Below, piece after piece: positions 1 through 64,000 of a DNA stretch of 64,000 nucleotides; within the stretch, counting starts at the first letter, position 1; each line of letters begins with the position of its first letter. The stretch lies in assembly GCF_007748035.1 (NCBI RefSeq), contig NZ_CP036278.1, positions 5,828,001-5,892,000 of the forward strand, given 5' to 3'. This DNA comes from Aeoliella mucimassa. Its GTDB lineage: Bacteria > Planctomycetota > Planctomycetia > Pirellulales > Lacipirellulaceae. The position numbers and the translations under genes are program-made. A model generated the notes under the pieces. The model made no database searches and was not told where the DNA came from. It was given only the letters and a program-made list of their open reading frames with translations.

Positions 1-156
1 AAGCACAAACTTGCGATGATCTTCGCGCTCGACCAGGTCGTAGAGCTCTTGCCCCAGTTCCTGGATTTCGTCTTCGTCGATAATCTTCGAGTCGGCAAAC
101 GTAACGACGGTCACGCCGCCTGAATCGCTAACCTTGATTCGATTCTGTTGTGGCAT
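1..156 (-). CDS. STAS-domain protein (anti-sigma factor antagonist type), 3' end outside window
   Basis: Only the first 52 codons lie in the window. The reading frame opens with MPQQNRIKVSDSGG and continues VTVVTFADSKIIDEDEIQEL to the window edge with no stop. The beta-strand, then 'DSKIIDE', then an amphipathic helix is the usual start of a STAS domain, as in SpoIIAA/RsbV-type anti-anti-sigma factors and Bacteroidetes/Planctomycetes relatives. The conserved phosphorylatable Ser region and the rest of the domain are outside the window, so it is unclear whether it is a true switch protein. The IS element begins about 50 bp upstream of its start codon and may have separated the gene from its original promoter. 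Confidence 0.7.
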   Translation of the reverse strand, partial: MPQQNRIKVSDSGGVTVVTFADSKIIDEDEIQELGQELYDLVEREDHRKFVL

Positions 157-195
157 CAGCCGGGCCTTCAGGGGATCGAGATAGGGAAATCGCCA

Positions 196-204
196 AATTC
201 AAAG
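196..204. repeat. Left copy of 9-bp target-site duplication
   Basis: AATTCAAAG directly abuts the left terminal repeat of the IS element and is repeated exactly at 1240-1248. Confidence 0.9.
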
Positions 205-1239
205 GGCCTTGTTGAACAATTAGTCACAAACCTCCGTAAAAACTAACGTGGAATGGAACCACGTACCTTTTTTACGGAGATCGAACATGGCTACGAAAGA
301 AAAACGAACCTACAAAGTCACGAACTGGAAGGAGTATAACAAGTCGCTCATCGAGCGTGGAAACATCACTATTTGGTTTAGCGACGAGGCGTTGGAGAAC
401 TGGGAACATCCTAACGACCAGACAAAAGTCGGTCGCCCTTTTGTCTTCAGCGATACGGCGATCGAGTGCTTGCTGACGATTCGCGAACTGCTGAAACTTC
501 CCTATCGGCAGACTGAGGGATTCGGCCGCTCGCTGGTGGCGATGTTGGGCGTCGAGGCAGCGATTCCCAATTATTCTTCGCTCGCCAAGCGAGCCAGCAA
601 GCTGAATGTTTCGCTCGATATCGCTAACAAGAGGGGCGACATCGATATCGTGGTGGATAGCACCGGCATGAAAGTGTTTGGCGAGGGCGAATGGAAGATG
701 CGGACGCATGGCAAGTCGAAGCGGCGGACATGGCGGAAGCTGCATTTGTCGGTGAATCCTGACACCCGCGAGATTGTGGCGGAGATTTTGACCGAGAACA
801 GTTGCCACGATGCCGATGCGGTTCCCGAAATGCTGGAGCAGGTGGAGCAGCCCGTAAAAAAGTTTCACGGCGACGGTAGTTACGACAAGTGGAAGGTTTA
901 TGAAGGGCTGGAATCCGAAGGCATTGAGCCGGTGATTCCGCCGCAGCACAACGCCAAGATCAAACAACATGGCAACTCTGCGGAGGAGCCTTTGCCCCGG
1001 GACGAGGCAATTCGTCAGATTCGACGCAAGGGGCGTAGGAGTTGGAAAGAGGAAGTGGGCTATCATCGTAGAAGCTTGGCGGAAACGACCATGTACCGAG
1101 TGAAACAAAGCTTTGGGAGCCATCTCAAAAACCGAGTATTCGAAAACCAACAAACGGAAGCCCGCTTGCGCTGTAAAATCATCAATCAATTCACCCAACT
1201 CGGGCTTCCACAGTTCGAGTGGAGTTAGTCAACAAGGCC
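205..1239 (+). mobile_element. Intact IS5-family (IS903-like) insertion sequence
   Basis: The element is 1,035 bp long. Its ends carry perfect 11-bp inverted repeats, GGCCTTGTTGA at 205-215 and its reverse complement at 1229-1239. It is bracketed by a perfect 9-bp direct repeat, AATTCAAAG at 196-204 and 1240-1248, which is a target-site duplication. A single transposase gene fills the interior and stops right at the right-hand repeat. Size, 9-bp duplication and transposase sequence all match the IS903 subgroup of IS5. Perfect repeats, intact duplication and an open transposase frame suggest a recent and possibly active insertion. Confidence 0.93.
287..1228 (+). CDS. IS5-family DDE transposase (IS903 group)
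   Basis: A 313-residue transposase that would catalyse cut-and-paste movement of the surrounding IS. The RNase-H-like DDE residues are visible as D124 (IVVDSTGMK), D196 (HGDGSYDK) and E266 (LAETTMYRVK), the last in the YREK-like signature where Tyr-x-x-Lys follows Glu. The N-terminal YNKSLIERGNITIWF segment is typical of the IS903 subgroup. I chose the ATG at 287 because GGAG lies 7-8 bp upstream; an ATG at 248 would add 13 unconvincing residues. The frame is complete, with no frameshift, and ends just inside the right terminal repeat. Codon use is more AT-rich than in flanking genes, consistent with foreign origin. Confidence 0.93.
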   Translation: MATKEKRTYKVTNWKEYNKSLIERGNITIWFSDEALENWEHPNDQTKVGRPFVFSDTAIECLLTIRELLKLPYRQTEGFGRSLVAMLGVEAAIPNYSSLAKRASKLNVSLDIANKRGDIDIVVDSTGMKVFGEGEWKMRTHGKSKRRTWRKLHLSVNPDTREIVAEILTENSCHDADAVPEMLEQVEQPVKKFHGDGSYDKWKVYEGLESEGIEPVIPPQHNAKIKQHGNSAEEPLPRDEAIRQIRRKGRRSWKEEVGYHRRSLAETTMYRVKQSFGSHLKNRVFENQQTEARLRCKIINQFTQLGLPQFEWS

Positions 1240-1248
1240 AATTCAAAG
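1240..1248. repeat. Right copy of 9-bp target-site duplication
   Basis: AATTCAAAG directly abuts the right terminal repeat of the IS element and matches 196-204. The 240 bp from here to putA hold no gene I can support. Confidence 0.9.
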
Positions 1249-1488
1249 ACTAAATCTAGCCAGCTTATCACTTAGTAACTGTAGAGAATCGTACCCAGTC
1301 GACCATGTGACTGCAAGTCACAGCGATTCCGGATAGCAACCTACTCAACCGCCAAATCGGCCCTACTGCGATAGGGGTATCCGCGGTAAACGGCCCTCCC
1401 CAATGGACACCGCGGGAACCTGCAGGAATATTAGAGGTTTGCCCAGGCGGTTCTGCCCTTTACGACATTTACTTCGCGGTGGCCTGCT

Positions 1489-4400
1489 ATGCTTACGACT
1501 CCCCAAGTTCAATCGATTAGCGAGCAACTTGCTCAGCTACTGTCCACCGTTTCGAGCGGGGCCTCAGGGGGCTCGCTCGTCGAGCAAGCCATCGCCCTCG
1601 CGCGGGAGTTGCAAAAGCGTTCGCACGATCTGCAGACCCCCGCCGAACGTCGCCAGCAGGTGGAGCTCGATCGCATGATCCAGAGCCCGCACGACAAAGC
1701 AACGCTCACGCAAATGACCGACCAGACTTTCCGGTCCCGTGAAGCGCAGCGTTCGGCCGACCAGTTCATTCATATTCTCGACGTGCAAGGCATCCCGCGA
1801 TTCTTCAGCCCGCTCGACCGCACGTTACTCCGCGGCTTCCAGTCGTTCGGGGCGTACCTGCCTGGGGTGGCGATGCCATTCGTCAAGGAGAAGATGCAAC
1901 AGGAGACAGCCAACGTTATCCTGCCGGCCGAGGAGGAGTTGCTCTCTTCACACCTCAAGCGTCGACGCACCGAAGGGGTGCGAATGAACGTGAACCACCT
2001 CGGCGAGGCACTGCTCGGTGAGCGCGACGCGAAGCGGCGGCTGGAAAAGTACCTGGCGGTGTTGCAGCGTCCGGAAATTGAAGTGATCAGCGTGAAGATC
2101 TCGACGATCTACTCGCAAATTTCCGCGCTGGCTCGCAAGCACACGGTCGACGAGTTGTGCGATCGCATCGAGCTGCTGTTCCGCGCGGCCTCGCGGGGTA
2201 AGTTTGTTCGCGATGATGGCCGCGAGGTCTCGAAGTTTGTGTACCTCGATATGGAAGAGTACCGCGACATGCACCTGACGGCCGACGCGTTCATGAAAAC
2301 GCTCGATCGGCCTGGCCTGGAGCAAGTGCGGGCGGGCATCGCGTTGCAGGCGTACGTGCCCGACTCGTTCCTGGTCTTGCAATCGCTGCTCGAGTGGGCT
2401 CGCAAACGCGTTGCGGCCGGCGGCTCGCCGATTACGATTCGCCTGGTGAAAGGGGCGAACATGGAGATGGAGCGGGTGGAAGCCAGTCTCGAAGGCTGGC
2501 CGCAGGCTCCTTACAAGATCAAGATCGACTCCGACGCTAATTACGTTCGCATGCTGCACGAAGCGTTGCTGCCAGAGAATCGCGATGCGGTGCAAATCGG
2601 CATTGCCTCCCACAACCTGTTCACGCTGGCCTACGGAGTGATTGCCGCCCACCAGTCGGGCATGCTCAACCAGGTGCAGTTCGAGATGCTCGAAGGCATG
2701 GCTAATCACCAGCGGCGGGCTTTGTTCGAGCTGGTGCAGAACCTGCTGCTCTACGCCCCGGCTGCGCATCAGGACGACTTCATCTCGGCCATCGGTTACC
2801 TCGTGCGTCGCCTCGACGAGAACACCGGCCCCGACAACTTCCTGCGTCACGCGTTTAACGTGCAGGTGGGGAGCGACGAGTGGAATCGCCTGGAGCAGCA
2901 GTTCCGCGATTCGTTTAGTAACCTCGAAACGGTCGGCAGCCAGCCGCGGCGAACGCAAGACCGTCGCCAGCAGGGGGGAGCCACGCCGCAGAGCCCGCAG
3001 GAGCCCTTCCAGAACGAACCCAACACCGATTGGGCGCTCACGCAACATAGCGAGTGGGCCGAGTCGATCATCGCCAAGTGGCAACCGCGTCACAGCGACC
3101 AAGCCCGCGATGTACCGCTGGTCGTCGGTGGCGAAGAGATCTACGACGGCCGCGATCTGGTCGACACCATCGATCCTTCCCGTCCCGAGTTGGTGGTCGG
3201 GCGGTTCCGTGCGGCCAACTCCGACGACGCTGAGCGGGCGATTCAGACCGCGGTGGACGACAACGATGGCTGGCGGCGACGCTCGCCGGTGGAGCGAACC
3301 GCGACGTTGTACCGCGCTGCCGACCTGATGGCCGAGCGCCGCGGCGACTTGCTCGGCGTGATGATGGCCGAGGGAGGCAAGCTGTTCACCGAGAGCGACC
3401 CTGAAGTGAGCGAAGCGATCGACTTCTGCCGCTACTACGCCCGCACCGCCCAGTACTATTACGAGATGCCCGACCTCAACCCCAAAGGCAAAGGGGTAGT
3501 GGTGGTCGTGTCGCCATGGAACTTCCCGCTAGCCATTCCGTGCGGCGGCATCGTGGCCGCGCTCGCAGCAGGCAACACGGTGATCTTGAAGCCGGCCAGC
3601 GATACTGCGTTGATCGCCTACGAGATGTGCCGCTGCTTGTGGGACGCGGGGGTACCAAAGACCGCGCTGCAACTAGTAGCCAGCAACCGCCGTGATGTGT
3701 CGCAGCAAATGGTGACCCATCCCGCGGCCAACGTCGTGGTGCTGACCGGCGGTACCGAAACTGCCGCTCACCTGCTGAAGACGAAGCCATCGCTGCACCT
3801 GCTCGCCGAAACTGGCGGCAAGAACGCGACGATCGTCACCGCGATGGCCGATCGCGATCTGGCGGTGAAGAACGTGGTTTACAGCGCGTTTGGCCATAGC
3901 GGTCAGAAGTGCTCGGCCACGTCGCTGTTGGTGCTGGAAGACGAAGTGTATCACGACAAGGGATTCCGCGACGTGTTGTGCGATGCGGTCGAGAGCTTGC
4001 GTGTTGGCTCGGCCTGGAAACTGGCGACTCGCGTCGGCCCGCTGATTCGCCCACCGCGCGGCGCGCTCGAACAAGGCCTCAAGGAACTCGAGCCCGGCGA
4101 ATCGTGGGCGGTGATGCCAGAAGTAGGCGTCGACGACAATCCCCACCTCGTCTCGCCTGGCGTCAAGTGGAATGTCACCGCGGGATCGATGACGCACTGC
4201 ACCGAGTTCTTCGGTCCGCTGCTCGGCGTGATGTGTGTCCGCACGCTGAACGAAGCGATTGAGGTGGTGAACGCCACTGGGTTTGGCCTGACTTCAGGAC
4301 TCGAAAGCCTGGACGACCGCGAGTACGAGATCTGGCGAGACGGAATCCGGGCGGGCAATCTGTACGTGAATCGTTCGACCACCGGGGCGATCGTCCAGCG

Positions 4401-5157
4401 GCAGCCGTTCGGCGGCATGGGCAAAAGCAACGTTGGTCCCGGCATCAAAGCGGGCGGTCCGAACTACGTGGCTCAGCTCATGGACTTCGCGGCCAATCCG
4501 CTGCAGCCCGACGAAGCCGAGTCGAATGACCCTCAGAATTCGTCGATCGCCCGCGAGCTGGTGTATGGCTTCGATGCCGATGGCGAGCTGGGCTTGGACG
4601 CGGCGATTGCCAGCTACGAAAAGTGGGCCGCCGAGGAGTTCCATCAGCAGCACGACGACGTGCGGTTGCTGGGCGAGGATAATTTCCGCCGGTACCTTCC
4701 GGTCGAGCTGGTACGGCTGCGGGTGCATGCCGACGATACGCCTCGCGAGCTGCTGCTACGCGTCGCCGCGGCGATCATCGCGGGCGCGCGGGTGGTGGTG
4801 AGTGCTCCGCCGCTCGATCCGCAAACGACTATCGCCCAGGTCATTGCCCAACTCGATCAGGTAACTGACGAGTGGGGCGCGGTGATTGAGTTCGTGGAAG
4901 AAACCGACGAGCAACTGGTGACCGCGATCGGCGAAAACATGGCCGGGCGGATTCGCTATGCGAATGGCAGCCGGGTGCCCGAGGTGATTCGCCAGGCCAC
5001 GGCTGCGGTGCTGGACTTCGTGGCCGACACGCCGGTCTCGTCGCACGGACGGGTCGAACTGCTGTGGTATCTCCGCGAGCAGTCGGTCACCAACCGCTAC
5101 CATCGCTACGGCAACTTGGGCTTCCGCGCGGAAGAAGAACGCGACGAACCGTCCTAA
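1489..5157 (+). CDS. putA: Bifunctional proline dehydrogenase / L-glutamate-gamma-semialdehyde dehydrogenase
   Basis: A 1,222-residue PutA-type enzyme that oxidises proline to P5C with FAD and then glutamate semialdehyde to glutamate with NAD+. The PRODH TIM-barrel occupies roughly residues 75-470, with the IRLVKGANMEMER and IGIASHN strands near its end. The aldehyde dehydrogenase domain occupies about 545-1015. Its general base is E774 in LAETGGKNA, and its nucleophile is C808 in GQKCSATS, with the 34-residue spacing typical of the fold. Residues 1015-1222 form a C-terminal extension like that of long PutA proteins. There is no N-terminal ribbon-helix-helix DNA-binding domain, so it should not be a trifunctional repressor form. 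The IS element lies about 250 bp upstream, in or next to the promoter region. Confidence 0.96.
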   Translation: MLTTPQVQSISEQLAQLLSTVSSGASGGSLVEQAIALARELQKRSHDLQTPAERRQQVELDRMIQSPHDKATLTQMTDQTFRSREAQRSADQFIHILDVQGIPRFFSPLDRTLLRGFQSFGAYLPGVAMPFVKEKMQQETANVILPAEEELLSSHLKRRRTEGVRMNVNHLGEALLGERDAKRRLEKYLAVLQRPEIEVISVKISTIYSQISALARKHTVDELCDRIELLFRAASRGKFVRDDGREVSKFVYLDMEEYRDMHLTADAFMKTLDRPGLEQVRAGIALQAYVPDSFLVLQSLLEWARKRVAAGGSPITIRLVKGANMEMERVEASLEGWPQAPYKIKIDSDANYVRMLHEALLPENRDAVQIGIASHNLFTLAYGVIAAHQSGMLNQVQFEMLEGMANHQRRALFELVQNLLLYAPAAHQDDFISAIGYLVRRLDENTGPDNFLRHAFNVQVGSDEWNRLEQQFRDSFSNLETVGSQPRRTQDRRQQGGATPQSPQEPFQNEPNTDWALTQHSEWAESIIAKWQPRHSDQARDVPLVVGGEEIYDGRDLVDTIDPSRPELVVGRFRAANSDDAERAIQTAVDDNDGWRRRSPVERTATLYRAADLMAERRGDLLGVMMAEGGKLFTESDPEVSEAIDFCRYYARTAQYYYEMPDLNPKGKGVVVVVSPWNFPLAIPCGGIVAALAAGNTVILKPASDTALIAYEMCRCLWDAGVPKTALQLVASNRRDVSQQMVTHPAANVVVLTGGTETAAHLLKTKPSLHLLAETGGKNATIVTAMADRDLAVKNVVYSAFGHSGQKCSATSLLVLEDEVYHDKGFRDVLCDAVESLRVGSAWKLATRVGPLIRPPRGALEQGLKELEPGESWAVMPEVGVDDNPHLVSPGVKWNVTAGSMTHCTEFFGPLLGVMCVRTLNEAIEVVNATGFGLTSGLESLDDREYEIWRDGIRAGNLYVNRSTTGAIVQRQPFGGMGKSNVGPGIKAGGPNYVAQLMDFAANPLQPDEAESNDPQNSSIARELVYGFDADGELGLDAAIASYEKWAAEEFHQQHDDVRLLGEDNFRRYLPVELVRLRVHADDTPRELLLRVAAAIIAGARVVVSAPPLDPQTTIAQVIAQLDQVTDEWGAVIEFVEETDEQLVTAIGENMAGRIRYANGSRVPEVIRQATAAVLDFVADTPVSSHGRVELLWYLREQSVTNRYHRYGNLGFRAEEERDEPS

Positions 5158-5180
5158 AAAGTATTGCAACAACCAAAAAA

Positions 5181-5213
5181 AGGAGCGACTAGCCAGGTTG
5201 GCTGGTCGCTCCT
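5181..5213. terminator. Rho-independent terminator between convergent genes
   Basis: AGGAGCGAC and GTCGCTCCT form a 9-bp stem, extended by AGCCA/TGGCT around a short loop. On the minus strand a run of seven T follows, so it is strongest for the SGNH hydrolase gene; on the plus strand only a short T run follows. It sits just after the putA stop and may serve both genes. Confidence 0.8.
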
Positions 5214-5247
5214 TTGCGTTACTGCGTTGGAGTTCGGTGCGAAGCGA

Positions 5248-6006
<759 letters not shown>

Positions 6007-6145
6007 GGTAGTGAGCCTGGTAAGGTAGTTGTGAAGTCCAAGGCCATGACCACAACGAGCGTCCGCGCGGTGGTTTGGCCTTGATTCATGCTAATCCTTG
6101 CCAGCTCGCGAGTCCAGTTTCGCCTGTTTGGAGCCCCCAAAGGTG

Positions 6146-6628
6146 CTATAGCTCGACGATATTCACTTCTCCGCTAGGGAGGTCGACGATAGCCAGCGAG
6201 TGCTTCGGCGCACGATAGAGCGCCCCTGGATTGAGGATGTGCTTGCCATCGATGCACCGATCGTCGACCAAGTGAGTATGCCCGTAGCACACGAACTGGT
6301 ACTCGGGATTGTCGAGAGCTTCCTGGAATCTGCGCCGCTCGTGGCTATGCAGCAAGGCGAAGCGAACCCCTTCGAACTCCAGGTCGCCAAACAACCCATG
6401 GCAGTGCTGGCCGGCTTTCTCGATCACCTTGGCCAGCCCCGCCTGGTCGTAATCGCAGTTACCAAACACAAAGTGAGTGGGCCAGGCCGAGAACATCGGG
6501 ACGATCTCCTCGGTGCCGATGTCGCCGCAGTGGAGCACTTGGTCGACATCCAGGCTATCGAGTAGCCGAATCGCTTGCCGAGTGTTTTCGACGTGTCCAT
6601 GAGTATCGCTAACAATGCCAAGGCGCAT
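6146..6628 (-). CDS. YfcE/MJ0936-type metallophosphoesterase
   Basis: A 160-residue single-domain phosphodiesterase. The five metal-binding blocks are visible: SDTHGH near the N-terminus, HCGDIG, GNCDYD, LLHSHE and CYGHTH. This set is typical of the small YfcE-like family, which hydrolyses phosphodiester model substrates with two metal ions; the cellular substrate is usually unknown. I place the start at the ATG at 6628 (MRLGIVSDTHG), because the strand leading into the first metal ligand begins there. A TTG ten codons upstream would add a poorly conserved stretch. The gene is monocistronic as far as can be seen. Confidence 0.87.
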   Translation of the reverse strand: MRLGIVSDTHGHVENTRQAIRLLDSLDVDQVLHCGDIGTEEIVPMFSAWPTHFVFGNCDYDQAGLAKVIEKAGQHCHGLFGDLEFEGVRFALLHSHERRRFQEALDNPEYQFVCYGHTHLVDDRCIDGKHILNPGALYRAPKHSLAIVDLPSGEVNIVEL

Positions 6629-6760
6629 AGAATATTTCTTCGCAGTTGGAAGTTTCAATGGAAGCAGATTAGAGCGTTATCACCGTTGCAATTCCGCCTA
6701 AATGTTGGTGTACCGCCGCCATTGCGCACGCCACGCACGAACATGGATCGGCAACTTGCA

Positions 6761-7864
6761 CTACGGTTCGATGGTTGGGGAGCTATCGTTATCGAACTGG
6801 CGCAGCAGCGCGGCCGCGCGTCGACAGAGCGCCGGCTCCACCAAGCTGTATTCTGGCGCGTCGACCAGCAGTGTGCATAGGGGATCGCCTTGGGCGATCG
6901 TCGACCCGGTGGCTGGCACATCGGCCACGCCGACGCGGGGCAGGTTGCCGACCGTCACTTCGCGGGGGGCAAACAGATACGCTTTGCCGCCAAACCGCCC
7001 GGGCATCACCGTCGGGCCAGGGGGGAGCTGCTCGGTGATGCAGCTGGCCACGTGCACGGCCATCATATTGAGCCCGGTGAGACGCTCGATGACCTCCATC
7101 GATGCGGTGTAGCGCGGGTTGACTTCAATCACCCAGGCCACGTTGTGCGAGTCGAGCACGAAGTCGATACCAAACAGACCGACCAATCCCGCTTTGGTGG
7201 CAACCACGCGACCTGCGTCAATCACTGCCGAGAGTGCCGCGGCCGACAACTGCAGCGGTCCGATCGATCCGGCGTATTGGTACGGTGCAGCACCGGTCCA
7301 ATGTCGGCCTATGAGTTGTTCGGTCACGCCGAGCAGTTCGACCTGCGTGTCGGCGGCCACGAACGCGGCCGAGATCGCCCGCCCAGCGATGCGTCGCTGC
7401 CAGTAGATCGTTCCGCTCGGCAGCGCATCGCCGCTGGCGTCGGCAACACCGATGCCGCCAGCACTGGTGGTCGACTTCACTAACCACTCTTCAGTCGAAT
7501 TCGGTTGCACGCTGGCAATCGCGGGGGTGGCGACGAGCGACTTTTGCAGCCAATCGTGGAGCACCACTGGGGAGCGACATGGCTCCAGCACCTTGGGACC
7601 ATTGCCGAGCAGCGGGCGAATCCGCGCCATCTCGGCTACCAGTTGGGGATAGTTTTCGAGTCCGCCGGTGTAGAGCCAGGCGTCGACCTGCTGGTTTGCG
7701 AGCCAACTGGCAAACTCACCGGGCCAGTCTTCGATGCGTGTCGCAGGGCAGCGATCCACTAGATCGGCGTCGGCGAACAAGTCGGCCGCAACCACCTCGT
7801 AGCCAGCCGATCGTGCCGACCACGCTGCCGCGCGGGCGCTGGCTCCTACGATGGCCAACCGCAC
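6761..7864 (-). CDS. ATP-grasp domain protein, probable carboxylate-amine ligase
   Basis: A 367-residue protein with an N-terminal Rossmann-like pre-ATP-grasp segment (RLAIVGASARAAAWSARSAG) and a central ATP-grasp fold. Support for the fold is the lysine strand EWLVKSTTSAGGIGV and the metal-binding strand VAWVIEVNPRYTASMEVIE. The family joins a carboxylate to an amine or thiol through an acyl-phosphate. ATP-grasp proteins of this kind occur near tetrahydromethanopterin and methanofuran cofactor genes in planctomycetes and methylotrophs, but no such neighbour is visible, so that link is only a possibility. The start is a GTG at 7864 with GGAG nine bases upstream. It lies 4 bp after the stop of the MazG-like gene, which suggests translational coupling. 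Confidence 0.75.
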   Translation of the reverse strand: MRLAIVGASARAAAWSARSAGYEVVAADLFADADLVDRCPATRIEDWPGEFASWLANQQVDAWLYTGGLENYPQLVAEMARIRPLLGNGPKVLEPCRSPVVLHDWLQKSLVATPAIASVQPNSTEEWLVKSTTSAGGIGVADASGDALPSGTIYWQRRIAGRAISAAFVAADTQVELLGVTEQLIGRHWTGAAPYQYAGSIGPLQLSAAALSAVIDAGRVVATKAGLVGLFGIDFVLDSHNVAWVIEVNPRYTASMEVIERLTGLNMMAVHVASCITEQLPPGPTVMPGRFGGKAYLFAPREVTVGNLPRVGVADVPATGSTIAQGDPLCTLLVDAPEYSLVEPALCRRAAALLRQFDNDSSPTIEP

Positions 7865-7868
7865 GACA

Positions 7869-8249
7869 CTATTCTCCGCCGTGCCGACCACGGAACGAGT
7901 CGGCCGGATACTTCTGGGCGTTCTTCACCATCTTGGCGTGGATCGTCTCGCTCAGGTCGACCCCCAGCGAGTTGGCGATCGCCAGCGTGTACGAGAGTAC
8001 GTCGGCAATCTCTTCGGCCGCGGCCGCAAGTTTCTCGGGATGGTTGGCCACCTCGCGGGAGTCGGCCACTTCGATCCATTGAAAGTGTTCCATCAGCTCA
8101 GCCGCTTCCACGGCCAAGGCCATGGCCAGATTCTTCGGCGAATGAAACTGATGCCAGTCGCGCTGGCCCACGAAGTCGTCGACCAGCTTCTTCAGCTCGG
8201 CGACGGAGGTATTCGAATCGTTCGGTGCAGGGGAGGTTGAGTCGGTCAT
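7869..8249 (-). CDS. MazG-like nucleotide pyrophosphohydrolase (dCTPase/RS21-C6 type)
   Basis: A 126-residue all-alpha NTP pyrophosphatase. RDWHQFHSPKNLAMAL followed by EAAELMEHFQW (E48, E51, E54), and then EEIADVLSY (E80, D83), are the metal-binding helices of the RS21-C6/DCTPP1 branch. That branch hydrolyses non-canonical or excess dNTPs to dNMP and pyrophosphate. I chose the ATG at 8249 (MTDSTSPAPN); further upstream the frame loses protein-like character. It is followed within 4 bp by the ATP-grasp gene and preceded by the degenerate-receiver gene, so the three may share a transcript. Confidence 0.9.
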   Translation of the reverse strand: MTDSTSPAPNDSNTSVAELKKLVDDFVGQRDWHQFHSPKNLAMALAVEAAELMEHFQWIEVADSREVANHPEKLAAAAEEIADVLSYTLAIANSLGVDLSETIHAKMVKNAQKYPADSFRGRHGGE

Positions 8250-8310
8250 AGCAGCGATTTTGGACTGCAACGCCGTGGCTGGCAAGATGCGGCCGTGGCT
8301 TCCGGCGGGG

Positions 8311-9309
8311 TTACGGCTGATCGAAGCTCCGGCAACCGGGCGACAGCAGATCGGCTTCGTCGAATCCTGGCAGCAACCGTTGGCTGCTGGTGTAACGCTT
8401 CGCCTGCCAGCGCTGGCGATACCCTTCGGCCAGGTGCACGGCAACTTCGAGCACCAGCAGGTCGGCACGATTCATCACGTGCCTGGCACTCCGGCGGCCA
8501 AGTCCGTCGATCATACCTTCGAGCACTTCGACGTGGAGCTGCATCACCTGATGAGCGGTAATGCCCGCATCCACCAGCACGTCGGCCAGTTTGGTCATCT
8601 CCTCGGTCAGGTTGCCTGAGCCCATCACGACGTAGGTTTGCAGCAAATCGCGGTAGTGCGAGATCAGCATCGGCGGCAACGGGGCGCGGCTTGTCGTGAC
8701 CTCGGCCGCTAATGCACCGGCCAGCCCTTCGGGGGCGTCGAACTCTCCGGCGTCGATCGCTTCGAGCTCGGTAAGTAGCTTGCGTTGTTCGGTCAGCAGC
8801 CGCTCGGCCTCGGAATGCTCGCTGGCGAGTCGTTGCCGCTCGGCTTCCTGCAGCCGACGGTTCTCCCGCACCACCTCAAAGCGGCGAATCGCCCGAGCGA
8901 ATTCCCATAGCAAGCAACGCGTGGTGGTTTGTTTGAGCGAGCAATAAGCGTCGGCCCCCACTTCGTACACCAGGGCTTCGAACACCTGAGGGGGCTGGGC
9001 CCCGAGCACGATCATCGGCTCGTCGTGTCCACCGGTGCGAAGGCCTTCGACAAAATCGAGCGCGTCGAGCACGCCTGGTTCGTGGAACACGACGACCGCG
9101 TCGAACACTTCGTCGCGAAGCGCCGACAGCCCGGCGGTCACACCGACGACTTCGGTCACGTACACCCGCGACGCACTGTCGGTAGCAAACGCTTCGACCA
9201 GCCAACTACTGCTTCGATGCAGCGTGGTGACGTACAGCACCTTCAACCGATCGGGTATCCGCGGCCGGGGGGTGCGTGAAGCAGATTGTGGGCTTGCTAG
9301 GGCTGACAT
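8311..9309 (-). CDS. Degenerate receiver-domain protein with coiled coil and helical C-terminus
   Basis: A 332-residue protein. Residues about 22-145 follow the beta/alpha pattern of a CheY-like receiver (RLKVLYVTT, then DEVFDAVVVFHEPG, then EPMIVLGA). However, the acidic pair after strand 1 is missing and the phospho-acceptor position after strand 3 reads FH rather than Asp, so it cannot be phosphorylated in the normal way. A charged coiled coil follows (about 145-190, ENRRLQEAERQRLASEHSEA). Residues about 210-300 form a helical domain with HYRDLLQTYVVMGSGNL and HVEVLEGMIDGLGRRS, reminiscent of dimerisation helices in sensor or RsbU/RsbR-type regulators. No catalytic output domain is visible. 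I infer a signalling scaffold; its partner is unknown. Confidence 0.6.
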   Translation of the reverse strand: MSALASPQSASRTPRPRIPDRLKVLYVTTLHRSSSWLVEAFATDSASRVYVTEVVGVTAGLSALRDEVFDAVVVFHEPGVLDALDFVEGLRTGGHDEPMIVLGAQPPQVFEALVYEVGADAYCSLKQTTTRCLLWEFARAIRRFEVVRENRRLQEAERQRLASEHSEAERLLTEQRKLLTELEAIDAGEFDAPEGLAGALAAEVTTSRAPLPPMLISHYRDLLQTYVVMGSGNLTEEMTKLADVLVDAGITAHQVMQLHVEVLEGMIDGLGRRSARHVMNRADLLVLEVAVHLAEGYRQRWQAKRYTSSQRLLPGFDEADLLSPGCRSFDQP

Positions 9310-9448
9310 CCATAGTCTCTCTATTTCGACCGCGGTACGTTAGAAGAATCGAGCACCGAGGTCAACGTCGACGCCGAGGCGGTGATCGGGGTACAATCGG
9401 GCGTGAGTGATCCTTCTATGAACCATTAGTGCTAGCATCCGAATAACC

Positions 9449-10615
9449 ATGCGAATTGCGTATCTTGATTGTGCCAGCGGTATCAGCGGCGATATGACCT
9501 TGGGAGCCCTGGTAGACGCCGGCGTTGATTTGGCCGCCTTGCAGGCCGGCATCGACTCGCTGGGCTTGCCGAGTTGTCGGCTGGTTGCCAGCGAAGTGAA
9601 GAAGCGAGGTTTCCGCGCAACGCAGATCGTCGTGGAACACGAGCCTGAGCACGCCCATCGCCATCTGCATCACATCACCGCGATGATCGAGCAGAGTACG
9701 CTTACCGCGAAGCAAAAGCAGCTCGCGAACGATATCTTCCTGCGACTCGCCCAGGCCGAAGCCAAGGTTCATGGGAGCACCATCGAGAAGGTCCACTTCC
9801 ACGAAGTCGGCGCGGTCGATTCGATTGCCGATATCGTCGGCGCGGCCATTGGTTGGGACCTGCTGGGGGTCGACCGCGTGGAGGCCTCGCCGATTCCCAC
9901 CGGTACCGGCTTCATCGAGATCGCCCACGGCCGCTGCGCGATTCCCGCTCCAGCAACCGCCGAGATGCTTCGCGGAGTGCCGCTGGCGGACTTCACTCCC
10001 GAGGGAGAGCTGACCACCCCCACGGGGGCGGCCATTGTGACCACGCTAGCAAGTAAGTTCGGGCCGATGCCAGCTATGGCGATCGAAACCATCGGCCTGG
10101 GGGCGGGGCAGAAGGACTTCGACCATGCAAACATCTTGCGGCTCGTGATCGGCGAAGCCAGCGATGCCAGCACTGTGGTCGGCGACAAGATCGTGCTGCT
10201 CGAGACCAACCTCGACGACACCCCCGGCGAGCAGCTCGGATACTGCCTGGAACTGCTCTGGCAGGCCGGAGCGGTCGACGTGGCGACCACCCCAATTCAG
10301 ATGAAGAAGGGCCGCCCAGCGGTGCAGCTAAGCGTGCAATGCCCGCTCGATCTGGCCGATAAACTCGAAGCAATCGTGTTCCGCGAGACCACAACGCTGG
10401 GTCTTCGCCGGCAAATCGTCGAGCGTCGCACCCTGCCACGCCGACACATAGAAGTAGAAACCCCGCTCGGAGTGCTGGCAGGAACCGTGGCCACCCTGTC
10501 CGACGGCACCGAGCGGTTCGCCCCCGAATACGAGTCGTGCCGCACGGTCGCCCAACAACAAGGCCTGGCACTGGCCGACGTGTACCAAGCCGCCCGACAG
10601 GCGTTTGGCAAGTGA
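9449..10615 (+). CDS. larC: LarC-family nickel insertion protein (nickel-pincer cofactor biosynthesis)
   Basis: A 388-residue protein of the LarC (DUF111) family, which in lactobacilli inserts nickel into the pincer nucleotide of lactate racemase using CTP. The start MRIAYLDCASGISGDM is the family's signature N-terminus. HLHHITAMIEQ, VHFHEVGAVDSIADI and the LETNLDDTPGEQLGY stretch are also characteristic. The His-rich EPEHAHRHLHH segment fits nickel handling. In Lactobacillus plantarum the product is made by programmed frameshifting from larC1/larC2; here it is one uninterrupted frame. No larA, larB or larE lies in the window, so the target enzyme must be encoded elsewhere. Confidence 0.9.
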   Translation: MRIAYLDCASGISGDMTLGALVDAGVDLAALQAGIDSLGLPSCRLVASEVKKRGFRATQIVVEHEPEHAHRHLHHITAMIEQSTLTAKQKQLANDIFLRLAQAEAKVHGSTIEKVHFHEVGAVDSIADIVGAAIGWDLLGVDRVEASPIPTGTGFIEIAHGRCAIPAPATAEMLRGVPLADFTPEGELTTPTGAAIVTTLASKFGPMPAMAIETIGLGAGQKDFDHANILRLVIGEASDASTVVGDKIVLLETNLDDTPGEQLGYCLELLWQAGAVDVATTPIQMKKGRPAVQLSVQCPLDLADKLEAIVFRETTTLGLRRQIVERRTLPRRHIEVETPLGVLAGTVATLSDGTERFAPEYESCRTVAQQQGLALADVYQAARQAFGK

Positions 10616-10642
10616 TCCTGACCGGTCGAAAGGAGCTCGACA

Positions 10643-11002
10643 ATGCTGCTAGCCCAATTTGCACCGATCTTGATGTTCGTTGCTGGCATTGCCTTAATGA
10701 CCATGATCCTGCTCCGCCGGACCTATCGCACGATCGGCCGCCGGCGGAAGTTCGATAGCCGCCCGATCGACGCCCAGCCCCGCCCGAAATCGGAGTGGGA
10801 CGGTGCGAAGGCCGACTCGACCGCGGTCATCGAACGGCAACGCGTTGAGCTCGCTGAAATGAGCCGCGACGTCAACGGGCAGCTCGATACAAAGATCATG
10901 ATCCTCCGCGAACTGATGACCCAAAGCCAGCAGCAAATCACTCGCCTGGAGCAGTTGCTGCAGGAATCAGAAGTGGCTTCCGGCGACGCTCGTTTGCGCT
11001 AA
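10643..11002 (+). CDS. Small single-pass membrane protein with cytoplasmic coiled coil
   Basis: A 119-residue protein. An N-terminal membrane helix ([20 protein letters not shown]) is followed by a basic stop-transfer segment ([13 protein letters not shown]) and a charged coiled coil to the end (QTK-type heptads around [21 protein letters not shown]). AAAGGAG lies eight bases upstream of the ATG. It follows larC by 27 bp and may be cotranscribed with it. Its stop codon overlaps the stop codon of the convergent DUF255 gene by four bases. No family function can be assigned. Confidence 0.75.
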
Positions 11003-13044
11003 CTAAGTTCCTCGATGCGGGCGAGGATCGCGTCGCGCCCTACCACTGGCGACTCGCAGCGGTTGTTCTGGCAAACGTAGAGCACCGGCTCGTCGCTGGG
11101 GGTGCGTCCCTGGTATAGCTCGTCGATCGCTCCCTGCTCGTCGGCCGACTCCCTTGCGGCGATCACCCGACTGGCGATGAACTTGCCTTGTGCACTCTGG
11201 GCGAGTTGCTTCGCCCCCGCCCCGGCGAACACCAACTCGTAGGTCGGACCTAGCCGGAAGTCGAGCGCGACGAACATCCGCCCGGTCGCCATCGGTATTT
11301 GCTGCATCAGCGGAGCAGCGGCCGCCAGAATCGTGTGGGCGGTGTCGAGGTAGTCGCCCCGACCAATCAGCTTGCCGAGTCGCAACAGCGCCGAGACGGC
11401 CATCGAGTTGCCACCTGGGGTCGCGTTGTCGGTCAGGTCTTTGTTGCGAGTGAGCAGCTTCTCGTGGTCGTCGGCGGTGAAGTAGAACCCCGCGTCGTCG
11501 CCGCCAGCGAAGCGGGCGAGCACCGTGTCCATCAACTCCGTCGCGGCCGTCAGCTGCGACTCGTCAAACGTGGCCTCGTACACACTCACCAGTGCGTCGG
11601 CCAGCGTGGTGTAGTCGTCGAGGTAGGCGGCGAGCTTCGCGGTGCCGCCGCGCCAAGTGTGTAGCAACCGACCATCGGTGTCGCGCATTTCGCTCAGAAT
11701 GAACTTAGCCGCCTTGCTGGCCGCGTCGATGTAACGCGACTCACCAAGCGCCGCACCGGCCCTGGCCATCGCATCGATCGCCAAGGCGTTCCAGGCCACG
11801 AGCACTTTGTCGTCGAGGCCGGGCCGCACCCGCTCACCCCGCACCGCCAGCAGCTTCGCCCGACTCTCGGCCAGCTCGTCGACCAGCGATTGCTCGTCGC
11901 GGCCGAGCAGCGCGGCCTGCTGGGCGATCGTCTTCGGCAGGTTCAGAATGTTCTGGCCTTCGAAGTTACCCGTCTCGGTCACGTCGTACACTTTGCAGAA
12001 CAAGTCGGCCGCCTCGCCCCCCAGGATGTCGCGAATCTGCTTGACCGTCCAGACGTAGAACTTCCCCTCCACCCCTTCGCTGTCGGCATCCTCGGCGCTA
12101 TAGAATCCGCCATCCGGGTCGTTCATATCACGCAGCAAGTAGTCAAGTGTTTCGACCACGGTCTGGCGGTAGTTCGGTTTGCCGGTCGCCAAGTAGGCTT
12201 CGAGATACACGACGCTCAGCAAGGCATTGTCGTACAGCATTTTCTCGAAGTGCGGAACCAGCCAACGTGCGTCGACGCTGTACCGCGCGAAGCCTCCCGC
12301 CAGGTGATCGTAGATGCCGCCGGCCGCCATGCGATCGAGCGACAGCAACACGAGATCGTTCCAGCGTTGGTTGTTGGTTCGCTGGCTCCACCGGAGCAGT
12401 AGTTGCAACTCGAACGGGTGGGGGAACTTCGGCGCTTCGCCAAAGCCACCATGGATGGGGTCGAACATCCGCTCCAGCGAGTGAGCAGCCGCGTTCAATA
12501 GATCGCCGCTGAGCGGTACGCTTGCTCCTTCTACGCCCTTGCGGGTGATCTGCTCGATCTCGGCAGTCAGTTGCTCGGCACCCGCTAGCGCCTGATCGCG
12601 GCGATTGGTCCATGCGTCGTCCACGGCCATCAGCACCTGATTGAATCCCGGCATGCCCCGCGAAGCGGTCGGTGGCCAGTAGGTGCCGCCGTAAAACGGT
12701 TTGAGGTCGGGCGTGAGGAACACGCTCATCGGCCAGCCGCCATGCCCGGTCATAAACTGCACCGCGCTCATGTAGATTTGGTCGAGGTCAGGGCGTTCCT
12801 CGCGATCGACCTTCACGCACACGAACTTTTCGTTCATCCACTGGGCAATCTGCGGATTCTCGAAACTCTCGTGCTCCATCACATGGCACCAATGGCACGA
12901 CGAGTACCCAATCGACAAAAAGATCGGCTTCTGCTCCGCCCGCGACCGCTCCAACGCCTCGGGCCCCCAGGGATACCAGTCCACGGGGTTATTCTTGTGC
13001 TGCAGCAAGTAAGGGGAAGTTTCGTCGGCAAGTTTATTGGGCAT
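10999..13044 (-). CDS. Thioredoxin-fold / DUF255 protein (YyaL, spermatogenesis-associated protein 20 family)
   Basis: A 681-residue protein with an N-terminal thioredoxin-like DUF255 domain and a long alpha/alpha-barrel region related to N-acylglucosamine epimerase and six-hairpin glycosidase folds. The start [20 protein letters not shown] and the redox motif C50-H-W-C53 within [15 protein letters not shown] are near-invariant in the family. [13 protein letters not shown] and YGGTYWPP follow as expected. The role is unknown; relatives are cytosolic, and the dithiol suggests redox activity or ligand binding. I place the start at the ATG at 13044. The frame stays open for another 300 bp upstream, but that stretch includes palindromic DNA and does not read as protein. 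Confidence 0.9.
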
Positions 13045-13761
13045 CGATTGGTTCCTTCCCCGCCGCCCCCTGCGTGTTCCGCCTGCGGAGGGGGGCTGGG
13101 TATGGTAGGTAGTCTGGTATTCCGCATCCCTCGGCTGGGAAGCACGGAGAAAATAGATTCCCACATGGGAAACTATCGATTTGTGTAAGTCTCGTAATAG
13201 TAGTGATTTACAGCATGGGCAAAGTTCCCATTCCCAAAATACGATTCGATGGGAATCTATTCTGGCTGCAGGCACTCGCGGTAAGTCATTGTAGGGAAAC
13301 AACTTGTGAGTAGTAGCCGGCATGGCGACGCGAAAATAGATTCCCACCGGTGGGAAAATTGAAATCGGGAACGTGGAACTACCAAAAAGAGGATAGGAAA
13401 AACTACTAGAAAACCGACTCTGAACTCAAATTGCATAAAGTGTCCATTTATCCACTTCGCATTAAAGCAAATAGCGGGCCGATTTCAAGCAAAAACTGGA
13501 GCAGATGACTTCCTGACTCCCCCCTGGAGTGGCTAGCTGCGCGGCGTGTTGCCGAATGCAAATCACCCTTCTGCACCTCACCAAGGACCTTTACCAAAGA
13601 CATCTGTCGTGGCAACGACTCCCAAGCCCCCCGCCCAAGTGCTGACCATCCTCCCTGGATTTAACGATCTGGCGAAATAGTCTTGGCCCTGTCGAGCGTT
13701 TATACTTCGGTCTTGAATCGCGGAGACCGGATCGCCGACTTAGCTCAACACAAGGGTCGCC
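13045..13761. other. Long noncoding intergenic region between divergent genes
   Basis: About 717 bp between the DUF255 gene and the LRR-TlpA gene. It is AT-richer than its neighbours, especially 13360-13500. It holds the TTCCCA palindrome cluster described separately (13151-13356). No convincing gene is seen on either strand: short open frames here lack ribosome sites and protein-like composition. It must hold two divergent promoters. Confidence 0.6.
13151..13356. repeat. Cluster of TTCCCA palindromes and three AATAGATTCCCA copies
   Basis: AATAGATTCCCA occurs at 13152-13163 and 13335-13346 on the plus strand and at 13250-13261 on the minus strand. Two copies run into palindromes: TTCCCACATGGGAA at 13158-13171 and the perfect 16-bp TTCCCACCGGTGGGAA at 13341-13356. 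A further TTCCCATTCCCA lies at 13225-13236. The spacing is about 80-100 bp. Such repeated dyads resemble operator sites, but no regulator is identified. Confidence 0.6.
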
Positions 13762-16020
13762 ATGCAACGTTTCACATTGGGTCTTCTCACGCTCACGCTC
13801 ACGCTGTGGTTCTACTCCATCGCTGGCCAAGCTGCTGAGGGGATCGAGTTTTCCAGCGAATCGATTGGTACCGTTTGGGTTCAGCCGACCTCCGTTAGTG
13901 ACTTTGGCTATCGGACGTTTGGGAGAGACTTGTCGCACTGGCGCGAGCTTGGTCCTGCAGTCGGGCGGGTCGAGATACCCGAGGACCACGACGTGCGACT
14001 GGTGCTCAACACCGCGGCCGCTGGCCAGTTGGGGTGGACCGCGGAAGTCCCCGAAGGCCTTGTCGATATGGTCGAAGCTTATGGCTTTGACCTTGGCGAC
14101 TCCGGCTTTTCGGATCTCACTCACTTGGCTGGTTTACGTTGTTTGTCGCTCAGTAATGTCGGGCTGACTTCGAAGATTGCCGACGATATGCCGAGGTTGC
14201 AGCAGTTGCAGTTTCTCTGGATTGGTTCCAACGCCGAAGTAGGCGACGCAGCCATGGCAGCGATTGCTGCGCTACCGGAACTCGAAGCGATTGGCACTTA
14301 CCGAACCGCTGTTTCCGACGAAGGTTACCGAATACTCGCTCAAAACCAACAATTGCGGGCGGTGTATGCCGGGTATACGGCCATCACCGACACGGGACTG
14401 ACTTCACTTGCCCAGTTGCCCAACTTGCGGGCGATCAGTCTCTCCGCAACCAATCCGGAATTCCGCGGCGACGATCCAGAGCCTGTCATCACCAACAGCG
14501 GACTGGCTAGTCTAAAGAACTGTCCCGATCTCGAGCACCTCGACATCAATGGTTCGCAAGTCACCGACCAGGGACTTCGGCAGCTAGCGAGCGACTGCCC
14601 GAACCTGCGTCGGTTGAGTCTCGACTACTCGAGTCTCACTAGCGACGGGCTGCAACACCTCGGCTTGTTCAAGGAACTTGAGTACCTGCGTTGCTATGGC
14701 ATCGACATCAACGACCAGGTGGTTGAGCACTTTGGCGACCTACACAAACTTCGCAATATCACCGGTGATTTGGAGCTTAGCAACGCAGGAGTAATGCGAC
14801 TCGCTTCGCTCCCCAGTCTCGAGAGGCTAGGTATCTCTGGCAAATGCGACGACGCCTGTATGCCAGCGGTGGCAGCCATGCCGGCGCTGAAAGAGCTATC
14901 GATTCAGCATACGCTCATTACCGACGAAGGATTCAGCCAGCTGGCAAACTCCACGACTCTCGAGAGGGTGCAGATCACTGGAAATCGCATGACGACCCGC
15001 TGCGTCGAAACGCTCGCGACCATGAAAAGACTCAAACACATCGGCATCATGAACGTGGATCCTCGTGCCGATGGAGCGCCGGTCTGGCAGCAGCTCGAAG
15101 AGCTGTCGTTTCTCGAACAGGAATTATTACTATGCGAGTGCCCTAGGCTTGAGCCAGACGACATCGCCAAGCTTAGCAGCTTTCGCCATCTGAAGCAGTT
15201 GCGCATCGACGGTCGGCAAACATTCACCGATGCGGACCTTGCACACTTACAGAACCTAGACCACTTGGAGTATCTGGAACTAACCAACTCGGTGATCACC
15301 GATGAAGGGCTGAAAATAATCGGCCAATTGCCTGCGTTGGAACGATTGCAGATCAACTGCCTGGCAACCGAGCAAGGAGCGGAGATCGTTGCCGCGGCCC
15401 CTCGCCTGCTGTATGTCTCGATCGGATCGCCACATCTCACCGAATCGATGATCGAGCAGCTGCGTGCGAGCCATCCCAAGCTCGTGAGTCTACAGCTTCG
15501 GGAGTTCCGGCTGGGAAACACCGAGGTATCGAAATCAACATCATCGCGAGACTCGTTTTGGCGCGAAGGAACCGAGCAGGAGCGCGAGCAGTTGAACGCC
15601 CTCGAAGGTAAGCCCGCCCCCACATTGGCGGTCACCGAATGGATCAACAGCGAACCGAACACCAGCCTCGAGTCGCTCAAAGGGCAGGTGGTGCTCGTCG
15701 AGTTTTGGGGCACTTGGTGCGGCCCATGCCGGGCGCGGATGCCTGAGATCCGACGCTTGCACGAAAAGTACGCTGCAGAGGGGTTGGTGGTCATCGGCAT
15801 GCATTCCACAAATGCCGCCGACGAAGCGGCCGAATACGTGGAGTCGAACAACATTACCTGGGCCATCGGGCTCGACGATTCCAAGCAAACATCCACCGCC
15901 TATGAAATGCCGTACTGGCCTTCGCATTATTTGATCGATCGCCAAGGGGTGCTGCGGATGGCGAATCCCTATCGCGATGAACTCGACAAAGCGATCGAGT
16001 CGCTCCTGCAAGAAGAATAA
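13762..16020 (+). CDS. Secreted leucine-rich-repeat protein with C-terminal TlpA/thioredoxin domain
   Basis: A 752-residue exported protein. Residues 1-24 form a Sec signal peptide (LLTLTLTLWFYSIAGQAA). Residues about 95-590 hold some fifteen leucine-rich repeats of the 'ITDEGL..L..LP.L..L.I' type (for example TDTGLTSLAQLPNLRAIS and VTDQGLRQLASDCPNLRRL), as in cysteine-containing/GALA LRRs. Residues about 610-752 form a TlpA-like thioredoxin domain with KGQVVLVEFWGTWCGPC, redox cysteines C653 and C656, and the cis-Pro region YWPSHYLID. TlpA domains act outside the cytoplasm as thiol reductants. The LRR part probably supplies binding to a partner or surface. A large palindrome-rich intergenic region lies upstream. 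Confidence 0.87.
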   Translation: MQRFTLGLLTLTLTLWFYSIAGQAAEGIEFSSESIGTVWVQPTSVSDFGYRTFGRDLSHWRELGPAVGRVEIPEDHDVRLVLNTAAAGQLGWTAEVPEGLVDMVEAYGFDLGDSGFSDLTHLAGLRCLSLSNVGLTSKIADDMPRLQQLQFLWIGSNAEVGDAAMAAIAALPELEAIGTYRTAVSDEGYRILAQNQQLRAVYAGYTAITDTGLTSLAQLPNLRAISLSATNPEFRGDDPEPVITNSGLASLKNCPDLEHLDINGSQVTDQGLRQLASDCPNLRRLSLDYSSLTSDGLQHLGLFKELEYLRCYGIDINDQVVEHFGDLHKLRNITGDLELSNAGVMRLASLPSLERLGISGKCDDACMPAVAAMPALKELSIQHTLITDEGFSQLANSTTLERVQITGNRMTTRCVETLATMKRLKHIGIMNVDPRADGAPVWQQLEELSFLEQELLLCECPRLEPDDIAKLSSFRHLKQLRIDGRQTFTDADLAHLQNLDHLEYLELTNSVITDEGLKIIGQLPALERLQINCLATEQGAEIVAAAPRLLYVSIGSPHLTESMIEQLRASHPKLVSLQLREFRLGNTEVSKSTSSRDSFWREGTEQEREQLNALEGKPAPTLAVTEWINSEPNTSLESLKGQVVLVEFWGTWCGPCRARMPEIRRLHEKYAAEGLVVIGMHSTNAADEAAEYVESNNITWAIGLDDSKQTSTAYEMPYWPSHYLIDRQGVLRMANPYRDELDKAIESLLQEE

Positions 16021-16163
16021 AGAGCCACTGGCTGCCTGTTTGCGGAAAGGCGATACGTGTAGCTCCTTTGGCCCCGTGGCTTTCCCAGCGTTGCTCTCGT
16101 TCTATAATTGAGTAGTGTCGTCGTGGCCCGTTACGATTGTCTTTCGATCGAGGGGAGGGTGTG

Positions 16164-16436
16164 ATGCATACTGCTTCGAGTGCGAAGAACGTGGTGGCTA
16201 GTTCCACCTTTGGCCTGATCGTGGTGTTCACCCTGATGTTCTGGCTGCCGCAGTTTGGTAGCCTTGCCATGGCATTCGGGTGTGCGGTGTTGCTGTCGGC
16301 TTACGTGCTGGCCTTGCCCGATCAGTTCCGCACCCAGAGTGGCTCGCTGGTGCCGGCCACTTGTTTGCTTGCGGCACTGTGGATGGCCACCGCAGCGGTT
16401 GCCTTAATGGCTTGGCTCGGCCAACTACAAAGCTAG
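16164..16436 (+). CDS. Small integral membrane protein, about three helices
   Basis: A 90-residue hydrophobic protein with predicted helices VASSTFGLIVVFTLMFWLP, LAMAFGCAVLLSAYVLAL and ATCLLAALWMATAAVALMAW. GGGGAGGG lies directly upstream of the ATG at 16164, which decides the start over a weaker upstream TTG. It precedes the flavin monooxygenase by 45 bp on the same strand, so the two may be cotranscribed. No family recognised. Confidence 0.7.
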   Translation: MHTASSAKNVVASSTFGLIVVFTLMFWLPQFGSLAMAFGCAVLLSAYVLALPDQFRTQSGSLVPATCLLAALWMATAAVALMAWLGQLQS

Positions 16437-16481
16437 CGACCAGCCAGTCCGATAACTACGACAGGAAAGTAGCTGAGACCG

Positions 16482-17717
16482 ATGGAACCGACGACCCCCT
16501 CGACCATTTGTTGCATTGTCGGGGGTGGCCCGGCCGGAATGTTTCTCGGTTACCTGCTCGCTCGCGCGGGGATCCAAATCACGGTGCTTGAGAAGCACAC
16601 CGACTTTCTTCGCGACTTCCGCGGCGACACCATTCATCCTTCGACCATGCAGTTACTGAAAGAACTCGACTTGCTCGACGAGTTCCTGCCGTTAGTCGAT
16701 TTTCGTACCGACACCCTGCATGTGAACATCGAAGGTCAAGACTTCGTCGGGCCGACCTTCAAGCATCTCAATACCACCTGCCCTTTTATCGGGTTTGTTC
16801 CGCAGTGGGACTTGTTGAATCTGATGAGTGAGCAGGCGTCGCGGTACGCGGAGTTCGATCTACGGATGGGCACCAAGGCGGTCGATGTGATCCGCGACAA
16901 CGAGCGAGTAGTAGGAGTCCGTTGGGAGTCGGCCACCGAGCAAGGCGAGATACTCGCCGACCTGGTGGTTGCGGCCGACGGCCGGAGTTCCACCATACGC
17001 GACGCGGTGCATCGCCAGGCATCGCAGCAAGGCATACCGATCGACGTGTTGTGGTTTCGCCTGGATCGTCCGGAAGAAGACGACAGCCACACGCTGGCTT
17101 GGCTGAAGAATGGTCACATGCTGGTCACCATTCCTCGCCGCGACCATTACCAAACCGCCATGGTGATCAAGAAGGGAGCGTTCGACAGCATTCAGCAGCA
17201 CGGCCTGCCGGCGTTTCGCGAAACGATTGCCGAGGTTTGCCCACTGCTGGCAAACGTCGCCGAGGGAGTGCAAGACTGGCAGCAGGTAAAACTGCTCACG
17301 GTCGAGATCAGCCGCCTCGAGCGGTGGCATCAAGAGGGGCTGCTGTTCATCGGCGACGCGGCACACGCAATGTCGCCGGTGGGTGGAGTCGGCATCAACC
17401 TTGCCATTCAAGACGCCGTGGCGACGGCCAACCTGCTGGCCGAACCTCTTCGCCAGCAGAACGTCAGCGAGCAGCATCTGGCCGCGGTGCAGCATCGCCG
17501 CGAGCGGGCAGCCATCCGAACGCAGCGGGTGCAGTCGATGGTCCACTCGCTACTGTTCGGCCACGCATCGTCGCCGGGGCAGCCGTTTTCACCACCGTGG
17601 TACGTACGAATCGGGGTAAGCGTGCTACAACCAGTGCTCCGCCGCCTGGCAGGCCGCTGGGTCGGCATCGGCTTTCAGCCCGAGCACATCGAAACGCCCG
17701 ACGTGCATAAGCCGTGA
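16482..17717 (+). CDS. FAD-dependent monooxygenase (PHBH/UbiH-like group A)
   Basis: A 411-residue flavoprotein that would hydroxylate an aromatic or similar substrate using NAD(P)H and O2. The three group A signatures are present: the dinucleotide-binding VGGGPAGMFLGYLLARAG (Gly 14-19), the DG motif VVAADGRSSTIRDAV, and the GD motif FIGDAAHAMSPVGGVGINLA. The early EKHTDFLRDFRGDTIHPST stretch is common to bacterial hydroxylases of this class. Length matches the family. The C-terminal 60 residues contain a hydrophobic helix (VRIGVSVLQPVLRRLAG) that may contact the membrane. The substrate is not deducible from context. Confidence 0.88.
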   Translation: MEPTTPSTICCIVGGGPAGMFLGYLLARAGIQITVLEKHTDFLRDFRGDTIHPSTMQLLKELDLLDEFLPLVDFRTDTLHVNIEGQDFVGPTFKHLNTTCPFIGFVPQWDLLNLMSEQASRYAEFDLRMGTKAVDVIRDNERVVGVRWESATEQGEILADLVVAADGRSSTIRDAVHRQASQQGIPIDVLWFRLDRPEEDDSHTLAWLKNGHMLVTIPRRDHYQTAMVIKKGAFDSIQQHGLPAFRETIAEVCPLLANVAEGVQDWQQVKLLTVEISRLERWHQEGLLFIGDAAHAMSPVGGVGINLAIQDAVATANLLAEPLRQQNVSEQHLAAVQHRRERAAIRTQRVQSMVHSLLFGHASSPGQPFSPPWYVRIGVSVLQPVLRRLAGRWVGIGFQPEHIETPDVHKP

Positions 17718-17753
17718 GCGATCGAGACTCCATTTCGCGAGCGACTGCCATGG

Positions 17754-18986
17754 TTAAGGCGTCGGTGCTTCGACGCCAAGCTCTTTAAGTTCGACTTCAC
17801 CATCGCTGTTAAGCTCGTAGCGGTCGATTCGTTTCGGGAAGAACCAGCCTGCTTTCTCGCCGACGTACAGCTGAGCCGATCCTTCCGGCAGATATGAACC
17901 GACCTTGCGGAACACGGCTTTGAAAACCCTTGTTTCCGGGTACGTATTGGCCTTGAACTCGTGCAGGCTCCATTTGTTCAGAACGAGTACTGCATTTCCG
18001 AAACCAACGTCGACCCTCTCAGCAATCTCATCGGGCAAGAGAGGCACTGCCTGCGGGCGCAGGTGGATTTCTGCGTAGTCGACGTTACCAGAGTAGACGT
18101 TGAACGACAGCGCGGAGTCCCAGCGATTGAAGTTGTTCAGCACCGGCAGGATTCCCACGAGTAGCACGACAAGCCACTGCGGAGCGCTCTGCAGTCGCGG
18201 CGCTGCGAACATCTTCTGCAAGCGAAACGCCGGGGCTTGCCAGAACAGCGTCCAGGTCAGCACGGCAACCGACATGCCCCACATCCACGAACTGTTGTTC
18301 CAATGACTGCGGAGGGGGCCGATCGAAAAAAGAATCAGCAGGTGCATGAGCATGGCGCCGATCAGCGCGAGGTGTCGCAGCCGAGTGGTCAGCAACCCGA
18401 CGCCAATCAGCACCTCACACACCGCGGCCAGCACCGCCAAGGTAGGCAGCAGGGTCGTTTCGAATGGCAGCAGCTTGACCACTGGTTCGACAAACCAGGG
18501 GAACTCATTGTAGAAGAAATAAGGATTGAGTTTCTGCACGCCGCCCCAGAAGTAGACCATCGCGGCGACGAATCGTAATCCTGCCAGAATGCGCTCGTCG
18601 GCTGCTTCCCCTTCCTGGCCTCGGTGGGAGACCAGCAGCACGAAGTACAGACAGAACATGTAGAAGGAGGGCCACAACCGACTCTGATCCTGGAGAAACA
18701 ACACTCCAAAAGCCGCCAAGACGATCGCGATCAGCACTTGAGACCGTGGCCGAACGACGATGCCCAACAGCGACGCGACGAGCATGCCGAGCCATGCGTA
18801 ATCGAACGGGTGCGAGAACGAAGGGAGGCCCTCCAGCAGTGGCACCAGCGGATAGTAGGGTCGCGAAACCCACAGCTTCCAAGAGACCACGAGACAACAC
18901 AACACCGCAATGGCGAGCACGCGCGTGAAGGCGATCAGCCGGCGCTGCTCGTCGGCGAACACTAGGCTATCCAAAGAGATTCGCAT
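17754..18986 (-). CDS. Polytopic membrane protein, DoxX/HTTM-like
   Basis: A 410-residue protein with about nine hydrophobic segments in the first 290 residues (for example VLAIAVLCCLVVSWKLWV, AWLGMLVASLLGIVV, FYMFCLYFVLLVSH, AVLAAVCEVLIGVGLL, WLVVLLVGILPVLNN), then a roughly 120-residue soluble tail. FVAAMVYFWGGVQKLNPYFF, with its G-x-x-K-L-N-P, recalls the HTTM / vitamin-K-dependent gamma-carboxylase-like and DoxX membrane families, in which a Lys sits in a helix. The match is by pattern only and the reaction is unknown. The gene lies 27 bp downstream of the PQQ-like propeller gene on the same strand, so cotranscription is likely. Confidence 0.65.
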   Translation of the reverse strand: MRISLDSLVFADEQRRLIAFTRVLAIAVLCCLVVSWKLWVSRPYYPLVPLLEGLPSFSHPFDYAWLGMLVASLLGIVVRPRSQVLIAIVLAAFGVLFLQDQSRLWPSFYMFCLYFVLLVSHRGQEGEAADERILAGLRFVAAMVYFWGGVQKLNPYFFYNEFPWFVEPVVKLLPFETTLLPTLAVLAAVCEVLIGVGLLTTRLRHLALIGAMLMHLLILFSIGPLRSHWNNSSWMWGMSVAVLTWTLFWQAPAFRLQKMFAAPRLQSAPQWLVVLLVGILPVLNNFNRWDSALSFNVYSGNVDYAEIHLRPQAVPLLPDEIAERVDVGFGNAVLVLNKWSLHEFKANTYPETRVFKAVFRKVGSYLPEGSAQLYVGEKAGWFFPKRIDRYELNSDGEVELKELGVEAPTP

Positions 18987-19013
18987 GGTGGAGCGATTCG
19001 AGCAGAGGACGAA

Positions 19014-20420
19014 CTACGGCGACTGTTCGGGGTTCTTCTTTAATTCAAGGCATACCATACGGTCTTCGCCGCGCAGGTAAAGCAGTCCGCGGGCCAACAC
19101 CGGCGCGGTCCAGGCATAAGGCTTCAGCAGTTCCTCGCCGTCGGCATCTTCCAGCAAGTACGACTTCACCAAGTCGTACTTCTCCGGGTTCACCTTCAAA
19201 ATCTGAATGGTGCCATTTTCTGCGAGGCTAATCAGGTGCCCGTCGGCGTAGAGCAGCGAACAGCGGCCAAAAAAGTCCTGGCTCCACTTCACGGTGCCTG
19301 TCGACCACTCGATGCAGCGAGTCTCCGCCCCGTTGGTATGCCGGCCGCTGCTGCCGTACAAATACCCCTCGTGGTAGATGGCCGTGTTCCAATGGAGTTG
19401 CATGGCCTTTTGACGCTTCCGCACGTCGTCTTTCCAGACGATGTCGTACTCGCCGGGCCGCACCCGCAATAGCGAACTGCCCGGGCCGTAGGTTTCGGAG
19501 ATGAAGACCTCGTTGCCCACCACCACCGGCGTCGAGGCATTCACGCTATTAAACATCTTTGCCCGCCAAGGGTACTGGAAGTCGATCTCGCCGGTCCGCG
19601 GATCGAGGGCAACCAGCCCGCCGCGGGCGAAGACGAAACACCATGGCCGGCCATCGATTTCGGCAATCACAGGACTAGCATAGCTGGCCAGTTCGTCCGC
19701 ACATTTCCAAACGACCTTGCCTTGAAACTTGTCGAACGCCACGACCCCGGTGCCGTTCCCGCGCAGCGGGCCCGCTGCGTCGTACACGTCCTCCAAGTCA
19801 TTCGGTGGGCTGCCGCCGACGTGGACAATCAGTAGGTCCCCAAACACCAATGGAGTGCTGCCGACACCGAAGAAGTTCTTCACCACGTCAAACTCTTTGG
19901 ACGTGTCGACCTCCCACAGCAGCTTGCCATCGACCACGGCCGCACAACGCAGCACGCCTTCCTCACTAAACGTGTAGACGCGGGCACCATCCACCACTGG
20001 CGAGCAGCGAGGGCCGTTGTTGTAACCGAGAATATCCTCGTAGCTGGTCGGGTAACGGGCGGTCCAAAGTGGTTCGCCAGTTTCCGCGTTGCGGCAAATC
20101 AAGTGGTCTTCGTCGCCATGGCGGTCGAAGTGAAACAACCGCCCCCGACTAATCGAGGGCCCGCTGTATCCCACCCCGATTGGAGTCTGCCAAACAATGG
20201 GAGGCTCGTCGTCGGGCCAATCGAAATCGAGTCCCGTCTCCTGCGATTTGCCGTCGCCGGTCGGCCCTAAGAAAGTCGGCCAGTCGTGCCCAAACTCACG
20301 CGTCGCCAGGTTCGGCGGCAGCGTCTCTTCCCCCTTCAGCTCGCTCGATACCACCAGCGCGGACATCAGCGGCACGAACAGTAACCAGCGAGGCATTTTC
20401 ACGATTCGTTTGCGCGGCAT
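19014..20420 (-). CDS. Exported PQQ-like beta-propeller protein
   Basis: A 468-residue protein with a signal peptide (PRWLLFVPLMSALVVSSELKG) and repeated WD/PQQ-type blades: DHLICRNAETGEPLWTARYP, VLRCAAVVDGKLLWEVDTS and VVAFDKFQGKVVWKCADE. Planctomycetes carry many such 'outer membrane protein assembly factor BamB-like' or PQQ-like proteins, and most lack enzymatic evidence. The DWPTFLGPTGDGKSQETGL start is the usual planctomycete form ('W..FRGP.G.G.S'). No PQQ ligand set or heme site is evident, so dehydrogenase activity should not be assumed. Translation may start at the ATG at 20396 instead of 20420. Confidence 0.85.
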   Translation of the reverse strand: MPRKRIVKMPRWLLFVPLMSALVVSSELKGEETLPPNLATREFGHDWPTFLGPTGDGKSQETGLDFDWPDDEPPIVWQTPIGVGYSGPSISRGRLFHFDRHGDEDHLICRNAETGEPLWTARYPTSYEDILGYNNGPRCSPVVDGARVYTFSEEGVLRCAAVVDGKLLWEVDTSKEFDVVKNFFGVGSTPLVFGDLLIVHVGGSPPNDLEDVYDAAGPLRGNGTGVVAFDKFQGKVVWKCADELASYASPVIAEIDGRPWCFVFARGGLVALDPRTGEIDFQYPWRAKMFNSVNASTPVVVGNEVFISETYGPGSSLLRVRPGEYDIVWKDDVRKRQKAMQLHWNTAIYHEGYLYGSSGRHTNGAETRCIEWSTGTVKWSQDFFGRCSLLYADGHLISLAENGTIQILKVNPEKYDLVKSYLLEDADGEELLKPYAWTAPVLARGLLYLRGEDRMVCLELKKNPEQSP

Positions 20421-20677
20421 GGGCGGATTAGTCGGGGAAAATAGGTCGGTCCTGCCGGAACAAAGATGCCGACAGTATTGTCAGCAAGAGTATAGCACAC
20501 GGTTTTAAGCCCCCTTGCGGCGCGGGATTGGAGGGTGGGCAAGACGTATTGGTAGCAATTCGCAGTCGCGAACTATCCCGCTTTGCCCCTCTTCAAGTAC
20601 ATTTGGCGAGACGACGCATCGCTGGCCGCGGCATCTAGAGATGTTACCAAGGACGGCGGGTTTTGCAGAAGCGGTTC

Positions 20678-22273
20678 CTATCGCCGTCTCAACAAAGCAA
20701 CACAGCTTACCGCTACAACTAAGAGAATACTTGTGGATGGTTCAGGAATCGGATTGATTTGCGCTAAGAACAATCCCCCTCCACCTTGCTCGAAACTAAG
20801 CAATACTCCAACGGTACCCATTTCGCTGAGTCCAGTCGGAATCCCGGAGGTGCGCAAATCCCTCTGCACGAGTTTGCCCTGCTCCAAGAAGTCAATTGTT
20901 TGTCCCTCAAAGGATACAACCTGCGTCGGCCTATCTGCTGGTTTGAGCCAGTACCCATGCCCAAAATTGGCTGGACCAAATCCAGCCAACCTTGCACTGA
21001 AAAGCACGTCGCCTCGATCATTGATGTATCCGCCTGGTAGGCTGGTGATCGCAGTATCAGTGCCAGGAGCAATGTCGCCGACCTCAACGATTAGAGACGC
21101 ATCCATCGGATCGTCAAGATCGAAAGACATCAATACTCCTCGCGTATTTCCATTCTCCGATTCAAGCGTCGCAGTGACGAGCGCCTTGCCGACGCGATTG
21201 AGGGATGGTGTACCGATGGTCTGGATCGTCTCCCCCTCACCGAAAGGCGAGGGGTCTCCCGTCGCGAGCACTGAGCTCAAGTTGCCCGGCCCTCCGACAA
21301 ACAAAGCATCTCCAACAGGCTGTGACGATGCATCGACGATCCGCGATCGGAACACGACCTCATTGCTGCTGGAGACTTGGGCGAGTTGGTTGATGAACGA
21401 ACCGAAAAACTGCTCTGGGAAGCCTGGAACTGGTGCCCCTTCGGAGGCAACCAGCTGTACGTCTCCCGGGACGCCGGCCCAGATTGCACGTCGACCTGAT
21501 TGTAAACTGTCCGGAACTGCGGCATACCCCGCATCGTTCTTGGAGAACCCGCTTACCAATCCGCCGATCTGGTCGCCAGGCAATCCAGGGGCAGGATCAC
21601 CCTCTCGAAGCAATACCTGCGGATTATTGACAGGTCCAATCCACCAGGAGTTGTCATTATCGGTCGTAATGCCTGGACCATCGAGTGTCCGCCGAAAACT
21701 AACGATTCCACCATCCGAGATGGAGACGCCTACCGATCCAGGCGAGATCGAAATCCCAGGCGCCAGTCCCGGGGCTTGTTCGTCTGTGCTGAGCACGATT
21801 GTCTTGCTCTCCCCATCAATCACGACAATGTCCTGATCGGCACCACGCTCCGACACAAGGGTGACTTGCCCAAGTGAGTTTATAAATCCCGATCCCTGGT
21901 TGTAAAAACTCTCATACTCTGCGCCAGGGCCTGCCAGCGCGATTGGCCGGGATCCCAGAACGTCGTACACCCAAATCCCCTCTTGTCCGTTCGATAGATC
22001 TGCCTGCCATGTAAGGCGACCATCACTGCTGGATCGACTCCAGATTGGGTAACTCGTGTAAACCACATCCTCAAGGCCCGCAGCTGCATCGCCGACCAAT
22101 GCAATTGGAGTGAGCAGCACCGGAACGTCTGCAGTAGCTAGGCGTGCCAGAAAGCACGTCAATAACCCTGCAATCACAACAGCTTCTATGGAGTCTTTCA
22201 GGTACAAGGAGGATCGAGTCATCCAGCCACATCGATGTGCGAACATGAGATCAAGCACCTGTCTTTGGTACAT
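20678..22273 (-). CDS. PEP-CTERM protein with NxxGxxAF-like repeats
   Basis: A 531-residue surface or secreted protein. An N-terminal hydrophobic segment (AVVIAGLLTCFLARLATA) serves as a signal peptide. The middle is built of repeated beta-type units such as INSLGQVTLVS, INQLAQVSSSNEVVFRS, LNRVGKALVTA and INDRGDVLFSARL, resembling the 'choice-of-anchor tandem repeat NxxGxxAF' proteins. The C-terminus PIPEPSTSILLVVAVSCVAL followed by LRRR is a classic PEP-CTERM sorting signal, cleaved by an exosortase encoded elsewhere. The exact start is uncertain; ATGs at 22273, 22246 and 22222 are possible and none has a strong ribosome site. Confidence 0.85.
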   Translation of the reverse strand: MYQRQVLDLMFAHRCGWMTRSSLYLKDSIEAVVIAGLLTCFLARLATADVPVLLTPIALVGDAAAGLEDVVYTSYPIWSRSSSDGRLTWQADLSNGQEGIWVYDVLGSRPIALAGPGAEYESFYNQGSGFINSLGQVTLVSERGADQDIVVIDGESKTIVLSTDEQAPGLAPGISISPGSVGVSISDGGIVSFRRTLDGPGITTDNDNSWWIGPVNNPQVLLREGDPAPGLPGDQIGGLVSGFSKNDAGYAAVPDSLQSGRRAIWAGVPGDVQLVASEGAPVPGFPEQFFGSFINQLAQVSSSNEVVFRSRIVDASSQPVGDALFVGGPGNLSSVLATGDPSPFGEGETIQTIGTPSLNRVGKALVTATLESENGNTRGVLMSFDLDDPMDASLIVEVGDIAPGTDTAITSLPGGYINDRGDVLFSARLAGFGPANFGHGYWLKPADRPTQVVSFEGQTIDFLEQGKLVQRDLRTSGIPTGLSEMGTVGVLLSFEQGGGGLFLAQINPIPEPSTSILLVVAVSCVALLRRR

Positions 22274-22559
22274 TCAACCGAAGAAGTGACACTTCATTGC
22301 TAGACGGAACAGACTCTACGAATAGTCGCCAAACCAACCACGGGTAACCCTCCAGCAGTAAAGGGCTATCGGGGAAGCGATGAAACTAGCATACCAGATC
22401 GATACACACAAGATAACAGTTTCTCTGGAAAAACACCTTTGGAAACCTCTCAGCGATTCCACCTTCCAACGGGAGCAAGTCGCGTAATTAATCAACTTCG
22501 GAGGCATCATGTGATCGCTCCGGGCGTCCAATCCGCCACGCTCGAACCACCCGCGGCAG

Positions 22560-23420
22560 GTTCACTTCATCGACAAGTCGCTAAGGGTGAGCATCGCGGA
22601 CGGCACCTATTTGATGGCATCGGTAGTTATTAGTAAAATCGAATCCGATGACTGCCACTTGATAATGACATGTGGCGAATGGAAACTTTAATCGACTGCG
22701 GAAGACTGGTTTGACGTTTTCTGCGTTGTTCGACGTGAATTTGAAACACTAGAACTATTCCCTGCGTGTTGCGGCGCACATCTCCACGCATTTCCGTTCG
22801 GCGAACACGATGGACTTTGACACCAATCTGCATCTGTAAGCGACCAATCTGCGGCTGCAATTTTCTTGCGGGCCGAGGGGTGCAATGGTGCGAAACATCT
22901 TTCTGTACTACTCGCACGGTGCAAGGCAATTAACGCAAACAAGGATCTAAATCGGTTCGAGGAAGCACTACTTGGATTCGGTGCGATGACAATGGGTGAC
23001 ATTGTTGGCGAAAGTGGATTTGATTCGGCAGACTCCCTTCATGTGTCGATCTTGCAATGGATTATGCAAACTACTTTATGCCGAAATATTAATGTGGCTG
23101 GCCACTCTATTCATGGATTGGGAAATCTTCGAGCAAGACTTCCTGAGGCCATCGAACATCTCTGCGGTATCGTGAATTCGGCTCGTCGAAACGACGAGCA
23201 CGAACATGTGTCGCTACGTGCTACTGCATTACGGATCCTGCGACGGCTAGACCCCGTGATTGCTGCCGAGTTCGTTGGCACCCCCGCGTTCGACGAATAT
23301 GCTCACGCTGTCGAGCATTGGTTGGAAACGGACGCTTCAAAGAACACCGAGACCCGGCTTGAATTGCAAAACGAAAGCGAGTGGTTGACGGAGGTGACGA
23401 ATCGACGAACCAAGCCATAA
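22560..23420 (+). pseudogene. Decayed gene with two in-frame stop codons (unknown protein family)
   Basis: One reading frame looks like coding sequence across 22560-23420 but is broken by TAA at 22689-22691 and TGA at 22818-22820. It begins VHFIDKSLRVSIADGTYLMA and reads up to CGEWKL, where the TAA falls. It resumes STAEDWFDVFCVVRREFETL to EHDGL, where the TGA falls. It then continues HQSASVSDQSAAAIFLRAEG to a stop at 23420. The third part is helical (LHVSILQWIMQTTLCRNINV, LRATALRILRRLDPVIAAEF) and could be translated alone from the TTG at 22866 as 184 residues. No shift of frame is needed, so decay appears to be by substitutions. No clear start was found upstream; 22274-22559 holds nothing else I can support. 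Confidence 0.6.
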
Positions 23421-23600
23421 ACCCAAGTCGCCGATCTCGCGTTTTCTTGCATACACATCACCCTCGTGCAGTTCGGCCTGCTCCTTCGCTGCTGCGGTCG
23501 AACCAACCGCTGTCTCATTCCTACAGCGACAAGTCTCTGAGGTAGAGATTTTCTTACACCACCTCCAGCAGTTACAAACTCCCCCGACTTGCCGCGCTGG

Positions 23601-24152
23601 TTACGGTTTGCTCGCAGACACAGGCTCGGCGATACCAGATCGACTCCAGGCATTTGGCCGAGGTGCAATTGTCTCACTAGCAGTCGGTACGTAGAGCACA
23701 AGTGTGGTTCCATGCAGTCCGGCTTTTAAGCGATCAATTCCTTCGTAGGTTAGCCGCGAGTTGTAGATTTCGATTTCCCGGACCGCTTCGAACTTGAGCA
23801 AGATATCGATGTAGCGATCGTCTGGCTGATCGCTGATCGAACTGCCATTTAACGAGATGCAATCGACTCGATGAAACACATCGCCCCATGCGGAGTGTCG
23901 CCAACTCTCGGGGACGAACCAGGGTCCCGCCCAGCGAAGCTGTACCTTCGCCGGGGCAGTGAAGTAACGATCGAATTGAAAGCCATAACTCACATGGACA
24001 TCACCAAACGTTTCCAAATCCAACGCGTCGATGGCGGCTAGCTCTTGCGCCCGAATTGTTGCCGAGTGCCGATACCAGGCCGCCAGCGAAGCGACCAGGG
24101 TGAGGAGCAGCAGCAGGTGCCAGAGACGAAAACGCAAGAGTCGTCGAACCAC
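23601..24152 (-). CDS. Small membrane-anchored protein, LRR-like remnant, planctomycete type
   Basis: A 183-residue protein. The N-terminus VRRLLRFRLWHLLLLLTLVA is a basic-plus-hydrophobic anchor typical of many planctomycete proteins ('RFRLR.LLLLLTLVA'). The rest is soluble, and residues 95-150 (VDCISLNGSSISDQPDDRYI, REIEIYNSRLTYEGIDRLK) look like one or two leucine-rich repeats. No catalytic motif is seen. Function is unknown. Confidence 0.72.
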   Translation of the reverse strand: MVRRLLRFRLWHLLLLLTLVASLAAWYRHSATIRAQELAAIDALDLETFGDVHVSYGFQFDRYFTAPAKVQLRWAGPWFVPESWRHSAWGDVFHRVDCISLNGSSISDQPDDRYIDILLKFEAVREIEIYNSRLTYEGIDRLKAGLHGTTLVLYVPTASETIAPRPNAWSRSGIAEPVSASKP

Positions 24153-24599
24153 GCTTCCCCCCTCCAGATGGTTGGATTCCAGAACGACGCGGCGCTGACA
24201 AATGCCTGGCGAATGCTCTGGATTTTGCTTGATTTTGGCCGGCGATCTGCTCTAATAAAAGCATGTACACGCATTCACTATCGCTGTTTGGTAATATAGC
24301 GGACCTCCGGTCTCTTTCAAACGCTCGTCCCCTTGCGGGCGGGTGGGGGCTTTTGCTGGCGATTCTGCCCCCACCCCGGGGGCAGCGATTTCGACTTAGG
24401 TCGCGAGCAACCTGCGCAAGTCGTGCAGTTGCCAGCACTTACCGCTCGTGCGATCGGCGTAAGAATAGCCCCCACCGATCGTATTTCGGCAAATGGGGGC
24501 ATAACGAGTGGGGGCAAAACGCTTCGCGCAACGCGCGGCAATACGCTTCACTCCGCGCAACAACGCTGGCAAATCGGTGCAGGCGTTTCGTGCTGCGGC
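24153..24599. other. Noncoding region with G-tract hairpins
   Basis: No gene supported in this 447-bp stretch. It contains two inverted pairs of G/C tracts: GGTGGGGGC at 24342-24350 with GCCCCCACC at 24367-24375 (9-bp stem, 16-base loop), and GCCCCCAC at 24468-24475 with GTGGGGGC at 24508-24515. Additional GGGGGC boxes occur at 24379-24383 and 24494-24500. Being downstream of the radical SAM gene on the minus strand, the hairpins could end its transcript, although no T run follows them. Confidence 0.5.
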
Positions 24600-25907
24600 T
24601 TAGGTGTAGCGAACCCCTTGGTGCTCGGGCTCGAAGAACGCCGGCAGCAAGCTATCGACTCGCATTAGTCCTTCGCGAGTAAGCCGCACGCGATCTTCAT
24701 CAAGCAGGGCCAGGCCTTCGGCGACGTACTTTTGCCAGACGTCGTTCCAGTGTTCCACGATATTTACCTGGTACTTGTTCGAGAAGTAGCTCGGATCGAG
24801 CCAGCCCTTCTTGAGCTGCAGCACCATTTCGCGAACCAGCGCCTGATGCGGGGTGATGCGAAGCGCGCGGCCGATCGGCAGTTCGCCGTCGTCGCTATCG
24901 GCTTTCAGCCGCCCGGTGTAGGTGCCCCACTCCGGCTCGTTCTGATAGTGCACGCCCGACACATGGCCGAAGCTGGCGATGCCGGTCGCGAGCAAATCGC
25001 TTCCACGCCACAGGTTGTCGCGGTAGCTGAACTCGACGCCCGGCTTCACCATCGTGTACGCGCTCGAAGTCACGTAGCCGGCCGTAGCGAGTGGGTCGAA
25101 CGCCCAGGCGAGCCACTCCCGCTTGGTCTCCCAGTCGGCCACCGGCGACTCGATGTTGCCGCCGAGGATGTCCTTGGAGTACTCCGTGTTGTACGGCAGC
25201 TCCATTTGATAAATGGTGACGCTGTCGGGGTCCATTTCAATGGCCTTATGCACCGCGTCTTGCCACTTCTCGGTGGTGTCACCAACCATCCCGCTAATGA
25301 GGTCAATATTAACGCTATCGAATCCAGCTTCCTGAATCCAAGGCCAGGCCCGAAAGATCTCGGGCGACTGGTGGGCGCGGCCGTTGGCTTCGAGAATCGC
25401 GTCGTCGAAGTGCTCGACCCCCAGGCTCAATCGGGTGACGCCGATCTCCTTGAGGGTTTGCACCTTGGCTTCGGAGAGCGTGCCAGGTTCGCACTCGAAG
25501 GTGACCTCCTCGGCCAGGCTCCAATCGATGTTCGCCCGCAAGCGGTCGACCAATCGATGCAACTGACGACTCGAAAGGAACGACGGGGTGCCGCCGCCGA
25601 AGTAGACAAACCGGAACGGCCGCCCACCCATGACCGGCAACTTGCTTACCAATTCGATTTCGCGCGAGAGCGCGGCCAGGTACTCTTCGACCTCGCCGGC
25701 GTTCTTCTCGGTAAACACTTTGAAGTAGCAGAACTTGCAACGCTTGCGACAGAACGGAATGTGCAAATACAGCCCAAGCGGCACCTCGACCGGCGGCGAC
25801 TCGAGCGCCTGCAGGGCGTCGCCCACGTTGTCTCGCGACCATTGCGAGAAGGGTGGGTAGTTGCTGATGAAGTAGGAACCGACTTCGGTTTTGGTGGATT
25901 CAGACAT
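24600..25907 (-). CDS. HemN/HemW-like radical SAM protein
   Basis: A 435-residue radical SAM enzyme. The cluster motif is C53-x3-C57-x2-C60 in IPFCRKRCKFCYFKV, and the SAM-binding glycines follow in VYFGGGTPSFLS, with TFECEPGTLSE and GVTRLSLGVEHFDD as in HemN-family proteins. A C-terminal 'HemN_C'-like winged segment is present (LTREGLMRVDSLLPAFFEPE). True coproporphyrinogen oxidases and the heme chaperone HemW share this layout, so the name alone does not tell the reaction. Context argues for a tailoring role: it is the last gene of a six-gene block with acyl-activating, aldehyde-forming and alcohol-forming enzymes. It starts 60 bp after the PQQ-like gene. Confidence 0.85.
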   Translation of the reverse strand: MSESTKTEVGSYFISNYPPFSQWSRDNVGDALQALESPPVEVPLGLYLHIPFCRKRCKFCYFKVFTEKNAGEVEEYLAALSREIELVSKLPVMGGRPFRFVYFGGGTPSFLSSRQLHRLVDRLRANIDWSLAEEVTFECEPGTLSEAKVQTLKEIGVTRLSLGVEHFDDAILEANGRAHQSPEIFRAWPWIQEAGFDSVNIDLISGMVGDTTEKWQDAVHKAIEMDPDSVTIYQMELPYNTEYSKDILGGNIESPVADWETKREWLAWAFDPLATAGYVTSSAYTMVKPGVEFSYRDNLWRGSDLLATGIASFGHVSGVHYQNEPEWGTYTGRLKADSDDGELPIGRALRITPHQALVREMVLQLKKGWLDPSYFSNKYQVNIVEHWNDVWQKYVAEGLALLDEDRVRLTREGLMRVDSLLPAFFEPEHQGVRYT

Positions 25908-25967
25908 ATTGTTTTTCGTAGCCGCTAATTGATGAAACAGATCGCGGAGAATTGTTAGATGCGTGAT

Positions 25968-27122
25968 TTACTTCTGCTCGCCGAAGCAAAACAGGATGCC
26001 GCCGGTGTTGCCGATCAGCAGCTTGCCATCGACCACCGTCGGCGAGGCGACAAAGTTATTGCCGGCGTCGAACTGCCAGGTCTCTTCGCCCGATTCCAGG
26101 TCGATGAGGTGCAGCTTGCCACGCTGGGTGGCAGCCACCGCGACGCTGCCGGCGATCACCGGCGAGCTATCGACCCGCGTTCGAGTGGGAAAGGTCCAAG
26201 CCGACTTGCCGGTGGTCACGTCGATGGCAAACACCGCTTTGCCTTGGCTGCCGTAGATAGCGAGCTTGTCGCTCACCGCCGCGGCGGTGCGGATGCCCTG
26301 GCGTCGGCGGCGGTCGACGTACTTCCACAGCACTTCAAAGGGAGACTTGCCGGTGTCTATCGCGAAGAAGCTGCCTTCTTCGGTACCAAAATAAATCCGC
26401 GAGCCAATCGCGGCCGGCGTGCATCCGGTCGGGCCATCGATCTCCAGAGAGTCGACCTCCTTGAAGGTCTCGATGTCGATCGCGTGCAGCTTGCTGTCGC
26501 AACCGGCCAGCATCGCGCGACCGTCGACAATGGTCGGCGTGCAGCGAAGCGGCGCGTCGATCACGAACTCGCCGATTTGCTTGCCGGTGTCGGCTTCGTG
26601 CTTGGTAAAGTGGCCCGACTCGGTGGTCGCCAGCACTTTGCCTTGGTGAACCATCGGGCCGGCCATCAGCTCGGCCGAGAGTTCCACTTGCCACCGCTCG
26701 GTGCCGTCGGCCATGGCCAGGCAGCGGAGCACTCCGTTGTAGTCGCCGACGAACAGGTGATCGCCGTCGATGGCGGCCGCGGAGAGAAAGCCGGAGTCGT
26801 CGAACGCTTTGGTCCAAACCGCTTTGCCAGTCTCGATGTTCACCGCATGGAAGGTGCCATTCACATCGCCGAGGTAAGCAATGCCATCCTTCACCACCGC
26901 GGTGGCTTCGAAGCCGGTATCAGGCGCTTCGTAACGCCAAAGCTCGGTTGGCTTCGGCGTGAGCGGAGATGCAGCGACGCCGTTCGAGGCGGCGGTACCG
27001 CGGGCGTACAACCAGTCGTCGGCCTGGCAAGCCGTCGATACGAACAGCCCCACGCACAACAGTAGCGAGCAACGAATGACGATTGTAAACCTCTCCGTGT
27101 TACCAGGCTGCTTCATAAACAT
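25968..27122 (-). CDS. Exported PQQ-like beta-propeller protein in the reductase cluster
   Basis: A 384-residue protein with a signal peptide (FTIVIRCSLLLCVGLFVSTA) and a beta-propeller of PQQ-like blades, for example FHAVNIETGKAVWTKAFDD, LRCLAMADGTERWQVELS and LHLIDLESGEETWQFDAG. A lipoprotein reading at STAC is possible but lacks the usual Leu at -3. Its first codons overlap the last 23 bp of the iron-type alcohol dehydrogenase gene, so translation is likely coupled. An exported propeller in an otherwise cytosolic metabolic cluster is odd; it might bind or display the product, or simply be cotranscribed. Confidence 0.85.
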   Translation of the reverse strand: MFMKQPGNTERFTIVIRCSLLLCVGLFVSTACQADDWLYARGTAASNGVAASPLTPKPTELWRYEAPDTGFEATAVVKDGIAYLGDVNGTFHAVNIETGKAVWTKAFDDSGFLSAAAIDGDHLFVGDYNGVLRCLAMADGTERWQVELSAELMAGPMVHQGKVLATTESGHFTKHEADTGKQIGEFVIDAPLRCTPTIVDGRAMLAGCDSKLHAIDIETFKEVDSLEIDGPTGCTPAAIGSRIYFGTEEGSFFAIDTGKSPFEVLWKYVDRRRRQGIRTAAAVSDKLAIYGSQGKAVFAIDVTTGKSAWTFPTRTRVDSSPVIAGSVAVAATQRGKLHLIDLESGEETWQFDAGNNFVASPTVVDGKLLIGNTGGILFCFGEQK

Positions 27123-28212
27123 GCAGGTAATCCTCTTGGCTCATCTCCACAGGATTGAACGTACCGGTCCATTGCTCGGTAGCCGCGGCAGCGAGTTCGG
27201 CAAGCCGCGCGCGGTCGACTCCACACTCACTCAGTGTACCCGCCAGCCCTGCTTGCTGTCGAAGTTGCGAGACGAGATCGGCCAAATCCTCGGGGGATTG
27301 GCCAGTAAGTTCGCGATACCAGTCTCCGACACTTTGGCCGTTGCGACGTATTATATGCGGCAGCATCAAGCCGACCGCTTCGCCGTGAACCACGTTGTAT
27401 TCCGCGGTCAAAGGGTTTGCCGAAGCATGGGCCGAGCCGAGCATCGAGTTCTCGATCGCCAGCCCGGCGAACATCGCGCCGAGTTGCATGTTGCTCCGCG
27501 CACCCAAGTTTTGCGGTTCGGCCAGCACCACGGCAAACGCGGGAGCGAGCAGCGCCCACGCTTCGCGACTGTAGGCCAGCGACATCGCGTTGCGACGCTT
27601 GGTGACAAACGTCTCGAGCGTGTGGGCAATCGCGTCCATGCCGGTGAGTGCGGTCACGCGGGCGGGCTGGGTGATGGTGAGTTCGGGGTCGAGTACTGCG
27701 ATGCGAAACGCGGCCCGCTTGTCGCCGCAGGCCATTTTCACGTGGGTCTCGGCATCGGAGATCAGCGCGAACGATTGGGTTTCGCTACCAGTGCCGGCGG
27801 TGGTCGGCACGGCGATCATCGGCAGCATGTCGGCCGTGGCCTTGCCGACGCCCCAATAGTCCTGCATCCGCCCGCCGCACGAGTAGACGAAATTGATTCC
27901 CTTCGCGCAGTCCATGCTGCTACCGCCGCCGATGGCGATGATGGCCTCGGGGCGATACTCGCGGGCGTGGGCGACGCCAGCTTCCACGTTGGTGGTCGTG
28001 GGATTCTCCTGCACTCCGTCGAACAGCTCGCCATAAACGCCCGCCTCGGCCAGCGACGCGAAACAACGCTCCGTATGCCCAGCGGCAATGATGCCGGCGT
28101 CCGAAACCAGCAGCACCCGCTGCACGCTCAACGAAGCAGCCAGCCCGCCCAACTCGGCCAACCGGCCAGGGCCAAAAACAATTCGCGTAGGGCAATGAAA
28201 ATCAAAGGCCAT
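27100..28212 (-). CDS. Iron-containing (group III) alcohol dehydrogenase
   Basis: A 370-residue NAD(P)-dependent alcohol dehydrogenase. The nucleotide-binding GGGSSMDCAKG and the PTTAGTGSETQSFALI stretch are typical. Metal ligands are expected in GMDAIAHTLE, GSAHASANPLTAEY and NVVHGEAVGLMLPH, where the Asp/His set is visible. The start MAFDFHCPTRIVFGPGRLAEL is standard for the family. It probably reduces the aldehyde made by the neighbouring aldehyde-dehydrogenase-fold enzyme, or runs the reverse way. It overlaps the next gene downstream by 23 bp and is separated from the upstream gene by 212 bp. Confidence 0.93.
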   Translation of the reverse strand: MAFDFHCPTRIVFGPGRLAELGGLAASLSVQRVLLVSDAGIIAAGHTERCFASLAEAGVYGELFDGVQENPTTTNVEAGVAHAREYRPEAIIAIGGGSSMDCAKGINFVYSCGGRMQDYWGVGKATADMLPMIAVPTTAGTGSETQSFALISDAETHVKMACGDKRAAFRIAVLDPELTITQPARVTALTGMDAIAHTLETFVTKRRNAMSLAYSREAWALLAPAFAVVLAEPQNLGARSNMQLGAMFAGLAIENSMLGSAHASANPLTAEYNVVHGEAVGLMLPHIIRRNGQSVGDWYRELTGQSPEDLADLVSQLRQQAGLAGTLSECGVDRARLAELAAAATEQWTGTFNPVEMSQEDYLHVYEAAW

Positions 28213-28338
28213 GGAACTTGCCGTTGATAAAAGGTGGGACGGCCGGGGGGAGGATCGCAGTGTTGGAGGTTAGAGGCGAAGTAATTCAGATTAACGAGGG
28301 TACGATGTACAAGTCAAAGCAAGTGAGGAAACCAACAT

Positions 28339-28362
28339 CCCCCTCCCCGCAAGCGGGAGGGG
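28339..28362. repeat. GC-rich inverted repeat between two cluster genes
   Basis: CCCCTCCCCGC and GCGGGAGGGG pair with one bulged C around an AA loop. It lies in the 212-bp gap between the aldehyde-dehydrogenase-fold gene and the alcohol dehydrogenase gene. It could attenuate transcription or be a dispersed intergenic repeat; there is no T run on the minus strand. Confidence 0.5.
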
Positions 28363-28424
28363 AATTGGGCGGTTCGCAAGGCGAGCATGGAAAGCCCACT
28401 GCTCGCTTTACTAGTTACGGTCAT

Positions 28425-29846
28425 CTAGTTGGCTACCTGCACCGCGCGGTTCTTGTACAGGAACTCAATCAGGTTGCCTTCGTGCGGTTGCAGCCAGTCG
28501 ACTTGCGGGGTGGGGATCGGACCGAGGTTCAGGCGGTCGATGTTCGTGCTGTCGAGCAGGTCTCGGCGCAGGCTTTCGTTGTTCGTGACACCGGTGCAAA
28601 TCAACGAGTAGTCGATCGCGTCGAGCATCTTCGCTTCGGGACATTCGACCACGTTGACCATTGGGAACATGTATTCCTTGTTCCGCGAATCGCTTTCGAT
28701 CGACGCGTGATGCAGCACCACCGGGCGGAGGTAGGCCACGGGGTCGCGCTCGACCAGGCGGTCGCCATACTTGCTGGTCATGTCGGTCACGAGCGGCGCC
28801 TGGGCGTCGTTTTCAATGGCTCCCCAGATCGCCTTCGCCGCACCCTCGATGGTAAAGGCGGCCAATCCGGCGTTGGGATCGTCGGGCGGCAGCACTTCGA
28901 TCGGGCCGAGTTTGGCGGCCAGGGCTTCGGCAATTTCCTTGGTGTGACGCGAGGCATAGATGCTCGACGCGTTCAAACAGCTTCGCCCACCGTTGCGGTA
29001 GACGCTGTCGGCCATCATGTCGATGTACTGCTCCCAGTTGTCGACGCAGTCGTCGCCGAGCAAGATCTTCGAGTACCCAGGCCCATGCACTTGCACCTTG
29101 GGATTGCCGGAGTACTGCTGGATGGTCTGCGGCCCGCCAAAAATCATGCTCCGGCGGCAGCTCGAGAGGATTGCCCCGCCGATGTCGGCACCCGCTCCCG
29201 GGTACAGGCAGAATGTTTCGCGGGGAATGCCCGCTTCGACCATTGCCGAGTAAACCCGGTAAGGAGTCCACGGTTCGCTGGAGCCTGGCTTCAGGACCAG
29301 ACCAATCTGCAACGCGATCACCGGAATCCACAGCGTGTGCACGCCTGGCGAGTTCGAGGGGAGCACTGCACCCAGGGCGTCGCACTGCGCCTGATAACTA
29401 AGCGTCACCCCACGACCTTCTTCGCCGTAGCCGCGAGCGAGGATGTTGAGATCGAGCCCGCGCGTGAGGGCGTCGAGAATCGTATCGATGTTCTTCAGCA
29501 CAAACGCGTTCTTCGTCACGTTCGCCCGGCACATCGACACCGGCATACCGGTGGTGGCCGACTGCTGCTGGATGAAATCCTCGGGCGTTTGCTGGCTATC
29601 GCCAACGGTCAGGGTGCCGTTTTCAAACAGCTCGCCTGCGTGCTTGCATTTTTCGATCAGCTCGGCCGGCGACATGTCCTGCAGCGCCCGACGGGCAAAC
29701 TTGGCCTTCTTGGCGTCGCGTTGCACGATGCCCGAACCAACGCAGTGCATCTTGGCAACCGGCTCGCCGGTGTAGAAGTGCTTGACTTCGTCGACATCGA
29801 GCGATTCGTACGGTTCGCCCCAACGGATGGCTTGGAGTTCGATCAT
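28425..29846 (-). CDS. Aldehyde dehydrogenase-fold enzyme, probable acyl-CoA or acyl-enzyme reductase
   Basis: A 473-residue ALDH-superfamily protein. The nucleophile is C290 in RNGGRSCLNASSI. The cofactor region is LPSNSPGVHTLWIPVIALQI, corresponding to the PWNFP strand of the family. The general-base Glu that lies 34 residues before the Cys in hydrolytic ALDHs is replaced: the position falls in HGPGYSK (P256). A GPG motif at this site is a feature of CoA-acylating aldehyde dehydrogenases (EutE/AdhE type), which make aldehydes from acyl-CoA. I infer reduction of an activated acyl group rather than aldehyde oxidation. Upstream is the orphan 153-residue protein; an acyl-activating enzyme lies two genes upstream. 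Confidence 0.85.
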   Translation of the reverse strand: MIELQAIRWGEPYESLDVDEVKHFYTGEPVAKMHCVGSGIVQRDAKKAKFARRALQDMSPAELIEKCKHAGELFENGTLTVGDSQQTPEDFIQQQSATTGMPVSMCRANVTKNAFVLKNIDTILDALTRGLDLNILARGYGEEGRGVTLSYQAQCDALGAVLPSNSPGVHTLWIPVIALQIGLVLKPGSSEPWTPYRVYSAMVEAGIPRETFCLYPGAGADIGGAILSSCRRSMIFGGPQTIQQYSGNPKVQVHGPGYSKILLGDDCVDNWEQYIDMMADSVYRNGGRSCLNASSIYASRHTKEIAEALAAKLGPIEVLPPDDPNAGLAAFTIEGAAKAIWGAIENDAQAPLVTDMTSKYGDRLVERDPVAYLRPVVLHHASIESDSRNKEYMFPMVNVVECPEAKMLDAIDYSLICTGVTNNESLRRDLLDSTNIDRLNLGPIPTPQVDWLQPHEGNLIEFLYKNRAVQVAN

Positions 29847-29934
29847 GGCATGAGAGGGGAAAGGGGGAGATTCGTGGGGGAAGCAGCGGCAATCGCACTA
29901 GGTAACGCGAAGGAAGCGAACCATCGGTCGAGGC

Positions 29935-30396
29935 TCAAGCAAAGTCGTCTGGTTTCCAATTTAGTTGGCAATTGGTCAGCAGATCCTTGGCCGCCTGGCC
30001 GGTCAGGATTCCTTCTTTGTAATACCGCCGGAGCACATAGTAAAACGCGTCGGCCACTTTCTGCCGCTTGGCCTTTAGCAACTCGGGATCAACGCGGTAG
30101 CGATCGAGTTCCGACCTGGGAACCTGCTCGCCACCGCCCCAGTTATTTTGACTGCCCGCGGAGTAGGGTCGCTCGTCGGTTATGTCGACGTCGTGTTTGT
30201 CGATGTATTCCTGCTGAGCCGACTCCAGCAGCGCCAGGCGGGCGGAGTAACCGTCGATCACCGAGAGCACATGCTTTACCTCATCGACCCAAAAGTCGAT
30301 GTTCGCAAACTGCCCCGCCAGCTGGAACCTGTTCATCGTCAGTTGCTTGCCAAGCGTGGCAGCCACTTCGTCGGCGAGGCGAATTGTATAAGCCAT
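29935..30396 (-). CDS. Unknown helical protein in the carboxylate-reduction cluster
   Basis: A 153-residue soluble protein starting at the ATG at 30396 (MAYTIRLADEVAATLG). It is predominantly helical: RFQLAGQFANIDFWVDEVKH, VIDGYSARLALLESAQQ and a C-terminal KVADAFYYVLRRYYKEGILT. No cysteine pair, metal site or acyl-carrier serine motif (DSL) is evident, so it is not a standard carrier protein. It lies between the acyl-activating gene (263 bp away) and the ALDH-fold gene (88 bp away) on the same strand, which suggests a subunit or accessory role. I do not recognise the family. Confidence 0.75.
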   Translation of the reverse strand: MAYTIRLADEVAATLGKQLTMNRFQLAGQFANIDFWVDEVKHVLSVIDGYSARLALLESAQQEYIDKHDVDITDERPYSAGSQNNWGGGEQVPRSELDRYRVDPELLKAKRQKVADAFYYVLRRYYKEGILTGQAAKDLLTNCQLNWKPDDFA

Positions 30397-30659
30397 ATGG
30401 TGTTGTTGCCTCCGTCCGCGACGAGCCGCGGGTTGAATACTCTTTCGGGTCCCTGGGGGTGTGGGGGATTTCAAATCTCCAGCGAGTCAAGCAACTGGCA
30501 AATAGTGAAGCCACCGTGGAGCTACAAAGCGAAGCGAAACACCAGACGTCGACCACTGATCGGATTACGTCTGGCACGCACCGCCCGCTAGCATCACACA
30601 TCGCTTGCCGGCAAGCTGACTCGCTGTGGGTGAAACACCGCTGCAGCGATCAAGGTTCG

Positions 30660-31772
30660 CTAGTAAACACCTACGGTGGTACCGCCGGCCAACTTGCTGA
30701 ACGGGCGGACGCCGCTGATGCCGTCCCACGGGTACTTCTCGTAAGGCGGTTCGCGTTCGCCTTCGTCGCGTTCCAGGAAGCCTGGCACGAAGAACTCTTT
30801 GGTCAGCGTGGTGAGCTTCGAGCGGCCTGTTTCGCCGTAGCCAACCACGCGGTCAGTCTCGTCGAAGTCGACCACTTGCAGTACCGCACGAGGCTGCGGG
30901 GCGTGGTAGGTAATCTTGTATTTGTTCTCCGCGGTCACCGGTTCACTACAGGCCAGCCCCATCAGCGTGTTGCCATACGTGGGAGTCATGTAGATACCGC
31001 TCTTCTCAGGCGGGCCGCCGAACAACTCCTCGACACAAAACTTGGTCCACTGCGGAGTGAATTCGGTTCCGCCGGAAAAGATGCCGGTGATGCCACACTC
31101 GGCGAGCGAGGTGCCGCGGTTCTCGAGTTCCAGGCAAAGCGACTCGATGAGCTTCGGCGTGCCGAACATGCACTTCACGTCATGCCCAGCGGTAAGAATG
31201 GTAATGGCCTGATCGATGCAGTGCTTCTTGTACTCCTCCAGGTGATCCATCCAGCCCTTCTTGATGAGCTTGATCACCCAGCGGGGGTCGAGGTCGATGC
31301 AGAAGCAGATGCCGCCGCGGTGCTGCGCCAGATGCTCCACCGCCAGGCGAAGCCGGCGAGGGCCGCTCGGGCCGAGCATCAGCCAGTTGCCTCCCGGGGG
31401 GAAGTACTGGTCGGGCAGGGTGTCGGAAAACAGCGAGTAATCGGTGCGGAAGTCGTCGATCGCGATGCGGCTCTTCGGCACACCGGTGGTGCCGCCGGTT
31501 TCGAACACGTAGACCGGCTTATCGGCCAGCCCCTGTGGCACCCACCGCCGGACCGGCCCGCCGCGCAGCCATTCGTCTTCGAAATCGGGGAACTTGTTCA
31601 GATCCTCGAAGCACTTGACCTCAGTCAGCGGATCGAAGTTCAGTTCGCGCTTCTTTTCAAGCCAGAAAGGGCAGCCTGTGTTATCGCTAAAATGCCAGTG
31701 AACGATCTCGAGTGTGTGCGCATCGAGTTGGTCGCGGGCCTGATCGATGGCCGCCTGCAGCGAATCCGACAT
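30660..31772 (-). CDS. PaaK/LuxE-like acyl-activating (AMP-forming) enzyme
   Basis: A 370-residue adenylate-forming protein. The phosphate-binding loop is FETGGTTGVPKSRI, motif A5 is TPTYGNTLMG, and motif A7 is GYGETGRSKLTTL. Together these are typical of phenylacetate-CoA ligase/LuxE-type enzymes. The length is closer to LuxE acyl-protein synthetase (about 370) than to PaaK (about 430), and a full C-terminal lid domain seems to be lacking. It would activate a carboxylic acid as acyl-AMP and pass it to CoA or to the cysteine of the ALDH-fold partner. Such planctomycete proteins have sometimes been called 'arylcarboxylate reductase component'; this is unproven. It is the first gene of the six-gene block. 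Confidence 0.82.
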   Translation of the reverse strand: MSDSLQAAIDQARDQLDAHTLEIVHWHFSDNTGCPFWLEKKRELNFDPLTEVKCFEDLNKFPDFEDEWLRGGPVRRWVPQGLADKPVYVFETGGTTGVPKSRIAIDDFRTDYSLFSDTLPDQYFPPGGNWLMLGPSGPRRLRLAVEHLAQHRGGICFCIDLDPRWVIKLIKKGWMDHLEEYKKHCIDQAITILTAGHDVKCMFGTPKLIESLCLELENRGTSLAECGITGIFSGGTEFTPQWTKFCVEELFGGPPEKSGIYMTPTYGNTLMGLACSEPVTAENKYKITYHAPQPRAVLQVVDFDETDRVVGYGETGRSKLTTLTKEFFVPGFLERDEGEREPPYEKYPWDGISGVRPFSKLAGGTTVGVY

Positions 31773-31989
31773 GGGTAACCGTCGCCTACAAGGAAGGATT
31801 TCGAGGGGGGACGACGCCAGAACGATACCATGGTCCGCCCGGCGCCTGATGCACGATAGCGGAGTGGGTATCAGATGGCAAGCAATCGCAGAGAATGGCG
31901 GGAGTTACCGCCAAAAAACCTCTGCTTCCCCCCAGAAAACCCGAACGCAAACCGTCTGTCGGGCCCGAGCACCGCCGACTTGGGTGCCG

Positions 31990-32025
31990 CTGGTTGGCCG
32001 TTACGACTGGTTGGCTGTTACGACT
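31990..32025. repeat. Short tandem duplication at the end of a frameshifted gene
   Basis: A 17-base unit beginning CTGGTTGGC and ending GTTACGA occurs twice in a row with one C/T difference. The second copy contains the stop codon (32018-32020) of the neighbouring minus-strand gene, so duplication may have created or moved the end of that gene. Confidence 0.55.
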
Positions 32026-32487
32026 GGGCTTCGGCATTGGCCGACGCTGGGGTAACGCCCAACTGAGCCAGCACCTGAATCACCCCGTTCAAATGGGCCA
32101 AGCGAGGTCCGTAGCGGTCGATGAACTCGTTGAGACGAACTCACCGTCTACCAGGTTCTCCTGGGAGTAGCTGACTTCGTCGGTCAGGCGGTCGAGATAC
32201 TCGACATGCACGCGACTCAGTACCTCGGCCGCTTCGCGGCAGCCTTCGGCCAGATCGGGGTTCGCCTTGCGCCATTGCTGCAACTCGTGGTTGCGTTGGC
32301 GCTGCGTGGCCGACATCTGTGCCAACATTTCTTCAAGCAGTTCGTTCGTACGATCCTGAGCGGCTAACACCTCACGTAGCAATTCCACTTGCTCCTCACT
32401 TTGCGTCGATACGGGGCGGGGCTGGCTACTAGAGGTCACGTCGACCTGGGAATACATCGAAGCAAGCGATGGTTGCTGGTTGCTCAT
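32018..32487 (-). pseudogene. Small coiled-coil protein gene with a frameshift near its 3' end
   Basis: From the ATG at 32487 the frame reads MSNQQPSLASMYSQVDVTSS, then a coiled coil (VELLREVLAAQDRTNELLEE), then EVLSRVHVEYLDRLTDEVSY and SQENLVDGEFV. At about 32130-32145 the frame runs out into a low-complexity Ser/Thr tail and stops at 32089. A one-base shift restores sensible sequence, LNEFIDRYGPRLAHLNGVIQ followed by VLAQLGVTP, ending at 32018. The hydrophobic, conserved-looking tail in the second frame argues that the intact gene spanned both. It could be a real mutation, a sequencing error or, less likely, programmed frameshifting. Function is unknown. Confidence 0.65.
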
Positions 32488-32904
32488 TCGACCCTTTGTC
32501 CTCGGGGATTGATTTCCTGAATGGATTAGCCTGAAACATGTGCACCCCGATCGCCCGGAAGCCCGCATTCCGCAAGGCAGAATCCAGCAACAAGTGGGCC
32601 GCGTGTGCCAGCACTGACAGCACGTGGGCGGGGGCTATCACTGTTCCGTGCCCCATGCACTAGCGTTTCAGTGTAGTGCATTGCCGCCCGGCGTTCCAGA
32701 ATCTTGCTACGGAAATAAGTACGGTTTTCTGTGCAAAGTTGTTCAAACACCGGAAACCAGAGGGAGCAGCCAAACTGTAATGATTCTGCGGAATTCAAGT
32801 GCTCGTGTCCTATGTCCCGATTTTTGTTTCGTAGGCGCACCGTCGCTTCGTTCTGCCGTTTGCTAGCACCAAGTTGAATCGTCTCCGCCGAACCTACGTT
32901 GTCC
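32488..32904. other. Intergenic region between divergent genes, no gene seen
   Basis: About 417 bp between the frameshifted gene and the SNF2 companion gene. Open frames here have no ribosome site and unusual composition. The 3' part (32650-32830) is AT-richer and likely holds the promoter of the plus-strand pair. Confidence 0.5.
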
Positions 32905-33480
32905 ATGAGTCAAACTCCCCCCAAATCCTCTGAACCCGTCTGCGGGTTCCTTACCGTACTGGAAGACCCTGCTGCTGGAATGGTAGGAGGGCTACTGGTA
33001 TTGGACCATCGTGGCCGCCCACTCGAGTTCCACTGCACCACGCCGATTGTCCCCAGCCGGGCCGAGGAAATCCTATATGGCCCAACGCTTCGCCCGCATT
33101 TCTATAGCGAGCGGCTAGGCGTTGCCTTGCTGGCCAAGGCCTCGGTGAAACCAGCGTTGGTGGTCGTCAATCAGATGGACTGCTGGCAACTCGCGGACGA
33201 AACCAACGTGCCTGTCGTACTCGTCGACCCACGACCTAAGTCGACCCAGGGGTCGCCGAGTATCGACGACAGCGCGCCGGCGAGCGAGGCCTGCCTCGAC
33301 CGGCTTTCGCCCGATGCCCGCCCGGTGGTCGAGGAGATGCTGGCAACCCTCGAGCGGTACATCGACCTGGCCGAGCCTTTCGAGCGCATCGAGGAGGCGA
33401 TTCGCGAGACCGGCTTGCTATCGACGGAAGAAGAAGTGCCTGCTGCCGAATTCGAGGAGCCTTATGACCTTGCCGCGTGA
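32905..33480 (+). CDS. Conserved-looking companion protein of the SNF2 helicase, unknown function
   Basis: A 191-residue soluble protein from the ATG at 32905 (MSQTPPKSSEPVCGFLTVLE). The first 120 residues alternate strands and helices (GMVGGLLVLDHRGRPLEFHC, KPALVVVNQMDCWQLADETN), and the last 60 are acidic and helical. The N-terminal 'GFLTVLED..GM.GGLLVLD..GRP.EFH.T.P' stretch looks family-specific. Its last 17 bp overlap the start of the SNF2 helicase gene, whose ribosome site (GAGGAG) lies inside this gene. The two proteins are therefore likely made in fixed ratio and may work together. Confidence 0.78.
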   Translation: MSQTPPKSSEPVCGFLTVLEDPAAGMVGGLLVLDHRGRPLEFHCTTPIVPSRAEEILYGPTLRPHFYSERLGVALLAKASVKPALVVVNQMDCWQLADETNVPVVLVDPRPKSTQGSPSIDDSAPASEACLDRLSPDARPVVEEMLATLERYIDLAEPFERIEEAIRETGLLSTEEEVPAAEFEEPYDLAA

Positions 33481-35167
33481 TCGCCAAACGCAGGTGGTGC
33501 CATTCGCCCTGTCGCTAACCAATCTGCCGGCCGAGGGGGAGACTCCGCAGATTCGCAGCCAGGCGATCTCGGCCAACCTGGCCGAAGCGGTGACGCTGCC
33601 GCTCGAAACGGCCAAGGTGAAGGTCAAAAGCTTTCGGTTCACCCACAGCGAGCCGCTGAGGAAACGCGAGCCAGGCGAGGGGCCACCGCCACCAGCCCGC
33701 AAGCGGTCATCTAAGTGCACGCGCATTCGTGCACCCCGCGACGTGGTCCGCCTACAAGATCGGCTAAGCTACCTGCTGCAACCGCCGCTTGAGTCGCTGC
33801 TGGCCGACGAACTGGTGGAGCTGCCATTCACGCCGTTTGAGTATCAGCTCGATGGCATTGCTTTCCTGTTCCCACGACATCACGCGGTGCTGGCCGACGA
33901 AATGGGCTTGGGCAAGACCATGCAGGCGGTCACCACCTCGCGACTGCTGATCCGCAGCCAGCAGGTGCGGCGGATGCTGCTGGTGTGCCCCAAACCGCTG
34001 GTGACCAACTGGCAGCGAGAGTTTGCGTTGTGGGCGCCGGAGATTCCGGTGACCGCCATGCTGGGATCGGTCGCCAAACGCGAGTTTCTCTGGCGGCAGC
34101 ACCCAGTCGTGGCACTGGTGAACTACGAAACGCTGGTCCGCGACGAGCCGTTGATCGAGTCGCTGGGGCTGGAGTTCGATTTGGTGGTGCTCGACGAGTC
34201 GCAACGCATCAAGAATCGCAGCGGCACTACCAATCAGGTGGTCCGCAAGCTCATTCGCCAACGGAGTTGGGCCCTCACCGGCACGCCGATTGAGAATAGC
34301 ACCGACGACCTGGTGGGCATTTTCGATTTCGCCTCGCCCGGCCACCTACGGCCTGGCATGAAGCCGCGCGAGATGAGCCGCGCGGTCTCCGACGTTGTGC
34401 TCCGCCGCACCAAAGACATGGTGATGCAGGACATGCCGCCGCGGTTGATCCGCGACTCGGAGATTGACCTCACGCCTGAACAATGGGAAACGTACCAGCG
34501 GGCCGAGTCGGACGGCGTTGTCGAGCTGGGTGACCTGGGCGAATCGATCACGCTGCAGCACGTGTTTCAACTGGTACTACGGCTCAAACAGATTTGTAAC
34601 TTCGACCCGGTCACAGGTCAGAGCAGCAAACGAGATCAATTAATCGCAGAGCTCGAAGAGTGCGCAGCCAGCGGCCGCAAGGCGATTCTATTCAGCCAAT
34701 GGGTCGACACCATCGAGAAGCTGGCCGACTCGCTGGCCGATTTCCATCCCGTGCAGTACCACGGCAAGGTGCCGCACGCCAAACGTGACGGCGTGATCGA
34801 GCAGTTTCGCAACGACCCGAAGTGCAGCATCATTCTCATGAGCTACGGCGCCGGCAGCGTAGGGCTCAACCTGCAGTTTGCCAGTTACGTGTTCCTGTTC
34901 GACCGATGGTGGAACCCGGCAGTCGAAGACCAGGCGATCAACCGCGCCCACCGTATCGGCTGCGCGGGGCCGGTCACGGTCACGCGATTCCTGGCCGCTG
35001 GCACCATCGAGCAGCGCATCGACCAGATTTTGCGAGAGAAGCGAGACCTGTTCGATTCGGTGTTCAACAACGGCAGCGGCTCGCCGCGCAACCTGAGCCT
35101 GTCGCGCGAGGAACTCTTCTCGCTCTTCAACCTGCAGACGCCCGAAGGTCGGATGAAAGCGGCTTAG
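33464..35167 (+). CDS. SNF2-family DEAD/DEAH-like helicase
   Basis: A 567-residue superfamily 2 ATPase of the SNF2/RapA type that would translocate on double-stranded DNA. Walker A is ADEMGLGKTM (residues 145-152), motif II is VLDESQRIKN (DESQ form), motif III is LTGTPIEN. Motif V lies in MSYGAGSVGLNLQ, and motif VI is DQAINRAHRIG. The N-terminal 120 residues have no visible domain and include a basic stretch (PARKRSSKCTRIRAPR) that could bind DNA. No zinc-finger SWIM domain is present. The start at 33464 is fixed by GAGGAG seven bases upstream and overlaps the companion gene. No nuclease or restriction gene is adjacent, so a defence role is not shown. Confidence 0.92.
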   Translation: MTLPRDRQTQVVPFALSLTNLPAEGETPQIRSQAISANLAEAVTLPLETAKVKVKSFRFTHSEPLRKREPGEGPPPPARKRSSKCTRIRAPRDVVRLQDRLSYLLQPPLESLLADELVELPFTPFEYQLDGIAFLFPRHHAVLADEMGLGKTMQAVTTSRLLIRSQQVRRMLLVCPKPLVTNWQREFALWAPEIPVTAMLGSVAKREFLWRQHPVVALVNYETLVRDEPLIESLGLEFDLVVLDESQRIKNRSGTTNQVVRKLIRQRSWALTGTPIENSTDDLVGIFDFASPGHLRPGMKPREMSRAVSDVVLRRTKDMVMQDMPPRLIRDSEIDLTPEQWETYQRAESDGVVELGDLGESITLQHVFQLVLRLKQICNFDPVTGQSSKRDQLIAELEECAASGRKAILFSQWVDTIEKLADSLADFHPVQYHGKVPHAKRDGVIEQFRNDPKCSIILMSYGAGSVGLNLQFASYVFLFDRWWNPAVEDQAINRAHRIGCAGPVTVTRFLAAGTIEQRIDQILREKRDLFDSVFNNGSGSPRNLSLSREELFSLFNLQTPEGRMKAA

Positions 35168-35279
35168 CTGGAGTTGGTCTCCACCCAAAATCGGTGGGGG
35201 GCGGTTGCTATCGGCATGTCGCAACGATAGCTTCGGGTCTTTGCAAACGAGCCTTAAGCCTTCCACGGGAGCAATCACG

Positions 35280-36128
35280 ATGAGCGAAAAGTGGCCACTG
35301 GGTGTATTCGCAAGTATCGACGCCGGTCTGGGGGTCGACCTCAATGTTGCCAAAGAGCTGGGGGTTACCACGGTTCATCTGCATACGCCTCACGCCGAAT
35401 CACGGACTCCGGAGCGGATAGCTGAGTTTCGCCAGCGTCTCGACGACCTGGGCATTCGAGTGACCTGCGTGTTTGCCGGCTTCGAAGGCGAGAGCTACGC
35501 CGATATTCCCACGGTTGAGAAGACCGTCGGCCTCGTGCCGAAGGAAACCCGGGCAGCTCGCACCGCTGAACTGATGGAGATCGCCAAGTTCGCCCATGCG
35601 ATGGGAGTCGACACGGTCGGCTTGCACCTTGGATTTGTTCCCCACGATACCTCGGATCCCGATTTCGCAGAGCTGGTCGGCATTACCCGCGATCTGTGCG
35701 ACCAATGCGCCGGCGACGGGCAAAACGTGCATCTCGAAACCGGCCAAGAACCGGCCGACGTGCTCGAAGGCTTTCTGACCACGGTCGATCGGTCGAACCT
35801 TTACATCAATTTCGACCCGGCCAACATGATTCTCTACGGCTGTGGCGAGCCATTGCCTGCGGTCGAGCAGCTGGGCCGCTTTGTGCGGAGCGTCCACTGC
35901 AAGGATGCGACCTGGAGCGATAAGCCAGGCGAGACCTGGGGCTGCGAGACTCCCCTGGGCGAAGGGGATGTCGATTTCCGAAAATTCCTCGCGGTACTCG
36001 ACAAAATCGGCTACACCGGTCCGCTCACCATCGAGCGGGAGATTCCGCAGGAGCCGGAACGTCAGAAAGCCGAAATCGGCGGTGCGCTCGATCTGCTCAA
36101 ATCGATCAAAGCCGACTACGGTTTATAG
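35280..36128 (+). CDS. Sugar phosphate isomerase/epimerase family TIM-barrel protein
   Basis: A 282-residue xylose-isomerase-like barrel. Candidate metal ligands sit at strand ends: HLETGQE (Glu), INFDPANM (Asp), RSVHCKDAT (His) and TIEREIP (Glu). This is the common layout of AP endonuclease family 2 / sugar epimerase proteins, such as inosose or hydroxypyruvate isomerases. The exact substrate cannot be told. I use the ATG at 35280 (MSEKWPLGVFAS), since the upstream in-frame stretch lacks barrel features. It lies 112 bp after the helicase gene. Confidence 0.88.
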   Translation: MSEKWPLGVFASIDAGLGVDLNVAKELGVTTVHLHTPHAESRTPERIAEFRQRLDDLGIRVTCVFAGFEGESYADIPTVEKTVGLVPKETRAARTAELMEIAKFAHAMGVDTVGLHLGFVPHDTSDPDFAELVGITRDLCDQCAGDGQNVHLETGQEPADVLEGFLTTVDRSNLYINFDPANMILYGCGEPLPAVEQLGRFVRSVHCKDATWSDKPGETWGCETPLGEGDVDFRKFLAVLDKIGYTGPLTIEREIPQEPERQKAEIGGALDLLKSIKADYGL

Positions 36129-36234
36129 GCCCAAGTGCCAGAAAAAACGCGCCGAGACCGGCTGAAAACGGTACAGTTACAGACTAAACTGGAGGTTTTG
36201 GACCTCGCTGCCCGTTCTCCAAGGCATTGGCACC

Positions 36235-39168
36235 ATGCGCGTACGCACCCTGACGCTGGCAAATCTCACGTTCCTCGGCTGTCTGACCCTGTGGGGGCTG
36301 GCACCCGCTGTTGCGCAGGAGGGGGAGCCCGCGGCTCCGCCGGCGGCCGAAGCACCGGAACAAGCGGAGCAGCCCGAGCAACCCGAAGCCCCACCAGCCG
36401 AAGAGCCGAAAGCCGAGCCGCAGCCGGAAACTCCCCAGCCCGAGCAGCCGAAGGCGGAAGAGCCGAAGCCTGAGGAACCAAAAACTGAGACTCCGGCGGA
36501 AGAACCCAAGGCGGAGACTCCTGCCGAACCGGCCCAGCCCGAAGAGGGGATGAAGCAAGAGTCGGCTCCCGAAGAACCAAAAGCCGAAGAACCAAAAGCC
36601 GAAGAACCAAAAGCCGAAGAACCAAAGGCTGAAGAACCAAAGGCTGAAGAACCAAAGGCTGAAGAACCAAAGGCTGAAGAGCCCAAGACGGAGCAACCTC
36701 CCGCTGAGGAACCAAAAGCAGAAGAACCTCCTGCCGAACTGCCGGCTGAGGTCACGCTGACCAAGTACGTCACGCTGCCGATGGTAGGCATCTACGGTCG
36801 GGCGACGGTGCACATCGACCCGGTTGATTCGGCCATCGCTCATGGCACCTTCACGATGCCGAAGCCTGGCGACGACCTCACCGCAGGCGATGGTCGCGAG
36901 GTGAAATGGCGCGAGGCCACTTCGGCCGACGATGGGCTGCTGTCGACTCGCTCGATCCGCGGCGGCTACGCATGTGCCGAGTTCGAATCACCGGTCGCAG
37001 GTGTCATGCTGCTCGAAGCAACCGGGCATGCGACCGTCTACGTGAACGGCCTGCCGGTGGCTGGCGACCCTTACGCTTATGGCGACTTCAAGGTGCCGGT
37101 CGAAGTCGTAAAAGGCATCAACACGTTTGTGTTCCATGTGGCCCAAGGCGAACTGCGAGCCAAGCTCGTGCGGCCCGAAACCAAGGTGGCCTTGTCGTCG
37201 TCGCGACATACGTTGCCGTCGCTGGTGAAGAGCGAGAAGGCTACCAAAGTGTGGGCTGCGGTCACCGTTGCCAACCAGCAGGGCGAACCCCTCGCCAGCG
37301 CCAAGCTCGAAGCCCAACTCGACGGGCAGCCAGCTTCCAGCACCTCGATTGCCTGGCTCGATGCGGCCAGTTTGCGGGGCTGCCCGGTGGAGATCGAAGT
37401 GCCTGCGGGGCTCGATAAAAGCGTGGCCGAACTCACCCTTCGCGTGAAGCAGGGGGACCAGGTTTTGGCCGAACAGCAATACGAACTGGCGGTCGTGAAG
37501 GCCGACGCATTGCAAACCCACACCTATCGCAGCCGAGTGGATGGCAGCGTGCAGTCGTACGTTGTCGTGCCAGCGACGACCACGTCGGCCACCACGCAAA
37601 CCGTATCGAACAACGACAAGGGCAATTCGGCCCTGGCCGCGATTGTTGCCTTGCACACCGACGGCATGACCGCCCAAGACTACGCGGGACTCTTCCGGGC
37701 GAAGACGTGGGCGCACCTGATCGTCCCCAGCGGCCGCGGCATGTACCCCCTCGACTGGGAAGACTGGTCGCGGATCGACGCCAGCGAAGCATTGGCCGAC
37801 GCCCGCACGAAGTGGGACATCGACGACGAACGAATCTACGCTAGCGGGCATGGCATGGGAGGGCATGGCGCACTAGTGCTGGCCACGACCGAGCCCGATA
37901 CCTTCGCCGGCGTGGCGACCACCGCCGCCTGGCCGAGCCTCTGGACCTACGGCGGTGGCATGCCCGACTACCGCGATCCTTCGCCGGTTCAGGAAATGCT
38001 ACTAAGGGCGGCTTCGCCGAGCGATACGCTGGCCCACTTGAAAAACCTGACCGGCAGTGGAGTCTATCTGGCTCACGGCGCGGACGACGATCAGATCGAT
38101 CCCGGTCAAAGCCGACTCGTCGCAAAAGAGCTGGCCAACTGGCACAACGATTTTGCGTTCCACGAACTCTCGGGCAAAGGCAACTGGTGGGGTCCCGAAA
38201 CGGTCGACTCGGCCGAAGCGATGCAGTTTCTCGCCGCGCGGCAACGCGATAGTTCGAAGGTTACCAAGGTAATACTCACCACGGCCGACCTCGGCACGGT
38301 TGCCACCAGCCACTGGCTGACGATCGCCGCCCAACAAGAGCAGTTCGCCGAGAGCAGTATCGAGATTGAACTGAAGCAACAACCGCTGGCGTTTGTCGGC
38401 ACAACGAAGAACGTTAAACGCATCACGATCGATAAGTCGGCTGTTCCGCCGCGGAAGCCGTTTGTCGTGCGACTCGACGATACGAAGTCGGTACCGTTTG
38501 CTGGCATGCCCGCCAGCGGCCAGGTATGGCTCGAGAAGGTCGGCGACCAATGGATGCGGCGCACCTCGCCGAAAGACTCGGACAAGTCGCCCCAGCGCTA
38601 TGGCGGCATGAAGCAAGTGTTCGATCATAACGTGCTGCTGGTGTATGGCACCATTGGCAACGACGAGGAAAACGCTTGGTCGCGGGCCAAAGCGCACTAC
38701 GACGCCGAGACGTTCGCCTACCGCGCTGGGGGAGCCCTCGAAGTGATTCCCGACACCGAGTTCAATGCCGATACCACCAAGGACCGCAACGTGGTGATCT
38801 ATGGCAACGTCGATTCGAATCGCGCCTGGGCGATGCTCATGTCGAGCTCGCCAGTGCAGGTGCGACGCGGCCGCCTGACGTTTGGCATCCGCCCCGAGCA
38901 GGGGGATGACCTCGGTCTGATCGTCGTGCGTCCCCGCAGCGGCAGCAACACTCGGCTGGTAGCCGCCGTGAGCGGCACCGGTGCGAAAGGCATGCGACTC
39001 ACCAACCGGCTGCGATACTTCTGGGCCGGCGTGGCCTATCCCGATTGGCTATTGCTGGGGCCCCAAGCTCTAGAGAATGGCGACCCCAGCATTCGTGCCG
39101 CGGGTTACTTCGGTGAAGACTGGGACGTGGAAGAAGCCGACGTCGCCTGGCGCGACCTGGCCCTGTAA
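36235..39168 (+). CDS. Large secreted protein: EEPKA repeat plus esterase-like domain with lost triad
   Basis: A 977-residue protein. Residues 1-27 are a signal peptide (LTFLGCLTLWGLAPAVAQ). Residues 28-180 are a disordered Glu/Pro/Lys/Ala linker that includes seven copies of EEPKA. Residues about 190-470 are beta-rich, possibly jelly-roll. Residues about 470-680 follow the alpha/beta hydrolase plan of esterase-D-like proteins. There the nucleophile elbow reads GHGMGGHG with Gly540 where Ser is expected, and the His position reads GKGNWWG with Asn650; the GADDDQIDPGQSR acidic loop is kept. Catalysis by the usual triad is therefore unlikely. The last 300 residues have no recognised domain. It probably serves as a surface binding protein. 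Confidence 0.82.
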   Translation: MRVRTLTLANLTFLGCLTLWGLAPAVAQEGEPAAPPAAEAPEQAEQPEQPEAPPAEEPKAEPQPETPQPEQPKAEEPKPEEPKTETPAEEPKAETPAEPAQPEEGMKQESAPEEPKAEEPKAEEPKAEEPKAEEPKAEEPKAEEPKAEEPKTEQPPAEEPKAEEPPAELPAEVTLTKYVTLPMVGIYGRATVHIDPVDSAIAHGTFTMPKPGDDLTAGDGREVKWREATSADDGLLSTRSIRGGYACAEFESPVAGVMLLEATGHATVYVNGLPVAGDPYAYGDFKVPVEVVKGINTFVFHVAQGELRAKLVRPETKVALSSSRHTLPSLVKSEKATKVWAAVTVANQQGEPLASAKLEAQLDGQPASSTSIAWLDAASLRGCPVEIEVPAGLDKSVAELTLRVKQGDQVLAEQQYELAVVKADALQTHTYRSRVDGSVQSYVVVPATTTSATTQTVSNNDKGNSALAAIVALHTDGMTAQDYAGLFRAKTWAHLIVPSGRGMYPLDWEDWSRIDASEALADARTKWDIDDERIYASGHGMGGHGALVLATTEPDTFAGVATTAAWPSLWTYGGGMPDYRDPSPVQEMLLRAASPSDTLAHLKNLTGSGVYLAHGADDDQIDPGQSRLVAKELANWHNDFAFHELSGKGNWWGPETVDSAEAMQFLAARQRDSSKVTKVILTTADLGTVATSHWLTIAAQQEQFAESSIEIELKQQPLAFVGTTKNVKRITIDKSAVPPRKPFVVRLDDTKSVPFAGMPASGQVWLEKVGDQWMRRTSPKDSDKSPQRYGGMKQVFDHNVLLVYGTIGNDEENAWSRAKAHYDAETFAYRAGGALEVIPDTEFNADTTKDRNVVIYGNVDSNRAWAMLMSSSPVQVRRGRLTFGIRPEQGDDLGLIVVRPRSGSNTRLVAAVSGTGAKGMRLTNRLRYFWAGVAYPDWLLLGPQALENGDPSIRAAGYFGEDWDVEEADVAWRDLAL
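36571..36690 (+). repeat. 15-bp coding tandem repeat (EEPKA units)
   Basis: GAAGAACCAAAAGCC and its variant GAAGAACCAAAGGCT are repeated head to tail seven times from 36571 to 36675, followed by an eighth, degenerate copy. The first three copies carry the AAAGCC form and the next four the AAGGCT form, which suggests two rounds of unit duplication. Copy number may vary between strains. Confidence 0.9.
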
Positions 39169-39182
39169 CCACGCGTACTGCG

Positions 39183-40013
39183 TTACTTTGCGGGGGTCAG
39201 CTGCAGTTGCTCTCGCAACCAACCAGGGCGGTTGGTCGTTATGCCGAGCGCTCCCTGCTTGGCGTAATAGCGGGCAATCTCGACGTCGTCCACGGTCCAA
39301 ACGTGAAACTCCTTGAGCCCCTGCCCTTTAAGGGCTTGAATGAACTCGGCGTCGAACACCGCTTGCTTGCACTGGCTTCCTAGACCATCCGCACCGGTCT
39401 CCGCGAGGGTTTCGCTTACCTCGGCGAGGGTCGGCTTCCAGGTACCATCCTTCTGGTCGCGGTAGCTGGTAAGCCAGTGAGTGCGGAGGTCGGGCAGGGT
39501 TTGCTTGCAGGCTTTCACCGTGTCGGCGTCGAAGGCGATAATCGTAATCATCTCGCGAGGCACTTTGCTTTCGGCCAGCACCTTGGCGAGCGGCTCGACG
39601 ATCTCCGGACCGATCTTCAACTCGATTACCATGCGTTTGCCTTCGGGCACGATTGCCAGCACCTGCTCAAGCGTGGGAATGCGTTCGCCAGCGTACTTGG
39701 GATCTTTCCAGCTGCCGACATCGAGCTGCTGCAGTTCGGCCAGGGTCGACTCGGCAACCACCAGCTTCTTACCAGCGGTTCGCTTGGTGTCCTTATCGTG
39801 AATGCACACGATCTCCCCGTCGGAGGTCAGGTAGAAGTCGCCTTCGACTCCGTCGGCCCCCTCATCCCAGGCCAGCTGGAACGACGCCAGGGTGTTCTCC
39901 GGGGCGGCGTACGATGCGCCGCGATGGGCCACGATCCATTGCCCCGAGGCGGTGTTCATCCACATGCCCCCCACAACAAGTACCAGTACGTTCAGCCATC
40001 GCCAGTTGATCAT
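39183..40013 (-). CDS. Glycerophosphodiester phosphodiesterase, exported or membrane-anchored
   Basis: A 276-residue GDPD-family TIM-barrel enzyme that would release glycerol-3-phosphate from glycerophosphodiesters. Catalytic features are AHRGASYAAPENT (His-Arg-Gly, Glu-Asn-Thr), GVEGDFYLTSDGEIVCIHD (Glu, Asp, His) and VIELKIG. The N-terminus NWRWLNVLVLVVGGMWMNTA is a signal or anchor. I use the ATG at 40013; the open frame upstream is not protein-like. It ends 14 bp from the convergent esterase-like gene. Confidence 0.91.
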   Translation of the reverse strand: MINWRWLNVLVLVVGGMWMNTASGQWIVAHRGASYAAPENTLASFQLAWDEGADGVEGDFYLTSDGEIVCIHDKDTKRTAGKKLVVAESTLAELQQLDVGSWKDPKYAGERIPTLEQVLAIVPEGKRMVIELKIGPEIVEPLAKVLAESKVPREMITIIAFDADTVKACKQTLPDLRTHWLTSYRDQKDGTWKPTLAEVSETLAETGADGLGSQCKQAVFDAEFIQALKGQGLKEFHVWTVDDVEIARYYAKQGALGITTNRPGWLREQLQLTPAK

Positions 40014-40104
40014 CAGTGCCTCGGTTGCAAAAGTTGGGTACGCACCACCGCCGCCAATATGTGTTGTGTGTGTCGCTACGCCAATATAGTAACCGCTCGC
40101 GGCT

Positions 40105-41682
40105 CTAGGCCTGGGCTTGGGCGCTCTCGTAGGTTCGGGCCGTCGAACCGTTGCCGACATTCGACAGGGCGATGTCGTAGAGCTGCTGACCAGCCGGCGT
40201 GGGATAATCGCCGGTGATGCAGGCCTGGCAAAGGTCGCTTTGCGGGCGGGCGACCGCGCGGGCGATCGAGTCGACCGGCAGGTAACGCAGCGAGTCCGCT
40301 CCCAGCTCGCGAGCCATCTCGGCGTATATCTCTTCTAGCTCTGCCCCTTCGCGCATGAACTCCGGAGCAAATAATTCGTTGATGGTCGACATGTCGATGC
40401 CGTAAAAGCAGGGGGCCACGATCGGCGGGCAGGCGACTCGCACATGCAGTTCAGCGGCCTTACCGATTTCGCGAATCTTATCCAGCAGCACTCGCATGGT
40501 GGTCGAGCGGACGATGGAGTCCTCCACCAGCAGCACTCGCTTGCCTTCGAGCACCTCGGAAAGCGGCGTGTACTTCGACGCGGCCTTATCCTTACGACCA
40601 GCACCACTTTCGATGAACGTGCGCCCCGAGTAGCGGTTGCGAATCAGCCCCTCGACGCTCGGCACGCCGAGCTGGTAGGCCATGGCATCCGCGGCCCCTT
40701 TGCTGGTGTCCGGCACCGGCACCACGATCGTGTTGTCGTCGATCGTTACGTCTTCCAGCTTGGCCAATTCCTCACCGAGGGTCTTGCGCGACAGGTACAC
40801 GCTGCGGCCATCGATGTTGCTGGCCACGTTGGCAAAGTAGATCCACTCGAAGAAGCAATGCGCTCGCCGTGGCGATTCGGCGAATCGTTCGATCTTGATC
40901 TCGCCTTTGCTGATGGTGATCATCTCCCCCGGTTCGAGCGAGTGAATATTGTCGGGCTCGAAACCCAGATTCAGCAGGGCGACGCTTTCGCTCGCGGCCG
41001 CGAACAGGGGGCCCTGGATCGCGTAGCTCACGGGTTTCACGCCGAGCGGATCGCGGGCGACGAGCATCTCGCCCAAGGCGTTGATCATCGCGATGCTGTA
41101 CGCGCCGTCGAAACGCTTGGAAACGCTCCGCATCACCTCGACCATAGAGGGACGCAGATCGCCCGACATTTCGCGGCTAATCTCGTGCATCATAATCTCG
41201 GTGTCGGTGGTCCGTGCGAGATGATGATCGTCGTCGGCGAGCAGTGCTTCGCGAAGCTCGCTGTAGTTGGCCAGCTGCCCGTTAAAGCAGAAGCTGAACC
41301 ACTTACGTTTCTGCAGGTGGTGCCGCTCGAACGGCTGGGCGTAGCTGCGATCCTCGGTGCCACAGGTCGCGTAGCGAACATGGCCGATCGCTGCGCAGCC
41401 TTCGTATTCTTTCATCAGGGCTTCCGACTTGCCGCGGTGGCTCAGACGGAACACCTCCGACACGCTGCCCAATTCGCGGTAAGTGTCGATCAGCTGCTGC
41501 CGAGTCGGGGAGTAGCTGGTCATGCCAGCGGAGAGTTGTCCCCGGTTCTGGATGTCGAGCAGCATCCGCGGCATCAACCGCGATACGGCATCCGGTCCCT
41601 GCATGGGGCAGAGCGGGCTCGGCTCGTCGGACGGCAGGTGGTAGATCGCGGCAATGCCGCACTCATGGTGTAGTTCGCTCAT
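40105..41682 (-). CDS. purF: Amidophosphoribosyltransferase (first committed step of purine synthesis)
   Basis: A 525-residue enzyme converting PRPP and glutamine to phosphoribosylamine. The N-terminal nucleophile Cys is in [16 protein letters not shown] and would be exposed by removal of a 7-residue propeptide. The Ntn glutaminase region has RGQLSAGM and [12 protein letters not shown], and the PRPP-binding loop is [15 protein letters not shown]. The usual GHVRYST(T)G glutaminase strand reads [10 protein letters not shown] here. I start at 41682 because the catalytic Cys follows directly. An ATG at 41736 would lengthen the propeptide; neither has a clear ribosome site. Confidence 0.95.
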
Positions 41683-41931
41683 CGACGGGTCGGTTCCATT
41701 CGCAGAGGGGGCCGAAGCGATTCGGAGGTCGGCCATCAGGGTGGGGCGTGGCCGCTCGACGATTTCGCTCAAACCCCAATTGTAGAAACTGCCGCCTATC
41801 GACTCAACCGACCGACACATTTTGTGTACCGCCCGGTGCGGGTTACGGTACACAACTCGGCAATTTTTGCCCCTTGTAATGGTTAGCCACGGTGGGCACC
41901 GCCTAAGCCCACCGGGCTCCCATTACGTTCA

Positions 41932-42273
41932 TTACCAGCCGAAGCTACGGCTGCGAACCAGGTCGAACTTATCTTGTTGCAGGCATTTCAGCGTCCACTC
42001 GGCCTCGGCCAGTGCCAGGCGAGTACGCTCGACATCCACTCCCACGCTGCGCCCAACGCGAAACCGGTCGAGCGGCTCCCACTCGGCCAGCAATCGCTCG
42101 AGCGAAGCGATCTCGGCCTTCTGCAAGCGGATGCTCGCGTCGAGTCGGGCGACCTGCTGATGGTAGTTGCCGTAATAGGTGCCATAAACACAAGCCGGAG
42201 GGTGGGCCTTTGCCGAGGGGAGGGCCAGCAATCCGAGCGAACAAACAGCAGCACAAACAAGCAAACGGAACAT
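41932..42273 (-). CDS. Small secreted coiled-coil protein
   Basis: A 113-residue protein with a signal peptide (FRLLVCAAVCSLGLLALPSA, cleavage after AKA) and a helical mature part (VARLDASIRLQKAEIASLER, TRLALAEAEWTLKCLQQ). Two cysteines in the mature protein could form a disulphide. No homologous family recognised. The 249 bp between it and purF hold no gene I can support. Confidence 0.72.
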   Translation of the reverse strand: MFRLLVCAAVCSLGLLALPSAKAHPPACVYGTYYGNYHQQVARLDASIRLQKAEIASLERLLAEWEPLDRFRVGRSVGVDVERTRLALAEAEWTLKCLQQDKFDLVRSRSFGW

Positions 42274-42535
42274 GGCAGCAGACTCTCAGCGGAGGGGAAG
42301 AGCAGGGGGGAAGCCGGGCAGGCAAAGCGCGGCCGCGGCCTACCTTCCATGCTAATTACCCGATTCAGGGGATCAACTTCCGCGTTCCCGCAGGGCGCCC
42401 ATTTCGCCCCGCAGCCATCACGAATTCGCAGAATACTGCACCCATAGGGCGAATGGGGTAGAATACAGCTGGTCCCTGGGGTATCTCCCCGGCAGGGACG
42501 ACAGGTGGTATCGAGAGCGAACAGAGGGGGCAATC

Positions 42536-42916
42536 ATGCGATGGTCGATGCGAGGGATGCTAGCGCTCTTGGCCGCGACGAGCGTCGCCCTCGCCCTGCG
42601 TGCGCAACCGTTGGAGATCATCGGCTTGGTGCTGGCGACCGTCATCGCCCTGGCGGGATTCGTGTTGTCGGGCGACGAATGGCGGCGGCTCGCCTACGGA
42701 AGTCTCGCCGGAGTGATCGTGGGAGTCTTCGTGATGAGTGCTTATGCCAGCCTACGCTTTGGCAGCATTGGACCTTCTACCTACCAAGAGTCCGATCTGC
42801 GGCAAACTCTGGACTGCTATGCCTTCTTAGTCGGAGCACCAGCCGGAGCGATGGTCGCGTTCTTGCGATCGTCAGGGGATGGCAATAACTCCGACACCCC
42901 AAACGAATCAGTTTGA
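42536..42916 (+). CDS. Small integral membrane protein
   Basis: A 126-residue protein with about four hydrophobic segments (LALLAATSVALAL, EIIGLVLATVIALAGFVLS, LAYGSLAGVIVGVFVMSAYA, DCYAFLVGAPAGAMVAFL). The N-terminus MRWSMRGMLALLAATSVALA resembles the short basic/hydrophobic leader seen in many planctomycete proteins. It is first in a run of six closely spaced plus-strand genes. Confidence 0.7.
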   Translation: MRWSMRGMLALLAATSVALALRAQPLEIIGLVLATVIALAGFVLSGDEWRRLAYGSLAGVIVGVFVMSAYASLRFGSIGPSTYQESDLRQTLDCYAFLVGAPAGAMVAFLRSSGDGNNSDTPNESV

Positions 42917-42936
42917 TCGACGAAGGAGAACGCGTG

Positions 42937-43464
42937 ATGCAATTCTCGATGAAGAAAATGCTGGTCGTGGTCTTCCTGTGTGCGTACGTCTTGGCTGCTT
43001 ACAGTCGAGGCAACTACTTGCATGGAAGTGGCGGAGCAACACTCTACGTGTTCGTCGCCTTGCTCATGACACTACTCTTCGCTCGGGCGGTCTGGCGGAA
43101 ACCTGTCGAACGTGTCTGGCTTGTGTTGCTCACGGTGTTTGCGATTCCGGTATCGCTGGCGTTTGCCTATCCCGCACTCATCAACCCACAATGCCAGTAC
43201 TTCATCGACCAACAAGCAACCGAACACCAGGCCCGGCAGGAACTAGCAGCCCTGTTTGCCGACGACCCTGCGTTCAGCAACTTGGGTGTCTCGACCGTGC
43301 AGGTGAAGGGGGTGAACGTCATGATTACGGGAAGCGTACCGACCGAATCGGACCTGGAGCGGTTGATGTGTCGAGTGCAAGAGGAGTGCGATTGCTACGA
43401 GATGTGCGGGATTCTTTGGGAAGTGAAAGTCGACAAGGAACGAGAATCACTAACGACCCAATAA
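42937..43464 (+). CDS. Membrane protein with a BON-like soluble domain
   Basis: A 175-residue protein. Two or three membrane segments (MLVVVFLCAYVLAAY, TLYVFVALLMTLLFARAV, VWLVLLTVFAIPVSLAFAY) are followed by a soluble part with GVSTVQVKGVNVMITGSVPT and a helix, resembling one BON-type beta-alpha unit. GAAGGAG lies upstream of the ATG at 42937. It lies 20 bp after the previous gene. No function assigned. Confidence 0.7.
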   Translation: MQFSMKKMLVVVFLCAYVLAAYSRGNYLHGSGGATLYVFVALLMTLLFARAVWRKPVERVWLVLLTVFAIPVSLAFAYPALINPQCQYFIDQQATEHQARQELAALFADDPAFSNLGVSTVQVKGVNVMITGSVPTESDLERLMCRVQEECDCYEMCGILWEVKVDKERESLTTQ

Positions 43465-43536
43465 TTGACCGATTTGAGCGAATACAGAGTGATTCTCAAT
43501 GCACCATTTCCGGCCCTTGCTCCCCGCGTTCTTTCA

Positions 43537-44037
43537 ATGAGTACCCTACTTTCTTCTCCAAACGCAACCAGGTGGGTCAAATGGTGGACTCCGGTGATCG
43601 TCTTTGCCATGCTTGGGGGGTGGTTTGTTATCAGCCTGGTTTTTGTTCTATTTCAATCCTTCTCCTTAATCACCCTCTTTCCTCCACCAGTATTCGGGGC
43701 GTTCTTCTACGTGATTAGAAGCAGTTACGGATTTATCGCCGACGAAGTTTGGCTAGAGGACGTCACAATTGTTGTGCGAAATGCTGATTGCAAAGACCGC
43801 ATCTCTATTGACGACATTCATTTCGTCGAGCAGAAGAAGCTAGGGACACTCTTCAGCAACGACCTTAATCGTTTTGAGATAGCTATTCTGCACCTTAAGA
43901 GACCTTGCACTCTTGGGGCGACGATTGGCTTTGCACCTCCTAAAGGCGACTTTCACTACATCGAAGGATTGCTCCAGGAGGCTTACCGAACCAAAGTGTG
44001 CGACTCGCCCATGGCCGACTCGTGGGGCCAACCATGA
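43537..44037 (+). CDS. Membrane protein of unknown function (PH-like soluble part)
   Basis: A 166-residue protein from the ATG at 43537 (MSTLLSSPNATRWVKWWTPV). Two membrane segments (VIVFAMLGGWFVISLVFVLF, LITLFPPPVFGAFFYVI) precede a beta-rich part (GFIADEVWLEDVTIVVRNAD, RISIDDIHFVEQKKLGT) that reads like a bacterial PH-type domain. Its stop overlaps the next start codon as ATGA. Confidence 0.7.
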   Translation: MSTLLSSPNATRWVKWWTPVIVFAMLGGWFVISLVFVLFQSFSLITLFPPPVFGAFFYVIRSSYGFIADEVWLEDVTIVVRNADCKDRISIDDIHFVEQKKLGTLFSNDLNRFEIAILHLKRPCTLGATIGFAPPKGDFHYIEGLLQEAYRTKVCDSPMADSWGQP

Positions 44038-44738
44038 ATTGCCCCACGTGCTATCTACCGCTTGTGACCGAAGCCTTGCATGGGCAGCAGGTCGATCGCT
44101 GCGCGAACTGCGGTGGGCGGTGGCTCGATCACGCGGAGCTTGGAGCAATCGTCCGTCACGTGGCCCCGGCCGACGACTTGTCGGACGCTGAGCCTTGCAC
44201 CACCGAGGAGTTGGCGTGCCCGCACTGCGAGAGTCGACTCGAGCCATTCGAGTACGCCCACGACTCCGGTGTGACGATTCACAAGTGTCGAGCATGCGAG
44301 GGTGTTTGGCTTACCGCAGGGCAACTGACGCAACTCGTCCGCTACCGCCAGGGGACGCCCGCCGAACAGCGTCTGAGCCAGGCGATCGGCGACCAGATGC
44401 AAACCACCGCCCGCTGGCAATTCGCCCGCGGCTTGCTCCGATCGCGGGTGTTAAGCGGATTGGTGGTGGCTCTTTGGCTGTGCTCACGGCTGAGCAGATT
44501 CGACGTGCCTTGGAACTATCGATACCAAGGCCTCTACGCCATCTTGTTGTTAGGTTTCATATGGTTCCCGGATGCCTTCAGCAATATGCGATATGCCCGC
44601 TGGGGCCAGGTGCGACCTCGCGTGAGCTCCACCGCGCCAAGCGATATGGTCGCAATAGCTGGCTGGCTGCTATTACTCTCCCTGCTCTTCAGGGCTTGGA
44701 TGTTTCCCAGCACGGTGCCTTGGTGGCGGGTGCATTGA
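44034..44738 (+). CDS. Zinc-ribbon membrane protein (TFIIB-type zinc ribbon)
   Basis: A 234-residue protein with two zinc ribbons at the N-terminus. CPTC with CANC, then CPHC with CRAC, match the 'CP.C...L....G..V..C..C.G.WLD..EL' pattern of zf-TFIIB domains (RCANCGGRWLDHAEL, KCRACEGVWLTAGQL). Three membrane helices follow (LLRSRVLSGLVVALWLC, YAILLLGFIWFPDAF, MVAIAGWLLLLSLLFRAW). It is coupled to the previous gene by an ATGA overlap. Function is unknown. Confidence 0.85.
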   Translation: MNCPTCYLPLVTEALHGQQVDRCANCGGRWLDHAELGAIVRHVAPADDLSDAEPCTTEELACPHCESRLEPFEYAHDSGVTIHKCRACEGVWLTAGQLTQLVRYRQGTPAEQRLSQAIGDQMQTTARWQFARGLLRSRVLSGLVVALWLCSRLSRFDVPWNYRYQGLYAILLLGFIWFPDAFSNMRYARWGQVRPRVSSTAPSDMVAIAGWLLLLSLLFRAWMFPSTVPWWRVH

Positions 44739-44754
44739 TAAAAAAGGGGCAATC

Positions 44755-44832
44755 ATGAGTCTGTCGCTGAAAACGCTTTTCATGGCTCTTACTTACGTGG
44801 CCATTGGATTTCGCCTTTGGATGCTCTGGTAG
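44755..44832 (+). CDS. Tiny membrane peptide (25 residues)
   Basis: A 25-residue frame, starting MSLSLKTLFMALTYVAIGFR and ending LWMLW, is preceded by AAAGGGG eight bases upstream. It lies 16 bp after the zinc-ribbon gene and 20 bp before the next one. Its sequence matches the leader-like 'SL+TLF.A.T.VAIG..LW' segment that starts many planctomycete membrane proteins. It may be a free-standing micropeptide or the relic of a longer gene. Confidence 0.5.
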   Translation: MSLSLKTLFMALTYVAIGFRLWMLW

Positions 44833-44852
44833 CGCTCCATGGAAGTTGAACC

Positions 44853-45257
44853 ATGACAACGAACCTCATCATTGCACTCGTACTGGCGGTCGGTATCGTC
44901 GTGCTTTGGGGTTGGTTGGGCGATTGGAGTGGCAGCCGTTCTCGATCGGCCGAGCAGCAATACTGGTTATCCCAACAACTCCACTGCCCGAACTGTGGAA
45001 CTCAATACCATCTTCAATCACCACTGACACAGATCAGCTGTTTTGGAGAACGTGTTCCCCAATCGGGCGTGTCGCTCGTTTGCGTACGCTGTGACGAAGT
45101 TGCTATCTTTGCGTGTTACGAATTCAGCGAGCCCCCGATGTTCACTGGATTCGACCGCCGCACCCGGCAATGCAGCAATTGCGGAGAGCAATGCAACAGC
45201 ACTCCCGACGAGGCGTGCCCCATTTGCGGAAGTGTCGCCGATAAGACAATCGCCTAG
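44853..45257 (+). CDS. Membrane-anchored zinc-ribbon protein
   Basis: A 134-residue protein. An N-terminal helix (LIIALVLAVGIVVLWGWLG) anchors a Cys-rich part with CPNC, CVRC, CSNC and CPIC pairs, enough for two zinc sites. It is the last gene of the plus-strand run beginning at 42536 and, with the zinc-ribbon protein at 44034, suggests a membrane complex with zinc ribbons. The 274 bp that follow (45258-45531) hold only weak short frames. Confidence 0.75.
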   Translation: MTTNLIIALVLAVGIVVLWGWLGDWSGSRSRSAEQQYWLSQQLHCPNCGTQYHLQSPLTQISCFGERVPQSGVSLVCVRCDEVAIFACYEFSEPPMFTGFDRRTRQCSNCGEQCNSTPDEACPICGSVADKTIA

Positions 45258-45531
45258 TTCAACCGACCGTCCAGACGAAGCTGCTTGGGTTGAAATCAGT
45301 CGAAGCGTTAGTCAAATCGATCGAGGCTTCCTGCGTCATGCTCATCGGCTTGCTCGGGAGTCTGGTGAGTCTCCACGTCTGGAAAACCGCCCAAGAGGCT
45401 CAACCGACCGAGGCGGGGTAACAGCCAATGTACTTCCCAGTTCTAACTCCCTATCACTATCACGGCTGCCCTACCGGCCTGCTAGGCACTTGCAACATTG
45501 GTTGGCTGGTGCGTCGCGTGATTTCCCAACG

Positions 45532-46227
45532 TCAAAAGCCTTCCGGCCTGCCATCTGCCGCCAGGTACTCGGCGTAACGAGTGAACTCTGGCCGCCGTTC
45601 TAGGTAGTCGGCGTAGGCCGTGAAATGGTAGCGGCACTCTTCGATGAGTTCGGCATGCTCCTGCTCATTGCCATGCTGTTTTGCCAGGGCTTCGAACTCA
45701 GCAAGTTCCGCCTGCAGAATGTGGCACTCTTCGAGGCTTACGCTATTACTCGTCCACCAGGCAAGCACTCCGTCGGGCACTTCGTGAATGGCGAAGTCCA
45801 GCGCCCCGGCGATGGAGTCTATAAGCTTGCCGCGAGCCAGGGCGTCAATGGGGTCCTGGTCGATTGCTAATCGCAAAAGATCCCTATATGTACGTTGCCC
45901 CGCTGGCAACTTGCTCAGGCAATCTGGCGACTTGTAAAGCTGTGGATAAAATCCCGCCATCCATCGGGCGCACCCCGGCAGCCGGTCCCGCAGGCCGGCA
46001 TGCAGGGCGGGAAAGATCACCTCGCGAAACATGGGAGATCGCACGGGAGTGCCCTCGTCTCCCTCCAGCAACTCACGAGCAAACTCCCTCGCCCACACAT
46101 AGCGATCTTCCTCCGGCAGCTGCATCAGCAAATCGATTAACTCACGAAGCCGCGCCATCGACACATCGCGAATTCGATCGCGTTCCGCGGCTACGTAGTT
46201 CTCCTTGGCTCTTTCAAGCGGATTCAT
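45532..46227 (-). CDS. Soluble helical protein of unknown function
   Basis: A 231-residue, predominantly helical, acidic protein (RLRELIDLLMQLPEEDRYVW, ECHILQAELAEFEALAKQHG). No motif recognised. The first 14 bp overlap the end of the upstream gene (46214-46609), so it is the third member of a coupled trio. Confidence 0.7.
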   Translation of the reverse strand: MNPLERAKENYVAAERDRIRDVSMARLRELIDLLMQLPEEDRYVWAREFARELLEGDEGTPVRSPMFREVIFPALHAGLRDRLPGCARWMAGFYPQLYKSPDCLSKLPAGQRTYRDLLRLAIDQDPIDALARGKLIDSIAGALDFAIHEVPDGVLAWWTSNSVSLEECHILQAELAEFEALAKQHGNEQEHAELIEECRYHFTAYADYLERRPEFTRYAEYLAADGRPEGF

Positions 46228-46609
46228 GGCTAGACTTCGTTCGAAGGACAGGAGCAGGCGGTTGCTTTACGACTCGGACCAGCTTCTTGCTCTTTGTAGC
46301 AAATCGGTATCTTGCATCGCAGTGTGTGCAAATCGCGTCGTGAGTTCGGACTCTGTGGCGGAATCTGACTCCGGGATTCTTTGACAGTCGTTCGTTCCAG
46401 TATGCCTTCCACTCATAATCAGAGCGTTGTACCGCTGACCATCCCAGTAATTCCCCACACTGTTCACAAAGGGTCTTTTCGACGCATCTTCGAAGTCGGC
46501 GGCGACGAATCGAATCGCTCACCGCAATACAAGGCAGCACCAATGGGAATGAAAGTATGAATACTACCACCACAATCACCACAAGTACTTTTTGCAACAC
46601 GTTCTTCAT
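46214..46609 (-). CDS. Small single-pass membrane protein with CxxC pairs
   Basis: A 131-residue protein. VLVVIVVVVFILSFPLVLPC is the membrane helix. The soluble part has CEQCGELLGW and CTHCDARYRF, together a probable zinc ribbon. Its start overlaps the stop of the upstream gene as ATGA, and its 3' end overlaps the next gene, so the three are translated together. Confidence 0.75.
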   Translation of the reverse strand: MKNVLQKVLVVIVVVVFILSFPLVLPCIAVSDSIRRRRLRRCVEKTLCEQCGELLGWSAVQRSDYEWKAYWNERLSKNPGVRFRHRVRTHDAICTHCDARYRFATKSKKLVRVVKQPPAPVLRTKSSHESA

Positions 46610-47685
46610 GGCTGCGTTCGCAGTGCACACGTTACAAAACCACTACCCGGTGTGTCGGCTAGTTGCTGCTTACTGACGAAGGGCCAGACCTGCAGGTCGC
46701 CGATTTTGTTGGCTTCGACTTGAAACGACTGATCATCGGCGTGTCGCACCTGGGCCATCAATCGCGACACGACCAGGGCAATCGCTCCGACGCACGCGAA
46801 TATGGCTGCTAGCTCCAGGTCGCTGGCAAATACTAGCCAAGCCATGACGAACAGGGCCAACCCCAACAAGCAGCCCATCGACTCGAACATGCACACTCCC
46901 ATGTCGGCCAGCGACCGTTTCTGTTCGCGGTAAACGTATTTCAAGTCGGTACGCAAGAACAACACCGCATGGGCGGCCCGCTGCCGAGTTGCTTCGCTGA
47001 CTTTGTGCCACCCCTTCAGAGAGTAAGGCCAGAGCACGTCGCTGCTGTAAAGGCTCCAGCCGAATTGGGCAACCTCGCGGACTGCGGGATCGCTCGACTG
47101 GCGGTACGCGTCGTAATACGAATCGTCGAAGTCGTCGTTCGATAGTTTGCCGGTCACCAGCTGGCGAAGTTCTTGGGCAAGCTGGTCGCGGAGTGGTCGG
47201 TCGATCATCACAGCCTCCTCGATTGTAAGCAGTTCGTTGGCAAACAACTCTACGACTTCCCCCAGCGTCAATTCCACCAGGTGAAGCCACTCTTCCTTGC
47301 TGTGTCGGCGGCCTAGCAGTTTTTCGATGCGAAAGATCGCGTCCAACTCGCACAAGTCACCGGTGCGGATCGAGATCATCACCCCCAGGTTGTCGTCGGG
47401 CACAAAGTGGGAGTGCGTCCAGCCGATCGCCTCGACACAAGCGTCGATGATTCCCTCGGCGATCTGCCGACGGAGATCGTCGTGCCAGTAGTCGACCGGG
47501 GAAGGATCGCGGAGATTAAACTGTCGTTCCAGGTCGCCTTCAACGGAGCTCAATCTTGCTTCTGCGACGAAAACAGAAACATACCGCCCAACGAGGGGAA
47601 CTTGTTTCCATTTCTCCTCCCCTAGCGACGTTTCGGGCCATGGCTCGGGATAACGTAGTGGTTCGATGGATCCACTCGTCGTCAT
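46606..47685 (-). CDS. Membrane protein of unknown function, first gene of a coupled trio
   Basis: A 359-residue protein from the ATG at 47685 (MTTSGSIEPLRYPEPWPETS). The first 260 residues are soluble and helical. Two membrane helices follow near residues 270-315 (ESMGCLLGLALFVMAWLVFA, LAAIFACVGAIALVVSRL). No catalytic motif is seen. ATGA overlap with the next gene. Confidence 0.7.
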   Translation of the reverse strand: MTTSGSIEPLRYPEPWPETSLGEEKWKQVPLVGRYVSVFVAEARLSSVEGDLERQFNLRDPSPVDYWHDDLRRQIAEGIIDACVEAIGWTHSHFVPDDNLGVMISIRTGDLCELDAIFRIEKLLGRRHSKEEWLHLVELTLGEVVELFANELLTIEEAVMIDRPLRDQLAQELRQLVTGKLSNDDFDDSYYDAYRQSSDPAVREVAQFGWSLYSSDVLWPYSLKGWHKVSEATRQRAAHAVLFLRTDLKYVYREQKRSLADMGVCMFESMGCLLGLALFVMAWLVFASDLELAAIFACVGAIALVVSRLMAQVRHADDQSFQVEANKIGDLQVWPFVSKQQLADTPGSGFVTCALRTQP

Positions 47686-47814
47686 CGGTTTTGACTCCTG
47701 ACTGGTTCGCTTAGACACGAGGGATGTTCCATCCACCGCCGTTAATTTCCAATCCTATCGTCCCGCGGTTACAGTAACAATCATCTTGTGTTCGTTCTTC
47801 CAAGGGGAGTCACC

Positions 47815-49251
47815 ATGGTCTCATGTGCGTTTCGCTCTACCACCGTGTTGTTGCTCGTTGTGTTCGTCGCTCAAGCTCGTGCTGAGCAGCCGAACGTGCT
47901 GTTCATTCTTACCGACGATCAGTCGTTCGACGCGGTGCATGCGCTCGGGTGGCAGACCGTGGAGACTCCGAATCTCGATCGCCTGATCGAGCGCGGCACC
48001 ACATTTACTCATGCCTATAACATGGGTAGCTGGAGCGGAGCGGTTTGCGTGGCGAGTCGCACCATGCTGTTCACGGGGCAAACCGTGTGGCACGCTCAGC
48101 GCGATGTGCCGAAGCTCAATGCCAAGTACGTCGACACTCGAAACTCGTGGCCCCAGCGGATGAGCGACGCTGGCTATCGCACCGGAATGACCGGCAAATG
48201 GCACGTTGCGGTTCAAGCCGACTCGGTGTTCCACGAAGTCCGGCACGTTCGGCCCGGCATGCCGAGGGACAAAGCGAAGATGTACAATCGCCCGCACCCC
48301 GGCGAGCCCGACCCGTTCGACCCTGCCGACAAATCGGCGGGCGGCTACTGGCAAGGTGGCAAGCACTGGAGCGAAGTGGTCGCCGACGATGCGATTGCCA
48401 TGCTCGATTCGCCAGAGGGAGACGACCGGCCCTTCTTCCTGTACACCGCGTTCAACGCCCCGCATGACCCACGGCAATCGCCGACCGAGTTCCTGGCCCG
48501 CTACCCTCGTGAGCAGATGGACGTGCCGAATAGCTTTTTGCCAGAGTACCCGTTTGCCGAAGCCATGGGGGCTGGCCGCGGGCTGCGCGACGAGCGGCTC
48601 GCTCCGTTCCCTCGAACCGAGTATGCCATTCGAGCGCACCGCGCCGAGTACGCGGCCATCATCACTCACCTCGACGTGCAGATCGGTCGCCTGCTCGACG
48701 CCCTCGAGGCTAAGGGGCTGGATGAGAACACGCGAATTGTATTCACTTCCGACCACGGCCTGGCCATCGGCAGGCATGGGCTGCTCGGCAAACAGAACAT
48801 GTACGACCACAGTGTCCGCATGCCGCTGGTGATCGCGGGCCCGGGCATTGCTGCTGGCGAGCAAATCGACCAGCGGGTCTACATGCAGGACGTAGTGCCT
48901 ACCACGCTGCATTGGGCCGGGGCCAGCACCGCTGGCATCGAATTCCAGTCGCTCATGCCGCTCGTGGCCGGCGAGACCGACTCCGCCCGCCCTTCGATCT
49001 ACGGCGGGTATCTGAATCGGCAGCGGATGATTACCTCCGGCGACTGGAAGCTCATCGTCTACCCGCAAGCCAATGCGGTGCGGCTCTACAATCTGGCCGA
49101 CGATCCGGAGGAACGACATGATCTTTCTGGCGAATCGGAGTACCGCAGCCAGGTGGAGGAGCTGCTCGAGAAACTCCGCAAGTTGCAGCAAACCCTCGAC
49201 GATCCGCTCGAGTTACCCGCCGAATTGCTGTCGGCAACGCAACCGCAATAG
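47815..49251 (+). CDS. Exported sulfatase (formylglycine-dependent)
   Basis: A 478-residue arylsulfatase-family enzyme that would hydrolyse sulfate esters, probably on polysaccharides. Residues 1-23 are a signal peptide (SCAFRSTTVLLLVVFVAQAR). Metal-binding FILTDDQSF and TSDHGLAIGRHGLLGKQNMY are present. The formylglycine site reads VCVASRTMLFTG, so C78 lies in C-x-A-x-R rather than the usual C-x-P-x-R. The GGAG upstream of the ATG at 47815 sets the start. Planctomycetes carry many sulfatases for marine glycans. Confidence 0.93.
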   Translation: MVSCAFRSTTVLLLVVFVAQARAEQPNVLFILTDDQSFDAVHALGWQTVETPNLDRLIERGTTFTHAYNMGSWSGAVCVASRTMLFTGQTVWHAQRDVPKLNAKYVDTRNSWPQRMSDAGYRTGMTGKWHVAVQADSVFHEVRHVRPGMPRDKAKMYNRPHPGEPDPFDPADKSAGGYWQGGKHWSEVVADDAIAMLDSPEGDDRPFFLYTAFNAPHDPRQSPTEFLARYPREQMDVPNSFLPEYPFAEAMGAGRGLRDERLAPFPRTEYAIRAHRAEYAAIITHLDVQIGRLLDALEAKGLDENTRIVFTSDHGLAIGRHGLLGKQNMYDHSVRMPLVIAGPGIAAGEQIDQRVYMQDVVPTTLHWAGASTAGIEFQSLMPLVAGETDSARPSIYGGYLNRQRMITSGDWKLIVYPQANAVRLYNLADDPEERHDLSGESEYRSQVEELLEKLRKLQQTLDDPLELPAELLSATQPQ

Positions 49252-49463
49252 TTCTGTGCGCAAATGACTTGTACCCTCGGAAAGTTGCCCAAAAACTATC
49301 GGGCGCTTCCCCTAGTCTTTGCTCCGCAGGGCCCCTAGACTAGCGGTTTAGGCATACGCCTCAGGCGGAACCAGTAGGCCCGGCCCCCAGCGTGCGTGGC
49401 GAAATCGCTGCTGCCGGATCGGGATCCATCAGCCCCCCTCGCCAGGTTCAGGATTTTGCAGCG

Positions 49464-50573
49464 ATGATTATCGGTGTCCCCAAAGAGATTAAATCGGACG
49501 AATATCGTGTCGCCATGCTCCCCGTGGGAGTCGAAGAGCTTACCCGCCGCGGACACAAGGTGGTGATCGAAGCCGGCGCTGGCATGGGCTCGGGGCTGCT
49601 CGACGAAGACTATCTGGCCGCTGGAGCTGAACTGCTGTCGAGCCCGGCCGAGGTGTTCGCCCAGGCCGACATGATCGTCAAAGTCAAAGAACCCCAGAAG
49701 GCCGAATGGGAACTGATGCGTCCCGGCCAGGTGGTGTTCACCTACTTCCACTTCGCTGCTGATCAAGAGCTGACCGAAGCAGTGCTCGCCAGCGGGGCGA
49801 CGGCCGTTGCTTACGAAACGCTGGCGGACTCCGAAGGTCGCCTGCCGCTGCTAACCCCAATGAGTGAAGTAGCGGGCCGCATGAGCGTGCAGGAAGGGGC
49901 CAAGTACCTAGAGCGTCCGCAGATGGGACGCGGGATCCTACTCGGCGGCGTGCCGGGCGTTGCTCCGGCTCATATCACGGTTCTCGGTGGCGGTATCGTC
50001 GGTGCAAATGCTGCCCGCATTGCGGCTGGCTTCCAAGCCAACGTAGCGATTCTTGATATCAACCTCGACCGCCTGCGTTATCTCGACGACGTGATGCCGG
50101 CGAACGTCGACTGCTTGTACAGCGACCGTCATACGATCCGCAAGCAACTGCAGCGGGCCGACCTGGTGATTGGTGCGGTGCTGATTCCCGGGGCCAAGGC
50201 TCCGCGGCTTGTGGAAGAAGAAGATCTGAAACTGATGCAGCCTGGCAGCGTGATCATCGACGTGGCTATCGATCAAGGTGGTTGCATCGCGACGAGCCGC
50301 CCGACCTCGCACGCCGAACCAACCTACATGGTGCACGACGTGCTGCACTACTGCGTGACCAACATGCCTGGTGCCGTTGGACGCACCAGCACATTCGCGT
50401 TGTGCAACGCGACGCTACGGTGGGTGCTCGAAATTGCTGATCGCGGCATCGAAGAAGCCGCCAGCAAGTTCCGCCCAGTGGCCAGCGCCATCAACATGCA
50501 TGGCGGCAAAGTCACGAACCTTGCCGTGGCCGAGACGTTTCATCTCGAGTACGATAGTACGTTCGCGGTTTAA
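49464..50573 (+). CDS. ald: Alanine dehydrogenase
   Basis: A 369-residue NAD-dependent enzyme interconverting L-alanine and pyruvate plus ammonia. The start MIIGVPKEIKSDEYRVAMLP is diagnostic of the Ald family, as are the nucleotide-binding VLGGGIVGANAARIAAGFQA and MPGAVGRTSTFALCNATL. Substrate residues are expected in the YRVAM and VKVKEPQ strands. I use the ATG at 49464; the open frame before it is not conserved in the family. Confidence 0.95.
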   Translation: MIIGVPKEIKSDEYRVAMLPVGVEELTRRGHKVVIEAGAGMGSGLLDEDYLAAGAELLSSPAEVFAQADMIVKVKEPQKAEWELMRPGQVVFTYFHFAADQELTEAVLASGATAVAYETLADSEGRLPLLTPMSEVAGRMSVQEGAKYLERPQMGRGILLGGVPGVAPAHITVLGGGIVGANAARIAAGFQANVAILDINLDRLRYLDDVMPANVDCLYSDRHTIRKQLQRADLVIGAVLIPGAKAPRLVEEEDLKLMQPGSVIIDVAIDQGGCIATSRPTSHAEPTYMVHDVLHYCVTNMPGAVGRTSTFALCNATLRWVLEIADRGIEEAASKFRPVASAINMHGGKVTNLAVAETFHLEYDSTFAV

Positions 50574-50717
50574 ACGCACACGCTTTCCCCCGCTGCGACG
50601 GAGCAGGAAAGGTGGCGATCCGCGAAAGCCTCGCTTGTCGGCTGTGCATAGCAGACGAGAGGGCCGATTCGCACTTGCACCACCAGCACCACCTGCAGGG
50701 AAGAGAGCTTATTGCGT

Positions 50718-51401
50718 ATGGATCCAGCCACGCAACTCAATTCGTTACTTTCGCCGCGGTTTCTGTTCCGCTTTGCGGTGCCAATCCATCGCAAGCAGCC
50801 GCTCTGGACCGGTGGGCCACTCGTACTTGGCGACGAATACAAGCTGCCGAACCTGGCGGAACTCGACTCGGGCACCAGTAGCAACGAGCGATCGTTTGCC
50901 GACGTGCGCATGGCGTGGGACACCACCGGCGTGGCCATCACCGTCGATGTGACCGGCAAACGGCAACCAGTATGGTGCCGGGAAACGCGTTTGGAGGATA
51001 GCGACGGGCTCGTGGTGTGGATCGACACCCGGGCGACGCACAACATTCACCGCGCAAGTAAATACTGCCATTCGTACGTGTTCCTTCCCTCCGGCGGCGG
51101 TCGCCAGTCGAACGAACCGCTGGGCGATCAGATGCTCATCAATCGGGCGAGGGAGAACGCACGGCCGATTCGTCCCCGCGAACTGCAGGTGCAGAGCAAG
51201 GTACGCGACGACGGATATCATCTGGCCGCGTTCGTGCCAGCGGTAGCACTCGGTGGGTTCGACCCCGCGAATCACGGCGCGATTGGCTTTACCTATGCAG
51301 TAATCGATCGTGAGCTTGGCCTGGCAACGTTTGCCAACGGACCAGCGTTCCCCTTCGGCGAAGATCCCAGTTGCTGGGCCACGCTGGAAATGGTGGACTG
51401 A
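50718..51401 (+). CDS. CBM9/DOMON-like beta-sandwich protein
   Basis: A 227-residue protein from the ATG at 50718. The strands FADVRMAWDTTGVAITVDVT and SDGLVVWIDTRATHNIHRAS match the carbohydrate-binding family 9-like/DOMON fold, in which a compact beta-sandwich binds a sugar or heme. No signal peptide is visible, so a cytosolic place is likely unless the true start is elsewhere. Ligand unknown. Confidence 0.72.
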   Translation: MDPATQLNSLLSPRFLFRFAVPIHRKQPLWTGGPLVLGDEYKLPNLAELDSGTSSNERSFADVRMAWDTTGVAITVDVTGKRQPVWCRETRLEDSDGLVVWIDTRATHNIHRASKYCHSYVFLPSGGGRQSNEPLGDQMLINRARENARPIRPRELQVQSKVRDDGYHLAAFVPAVALGGFDPANHGAIGFTYAVIDRELGLATFANGPAFPFGEDPSCWATLEMVD

Positions 51402-51427
51402 TTGGGAAGCGATGGGGGCTTAAACGT

Positions 51428-52462
51428 CTAGCGTTTGTCGTTCTTGTTGCCTTCGAACTTGCCAAACACCATGCGCCCTGCACTGGTTTGCAGCACACTT
51501 GTCACGGTAGCACGCACCATCTCGCCGATGTGCTCGCGGCCACCTTCGATCACCACCATCGTGCCATCTTCCAGATAACCAACGCCCTGGCGGATGTCTT
51601 CGCCTGGCTTGATCAACTGCACGTCGAGCGTCTCGCCCGGCAGGAAGATCGGCTTCAGCGAGTTGGCGATGTCGTTCAGGTTCACCACCCCTACGCTGTG
51701 CAACTTGGCGACCTTATTCAAGTTGTAGTCGTTGGTGACTACCTTGCCTTCGAGATGCTTGGCCAGCAGCACCAACTTCTGATCGACTGGCTGCCCGGCG
51801 AACTCCGGTAGCTCTCGCTCGAAGATCTGTATGTCCACTTTGCCATTGCTCTGCAGGCGGTTCAGGATGTCGAGCCCTCGCCGGCCGCGACCTCGCTTGA
51901 GCTTGTCGCTCGAGTCGGCAATGCCTTGCAGTTCCGAAATCACGAACTGCGGCATGATCAGCTGATTATCGATTACCTGGGTCTCGACCAAATCGGCAAT
52001 GCGACCGTCGATCACCACGCTGGTGTCGAGCACTAATGGCTTGAGGCCTTTGATCTCTTTGGCAAACTCGACATAGGGAATGATGAAGCGAAAGTCGTCG
52101 CGAGTCTGCAGCAACACGCTGATCGAGATGTAGCAGGTAATGGCCGCAATCGACAGCTTGAACCAGCCAGCGATATCGGGATTACGCACTTCGTCGAGCA
52201 GTGGAGTCAGTCCCAACTGCAGCACATAGCTCAGAAACAGTCCGATGACCGCCCCGAAGTAGACAGCCGTAATCACGTCCAGCCGCTTGCGGCGAATCGA
52301 GATATCGGCCACCAGCACGCCGATGGCTCCTAGCATCACGCCGAGAAAGGCGAGGATGGGCAAGAAACTGTTATTGCTTTCGAATACCTTAGAGCTGACC
52401 ACCTGAACGCCCAAGGCGATCGCGATCATCAAAAAGAGCACACGGAGTATAACCAGGGCCAT
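51428..52462 (-). CDS. PIN and TRAM domain membrane protein (YacL family)
   Basis: A 344-residue protein. Four N-terminal membrane helices (for example VILRVLFLMIAIALGVQVV, FLPILAFLGVMLGAIGVLVA) anchor a cytoplasmic PIN nuclease domain with VLDTSVVIDGRIADL and VVTNDYNLNKVA, and a C-terminal TRAM domain (GQGVGYLEDGTMVVIEG). YacL-type proteins are widespread and presumed to be RNases; their targets are unknown. Confidence 0.92.
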   Translation of the reverse strand: MALVILRVLFLMIAIALGVQVVSSKVFESNNSFLPILAFLGVMLGAIGVLVADISIRRKRLDVITAVYFGAVIGLFLSYVLQLGLTPLLDEVRNPDIAGWFKLSIAAITCYISISVLLQTRDDFRFIIPYVEFAKEIKGLKPLVLDTSVVIDGRIADLVETQVIDNQLIMPQFVISELQGIADSSDKLKRGRGRRGLDILNRLQSNGKVDIQIFERELPEFAGQPVDQKLVLLAKHLEGKVVTNDYNLNKVAKLHSVGVVNLNDIANSLKPIFLPGETLDVQLIKPGEDIRQGVGYLEDGTMVVIEGGREHIGEMVRATVTSVLQTSAGRMVFGKFEGNKNDKR

Positions 52463-52742
52463 GGCAGCGGCTCGGCAGTGGGGCGAGGCGGTGGGAAAAC
52501 AATATACGGATAGCCGGCAGGCGGCAAAACAGGATAGTCGCTGCCTATGCTATCATTTTAGCCGAGCGGTTGCAGAGGAAACAGTCGGAGTTGGCTGAAC
52601 CATCCAGAGTGTCCACCTGTAGCCCCTACAATTGCTACGATCCGTTCAATTATTGGCGTAAAACAGCGTTTCGACAATCGAACTGACAAAACGTCGCTTC
52701 CCAGAACTTATTCCCCAGGCCAGAGCCCCGTACAATAACGGC

Positions 52743-53237
52743 ATGCTACTACTCTATTTATTTCTGTTGTTCACTGTAGGACCGCTCCTGGAGCTGTCGC
52801 TACTGATTTACCTAGGCGCTCATGTCGGGCTGGTCGAAACGGTCGGCTTGGTACTACTCACTGGTATCGTCGGTGCAGCGCTGGCTCGCTGGCAAGGCGT
52901 GAAGGCTTTGTTGCGAGTACAACGTCGAATCGGGCGAGGGCAGGTGCCGGCCGACGAACTCTTCGACGGGGTACTCATCCTGGTCGCTGGACTCTTGCTG
53001 ATTACCCCAGGGCTGATCACCGACACGTTTGGGTTCTGTTTGTTGATTCCCCCCGCTCGCAGCGTGATCAAACTCTGGCTCCGCAACTGGGCGAAGCACA
53101 ACATCGAGGTTCGCACGACGAGCAATGTGTCGCCGATGTGGGGACACATCCATTCTCAGTCGCAGCAATATAACGACCACCCCTACAACGATCAGGTGAT
53201 CGATGCCGAGGTGGTCGAAACTCGCGTTGTAGACTAA
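52743..53237 (+). CDS. fxsA: FxsA-family membrane protein
   Basis: A 164-residue inner-membrane protein. LFLLFTVGPLLELSLLIYLG and the VLLTGIVGAALARWQGVKAL motif are typical of FxsA, whose overproduction in E. coli blocks T7 phage exclusion by the F plasmid. The family role is unclear. A soluble tail follows residue 115. It is divergent from the PIN/TRAM gene across a 280-bp gap. Confidence 0.9.
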   Translation: MLLLYLFLLFTVGPLLELSLLIYLGAHVGLVETVGLVLLTGIVGAALARWQGVKALLRVQRRIGRGQVPADELFDGVLILVAGLLLITPGLITDTFGFCLLIPPARSVIKLWLRNWAKHNIEVRTTSNVSPMWGHIHSQSQQYNDHPYNDQVIDAEVVETRVVD

Positions 53238-53241
53238 GCGT

Positions 53242-53760
53242 TTACGAGGCCGACTTCAGCGCGGCCAAGGCAGCTTCGTAGTCGGGTTCGTTGGTAACTT
53301 CTGGCACGTACTCCGCGTGCACGACTTTGCCAGTGCTATCGAGCACAAAGCATCCCCGGCAGAGGATCTTCAGCTCTTCCATTAGCGTACCCCAGCTGTT
53401 GCCGAAGTTGCGATCGAAGTAGTCGCTACCGACCCGCATGTTGGTGATCTCTTCAGCACCGCAGAAGCGGTTCATCGCGAACGGCAGGTCGAGGCTCACC
53501 GTGACCGCGTTCACCGAGTCGCCCATGCTGGCGAGTTGCTCGTTGAACTTCTTGGTTTGAATGGCACAGACTCCCGTGTCGAGCGAGGGAACAATGCTCA
53601 GCAGCGAAGGCTTGCCTTTGAGGTCAGCCAATGTGAGCGTTTGCAGGCCCCCTTCGAAATAGTGCAGGGTGAAATCCGGCGCGTCCTGCCCCACGGCGAC
53701 AGCCTCGCCGGCCAGAGTCATTGGATTGCCCTTGAATGTAACCGCTCCAGAGCGAGACAT
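53242..53760 (-). CDS. tpx: Thiol peroxidase (Tpx)
   Basis: A 172-residue atypical 2-Cys peroxiredoxin. Peroxidatic C65 lies in PSLDTGVC and resolving C100 in NRFCGAEE, with the normal spacing for Tpx. The start MSRSGAVTFKGNPMTLAG matches the family. It would remove H2O2 and alkyl peroxides using thioredoxin. It is convergent with fxsA, 4 bp apart. Confidence 0.96.
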   Translation of the reverse strand: MSRSGAVTFKGNPMTLAGEAVAVGQDAPDFTLHYFEGGLQTLTLADLKGKPSLLSIVPSLDTGVCAIQTKKFNEQLASMGDSVNAVTVSLDLPFAMNRFCGAEEITNMRVGSDYFDRNFGNSWGTLMEELKILCRGCFVLDSTGKVVHAEYVPEVTNEPDYEAALAALKSAS

Positions 53761-53875
53761 ACGTGTACTCCCTTGTTCATACTTTGCTTAGTGAATGTGC
53801 CGCGTCGCTGCACTCAGTATCGCGCCGGACAGCGATAGATGACAAGGGTGGTAGAATTGTGCGACATGCAGCCGA

Positions 53876-54433
53876 CTACTGAATCGCTTGTTGATAGCAG
53901 TGATCGAACAATAACTCCCATTCGGCTTGCTGCACCGCCCGGCAGAACTCCGCATGGGTGTTTCGTCGCACCGCTTGCTGGCAAGCGTCGACAAACGCCA
54001 TGGCGTCCCAATTGCCAGCAGGCAGCACGCCTGCTGCATCGAACTGGTCGGCCAGTTGCTCGGCGACTCTGGCCAAGGGTTCGTACACGGGGTGATACCC
54101 AACGTTGCGGAACCAGTACTTGGCGTTCGAGAAATCGCCCTCCCGGCGGTGCATGATGCCATGCCAGAAGCTGCCGGTCGGTCCGCTAATGCCTTGGCTG
54201 ATGTTGTGTGAATCGTCGAGGTAGTCGTACAACAACCACACGCCCGACAAGCACGCCTGGGCCATGGTGCGATCGGCCACTGCGGCTGGCTCGAAGGTGG
54301 TTTTCGGCGACATGGCCGATAAGGCATCCCACGCAGCCCGATCGGCTTGTCCTTCGTCCAATGGTCGGCAACGGTCGATCGAAAGCAACTCAGCGAACTT
54401 TGGTCCGTATTGCTCGGGTTGAAAGTCGTGCAT
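53876..54433 (-). CDS. Soluble protein of unknown function
   Basis: A 185-residue protein from the ATG at 54433 (MHDFQPEQYGPKFAELLSID). GLW-type segments such as CLSGVWLLYDYLDDSHNISQ and GSFWHGIMHRREGDFSNAKY look conserved, but no catalytic family is recognised. It is separated from the PEP-CTERM gene by a terminator. Confidence 0.75.
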   Translation of the reverse strand: MHDFQPEQYGPKFAELLSIDRCRPLDEGQADRAAWDALSAMSPKTTFEPAAVADRTMAQACLSGVWLLYDYLDDSHNISQGISGPTGSFWHGIMHRREGDFSNAKYWFRNVGYHPVYEPLARVAEQLADQFDAAGVLPAGNWDAMAFVDACQQAVRRNTHAEFCRAVQQAEWELLFDHCYQQAIQ

Positions 54434-54497
54434 GGCGGAGTCGGGGGGTAAGAGTAGTGAATGCCCCCGTGAATATACCCGGAGCCTACCGCGCATC

Positions 54498-54540
54498 AAA
54501 AGACCCACTAGCAATCACGATCGATCACTAGTGGGTCTTA
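54498..54540 (-). terminator. Rho-independent terminator of the PEP-CTERM gene
   Basis: AAGACCCACTAG at 54500-54511 pairs with CTAGTGGGTCTT at 54528-54539 in a 12-bp stem. On the minus strand the stem runs into a short T run (TTTT at 54497-54500). It directly follows the PEP-CTERM gene stop at 54564. Confidence 0.75.
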
Positions 54541-54563
54541 AGTTGTACGTAGAGCGTTGCCAG

Positions 54564-55388
54564 TTAGGCAAGCTTGCGATACCCCACTAGGCCAGCAGCC
54601 AAACCGACCAGCAGCAACACGCTGGTTGGCTCAGGTACATTCTGGTATTCAGGGTTCGTGACCGACACGGGAACGATCGTGAGATCTTTCTTGTCGATGC
54701 TGGCAATCGTCACTGGCGACGCTTCCGCAATCGCGTTCAGGCGGTTATCGATCACGATCTCGGCCTTGGTCACGCCGAACTCGTAGGTTACTGTCGACAA
54801 GGCAGTAGCGAAGTCGATGAACAGGCTATTGTTCCATTCGCCAGCAGTCTCGGTAGCACTCGCCATGTCGAGCGAGAAGATGTCGGTGCCCGACAGTTCC
54901 CAGGTCGATGCCCCCGGATCGGCCACGGGGGCGCCGTCGATTTCGAGGATGTGCACTTCGGCGTACAGAATGGCTTCGACCAGCGTGCCAGCGCCGCCAG
55001 CGCCGGTAAGCGAGTACAGGCCCGACTCGTCGATGGTAATGCCGGTGTAGCCACCAGCTACGGTGTCGCCTGTGCTAAGGGCCATCATTTCGACATTCAA
55101 CTGGCCATCGAGCGAATCAGAAAGACCAGTCGAGGTTTGTGCTTTGACACCAAAGGTCTTGGGGTCGAAATCGAGCTCGTCGCCATTCAGCTCAGGCGCG
55201 TCGTAGAGCGGGGGGGTCGACGTGGAGAAGGAGCTCTCAGTCACGTCTTTGTACATGGTAATTGCGGGTGCTGGATCGGGACCAAAGTCGCCGTAGTCCA
55301 CAACAAATGCCGCATAGGAAGTACTGGCTGCGGCCGAAACGCAACTCATCAGAAGCCAAGCAAAAGCTCGGCGAATGTTAAAACTCAT
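54564..55388 (-). CDS. PEP-CTERM surface protein
   Basis: A 274-residue protein from the ATG at 55388 (MSFNIRRAFAWLLMSCVSAA). The signal peptide ends near SYAA. The middle is acidic and beta-rich (SLDMASATETAGEWNNSLFI). The C-terminus VPEPTSVLLLVGLAAGLVGY followed by RKLA is a PEP-CTERM sorting signal. With the protein at 20678-22273 this makes two exosortase substrates in the window. Confidence 0.85.
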   Translation of the reverse strand: MSFNIRRAFAWLLMSCVSAAASTSYAAFVVDYGDFGPDPAPAITMYKDVTESSFSTSTPPLYDAPELNGDELDFDPKTFGVKAQTSTGLSDSLDGQLNVEMMALSTGDTVAGGYTGITIDESGLYSLTGAGGAGTLVEAILYAEVHILEIDGAPVADPGASTWELSGTDIFSLDMASATETAGEWNNSLFIDFATALSTVTYEFGVTKAEIVIDNRLNAIAEASPVTIASIDKKDLTIVPVSVTNPEYQNVPEPTSVLLLVGLAAGLVGYRKLA

Positions 55389-55867
55389 AAGGTCTATCCC
55401 CGTTGTAAGTTCAATTGTTCTTGGAATTCCTTGTCGTTCGCTCGACAGTGATTTGCGAGAGTGGATCGCAATCAATTGCGATCACTGGTTTCGCCATTAG
55501 CTATCCCCAAACACTTGCTTACAAAACTAGTTGCCCCTCACCACGATCCGTTCCAAAGCATCACTGGCGTCATCGCATCGACGTCTGCCGAAAACATAAA
55601 ACGACCTCTCTATCATTCACCTCCCACGCTGCGCATGGAGAATCAAATTGGTGAATCATGGAGAGGTCGCTTAATAGGCTTTGCCGATTGTGGGAGTTTT
55701 GAATTCCGTGAGATCTTCTCGCTGCTAAAGTTTTCCTATCCTTCGCACACTATCTCCAGCCTACACAGAACCGCAGGTAGGTCAACAAATGCGCAAGCAA
55801 GAAATGAAGTTTTCACAAAAAAGCAGGACTGTAATGGTGTAAATCAACCATCACAATCACTGGAAAA
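55389..55867. other. AT-rich intergenic region with a long hairpin, no gene seen
   Basis: About 479 bp of lower-GC DNA between the PEP-CTERM gene and the Tad-like operon. Short open frames here have poor composition. It holds the 21-bp inverted repeat described at 55601-55670. Confidence 0.5.
55601..55670. repeat. Imperfect 21-bp inverted repeat with 28-bp loop
   Basis: ACGACCTCTCTATCATTCAC at 55601-55620 and GTGAATCATGGAGAGGTCGC at 55651-55670 are complementary except at three positions; the arms extend one further C/G pair. On the minus strand a T-rich stretch follows (about 55587-55600), so it could terminate the Tad-like operon transcript. Alternatively it could be a structured RNA or a transposon-derived MITE. 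Confidence 0.6.
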
Positions 55868-56287
55868 CTAGCGAGTTTCGACACGTTCAGTGCGAAGCGT
55901 CGCCCTGGTGTCGATCGTTCTGCCCCGAGAAAAAGTGGGCAAGAGCAGCAAATTATTGTCGACCGGCACCTGCACCCGTACGGTGACTTCCGAGGTATCG
56001 GAGGTTACCACCTTGGGGTCCACCGAGATGGTGGCACCCCGCGTACCGACGGCCGACATGATTCGTTGGGCCTCGGCCACCGCTTCGTCGGCAGTCGCTC
56101 CAGGCACCATCGCGGTTCGCGAGGCTTCGTACGCTGCATTGTCGGCGGTGTGGCGAATCACGTTGAGCCAGCTGAACTCAATCAACGCGAAGATCACCAT
56201 GAAAAAGATCGGTGCGCAAATAGCGAACTCGACGATCACAGCGCCGCGACGATTGGATGGCTGCCGACGGGTCAAACGTTGAAACAT
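55868..56287 (-). CDS. TadE-like pilus-assembly/pseudopilin protein
   Basis: A 139-residue protein with an N-terminal basic stretch and a TadE helix (RRGAVIVEFAICAPIFFMVI, FALIEFSWLNVIRHTADNAA). This matches the TadE signature of a Glu after the hydrophobic start. TadE-like minor pilins belong to Flp/Tad pili. It is the last gene of a four-gene operon with a second TadE-like and a TadG-like protein. Confidence 0.85.
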   Translation of the reverse strand: MFQRLTRRQPSNRRGAVIVEFAICAPIFFMVIFALIEFSWLNVIRHTADNAAYEASRTAMVPGATADEAVAEAQRIMSAVGTRGATISVDPKVVTSDTSEVTVRVQVPVDNNLLLLPTFSRGRTIDTRATLRTERVETR

Positions 56288-56317
56288 AGCGGATACTCTT
56301 GGTTGGCTTGGCTCACT

Positions 56318-57472
56318 CTAATCGGTCAACAACACCGGCAGCGTGCGGGCGATTTCTTGGAACACGGCACTCAGGTCGCCCGCCGAGTCGGCATGAAAGT
56401 GCTTGCCGCCGGTAATCTCGGCGACCTTTTTCATTCGGCTCTGATCGGCACCAGGGCTGAACGAGATGGTGTGTACCACCACGTCTCGGGCAACGGCCTG
56501 CTTGGCGGTGTTCGTGGGGTCGACCCCCAGGTTGTGAAGCCCGTCGGTCATCAGCACGATGGTCTTCACCGCGTAGGGTCGCGACCGCTTGCTGCAGATT
56601 TCGTTGATACCTTCGTTCAACCCTAGACCAATCGCGGTACTACCGCCGATGCCGTTGGTCATGAAATCGTCCATCACAGCGCGAATAGCCGAGTAGTCAT
56701 CGGTGAGTTCCTGGCGAACGTCAGCGACCTTATAGTCGAGTTTCAAACCTCCCCCGCAGTTGAGCTTGAAGTTGCTGCTATAGCTGGCCAAGGCAACGTG
56801 TTCTTCGGGAAAGGTGAGTTCCAGTTCGTCGAGAAACACGTTGATCGCATCGTTCAAGGCCCCAAAACGAGTCCCTGGATCAAGCGGTCCGCAATTCTGC
56901 CCATTGGCATTCCGTGTGGAGCCTGCTGGCAATCCCATCGAACCCGATCGATCGATCACCAAGCAGATATCGCGATCGAGCACCGTGGAAGTCGCTTGCT
57001 GGCGGGGTTCAAACTGATTGACACCTAGCACGCGGGCGAAGAACAGGTTCACCGGCCCGCCGGCCGAGCCTTGGGTTCGCAGCCCGTCGACCCGCACTGC
57101 ATTGATCACCCCCTTCTTGGTGGGAGTGAATTGAAAGCGGCTGCCGTTGAATTGCTCCGACAGACCAAATTCCACGTCGCCGGGCGCTACTTGCATGGCG
57201 GTGCCGGCCACCTGGTTGCGACTGGCTGCCTCGATGGCCGCCGCCCGAGCAGTGTCCATGTCTTGCGATGTCGACAGTACCTTCGCCCCGGCGCGAGCCG
57301 CTGCGTCGGTCGCCGTTCGCAACTCAGTATTCACCAGTTGCATCCAGGCAATATCGATAGCGATAGCGGACAGCACCACTATCACTGGCAGCAGGAACGC
57401 CACCAGCACCAAAATGGCACCGCGTCGATTCGACCGAGATCGGGATAAGGGGTGGACAAGTCGTAGGTTCAA
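56318..57472 (-). CDS. TadG-like protein with von Willebrand factor A domain
   Basis: A 384-residue protein. The N-terminal membrane helix with RRGAILVLVAFLLPVIVVLS and AIDIAWMQLVNTELRTATDA is the TadG/Flp-associated start. Residues about 165-380 form a VWA domain with the MIDAS motif DRSGSM and later TDGLHNLG strands. In Tad systems TadG anchors the pilus or holds adhesive function. It ends 30 bp before the TadE-like gene downstream. Confidence 0.87.
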   Translation of the reverse strand: MNLRLVHPLSRSRSNRRGAILVLVAFLLPVIVVLSAIAIDIAWMQLVNTELRTATDAAARAGAKVLSTSQDMDTARAAAIEAASRNQVAGTAMQVAPGDVEFGLSEQFNGSRFQFTPTKKGVINAVRVDGLRTQGSAGGPVNLFFARVLGVNQFEPRQQATSTVLDRDICLVIDRSGSMGLPAGSTRNANGQNCGPLDPGTRFGALNDAINVFLDELELTFPEEHVALASYSSNFKLNCGGGLKLDYKVADVRQELTDDYSAIRAVMDDFMTNGIGGSTAIGLGLNEGINEICSKRSRPYAVKTIVLMTDGLHNLGVDPTNTAKQAVARDVVVHTISFSPGADQSRMKKVAEITGGKHFHADSAGDLSAVFQEIARTLPVLLTD

Positions 57473-57473
57473 C

Positions 57474-57884
57474 TCAAATCTCCTTCATCATCACGGCCGA
57501 TGCCTGGATGGTGCTACCTCGGAAGAATTTCACTGGGACAACCGCGTTTTGGCTCGATGGAGCCGTGACCTGAATGGTCATGTACTCGCCGACATTCAAC
57601 TTTTCGATGTCTTTCGGCAACACCTGAATCGTTGCGCCGCTGATGTTTCGGTCGTTAAGGATGCCTTGGCAGGTCGCGGCGACTTCGGCCGTGGTAGCCC
57701 CCGGCTTCACTGCCGTGTGCGAGCCTTCATAGGCAGCGATCGCCAGCGACTGCTTCAGGAAAATCATGCTACAGGTCTCGATCATGCCGAGCATGATCAG
57801 CATGATAATCGGCAGACATACGGCGAACTCCGTCGCGGCAACACCGCGACGTTTCTTGGAGTTTCGGTTCTTGCGACGGATCAT
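57474..57884 (-). CDS. TadE-like pilus-assembly/pseudopilin protein
   Basis: A 136-residue protein with the TadE-type start RRGVAATEFAVCLPIIMLIM and LGMIETCSMIFLKQSLAIAA. A beta-rich tail follows. It overlaps the upstream HAMP-like gene by four bases and is followed within 2 bp by the TadG-like gene. Confidence 0.85.
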   Translation of the reverse strand: MIRRKNRNSKKRRGVAATEFAVCLPIIMLIMLGMIETCSMIFLKQSLAIAAYEGSHTAVKPGATTAEVAATCQGILNDRNISGATIQVLPKDIEKLNVGEYMTIQVTAPSSQNAVVPVKFFRGSTIQASAVMMKEI

Positions 57885-58345
57885 ACGAGTTGCTCCTCCT
57901 TGACGGTGTCGTCCCCTTCGAGCGTTGCGGAAGGCTCATCGTGCAGGCGGCCGATCACTTGATTCAAGTCGTCGGCAATCTCTTTCCAGAAGTCCTTCTC
58001 ACGGAATTTTACGTGCCCTGGGTTTTCGCCTTGGGCCAAACTATGCAGCACCTTTCGCAGGCGGAACACAGGTCCCACGAAGCGGTGACTGAAGCGAATC
58101 GAGTCGTAAATGAATACGGGAATCAAGCAGGCCAGTACCATCAACAGCGGACCATAGGTCCACCAGGTATCTGATACCACCGCACTAATGGGACGGAAGG
58201 GATCGTTCATCCACTCCAATCCGAGCACCAGCACACACACAACCGCGTTATATATCACCCAGTGCCAGAGCAAACGCCGCCACAAGGCGCCTTGCACTTT
58301 GGGATCGACATACAGTTGGCTGCGGGAATAGCGACTCATCGTCAT
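57881..58345 (-). CDS. Membrane protein with HAMP-like linker
   Basis: A 154-residue protein. Two membrane helices (LLWHWVIYNAVVCVLVLGLE, TYGPLLMVLACLIPVFIYDS) are followed by VGPVFRLRKVLHSLAQGENP and FREKDFWKEIADDLNQVIGR, which follow the HAMP pattern (Pro followed by a helix, then 'E.D..G.L...N.'). No kinase or methyl-accepting domain is attached. It is first in the Tad-like operon and overlaps the next gene as ATGA. Confidence 0.75.
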   Translation of the reverse strand: MTMSRYSRSQLYVDPKVQGALWRRLLWHWVIYNAVVCVLVLGLEWMNDPFRPISAVVSDTWWTYGPLLMVLACLIPVFIYDSIRFSHRFVGPVFRLRKVLHSLAQGENPGHVKFREKDFWKEIADDLNQVIGRLHDEPSATLEGDDTVKEEQLV

Positions 58346-58629
58346 TTACCTTCAGTAGGAGCGAAGGAAAGGGAATTCGGGTTCATATTCGAGAAAGCCT
58401 ACTCCACGAATAGTTAGGCGGCCGGCGAAACCTGCTTGCAGTCTTCCAACTGCGCCCCGTGACTGTTCGCTGCCAGCAGTACGACCGACAGAATCGGCAC
58501 GAAACCATCAGGCCGGTTCCTTGCGGAGCAGTGCATCTGGTGAGTTTGCCCCCCTCCCAGGCCGGTGGTACGATGGAGACTCTTGCGTGCTGCCCCCTCC
58601 CCTGCCCTACTTGCCGGAGCTTGCCAACC

Positions 58630-59721
58630 ATGTTGCGATCGCTAGCGTCGAAATCACTGCTTTCCCTCGCCATGCTGGCAGCCATGGCGGCAAGCCATGC
58701 CGACGAGCAATCGGCCACCGCTACGTTGGAAGCGGCCGGCTTCTCCGTGAGCGGGTCGAAGCTTGTGACCGAGAGCGAGCGGGAACTCAGCAACCAACTC
58801 CGCGCGACCAGCAAGCTCCGCAAGGACCTGCTCGACGCCACCCGCGAACTCGCAGGCGTGCAGGCGAAGGTCGATGAGTTCAAGGCTCAGCTCAACGGTC
58901 TGACCCGCCAGCGGGTACAGCTCGCAACACAGCTTGCCAACGTCCGGCAAGGCGATGTCGCGACCAATAACAAGATTGTCGGAGCCATCCAGGCCCTCGA
59001 CGGGCAGCTCGAACTGCTCAAAGGCAAGCAACCTCAAGCCGACGAGGCGATTGCCAAAGCCCGCGGCGGCTGGAACAAAGCTCGCGAAGCCTACCTGAGC
59101 GAAGTGCTGGAACTCCGCACCTTGGCCGACAACGCAACTGCCATCTACGACGAAGCCGCCGAAAACAAAGAGCTGCAAGCTGCCGTGGAGGAGCTGAACA
59201 AGTCGACCGGCAAAGAGTTTTCGCTCGAAGCCCCGCGCACCCTGGCGAGCTCCATTCGCAAGCTCGAAAAGATCGAAGACGACGTGCTGACCGAATCGAT
59301 CACGTTGCGGCGGCAAGGCAACACGCTGTTTGCGAACGTGGTGGTGAATGGCAAGTACGAAAAGGAAATGGTGGTTGACTCTGGGGCGAGCATCCTCAGC
59401 CTGCCCGCCAAGGTCGCGCAGGAACTCGGCATCGAGCCCACCGCCGACGATCCTCCCGTGCAACTCATGATGGCCGACGGTCGCACGATCGAAGGTCGCC
59501 TGGTCACGATCGACGAAGTCCGCGTAGGGCAGTTCACCGTGCAGAACGTCGAAGCCGCCGTGCTCGGCCCCGACGCAGTCGGTGCCGAACCGCTGCTTGG
59601 CATGAGCTTCCTGGGTAATTTCAAGTTCGAGCTCGACGCCAAAGCGGGCACACTGAACATGGTAAACATCGAAGGGGCGAACCCTGCCGACGAGAAGCCA
59701 GCCCGCGGGCGTAATCGATAA
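58630..59721 (+). CDS. Exported retropepsin-like aspartic protease
   Basis: A 363-residue protein. Residues 1-24 are a signal peptide (KSLLSLAMLAAMAASHA). A coiled coil spans about 45-200 (ELSNQLRATSKLRKDLLDAT). The C-terminal 130 residues form a single-lobe aspartic protease of the TIGR02281/clan AA type with VVDSGASILSLP (D250-S-G-A), the flap region, and PLLGMSFLGNFKFELDA. It should act as a dimer. The coiled coil may mediate that. Its substrate is unknown. Confidence 0.88.
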   Translation: MLRSLASKSLLSLAMLAAMAASHADEQSATATLEAAGFSVSGSKLVTESERELSNQLRATSKLRKDLLDATRELAGVQAKVDEFKAQLNGLTRQRVQLATQLANVRQGDVATNNKIVGAIQALDGQLELLKGKQPQADEAIAKARGGWNKAREAYLSEVLELRTLADNATAIYDEAAENKELQAAVEELNKSTGKEFSLEAPRTLASSIRKLEKIEDDVLTESITLRRQGNTLFANVVVNGKYEKEMVVDSGASILSLPAKVAQELGIEPTADDPPVQLMMADGRTIEGRLVTIDEVRVGQFTVQNVEAAVLGPDAVGAEPLLGMSFLGNFKFELDAKAGTLNMVNIEGANPADEKPARGRNR

Positions 59722-59800
59722 TCACTCATTCTGCCGCGCAGGCGTGTATCAAGCCGAAGCCGTGCGATTTCCTGGTCCTCTCTTTTGCGACGAACCCTTC

Positions 59801-60436
59801 ATGCTCAGAACGTTGACTATCATCGGGTGTTTGCTAGCCGTTCCGGTGGAAGCAGCGGAATGGAAATCGGCCGATAGTAAGTTGTCGGTCGAAATACCCG
59901 ATGAATCGAAGTTCGTCATTGGAGAGGCCGATCCTCCCATCGCTGCGATTTGGATCTCGAATGACGAGACCATTAAGTTGAGTGTCGTGGAGGTCCCGAT
60001 GCCGCCAGGGGTGAAGCTTATTCAATCCTCAGCAGAAGAAGGTCTGGCAGAGGAAATGGGCGGAGAGATCATCGAATCGTCATCAAGACAGCTCAATGGG
60101 CACGACGTGTACTTCATGACATGCCATGGCACAATACAAGACACGGAGCTCTATTTCTCGCAATCGATCGCAGCCATCGAAGGCAAAGTATACAAGCTCA
60201 TGGCCATCGGAATGGGCAGGGACATTCGTGGTGACGCGGATGTCCACCGATTCTTCGACTCGCTTCAAATCCACGTAGCACACCGCCCTTCCCCTGCCAG
60301 AAGCCGCACCGCCGAACGGGAAGAAGAGGACGATCAGACTTCTGTAGACAATTGGTCTGGGAAAATCGGTGCTATCAGCCTACTGTTCCTTCTTGGTTTT
60401 GGAGTCTCCAAGCTCTTGTCGAAGAGCCGTCGATAG
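59801..60436 (+). CDS. Exported protein with C-terminal membrane anchor, unknown function
   Basis: A 211-residue protein from the ATG at 59801 (MLRTLTIIGCLLAVPVEAAE), with a signal peptide. A mixed alpha/beta body follows (VGIPDE-type strands SKLSVEIPDESKFVIGEADP). A C-terminal helix (IGAISLLFLLGFGVSKLLSK) anchors it, giving type I topology. It starts 80 bp after the protease gene; no shared role is shown. Confidence 0.72.
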   Translation: MLRTLTIIGCLLAVPVEAAEWKSADSKLSVEIPDESKFVIGEADPPIAAIWISNDETIKLSVVEVPMPPGVKLIQSSAEEGLAEEMGGEIIESSSRQLNGHDVYFMTCHGTIQDTELYFSQSIAAIEGKVYKLMAIGMGRDIRGDADVHRFFDSLQIHVAHRPSPARSRTAEREEEDDQTSVDNWSGKIGAISLLFLLGFGVSKLLSKSRR

Positions 60437-60466
60437 CCCTGAGCAATCTCGTAGGAGCTTGTTGTC

Positions 60467-61429
60467 ATGAGCCACTTTTGCGATCGTCGCGAATTTGCCA
60501 CTCGCATGGCGGCGTTGCTCGCCAGCGTGTCGGTTCCAGTGTTCGAGTTCGCCTCGGCTGAGCAAGCAGCAAACGCCCCGCAGCGACTGGTGCGATTGGG
60601 AATCAATGCGTTGGCTCGCGCACCGGAGCTGAACTACTTTAACGATGGGCATCGTGGGGCCGCCATGATTTCGGCCCATATGATGTGTACCGACAACGAG
60701 TTCGACGATGCCGCAGTGGCGAGGATCGGCCAACTCTTCGATCTGAATTGGGCGAACTCCAAACTCTGCCAACCATATCCCGATGGCGACCCGGTGCCGG
60801 ATGCCGCTGCGCAGGTCGGCAAGGCGCTGGCCGCGGGGGGAACCTTACTCCGCCAGGTCGGACATGACGCCATCTTTGCCATGCACGCGATCAAGGCGTT
60901 CGAAATGATGCCGGAGCTGGCGACCCCCGAGCGCACCGCAGGCGTCTGCCGGCTGATTCGTTCGTTCAAACCCTGGCGCGACGTGGAACCGGATCCCGAG
61001 GTCGATCCCCCACCGTTTGCCGAGTCGGCGGCCGCGGCTCGCTTTGTATTGCAGGAAGCGAGCGAAGCAATCGACCGCTTTGCTGGCTACGGGCAAGGCT
61101 TTGCCGGACATATGCTGACGTTTGGGCAGTCGCTCATCGAGTTAGCCGATTCGGGCCACGAGGAGTATGCCGAGGGGTGTCGCACTGCGTTTTGCAAGTA
61201 TGTCACGGTCACCCGCCAGGGCCCCCAACCAGGCGACCGTAAGATCGCTCCCCATCGCCCCAGCGAGCTCCGTCCGGAAGTCGCGGAGTACTGGAACAAG
61301 CGGGGAGATCACACGCTGGGCCTCGGTCACGTATTTAAGTACCCCTACGCGTACTACGATTTGGTCGCCCGGGCCGACGATGCGGAGCTAGCCGAGAAAC
61401 TCGACGCAAAAGCCTGGCGGATCTTCTAA
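60467..61429 (+). CDS. Tat-exported protein of unknown function
   Basis: A 320-residue protein with a twin-arginine-like N-terminus (CDRREFATRMAALLASVSVP). The mature part is helical and His-rich in places (LRQVGHDAIFAMHAIKAFEM, GHTLGLGHVFKYPYAYYDLV). No known motif. It lies 31 bp after the previous gene, so may be cotranscribed. The 269 bp that follow (61430-61698) hold no gene I can support. Confidence 0.75.
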   Translation: MSHFCDRREFATRMAALLASVSVPVFEFASAEQAANAPQRLVRLGINALARAPELNYFNDGHRGAAMISAHMMCTDNEFDDAAVARIGQLFDLNWANSKLCQPYPDGDPVPDAAAQVGKALAAGGTLLRQVGHDAIFAMHAIKAFEMMPELATPERTAGVCRLIRSFKPWRDVEPDPEVDPPPFAESAAAARFVLQEASEAIDRFAGYGQGFAGHMLTFGQSLIELADSGHEEYAEGCRTAFCKYVTVTRQGPQPGDRKIAPHRPSELRPEVAEYWNKRGDHTLGLGHVFKYPYAYYDLVARADDAELAEKLDAKAWRIF

Positions 61430-61698
61430 GTGGCTCGCCTTCTCGTAGCCGCACCACCGCAGAGCAGCGATTGTGCCCCCAACCGTCTGCTCACCAATTG
61501 CCAAGTATTGCCCTGCTCTTTTTTTGTTGCGCCAAACGAACTCCATCGATTCCACGATGACGGGTGGAAATTGCGTGTACTTACTTCCCAGACGCTTCGC
61601 TTGTGGTATCCTGCGTAGGTAGCTTGGCTATCGCGGGGGGGTTCTTGTTTTGTGTGTGAGCCCAAGTCTGGATTTCCTTTTCTAAGCGGGGGTGCGTC

Positions 61699-62709
61699 AT
61701 GTTACTATTTCGAGCGATTGCGCTGACAACGATCTGTCTCTTTTCGGTATCCACCAATGCAGGTGAGCCGGTAAACGTGATGAATTACATTCGCGCCGAG
61801 AGCGATATGCAATTCAAAGGGTACGCCAAGACCAACGGAGGTATCGGCAAGCTGGTGCACATGCGCGAGCCTTACTCGGTGGAACATCAAATTACGATTC
61901 GTGGCAATCGCGACACACTTTATTCGTCGGCGGTGTTCGACCTAACTTCGCCGGTGACGATCGTCAAACCAGCTTCGCCCGATCGCTTCCAATCATTGTT
62001 GGTGATCAACCAGGATCACTTTAATCCGGTACTCAAGCATGGCGCCGGCACCGTGAAACTTACCCTCGATAGCGTAGGTACTCGCTATGCGATGGTGCTG
62101 TTCCGCACGTTTGTCGACCCCGACGATCCTGCTGATGTGAAGAAAGCCCACGCATTGCAAGATGCCATTGAGGTGAAACAAGCTGCGTCTGGCAAGCTCG
62201 ATCTGCCCGACTGGGACGAAGCGTCGCTGGTCGAGACCCGCCAGCAACTCAATCAACTCGCCAGCAAGGTCCCTACGTTTACGAACGCCTTTGGGAAGAA
62301 GGGGCAAGTGAATCCGACCGAACACCTGCTCGGCAGCGCGTTTGGCTGGGGTGGCAATCCGGAGCGGGGGGCCATGTACTTCAGCTTCGCTGTGGAGCAG
62401 AACGATGGCAAAACGCCCTACACGCTAACCATGCCCCAAGATGTTCCCGTCGATGCCTTCTGGTCGGTTACCATCTACAACAAAGAGGGGTTCTTCGAAC
62501 CAAACGACCGCGGGCTCTACTCGTACAACAGCATAACCGCCGAGCGGAACAAAGATGGAAGCGTCACCATCCACTTCGGCGGCGATCCCCAGCAATCCAA
62601 TTATCTGCCAATCACCGATGGGTGGAATTACATCGTGCGATGCTATTTGCCAAGCTGGAAAATGCTGGAAGGCGACTGGACCCCACCAAAAGCCGAAAAG
62701 ACCAAGTAG
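61699..62709 (+). CDS. Exported DUF1254/DUF1214-type protein
   Basis: A 336-residue protein with a signal peptide ([20 protein letters not shown]). The N-terminal half has [20 protein letters not shown] as in DUF1254. The C-terminal half has [40 protein letters not shown] and the [15 protein letters not shown] end of DUF1214. The pair is common as a secreted protein; its role is unknown. Confidence 0.9.
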
Positions 62710-62864
62710 GCTGCAAACACCGCCACTTTTTGATCTTCGGCCAGCACCGATACCCTCCAAATCTCTCCTGCCTGTAACAGGCACTCTCTCCCCACGTACA
62801 TGGTGGTGAACACGGGCAGCATCGCCCGACACCGCACCACCACTTAACGCATTGGGAGAGAGTG

Positions 62865-63785
62865 ATGATCACTAAGAACCGCAAGTTTGGCAAGGGAATC
62901 GAGTCGCTCGAGGCCAAAACCATGATGGCCGGCGACGTGGCTGTGAGCTTTGATGCAGGCGACTTGTTCTTAAACGAAGCCGCAGGCGACATCGGCGAAA
63001 ACCAGCAAGTGCAGGTCTCGCAACTCACCGATGGGCGGATTCAGGTGCAAGGTCTCAATGGCACCGAGCTCGACTACGTCGTCCGCCGGGGCGATGCGCT
63101 GGGCCGCGGCCAGTCGGTCGAGGTGATCGACGCCGACACGATTATCATCTCCGGCATGCAGAACCTGAATGCCAATCTCGGTGAAGGGAACGACTTGTTC
63201 CAGACCACCGGCGAGAAGATGAGCGTAAACAACGTGAACATCGACATGGGCATCGGCAACGACAGCGATCGGGTAAACCTACAGCGTGTCGTCGCCAGCG
63301 GTTTGGTTAGTATCTCGACCGGCGGAGGGAACGATAGCGTACAAGTCGCCAGCAGCACCTTATTGAACGACGATGACGCCCTCGAAGTCTTTACCGGCGA
63401 CGGCCTTGATAGCGTGAACATCTTCCGCGTTTTCTGCGAAGGCGACGTGCTGATCGATACATCCGATAACAACAATCTGAATGAGCGAGACACGGTAAAC
63501 GTAATTGTTAGCGAGATGGACGACCTCGAAATCAATCTCGGGGGTGGAAACGATCAAGTCGACCTCGCCTTCGTCGATCTCGACACAGCCGAAGTCAACG
63601 CTGGCGACGGCGACGACGACGTGCACGCTGCGGCTGTTGATGCCTTTCTCTTCGACTACAACGGCGGAAGCGGCTTCGACGAGTTCTTCAATTATCGCAC
63701 GAACTATGGTTATAACCCCGATAACGATTTCCAAATCGACTGGTTCTCCAGTGTCGAGCAGTTCAACGACAAGGACGATCTATAA
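62865..63785 (+). CDS. Secreted Asp/Asn-rich repeat protein with LEPR-XLL-like tag
   Basis: A 306-residue protein. The N-terminus KFGKGIESLEAKTMMAGDVA is a variant of the planctomycete LEPR-XLL surface-sorting tag ('LE.R.LL.GD'). The rest is a beta-helix-like series of Asp/Asn/Gly-rich turns (NANLGEGNDLFQTTGE, ISTGGGNDSVQVASSTLL, INLGGGNDQVDLAFVDLDTA) that should bind calcium as in hemolysin-type repeats. A strong GGGAG precedes the ATG at 62865. Confidence 0.85.
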   Translation: MITKNRKFGKGIESLEAKTMMAGDVAVSFDAGDLFLNEAAGDIGENQQVQVSQLTDGRIQVQGLNGTELDYVVRRGDALGRGQSVEVIDADTIIISGMQNLNANLGEGNDLFQTTGEKMSVNNVNIDMGIGNDSDRVNLQRVVASGLVSISTGGGNDSVQVASSTLLNDDDALEVFTGDGLDSVNIFRVFCEGDVLIDTSDNNNLNERDTVNVIVSEMDDLEINLGGGNDQVDLAFVDLDTAEVNAGDGDDDVHAAAVDAFLFDYNGGSGFDEFFNYRTNYGYNPDNDFQIDWFSSVEQFNDKDDL

Positions 63786-63822
63786 ACCTGCCTGGCAGTG
63801 GTCTTGCCAAGGTTTTGCGAGC

Positions 63823-63858
63823 AGCCCCGGATCGGCCGATGCCATCCGGGGCTTTTTT
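63823..63858 (+). terminator. Rho-independent terminator after the calcium-binding surface protein
   Basis: AGCCCCGGAT at 63823-63832 pairs with ATCCGGGGCT at 63844-63853 around an 11-base loop, followed by TTTTTT. Classic intrinsic terminator 37 bp after the stop codon. Confidence 0.9.
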
Positions 63859-63962
63859 GTTGGGCCTTGCGAATTGTCGTTCCGTCGGCAGTCGCCCGCG
63901 ATATAATCGCCGGGGACCTATAAGCTGAAACATACGCACTCCCTTCGAGATCTCCCTCGCCC

Positions 63963-64000
63963 ATGCATCCCGACGTTCACCAATTTCTTCGCAACGAGAA
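63963..64000 (+). CDS. Start of a gene running off the window
   Basis: An ATG at 63963 opens MHPDVHQFLRNE to the last base. A TATAAT box lies at 63902-63907, just downstream of the previous terminator, and could be the -10 element; no good -35 is seen. Too short to identify. Confidence 0.4.
   Translation, partial: MHPDVHQFLRNE

Follow-up and report, generated by a model that had tools for sequence, protein, structure and literature searches.

DPP10 and DPP6 are inactive S9B peptidases that serve as subunits of Kv4 channels (PMC4350108). In the alpha/beta-hydrolase domain of DPP10, the catalytic serine is replaced by glycine in an otherwise intact nucleophile elbow (GKGYGG, as compared to GHGMGG in the protein described below), and the inactive protein has been retained for another role (PMC4350108). 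DPP10 is the closest precedent for the persistence of a protein of the kind considered here. There are also differences: DPP10 and DPP6 are transmembrane proteins with a beta-propeller, whereas the flanking domains of our protein are of another kind, and DPP10 has kept its His and Asp, whereas our protein has also lost the His, with losses that are staggered over genera. Among solved structures, the best match to the hydrolase fold is LC-Est1C (PDB 3wyd), the C-terminal esterase domain of LC-Est1, in which the elbow reads GHSMGG with the serine present.

The window analysed here is a stretch of 64,000 nucleotides from a genome that consists of a single contig of 6,608,792 bases, and it encodes a multi-domain protein, hereafter the window protein, with a core that comprises residues 177-977 (Table 1). 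The protein scored 28.7 bits against the esterase model PF00756 of the alpha/beta hydrolases (cut-off 22) and, marginally, 23.2 bits against the prolyl oligopeptidase S9 model PF00326 (cut-off 22.6). An N-terminal beta-propeller is typical of the prolyl oligopeptidase S9 family; the N-terminal part of the window model is all beta (DSSP of the whole-chain model), and beta-glucuronidase and beta-galactosidase are among the whole-chain Foldseek matches, at low TM-scores. The window protein resembles models for PHB depolymerases and S-formylglutathione hydrolases locally, around the elbow, and it falls far under the curated cut-offs (NF050058, 37.6 of 150 bits; TIGR01840, 25.8 of 107.85 bits). In the sequence-only reading of this locus the protein was called esterase-D-like, which is a loose description: the score against TIGR02821 (S-formylglutathione hydrolase/esterase D) was 24.8 bits with a cut-off of 281.7, and structure prediction instead led to LC-Est1C as the best match. 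The window hydrolase aligns to 3wyd_B over 182 residues (Z 24.7, rmsd 1.9, 25% identity), and LC-Est1C is also matched by phmmer (8.6e-08). The AlphaFold2 models of the cores are confident for both the window protein (pLDDT 94.8) and the intact relative L017 (pLDDT 95.0), with a pTM of 0.94 in both cases, and the window model has the alpha/beta-hydrolase fold.

Judging from its sequence, the window protein is probably secreted. Residues 13-16 (FLGC) form a weak lipobox-like motif, and because of this motif a lipid anchor is possible. The sequence-only reading had the hydrolase displayed on a long EEPKA stalk, a hypothetical arrangement; the E/P/A/K-rich repeat is real, a 15-base tandem array of 10.7 copies, and it is part of a linker that follows the signal-peptide-like start. 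The array was absent from the 20 relatives with N-termini that were compared, in which the same region consists of other stretches, often A/P/E-rich and of variable length. The codon pattern of the repeat probably accounts for the open frames that run through it in antisense. Downstream of the linker, the N-terminal all-beta domain appears to be jelly-roll-like and the following beta-sandwich to be Ig-like.

Table 1. Coordinates of the window gene, its parts and associated features. Positions are those of the window, except where a locus of a relative is given.
Feature	Coordinates	Strand	Basis or remark
Putative pseudo-esterase ORF, 977 aa	36235..39168	+	ATG start; PF00756 and PF00326 matches
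Signal-peptide-like N-terminus, approximately residues 1-28, FLGC at 13-16	36235..36318	+	by eye
E/P/A/K-rich linker, residues 29-176	36319..36762	+	EEPKA array within 36569-36728
N-terminal all-beta domain, residues 177-330, boundary approximate	36763..37224	+	DSSP of model m18fa91b5b82e
Beta-sandwich, residues 331-422	37225..37500	+	predicted model and conservation; lowest conservation of all parts
Alpha/beta-hydrolase domain lacking the Ser and His of the triad, residues 423-672 (model 247-496)	37501..38250	+	3wyd_B match
Gly540 codon GGC, nucleophile position (GHGMGG)	37852..37854	+	alignment
Asp618 codon GAC, catalytic-acid position, retained	38086..38088	+	alignment
Asn650 codon AAC, catalytic-His position (GKGNWW)	38182..38184	+	alignment
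C-terminal mixed alpha/beta domain, residues 673-977	38251..39165	+	model; conserved in intact and degenerate rows
Antisense open frames, approximately 150-220 codons, through the EEPKA repeat	36177-36843	-	
Tandem M14 carboxypeptidase-like pair	L163 3549-7323; L164 10322-14156; L165 3662-7512; L167 10638-14449		
Two adjacent hydrophobic proteins downstream of the gene	L162 10468-12150; L163 10187-11885		related genes in L166

To compare the catalytic triad, we aligned 93 distinct members (the window protein and 92 relatives), for each of which 600 or more of the 792 model positions were covered; ten matches with less than 600 positions were left out and near-identical segments were counted once. 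The rows were drawn from the matches listed for the order (43 of 396 genomes matched) and the phylum (85 of 392), up to 30 loci each. Relatives in named genomes, also among the matches listed, were found by the alignment-based scan, whereas a single-protein scan of the named genomes found no relatives. Among the loci fetched, Ser-Asp-His was present in 77 of the 93 rows and the triad was degenerate in 16. Ser and Asp were recovered from all 77 intact rows, and the histidine from its column in 75; in the other two (L034, L035), which were counted as intact, it is shifted by one column (GGSHFW) so that the columns read S-D-F. Intact full-length relatives, such as L017, L118 and the Dyadobacter and Aestuariivivens proteins, are 28-40% identical to the window core in the structure alignments, which cover 85 of the 93 rows.

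Of the three residues expected in an active serine esterase, the window protein has the aspartate (Asp618), with Gly540 in the nucleophile column and Asn650 in the histidine column. The sequence-only reading had placed a glycine at the nucleophile elbow and an asparagine at the usual His site, and the alignment agrees with both; its statement that two triad members were lost while the fold was preserved is well supported by the confident model and by the relatives. All 16 degenerate proteins lack Ser or His or both, and the combination of missing catalytic residues of the parent family and an absence common to orthologues would fit a pseudoenzyme. Every one of the 16 belongs to the bacterial family of the window protein, which we infer to be the Lacipirellulaceae. 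In the window's genus, the three other genomes searched have Gly-Asp-Asn (two) or Ala-Asp-Asn (one), i.e., an asparagine each time and a glycine in two cases out of three. The combination is Gly-Asp-Ala in genus g2 (one row), Ser-Asp-Asn in g3 (two rows) and Gly-Asp-His in g6 (one row), where the two Trp that follow the His are missing. In g4 (four rows), g5 (one) and g8 (three), all three triad residues have been lost, and the loop of the His is either deleted or altered beyond recognition. Altogether, Ser is retained in 2, Asp in 8 and His in 1 of the 16 degenerate rows. No account of this clade was found in titles or abstract openings of the open-licence PMC literature.

A sequencing error can be ruled out, since three more genomes of the genus have the same losses. 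Likewise, the 16 degenerate rows are not pseudogenes: all are open at full length and have no internal stops. An active copy elsewhere in the same genome was also ruled out, as no second full-length copy was found in the window genome, where the next matches have E-values of 6.9e-5 or worse. The profile matched 19 of the 43 genomes of the family, of which 16 hold a degenerate copy, G158 an intact one (L017), G174 intact copies only, and G198 a distant partial match; neither a degenerate nor an intact orthologue was found in 26 of the 43, many of them drafts. The intact copies in G174 (L030, L059; genus g8) group with Bacteroidota proteins, which suggests transfer or contamination, and one match on a second contig of this genome holds a counted TAA.

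Phylogenetic analysis with the triad neighbourhoods dropped places the 16 degenerate rows in one clade (SH-aLRT 99), with the intact L017 beside it. When only columns of the N- and C-terminal domains were used (89 of the 93 rows, without L134, L121, L124 and L104), the 16 rows still formed one clade with a support of 89, which rules out that the grouping is an artefact of a fast hydrolase domain; L017 is no longer a clear sister in this tree. The serine is encoded by TCN in 77 of the 79 Ser-bearing rows, and g3 has retained it as TCG, a codon that disfavours a regain of Ser in this genus. The alanine codon is GCG in both L013, the first branch of the window's genus, and L024. Because a change from TCN to GGN takes two base changes, several separate losses of Ser are favoured. 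Ser and His were lost four times each if never regained, as compared to two changes each under plain parsimony. Ser has persisted without His in g3 and His without Ser in g6, which makes a single fixed order of loss unlikely.

Genes in the vicinity were also compared. The neighbours in the window are an AP_endonuc_2 TIM barrel upstream and a GDPD downstream; within approximately 8 kb, relatives of these were seen in 2 of the 3 regions from other genomes of the genus and in 0 of 16 other regions, and the neighbours were rejected as a functional clue. Two M14 genes (assigned by PF00246 in the G095 pair) are located directly upstream of the gene in G095 and G131 of the window's genus, in G006 (g2) and in G158, which carries the intact L017. 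According to the alignment, the second M14 gene retains HANE, SYHN and NEL in all four genomes, while the first lacks them in all four; we take these motifs to be the M14 zinc ligands and catalytic Glu. D/N-rich DxDxDG-like stretches are present in both genes. The pair was found in 4 of the 43 family genomes, each time at this gene, and at 5 of the 65 loci of relatives, with two of the five representing the same contig. Relatives of the second M14 gene were found in 34 of the 396 genomes of the order, the four included, and in many cases a second, weaker match is located within a few kb.

Two adjacent hydrophobic proteins, probably multi-pass membrane proteins, are encoded downstream of the gene in L162 and L163, which represent two genomes of the window's genus; the L163 pair has no Pfam match, and no match to the pair was found in positions 24001-52000 of the window. 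Of 20 chosen neighbours of intact relatives, some are GH29 fucosidases, GH92, GH20, a sulfatase, an arabinofuranosidase or a TonB receptor, which hints at glycan degradation as the role of the active family. The 20 also contain unrelated proteins (topoisomerase, phosphoglucose isomerase, asparaginase). In the Bacteroidota, the intact relatives L113, L116, L132 and L103 are located near genes for GH29 fucosidases, GH92, GH20 or sulfatases.

We also compared the rates of evolution of the domains. Scaled to the remainder of the tree, the hydrolase has evolved about twice as fast over the clade as the N- and C-terminal domains. In a comparison of 52 of the 93 rows with the triad regions removed from the hydrolase, the length of the clade relative to the rest of the tree was 0.648 (0.551-0.760) for the hydrolase and 0.308 (0.286-0.338) for the N- and C-terminal domains combined (medians of 50 bootstraps). 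The stem length was 0.0176 (0.011-0.028) for the hydrolase versus 0.0051 (0.0025-0.0081) for the combined domains, with no such excess in the intact L017 (0.0200 versus 0.0234). With all 93 rows, the ratio was 0.337 for the hydrolase, 0.158 for the N-terminal domain, 0.182 for the beta-sandwich and 0.161 for the C-terminal domain. The mean pairwise identity of the hydrolase was 0.404 in the clade and 0.559 in the intact rows (60 of 77), as compared to 0.446 versus 0.370 for the N-terminal and 0.452 versus 0.411 for the C-terminal domain. We also counted how many of the columns with a conservation of 90% or more in the reference rows have been lost from the clade: 33 of 63 in the hydrolase (triad columns included), 1 of 13 in the N-terminal domain, 1 of 2 in the beta-sandwich, and 3 of 30 in the C-terminal domain (Fisher p 6.3e-06, with columns treated as independent). 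The corresponding hydrolase losses in four intact control clades were 9/69, 0/61, 2/62 and 0/61. The control with 9/69 lost (p 0.026) is a mostly Bacteroidota clade of similar length that includes two G174 rows, and the hydrolase domain can thus drift in an intact clade too, if less so.

How the protein has been maintained can be explained in several ways. The sequence-only reading proposed selection for binding rather than catalysis, in which case the hydrolase pocket itself would have become a site selected for ligand binding. The predicted fold is retained, the hydrolase has a dN/dS below 1, and in the three pairs from the window's genus its dN (0.29-0.31) is similar to that of the N-terminal (0.23-0.34) and C-terminal (0.23-0.30) domains, whereas it is the lowest of the three domains in three intact pairs. 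This similarity indicates that the hydrolase has lost its extra constraint, and with it its special status, so that it is now under about the same constraint as the adjacent domains; a repurposed pocket would fit this pattern too. A block of residues (H474, R501, W508, E509, W511, D515, E518 and H544) is moreover at least 90% conserved in both intact and degenerate rows. However, this block is equally kept in the intact rows and is hence no new feature, the hydrolase is where the constraint fell over the clade, and triad replacements that differ by genus, together with the altered His loop in g4, g5 and g8, would be hard to accommodate in one common pocket. We consider pocket binding possible but on balance unlikely.

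The gene may alternatively be on its way out, decaying under relaxed constraint after the loss of a pathway and having no present function. Such decay would agree with the 26 family genomes in which no orthologue was found and with the upstream M14 pair, for which no match to either gene was found in the window genome and which was not found in G119 either; also, the hydrolase dN/dS is 0.12-0.39 in six degenerate pairs as compared to 0.03-0.10 in three intact pairs. Evidence against it comes from the full-length, stop-free frames, from the conserved columns retained in the flanking domains and from the spread of the clade over seven genus codes, where members from genera other than the window's are 32-43% identical to the window protein. 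In addition, all 18 domain comparisons among the six degenerate pairs gave dN/dS values below 1 (range 0.05-0.47; several pairs approach saturation at synonymous sites, and the three genus pairs are not independent). We therefore consider decay quite improbable. We find it harder still to believe that the protein is an enzyme in which catalysis has moved to other hydrolase residues or sits in the C-terminal domain. Six polar residues of the latter (K784, E812, D823, R830, D840, N862) are at least 90% conserved in both groups, and Ser/Thr residues common within the window's genus, e.g., S537 (or T), S568, S596 and S626, make a genus-specific substitute nucleophile conceivable from sequence. Yet the only invariant Ser over the 16 proteins in residues 423-672 is S433, which is located ahead of the conserved H474 and is retained in the intact rows as well (T430 is either Ser or Thr), there is no invariant Cys in the same segment, and the Pfam search gave no match and thus no enzyme family for residues 673-977.

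We favour, with moderate confidence, the explanation that the window protein is a secreted pseudo-esterase that has been retained mainly for its flanking domains, with the dead hydrolase serving as a folded scaffold; the protein would then probably do something other than catalysis. An ancestor within the family would have been a multi-domain enzyme in which a Ser-Asp-His hydrolase was flanked by N-terminal beta domains on one side and by a conserved alpha/beta domain at the C-terminus on the other. Along the stem branch of the clade, the hydrolase would have lost the extra constraint imposed by catalysis, after which Ser, His and, in three genera, Asp would have been lost several times in parallel, with the outcome in the window's genus that Ser was replaced by Ala or Gly and His by Asn while Asp was retained. 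The whole chain is still maintained, most likely through selection on a function of the N- and C-terminal domains, which is probably to bind a glycan or a partner outside the cytoplasm.

A more far-reaching version of this account is tentative and rather doubtful. In this one planctomycete family, a secreted esterase would have become a non-catalytic adaptor that has endured. Constraint on the hydrolase would have fallen first, on the stem, to be followed by independent erasure of the triad in four or more lineages. Where they adjoin the gene, as in some genomes, the dead M14-like protein and the motif-intact M14 protein would suggest an extracellular assembly that consists partly of dead hydrolases, with the C-terminal domain perhaps being the working part.

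A single clade thus displays several stages of pseudoenzyme evolution together: an intact relative, proteins that have lost His and kept Ser, one that has lost Ser and kept His, an Ala intermediate, and proteins in which all three residues are lost. Because these stages occur side by side, the order of events is testable, in particular whether the drop in constraint preceded the first catalytic loss. The comparison also indicates two uncharacterised extracellular domains as the conserved working parts of a family that occurs in several phyla and that would otherwise take the name of its hydrolase.
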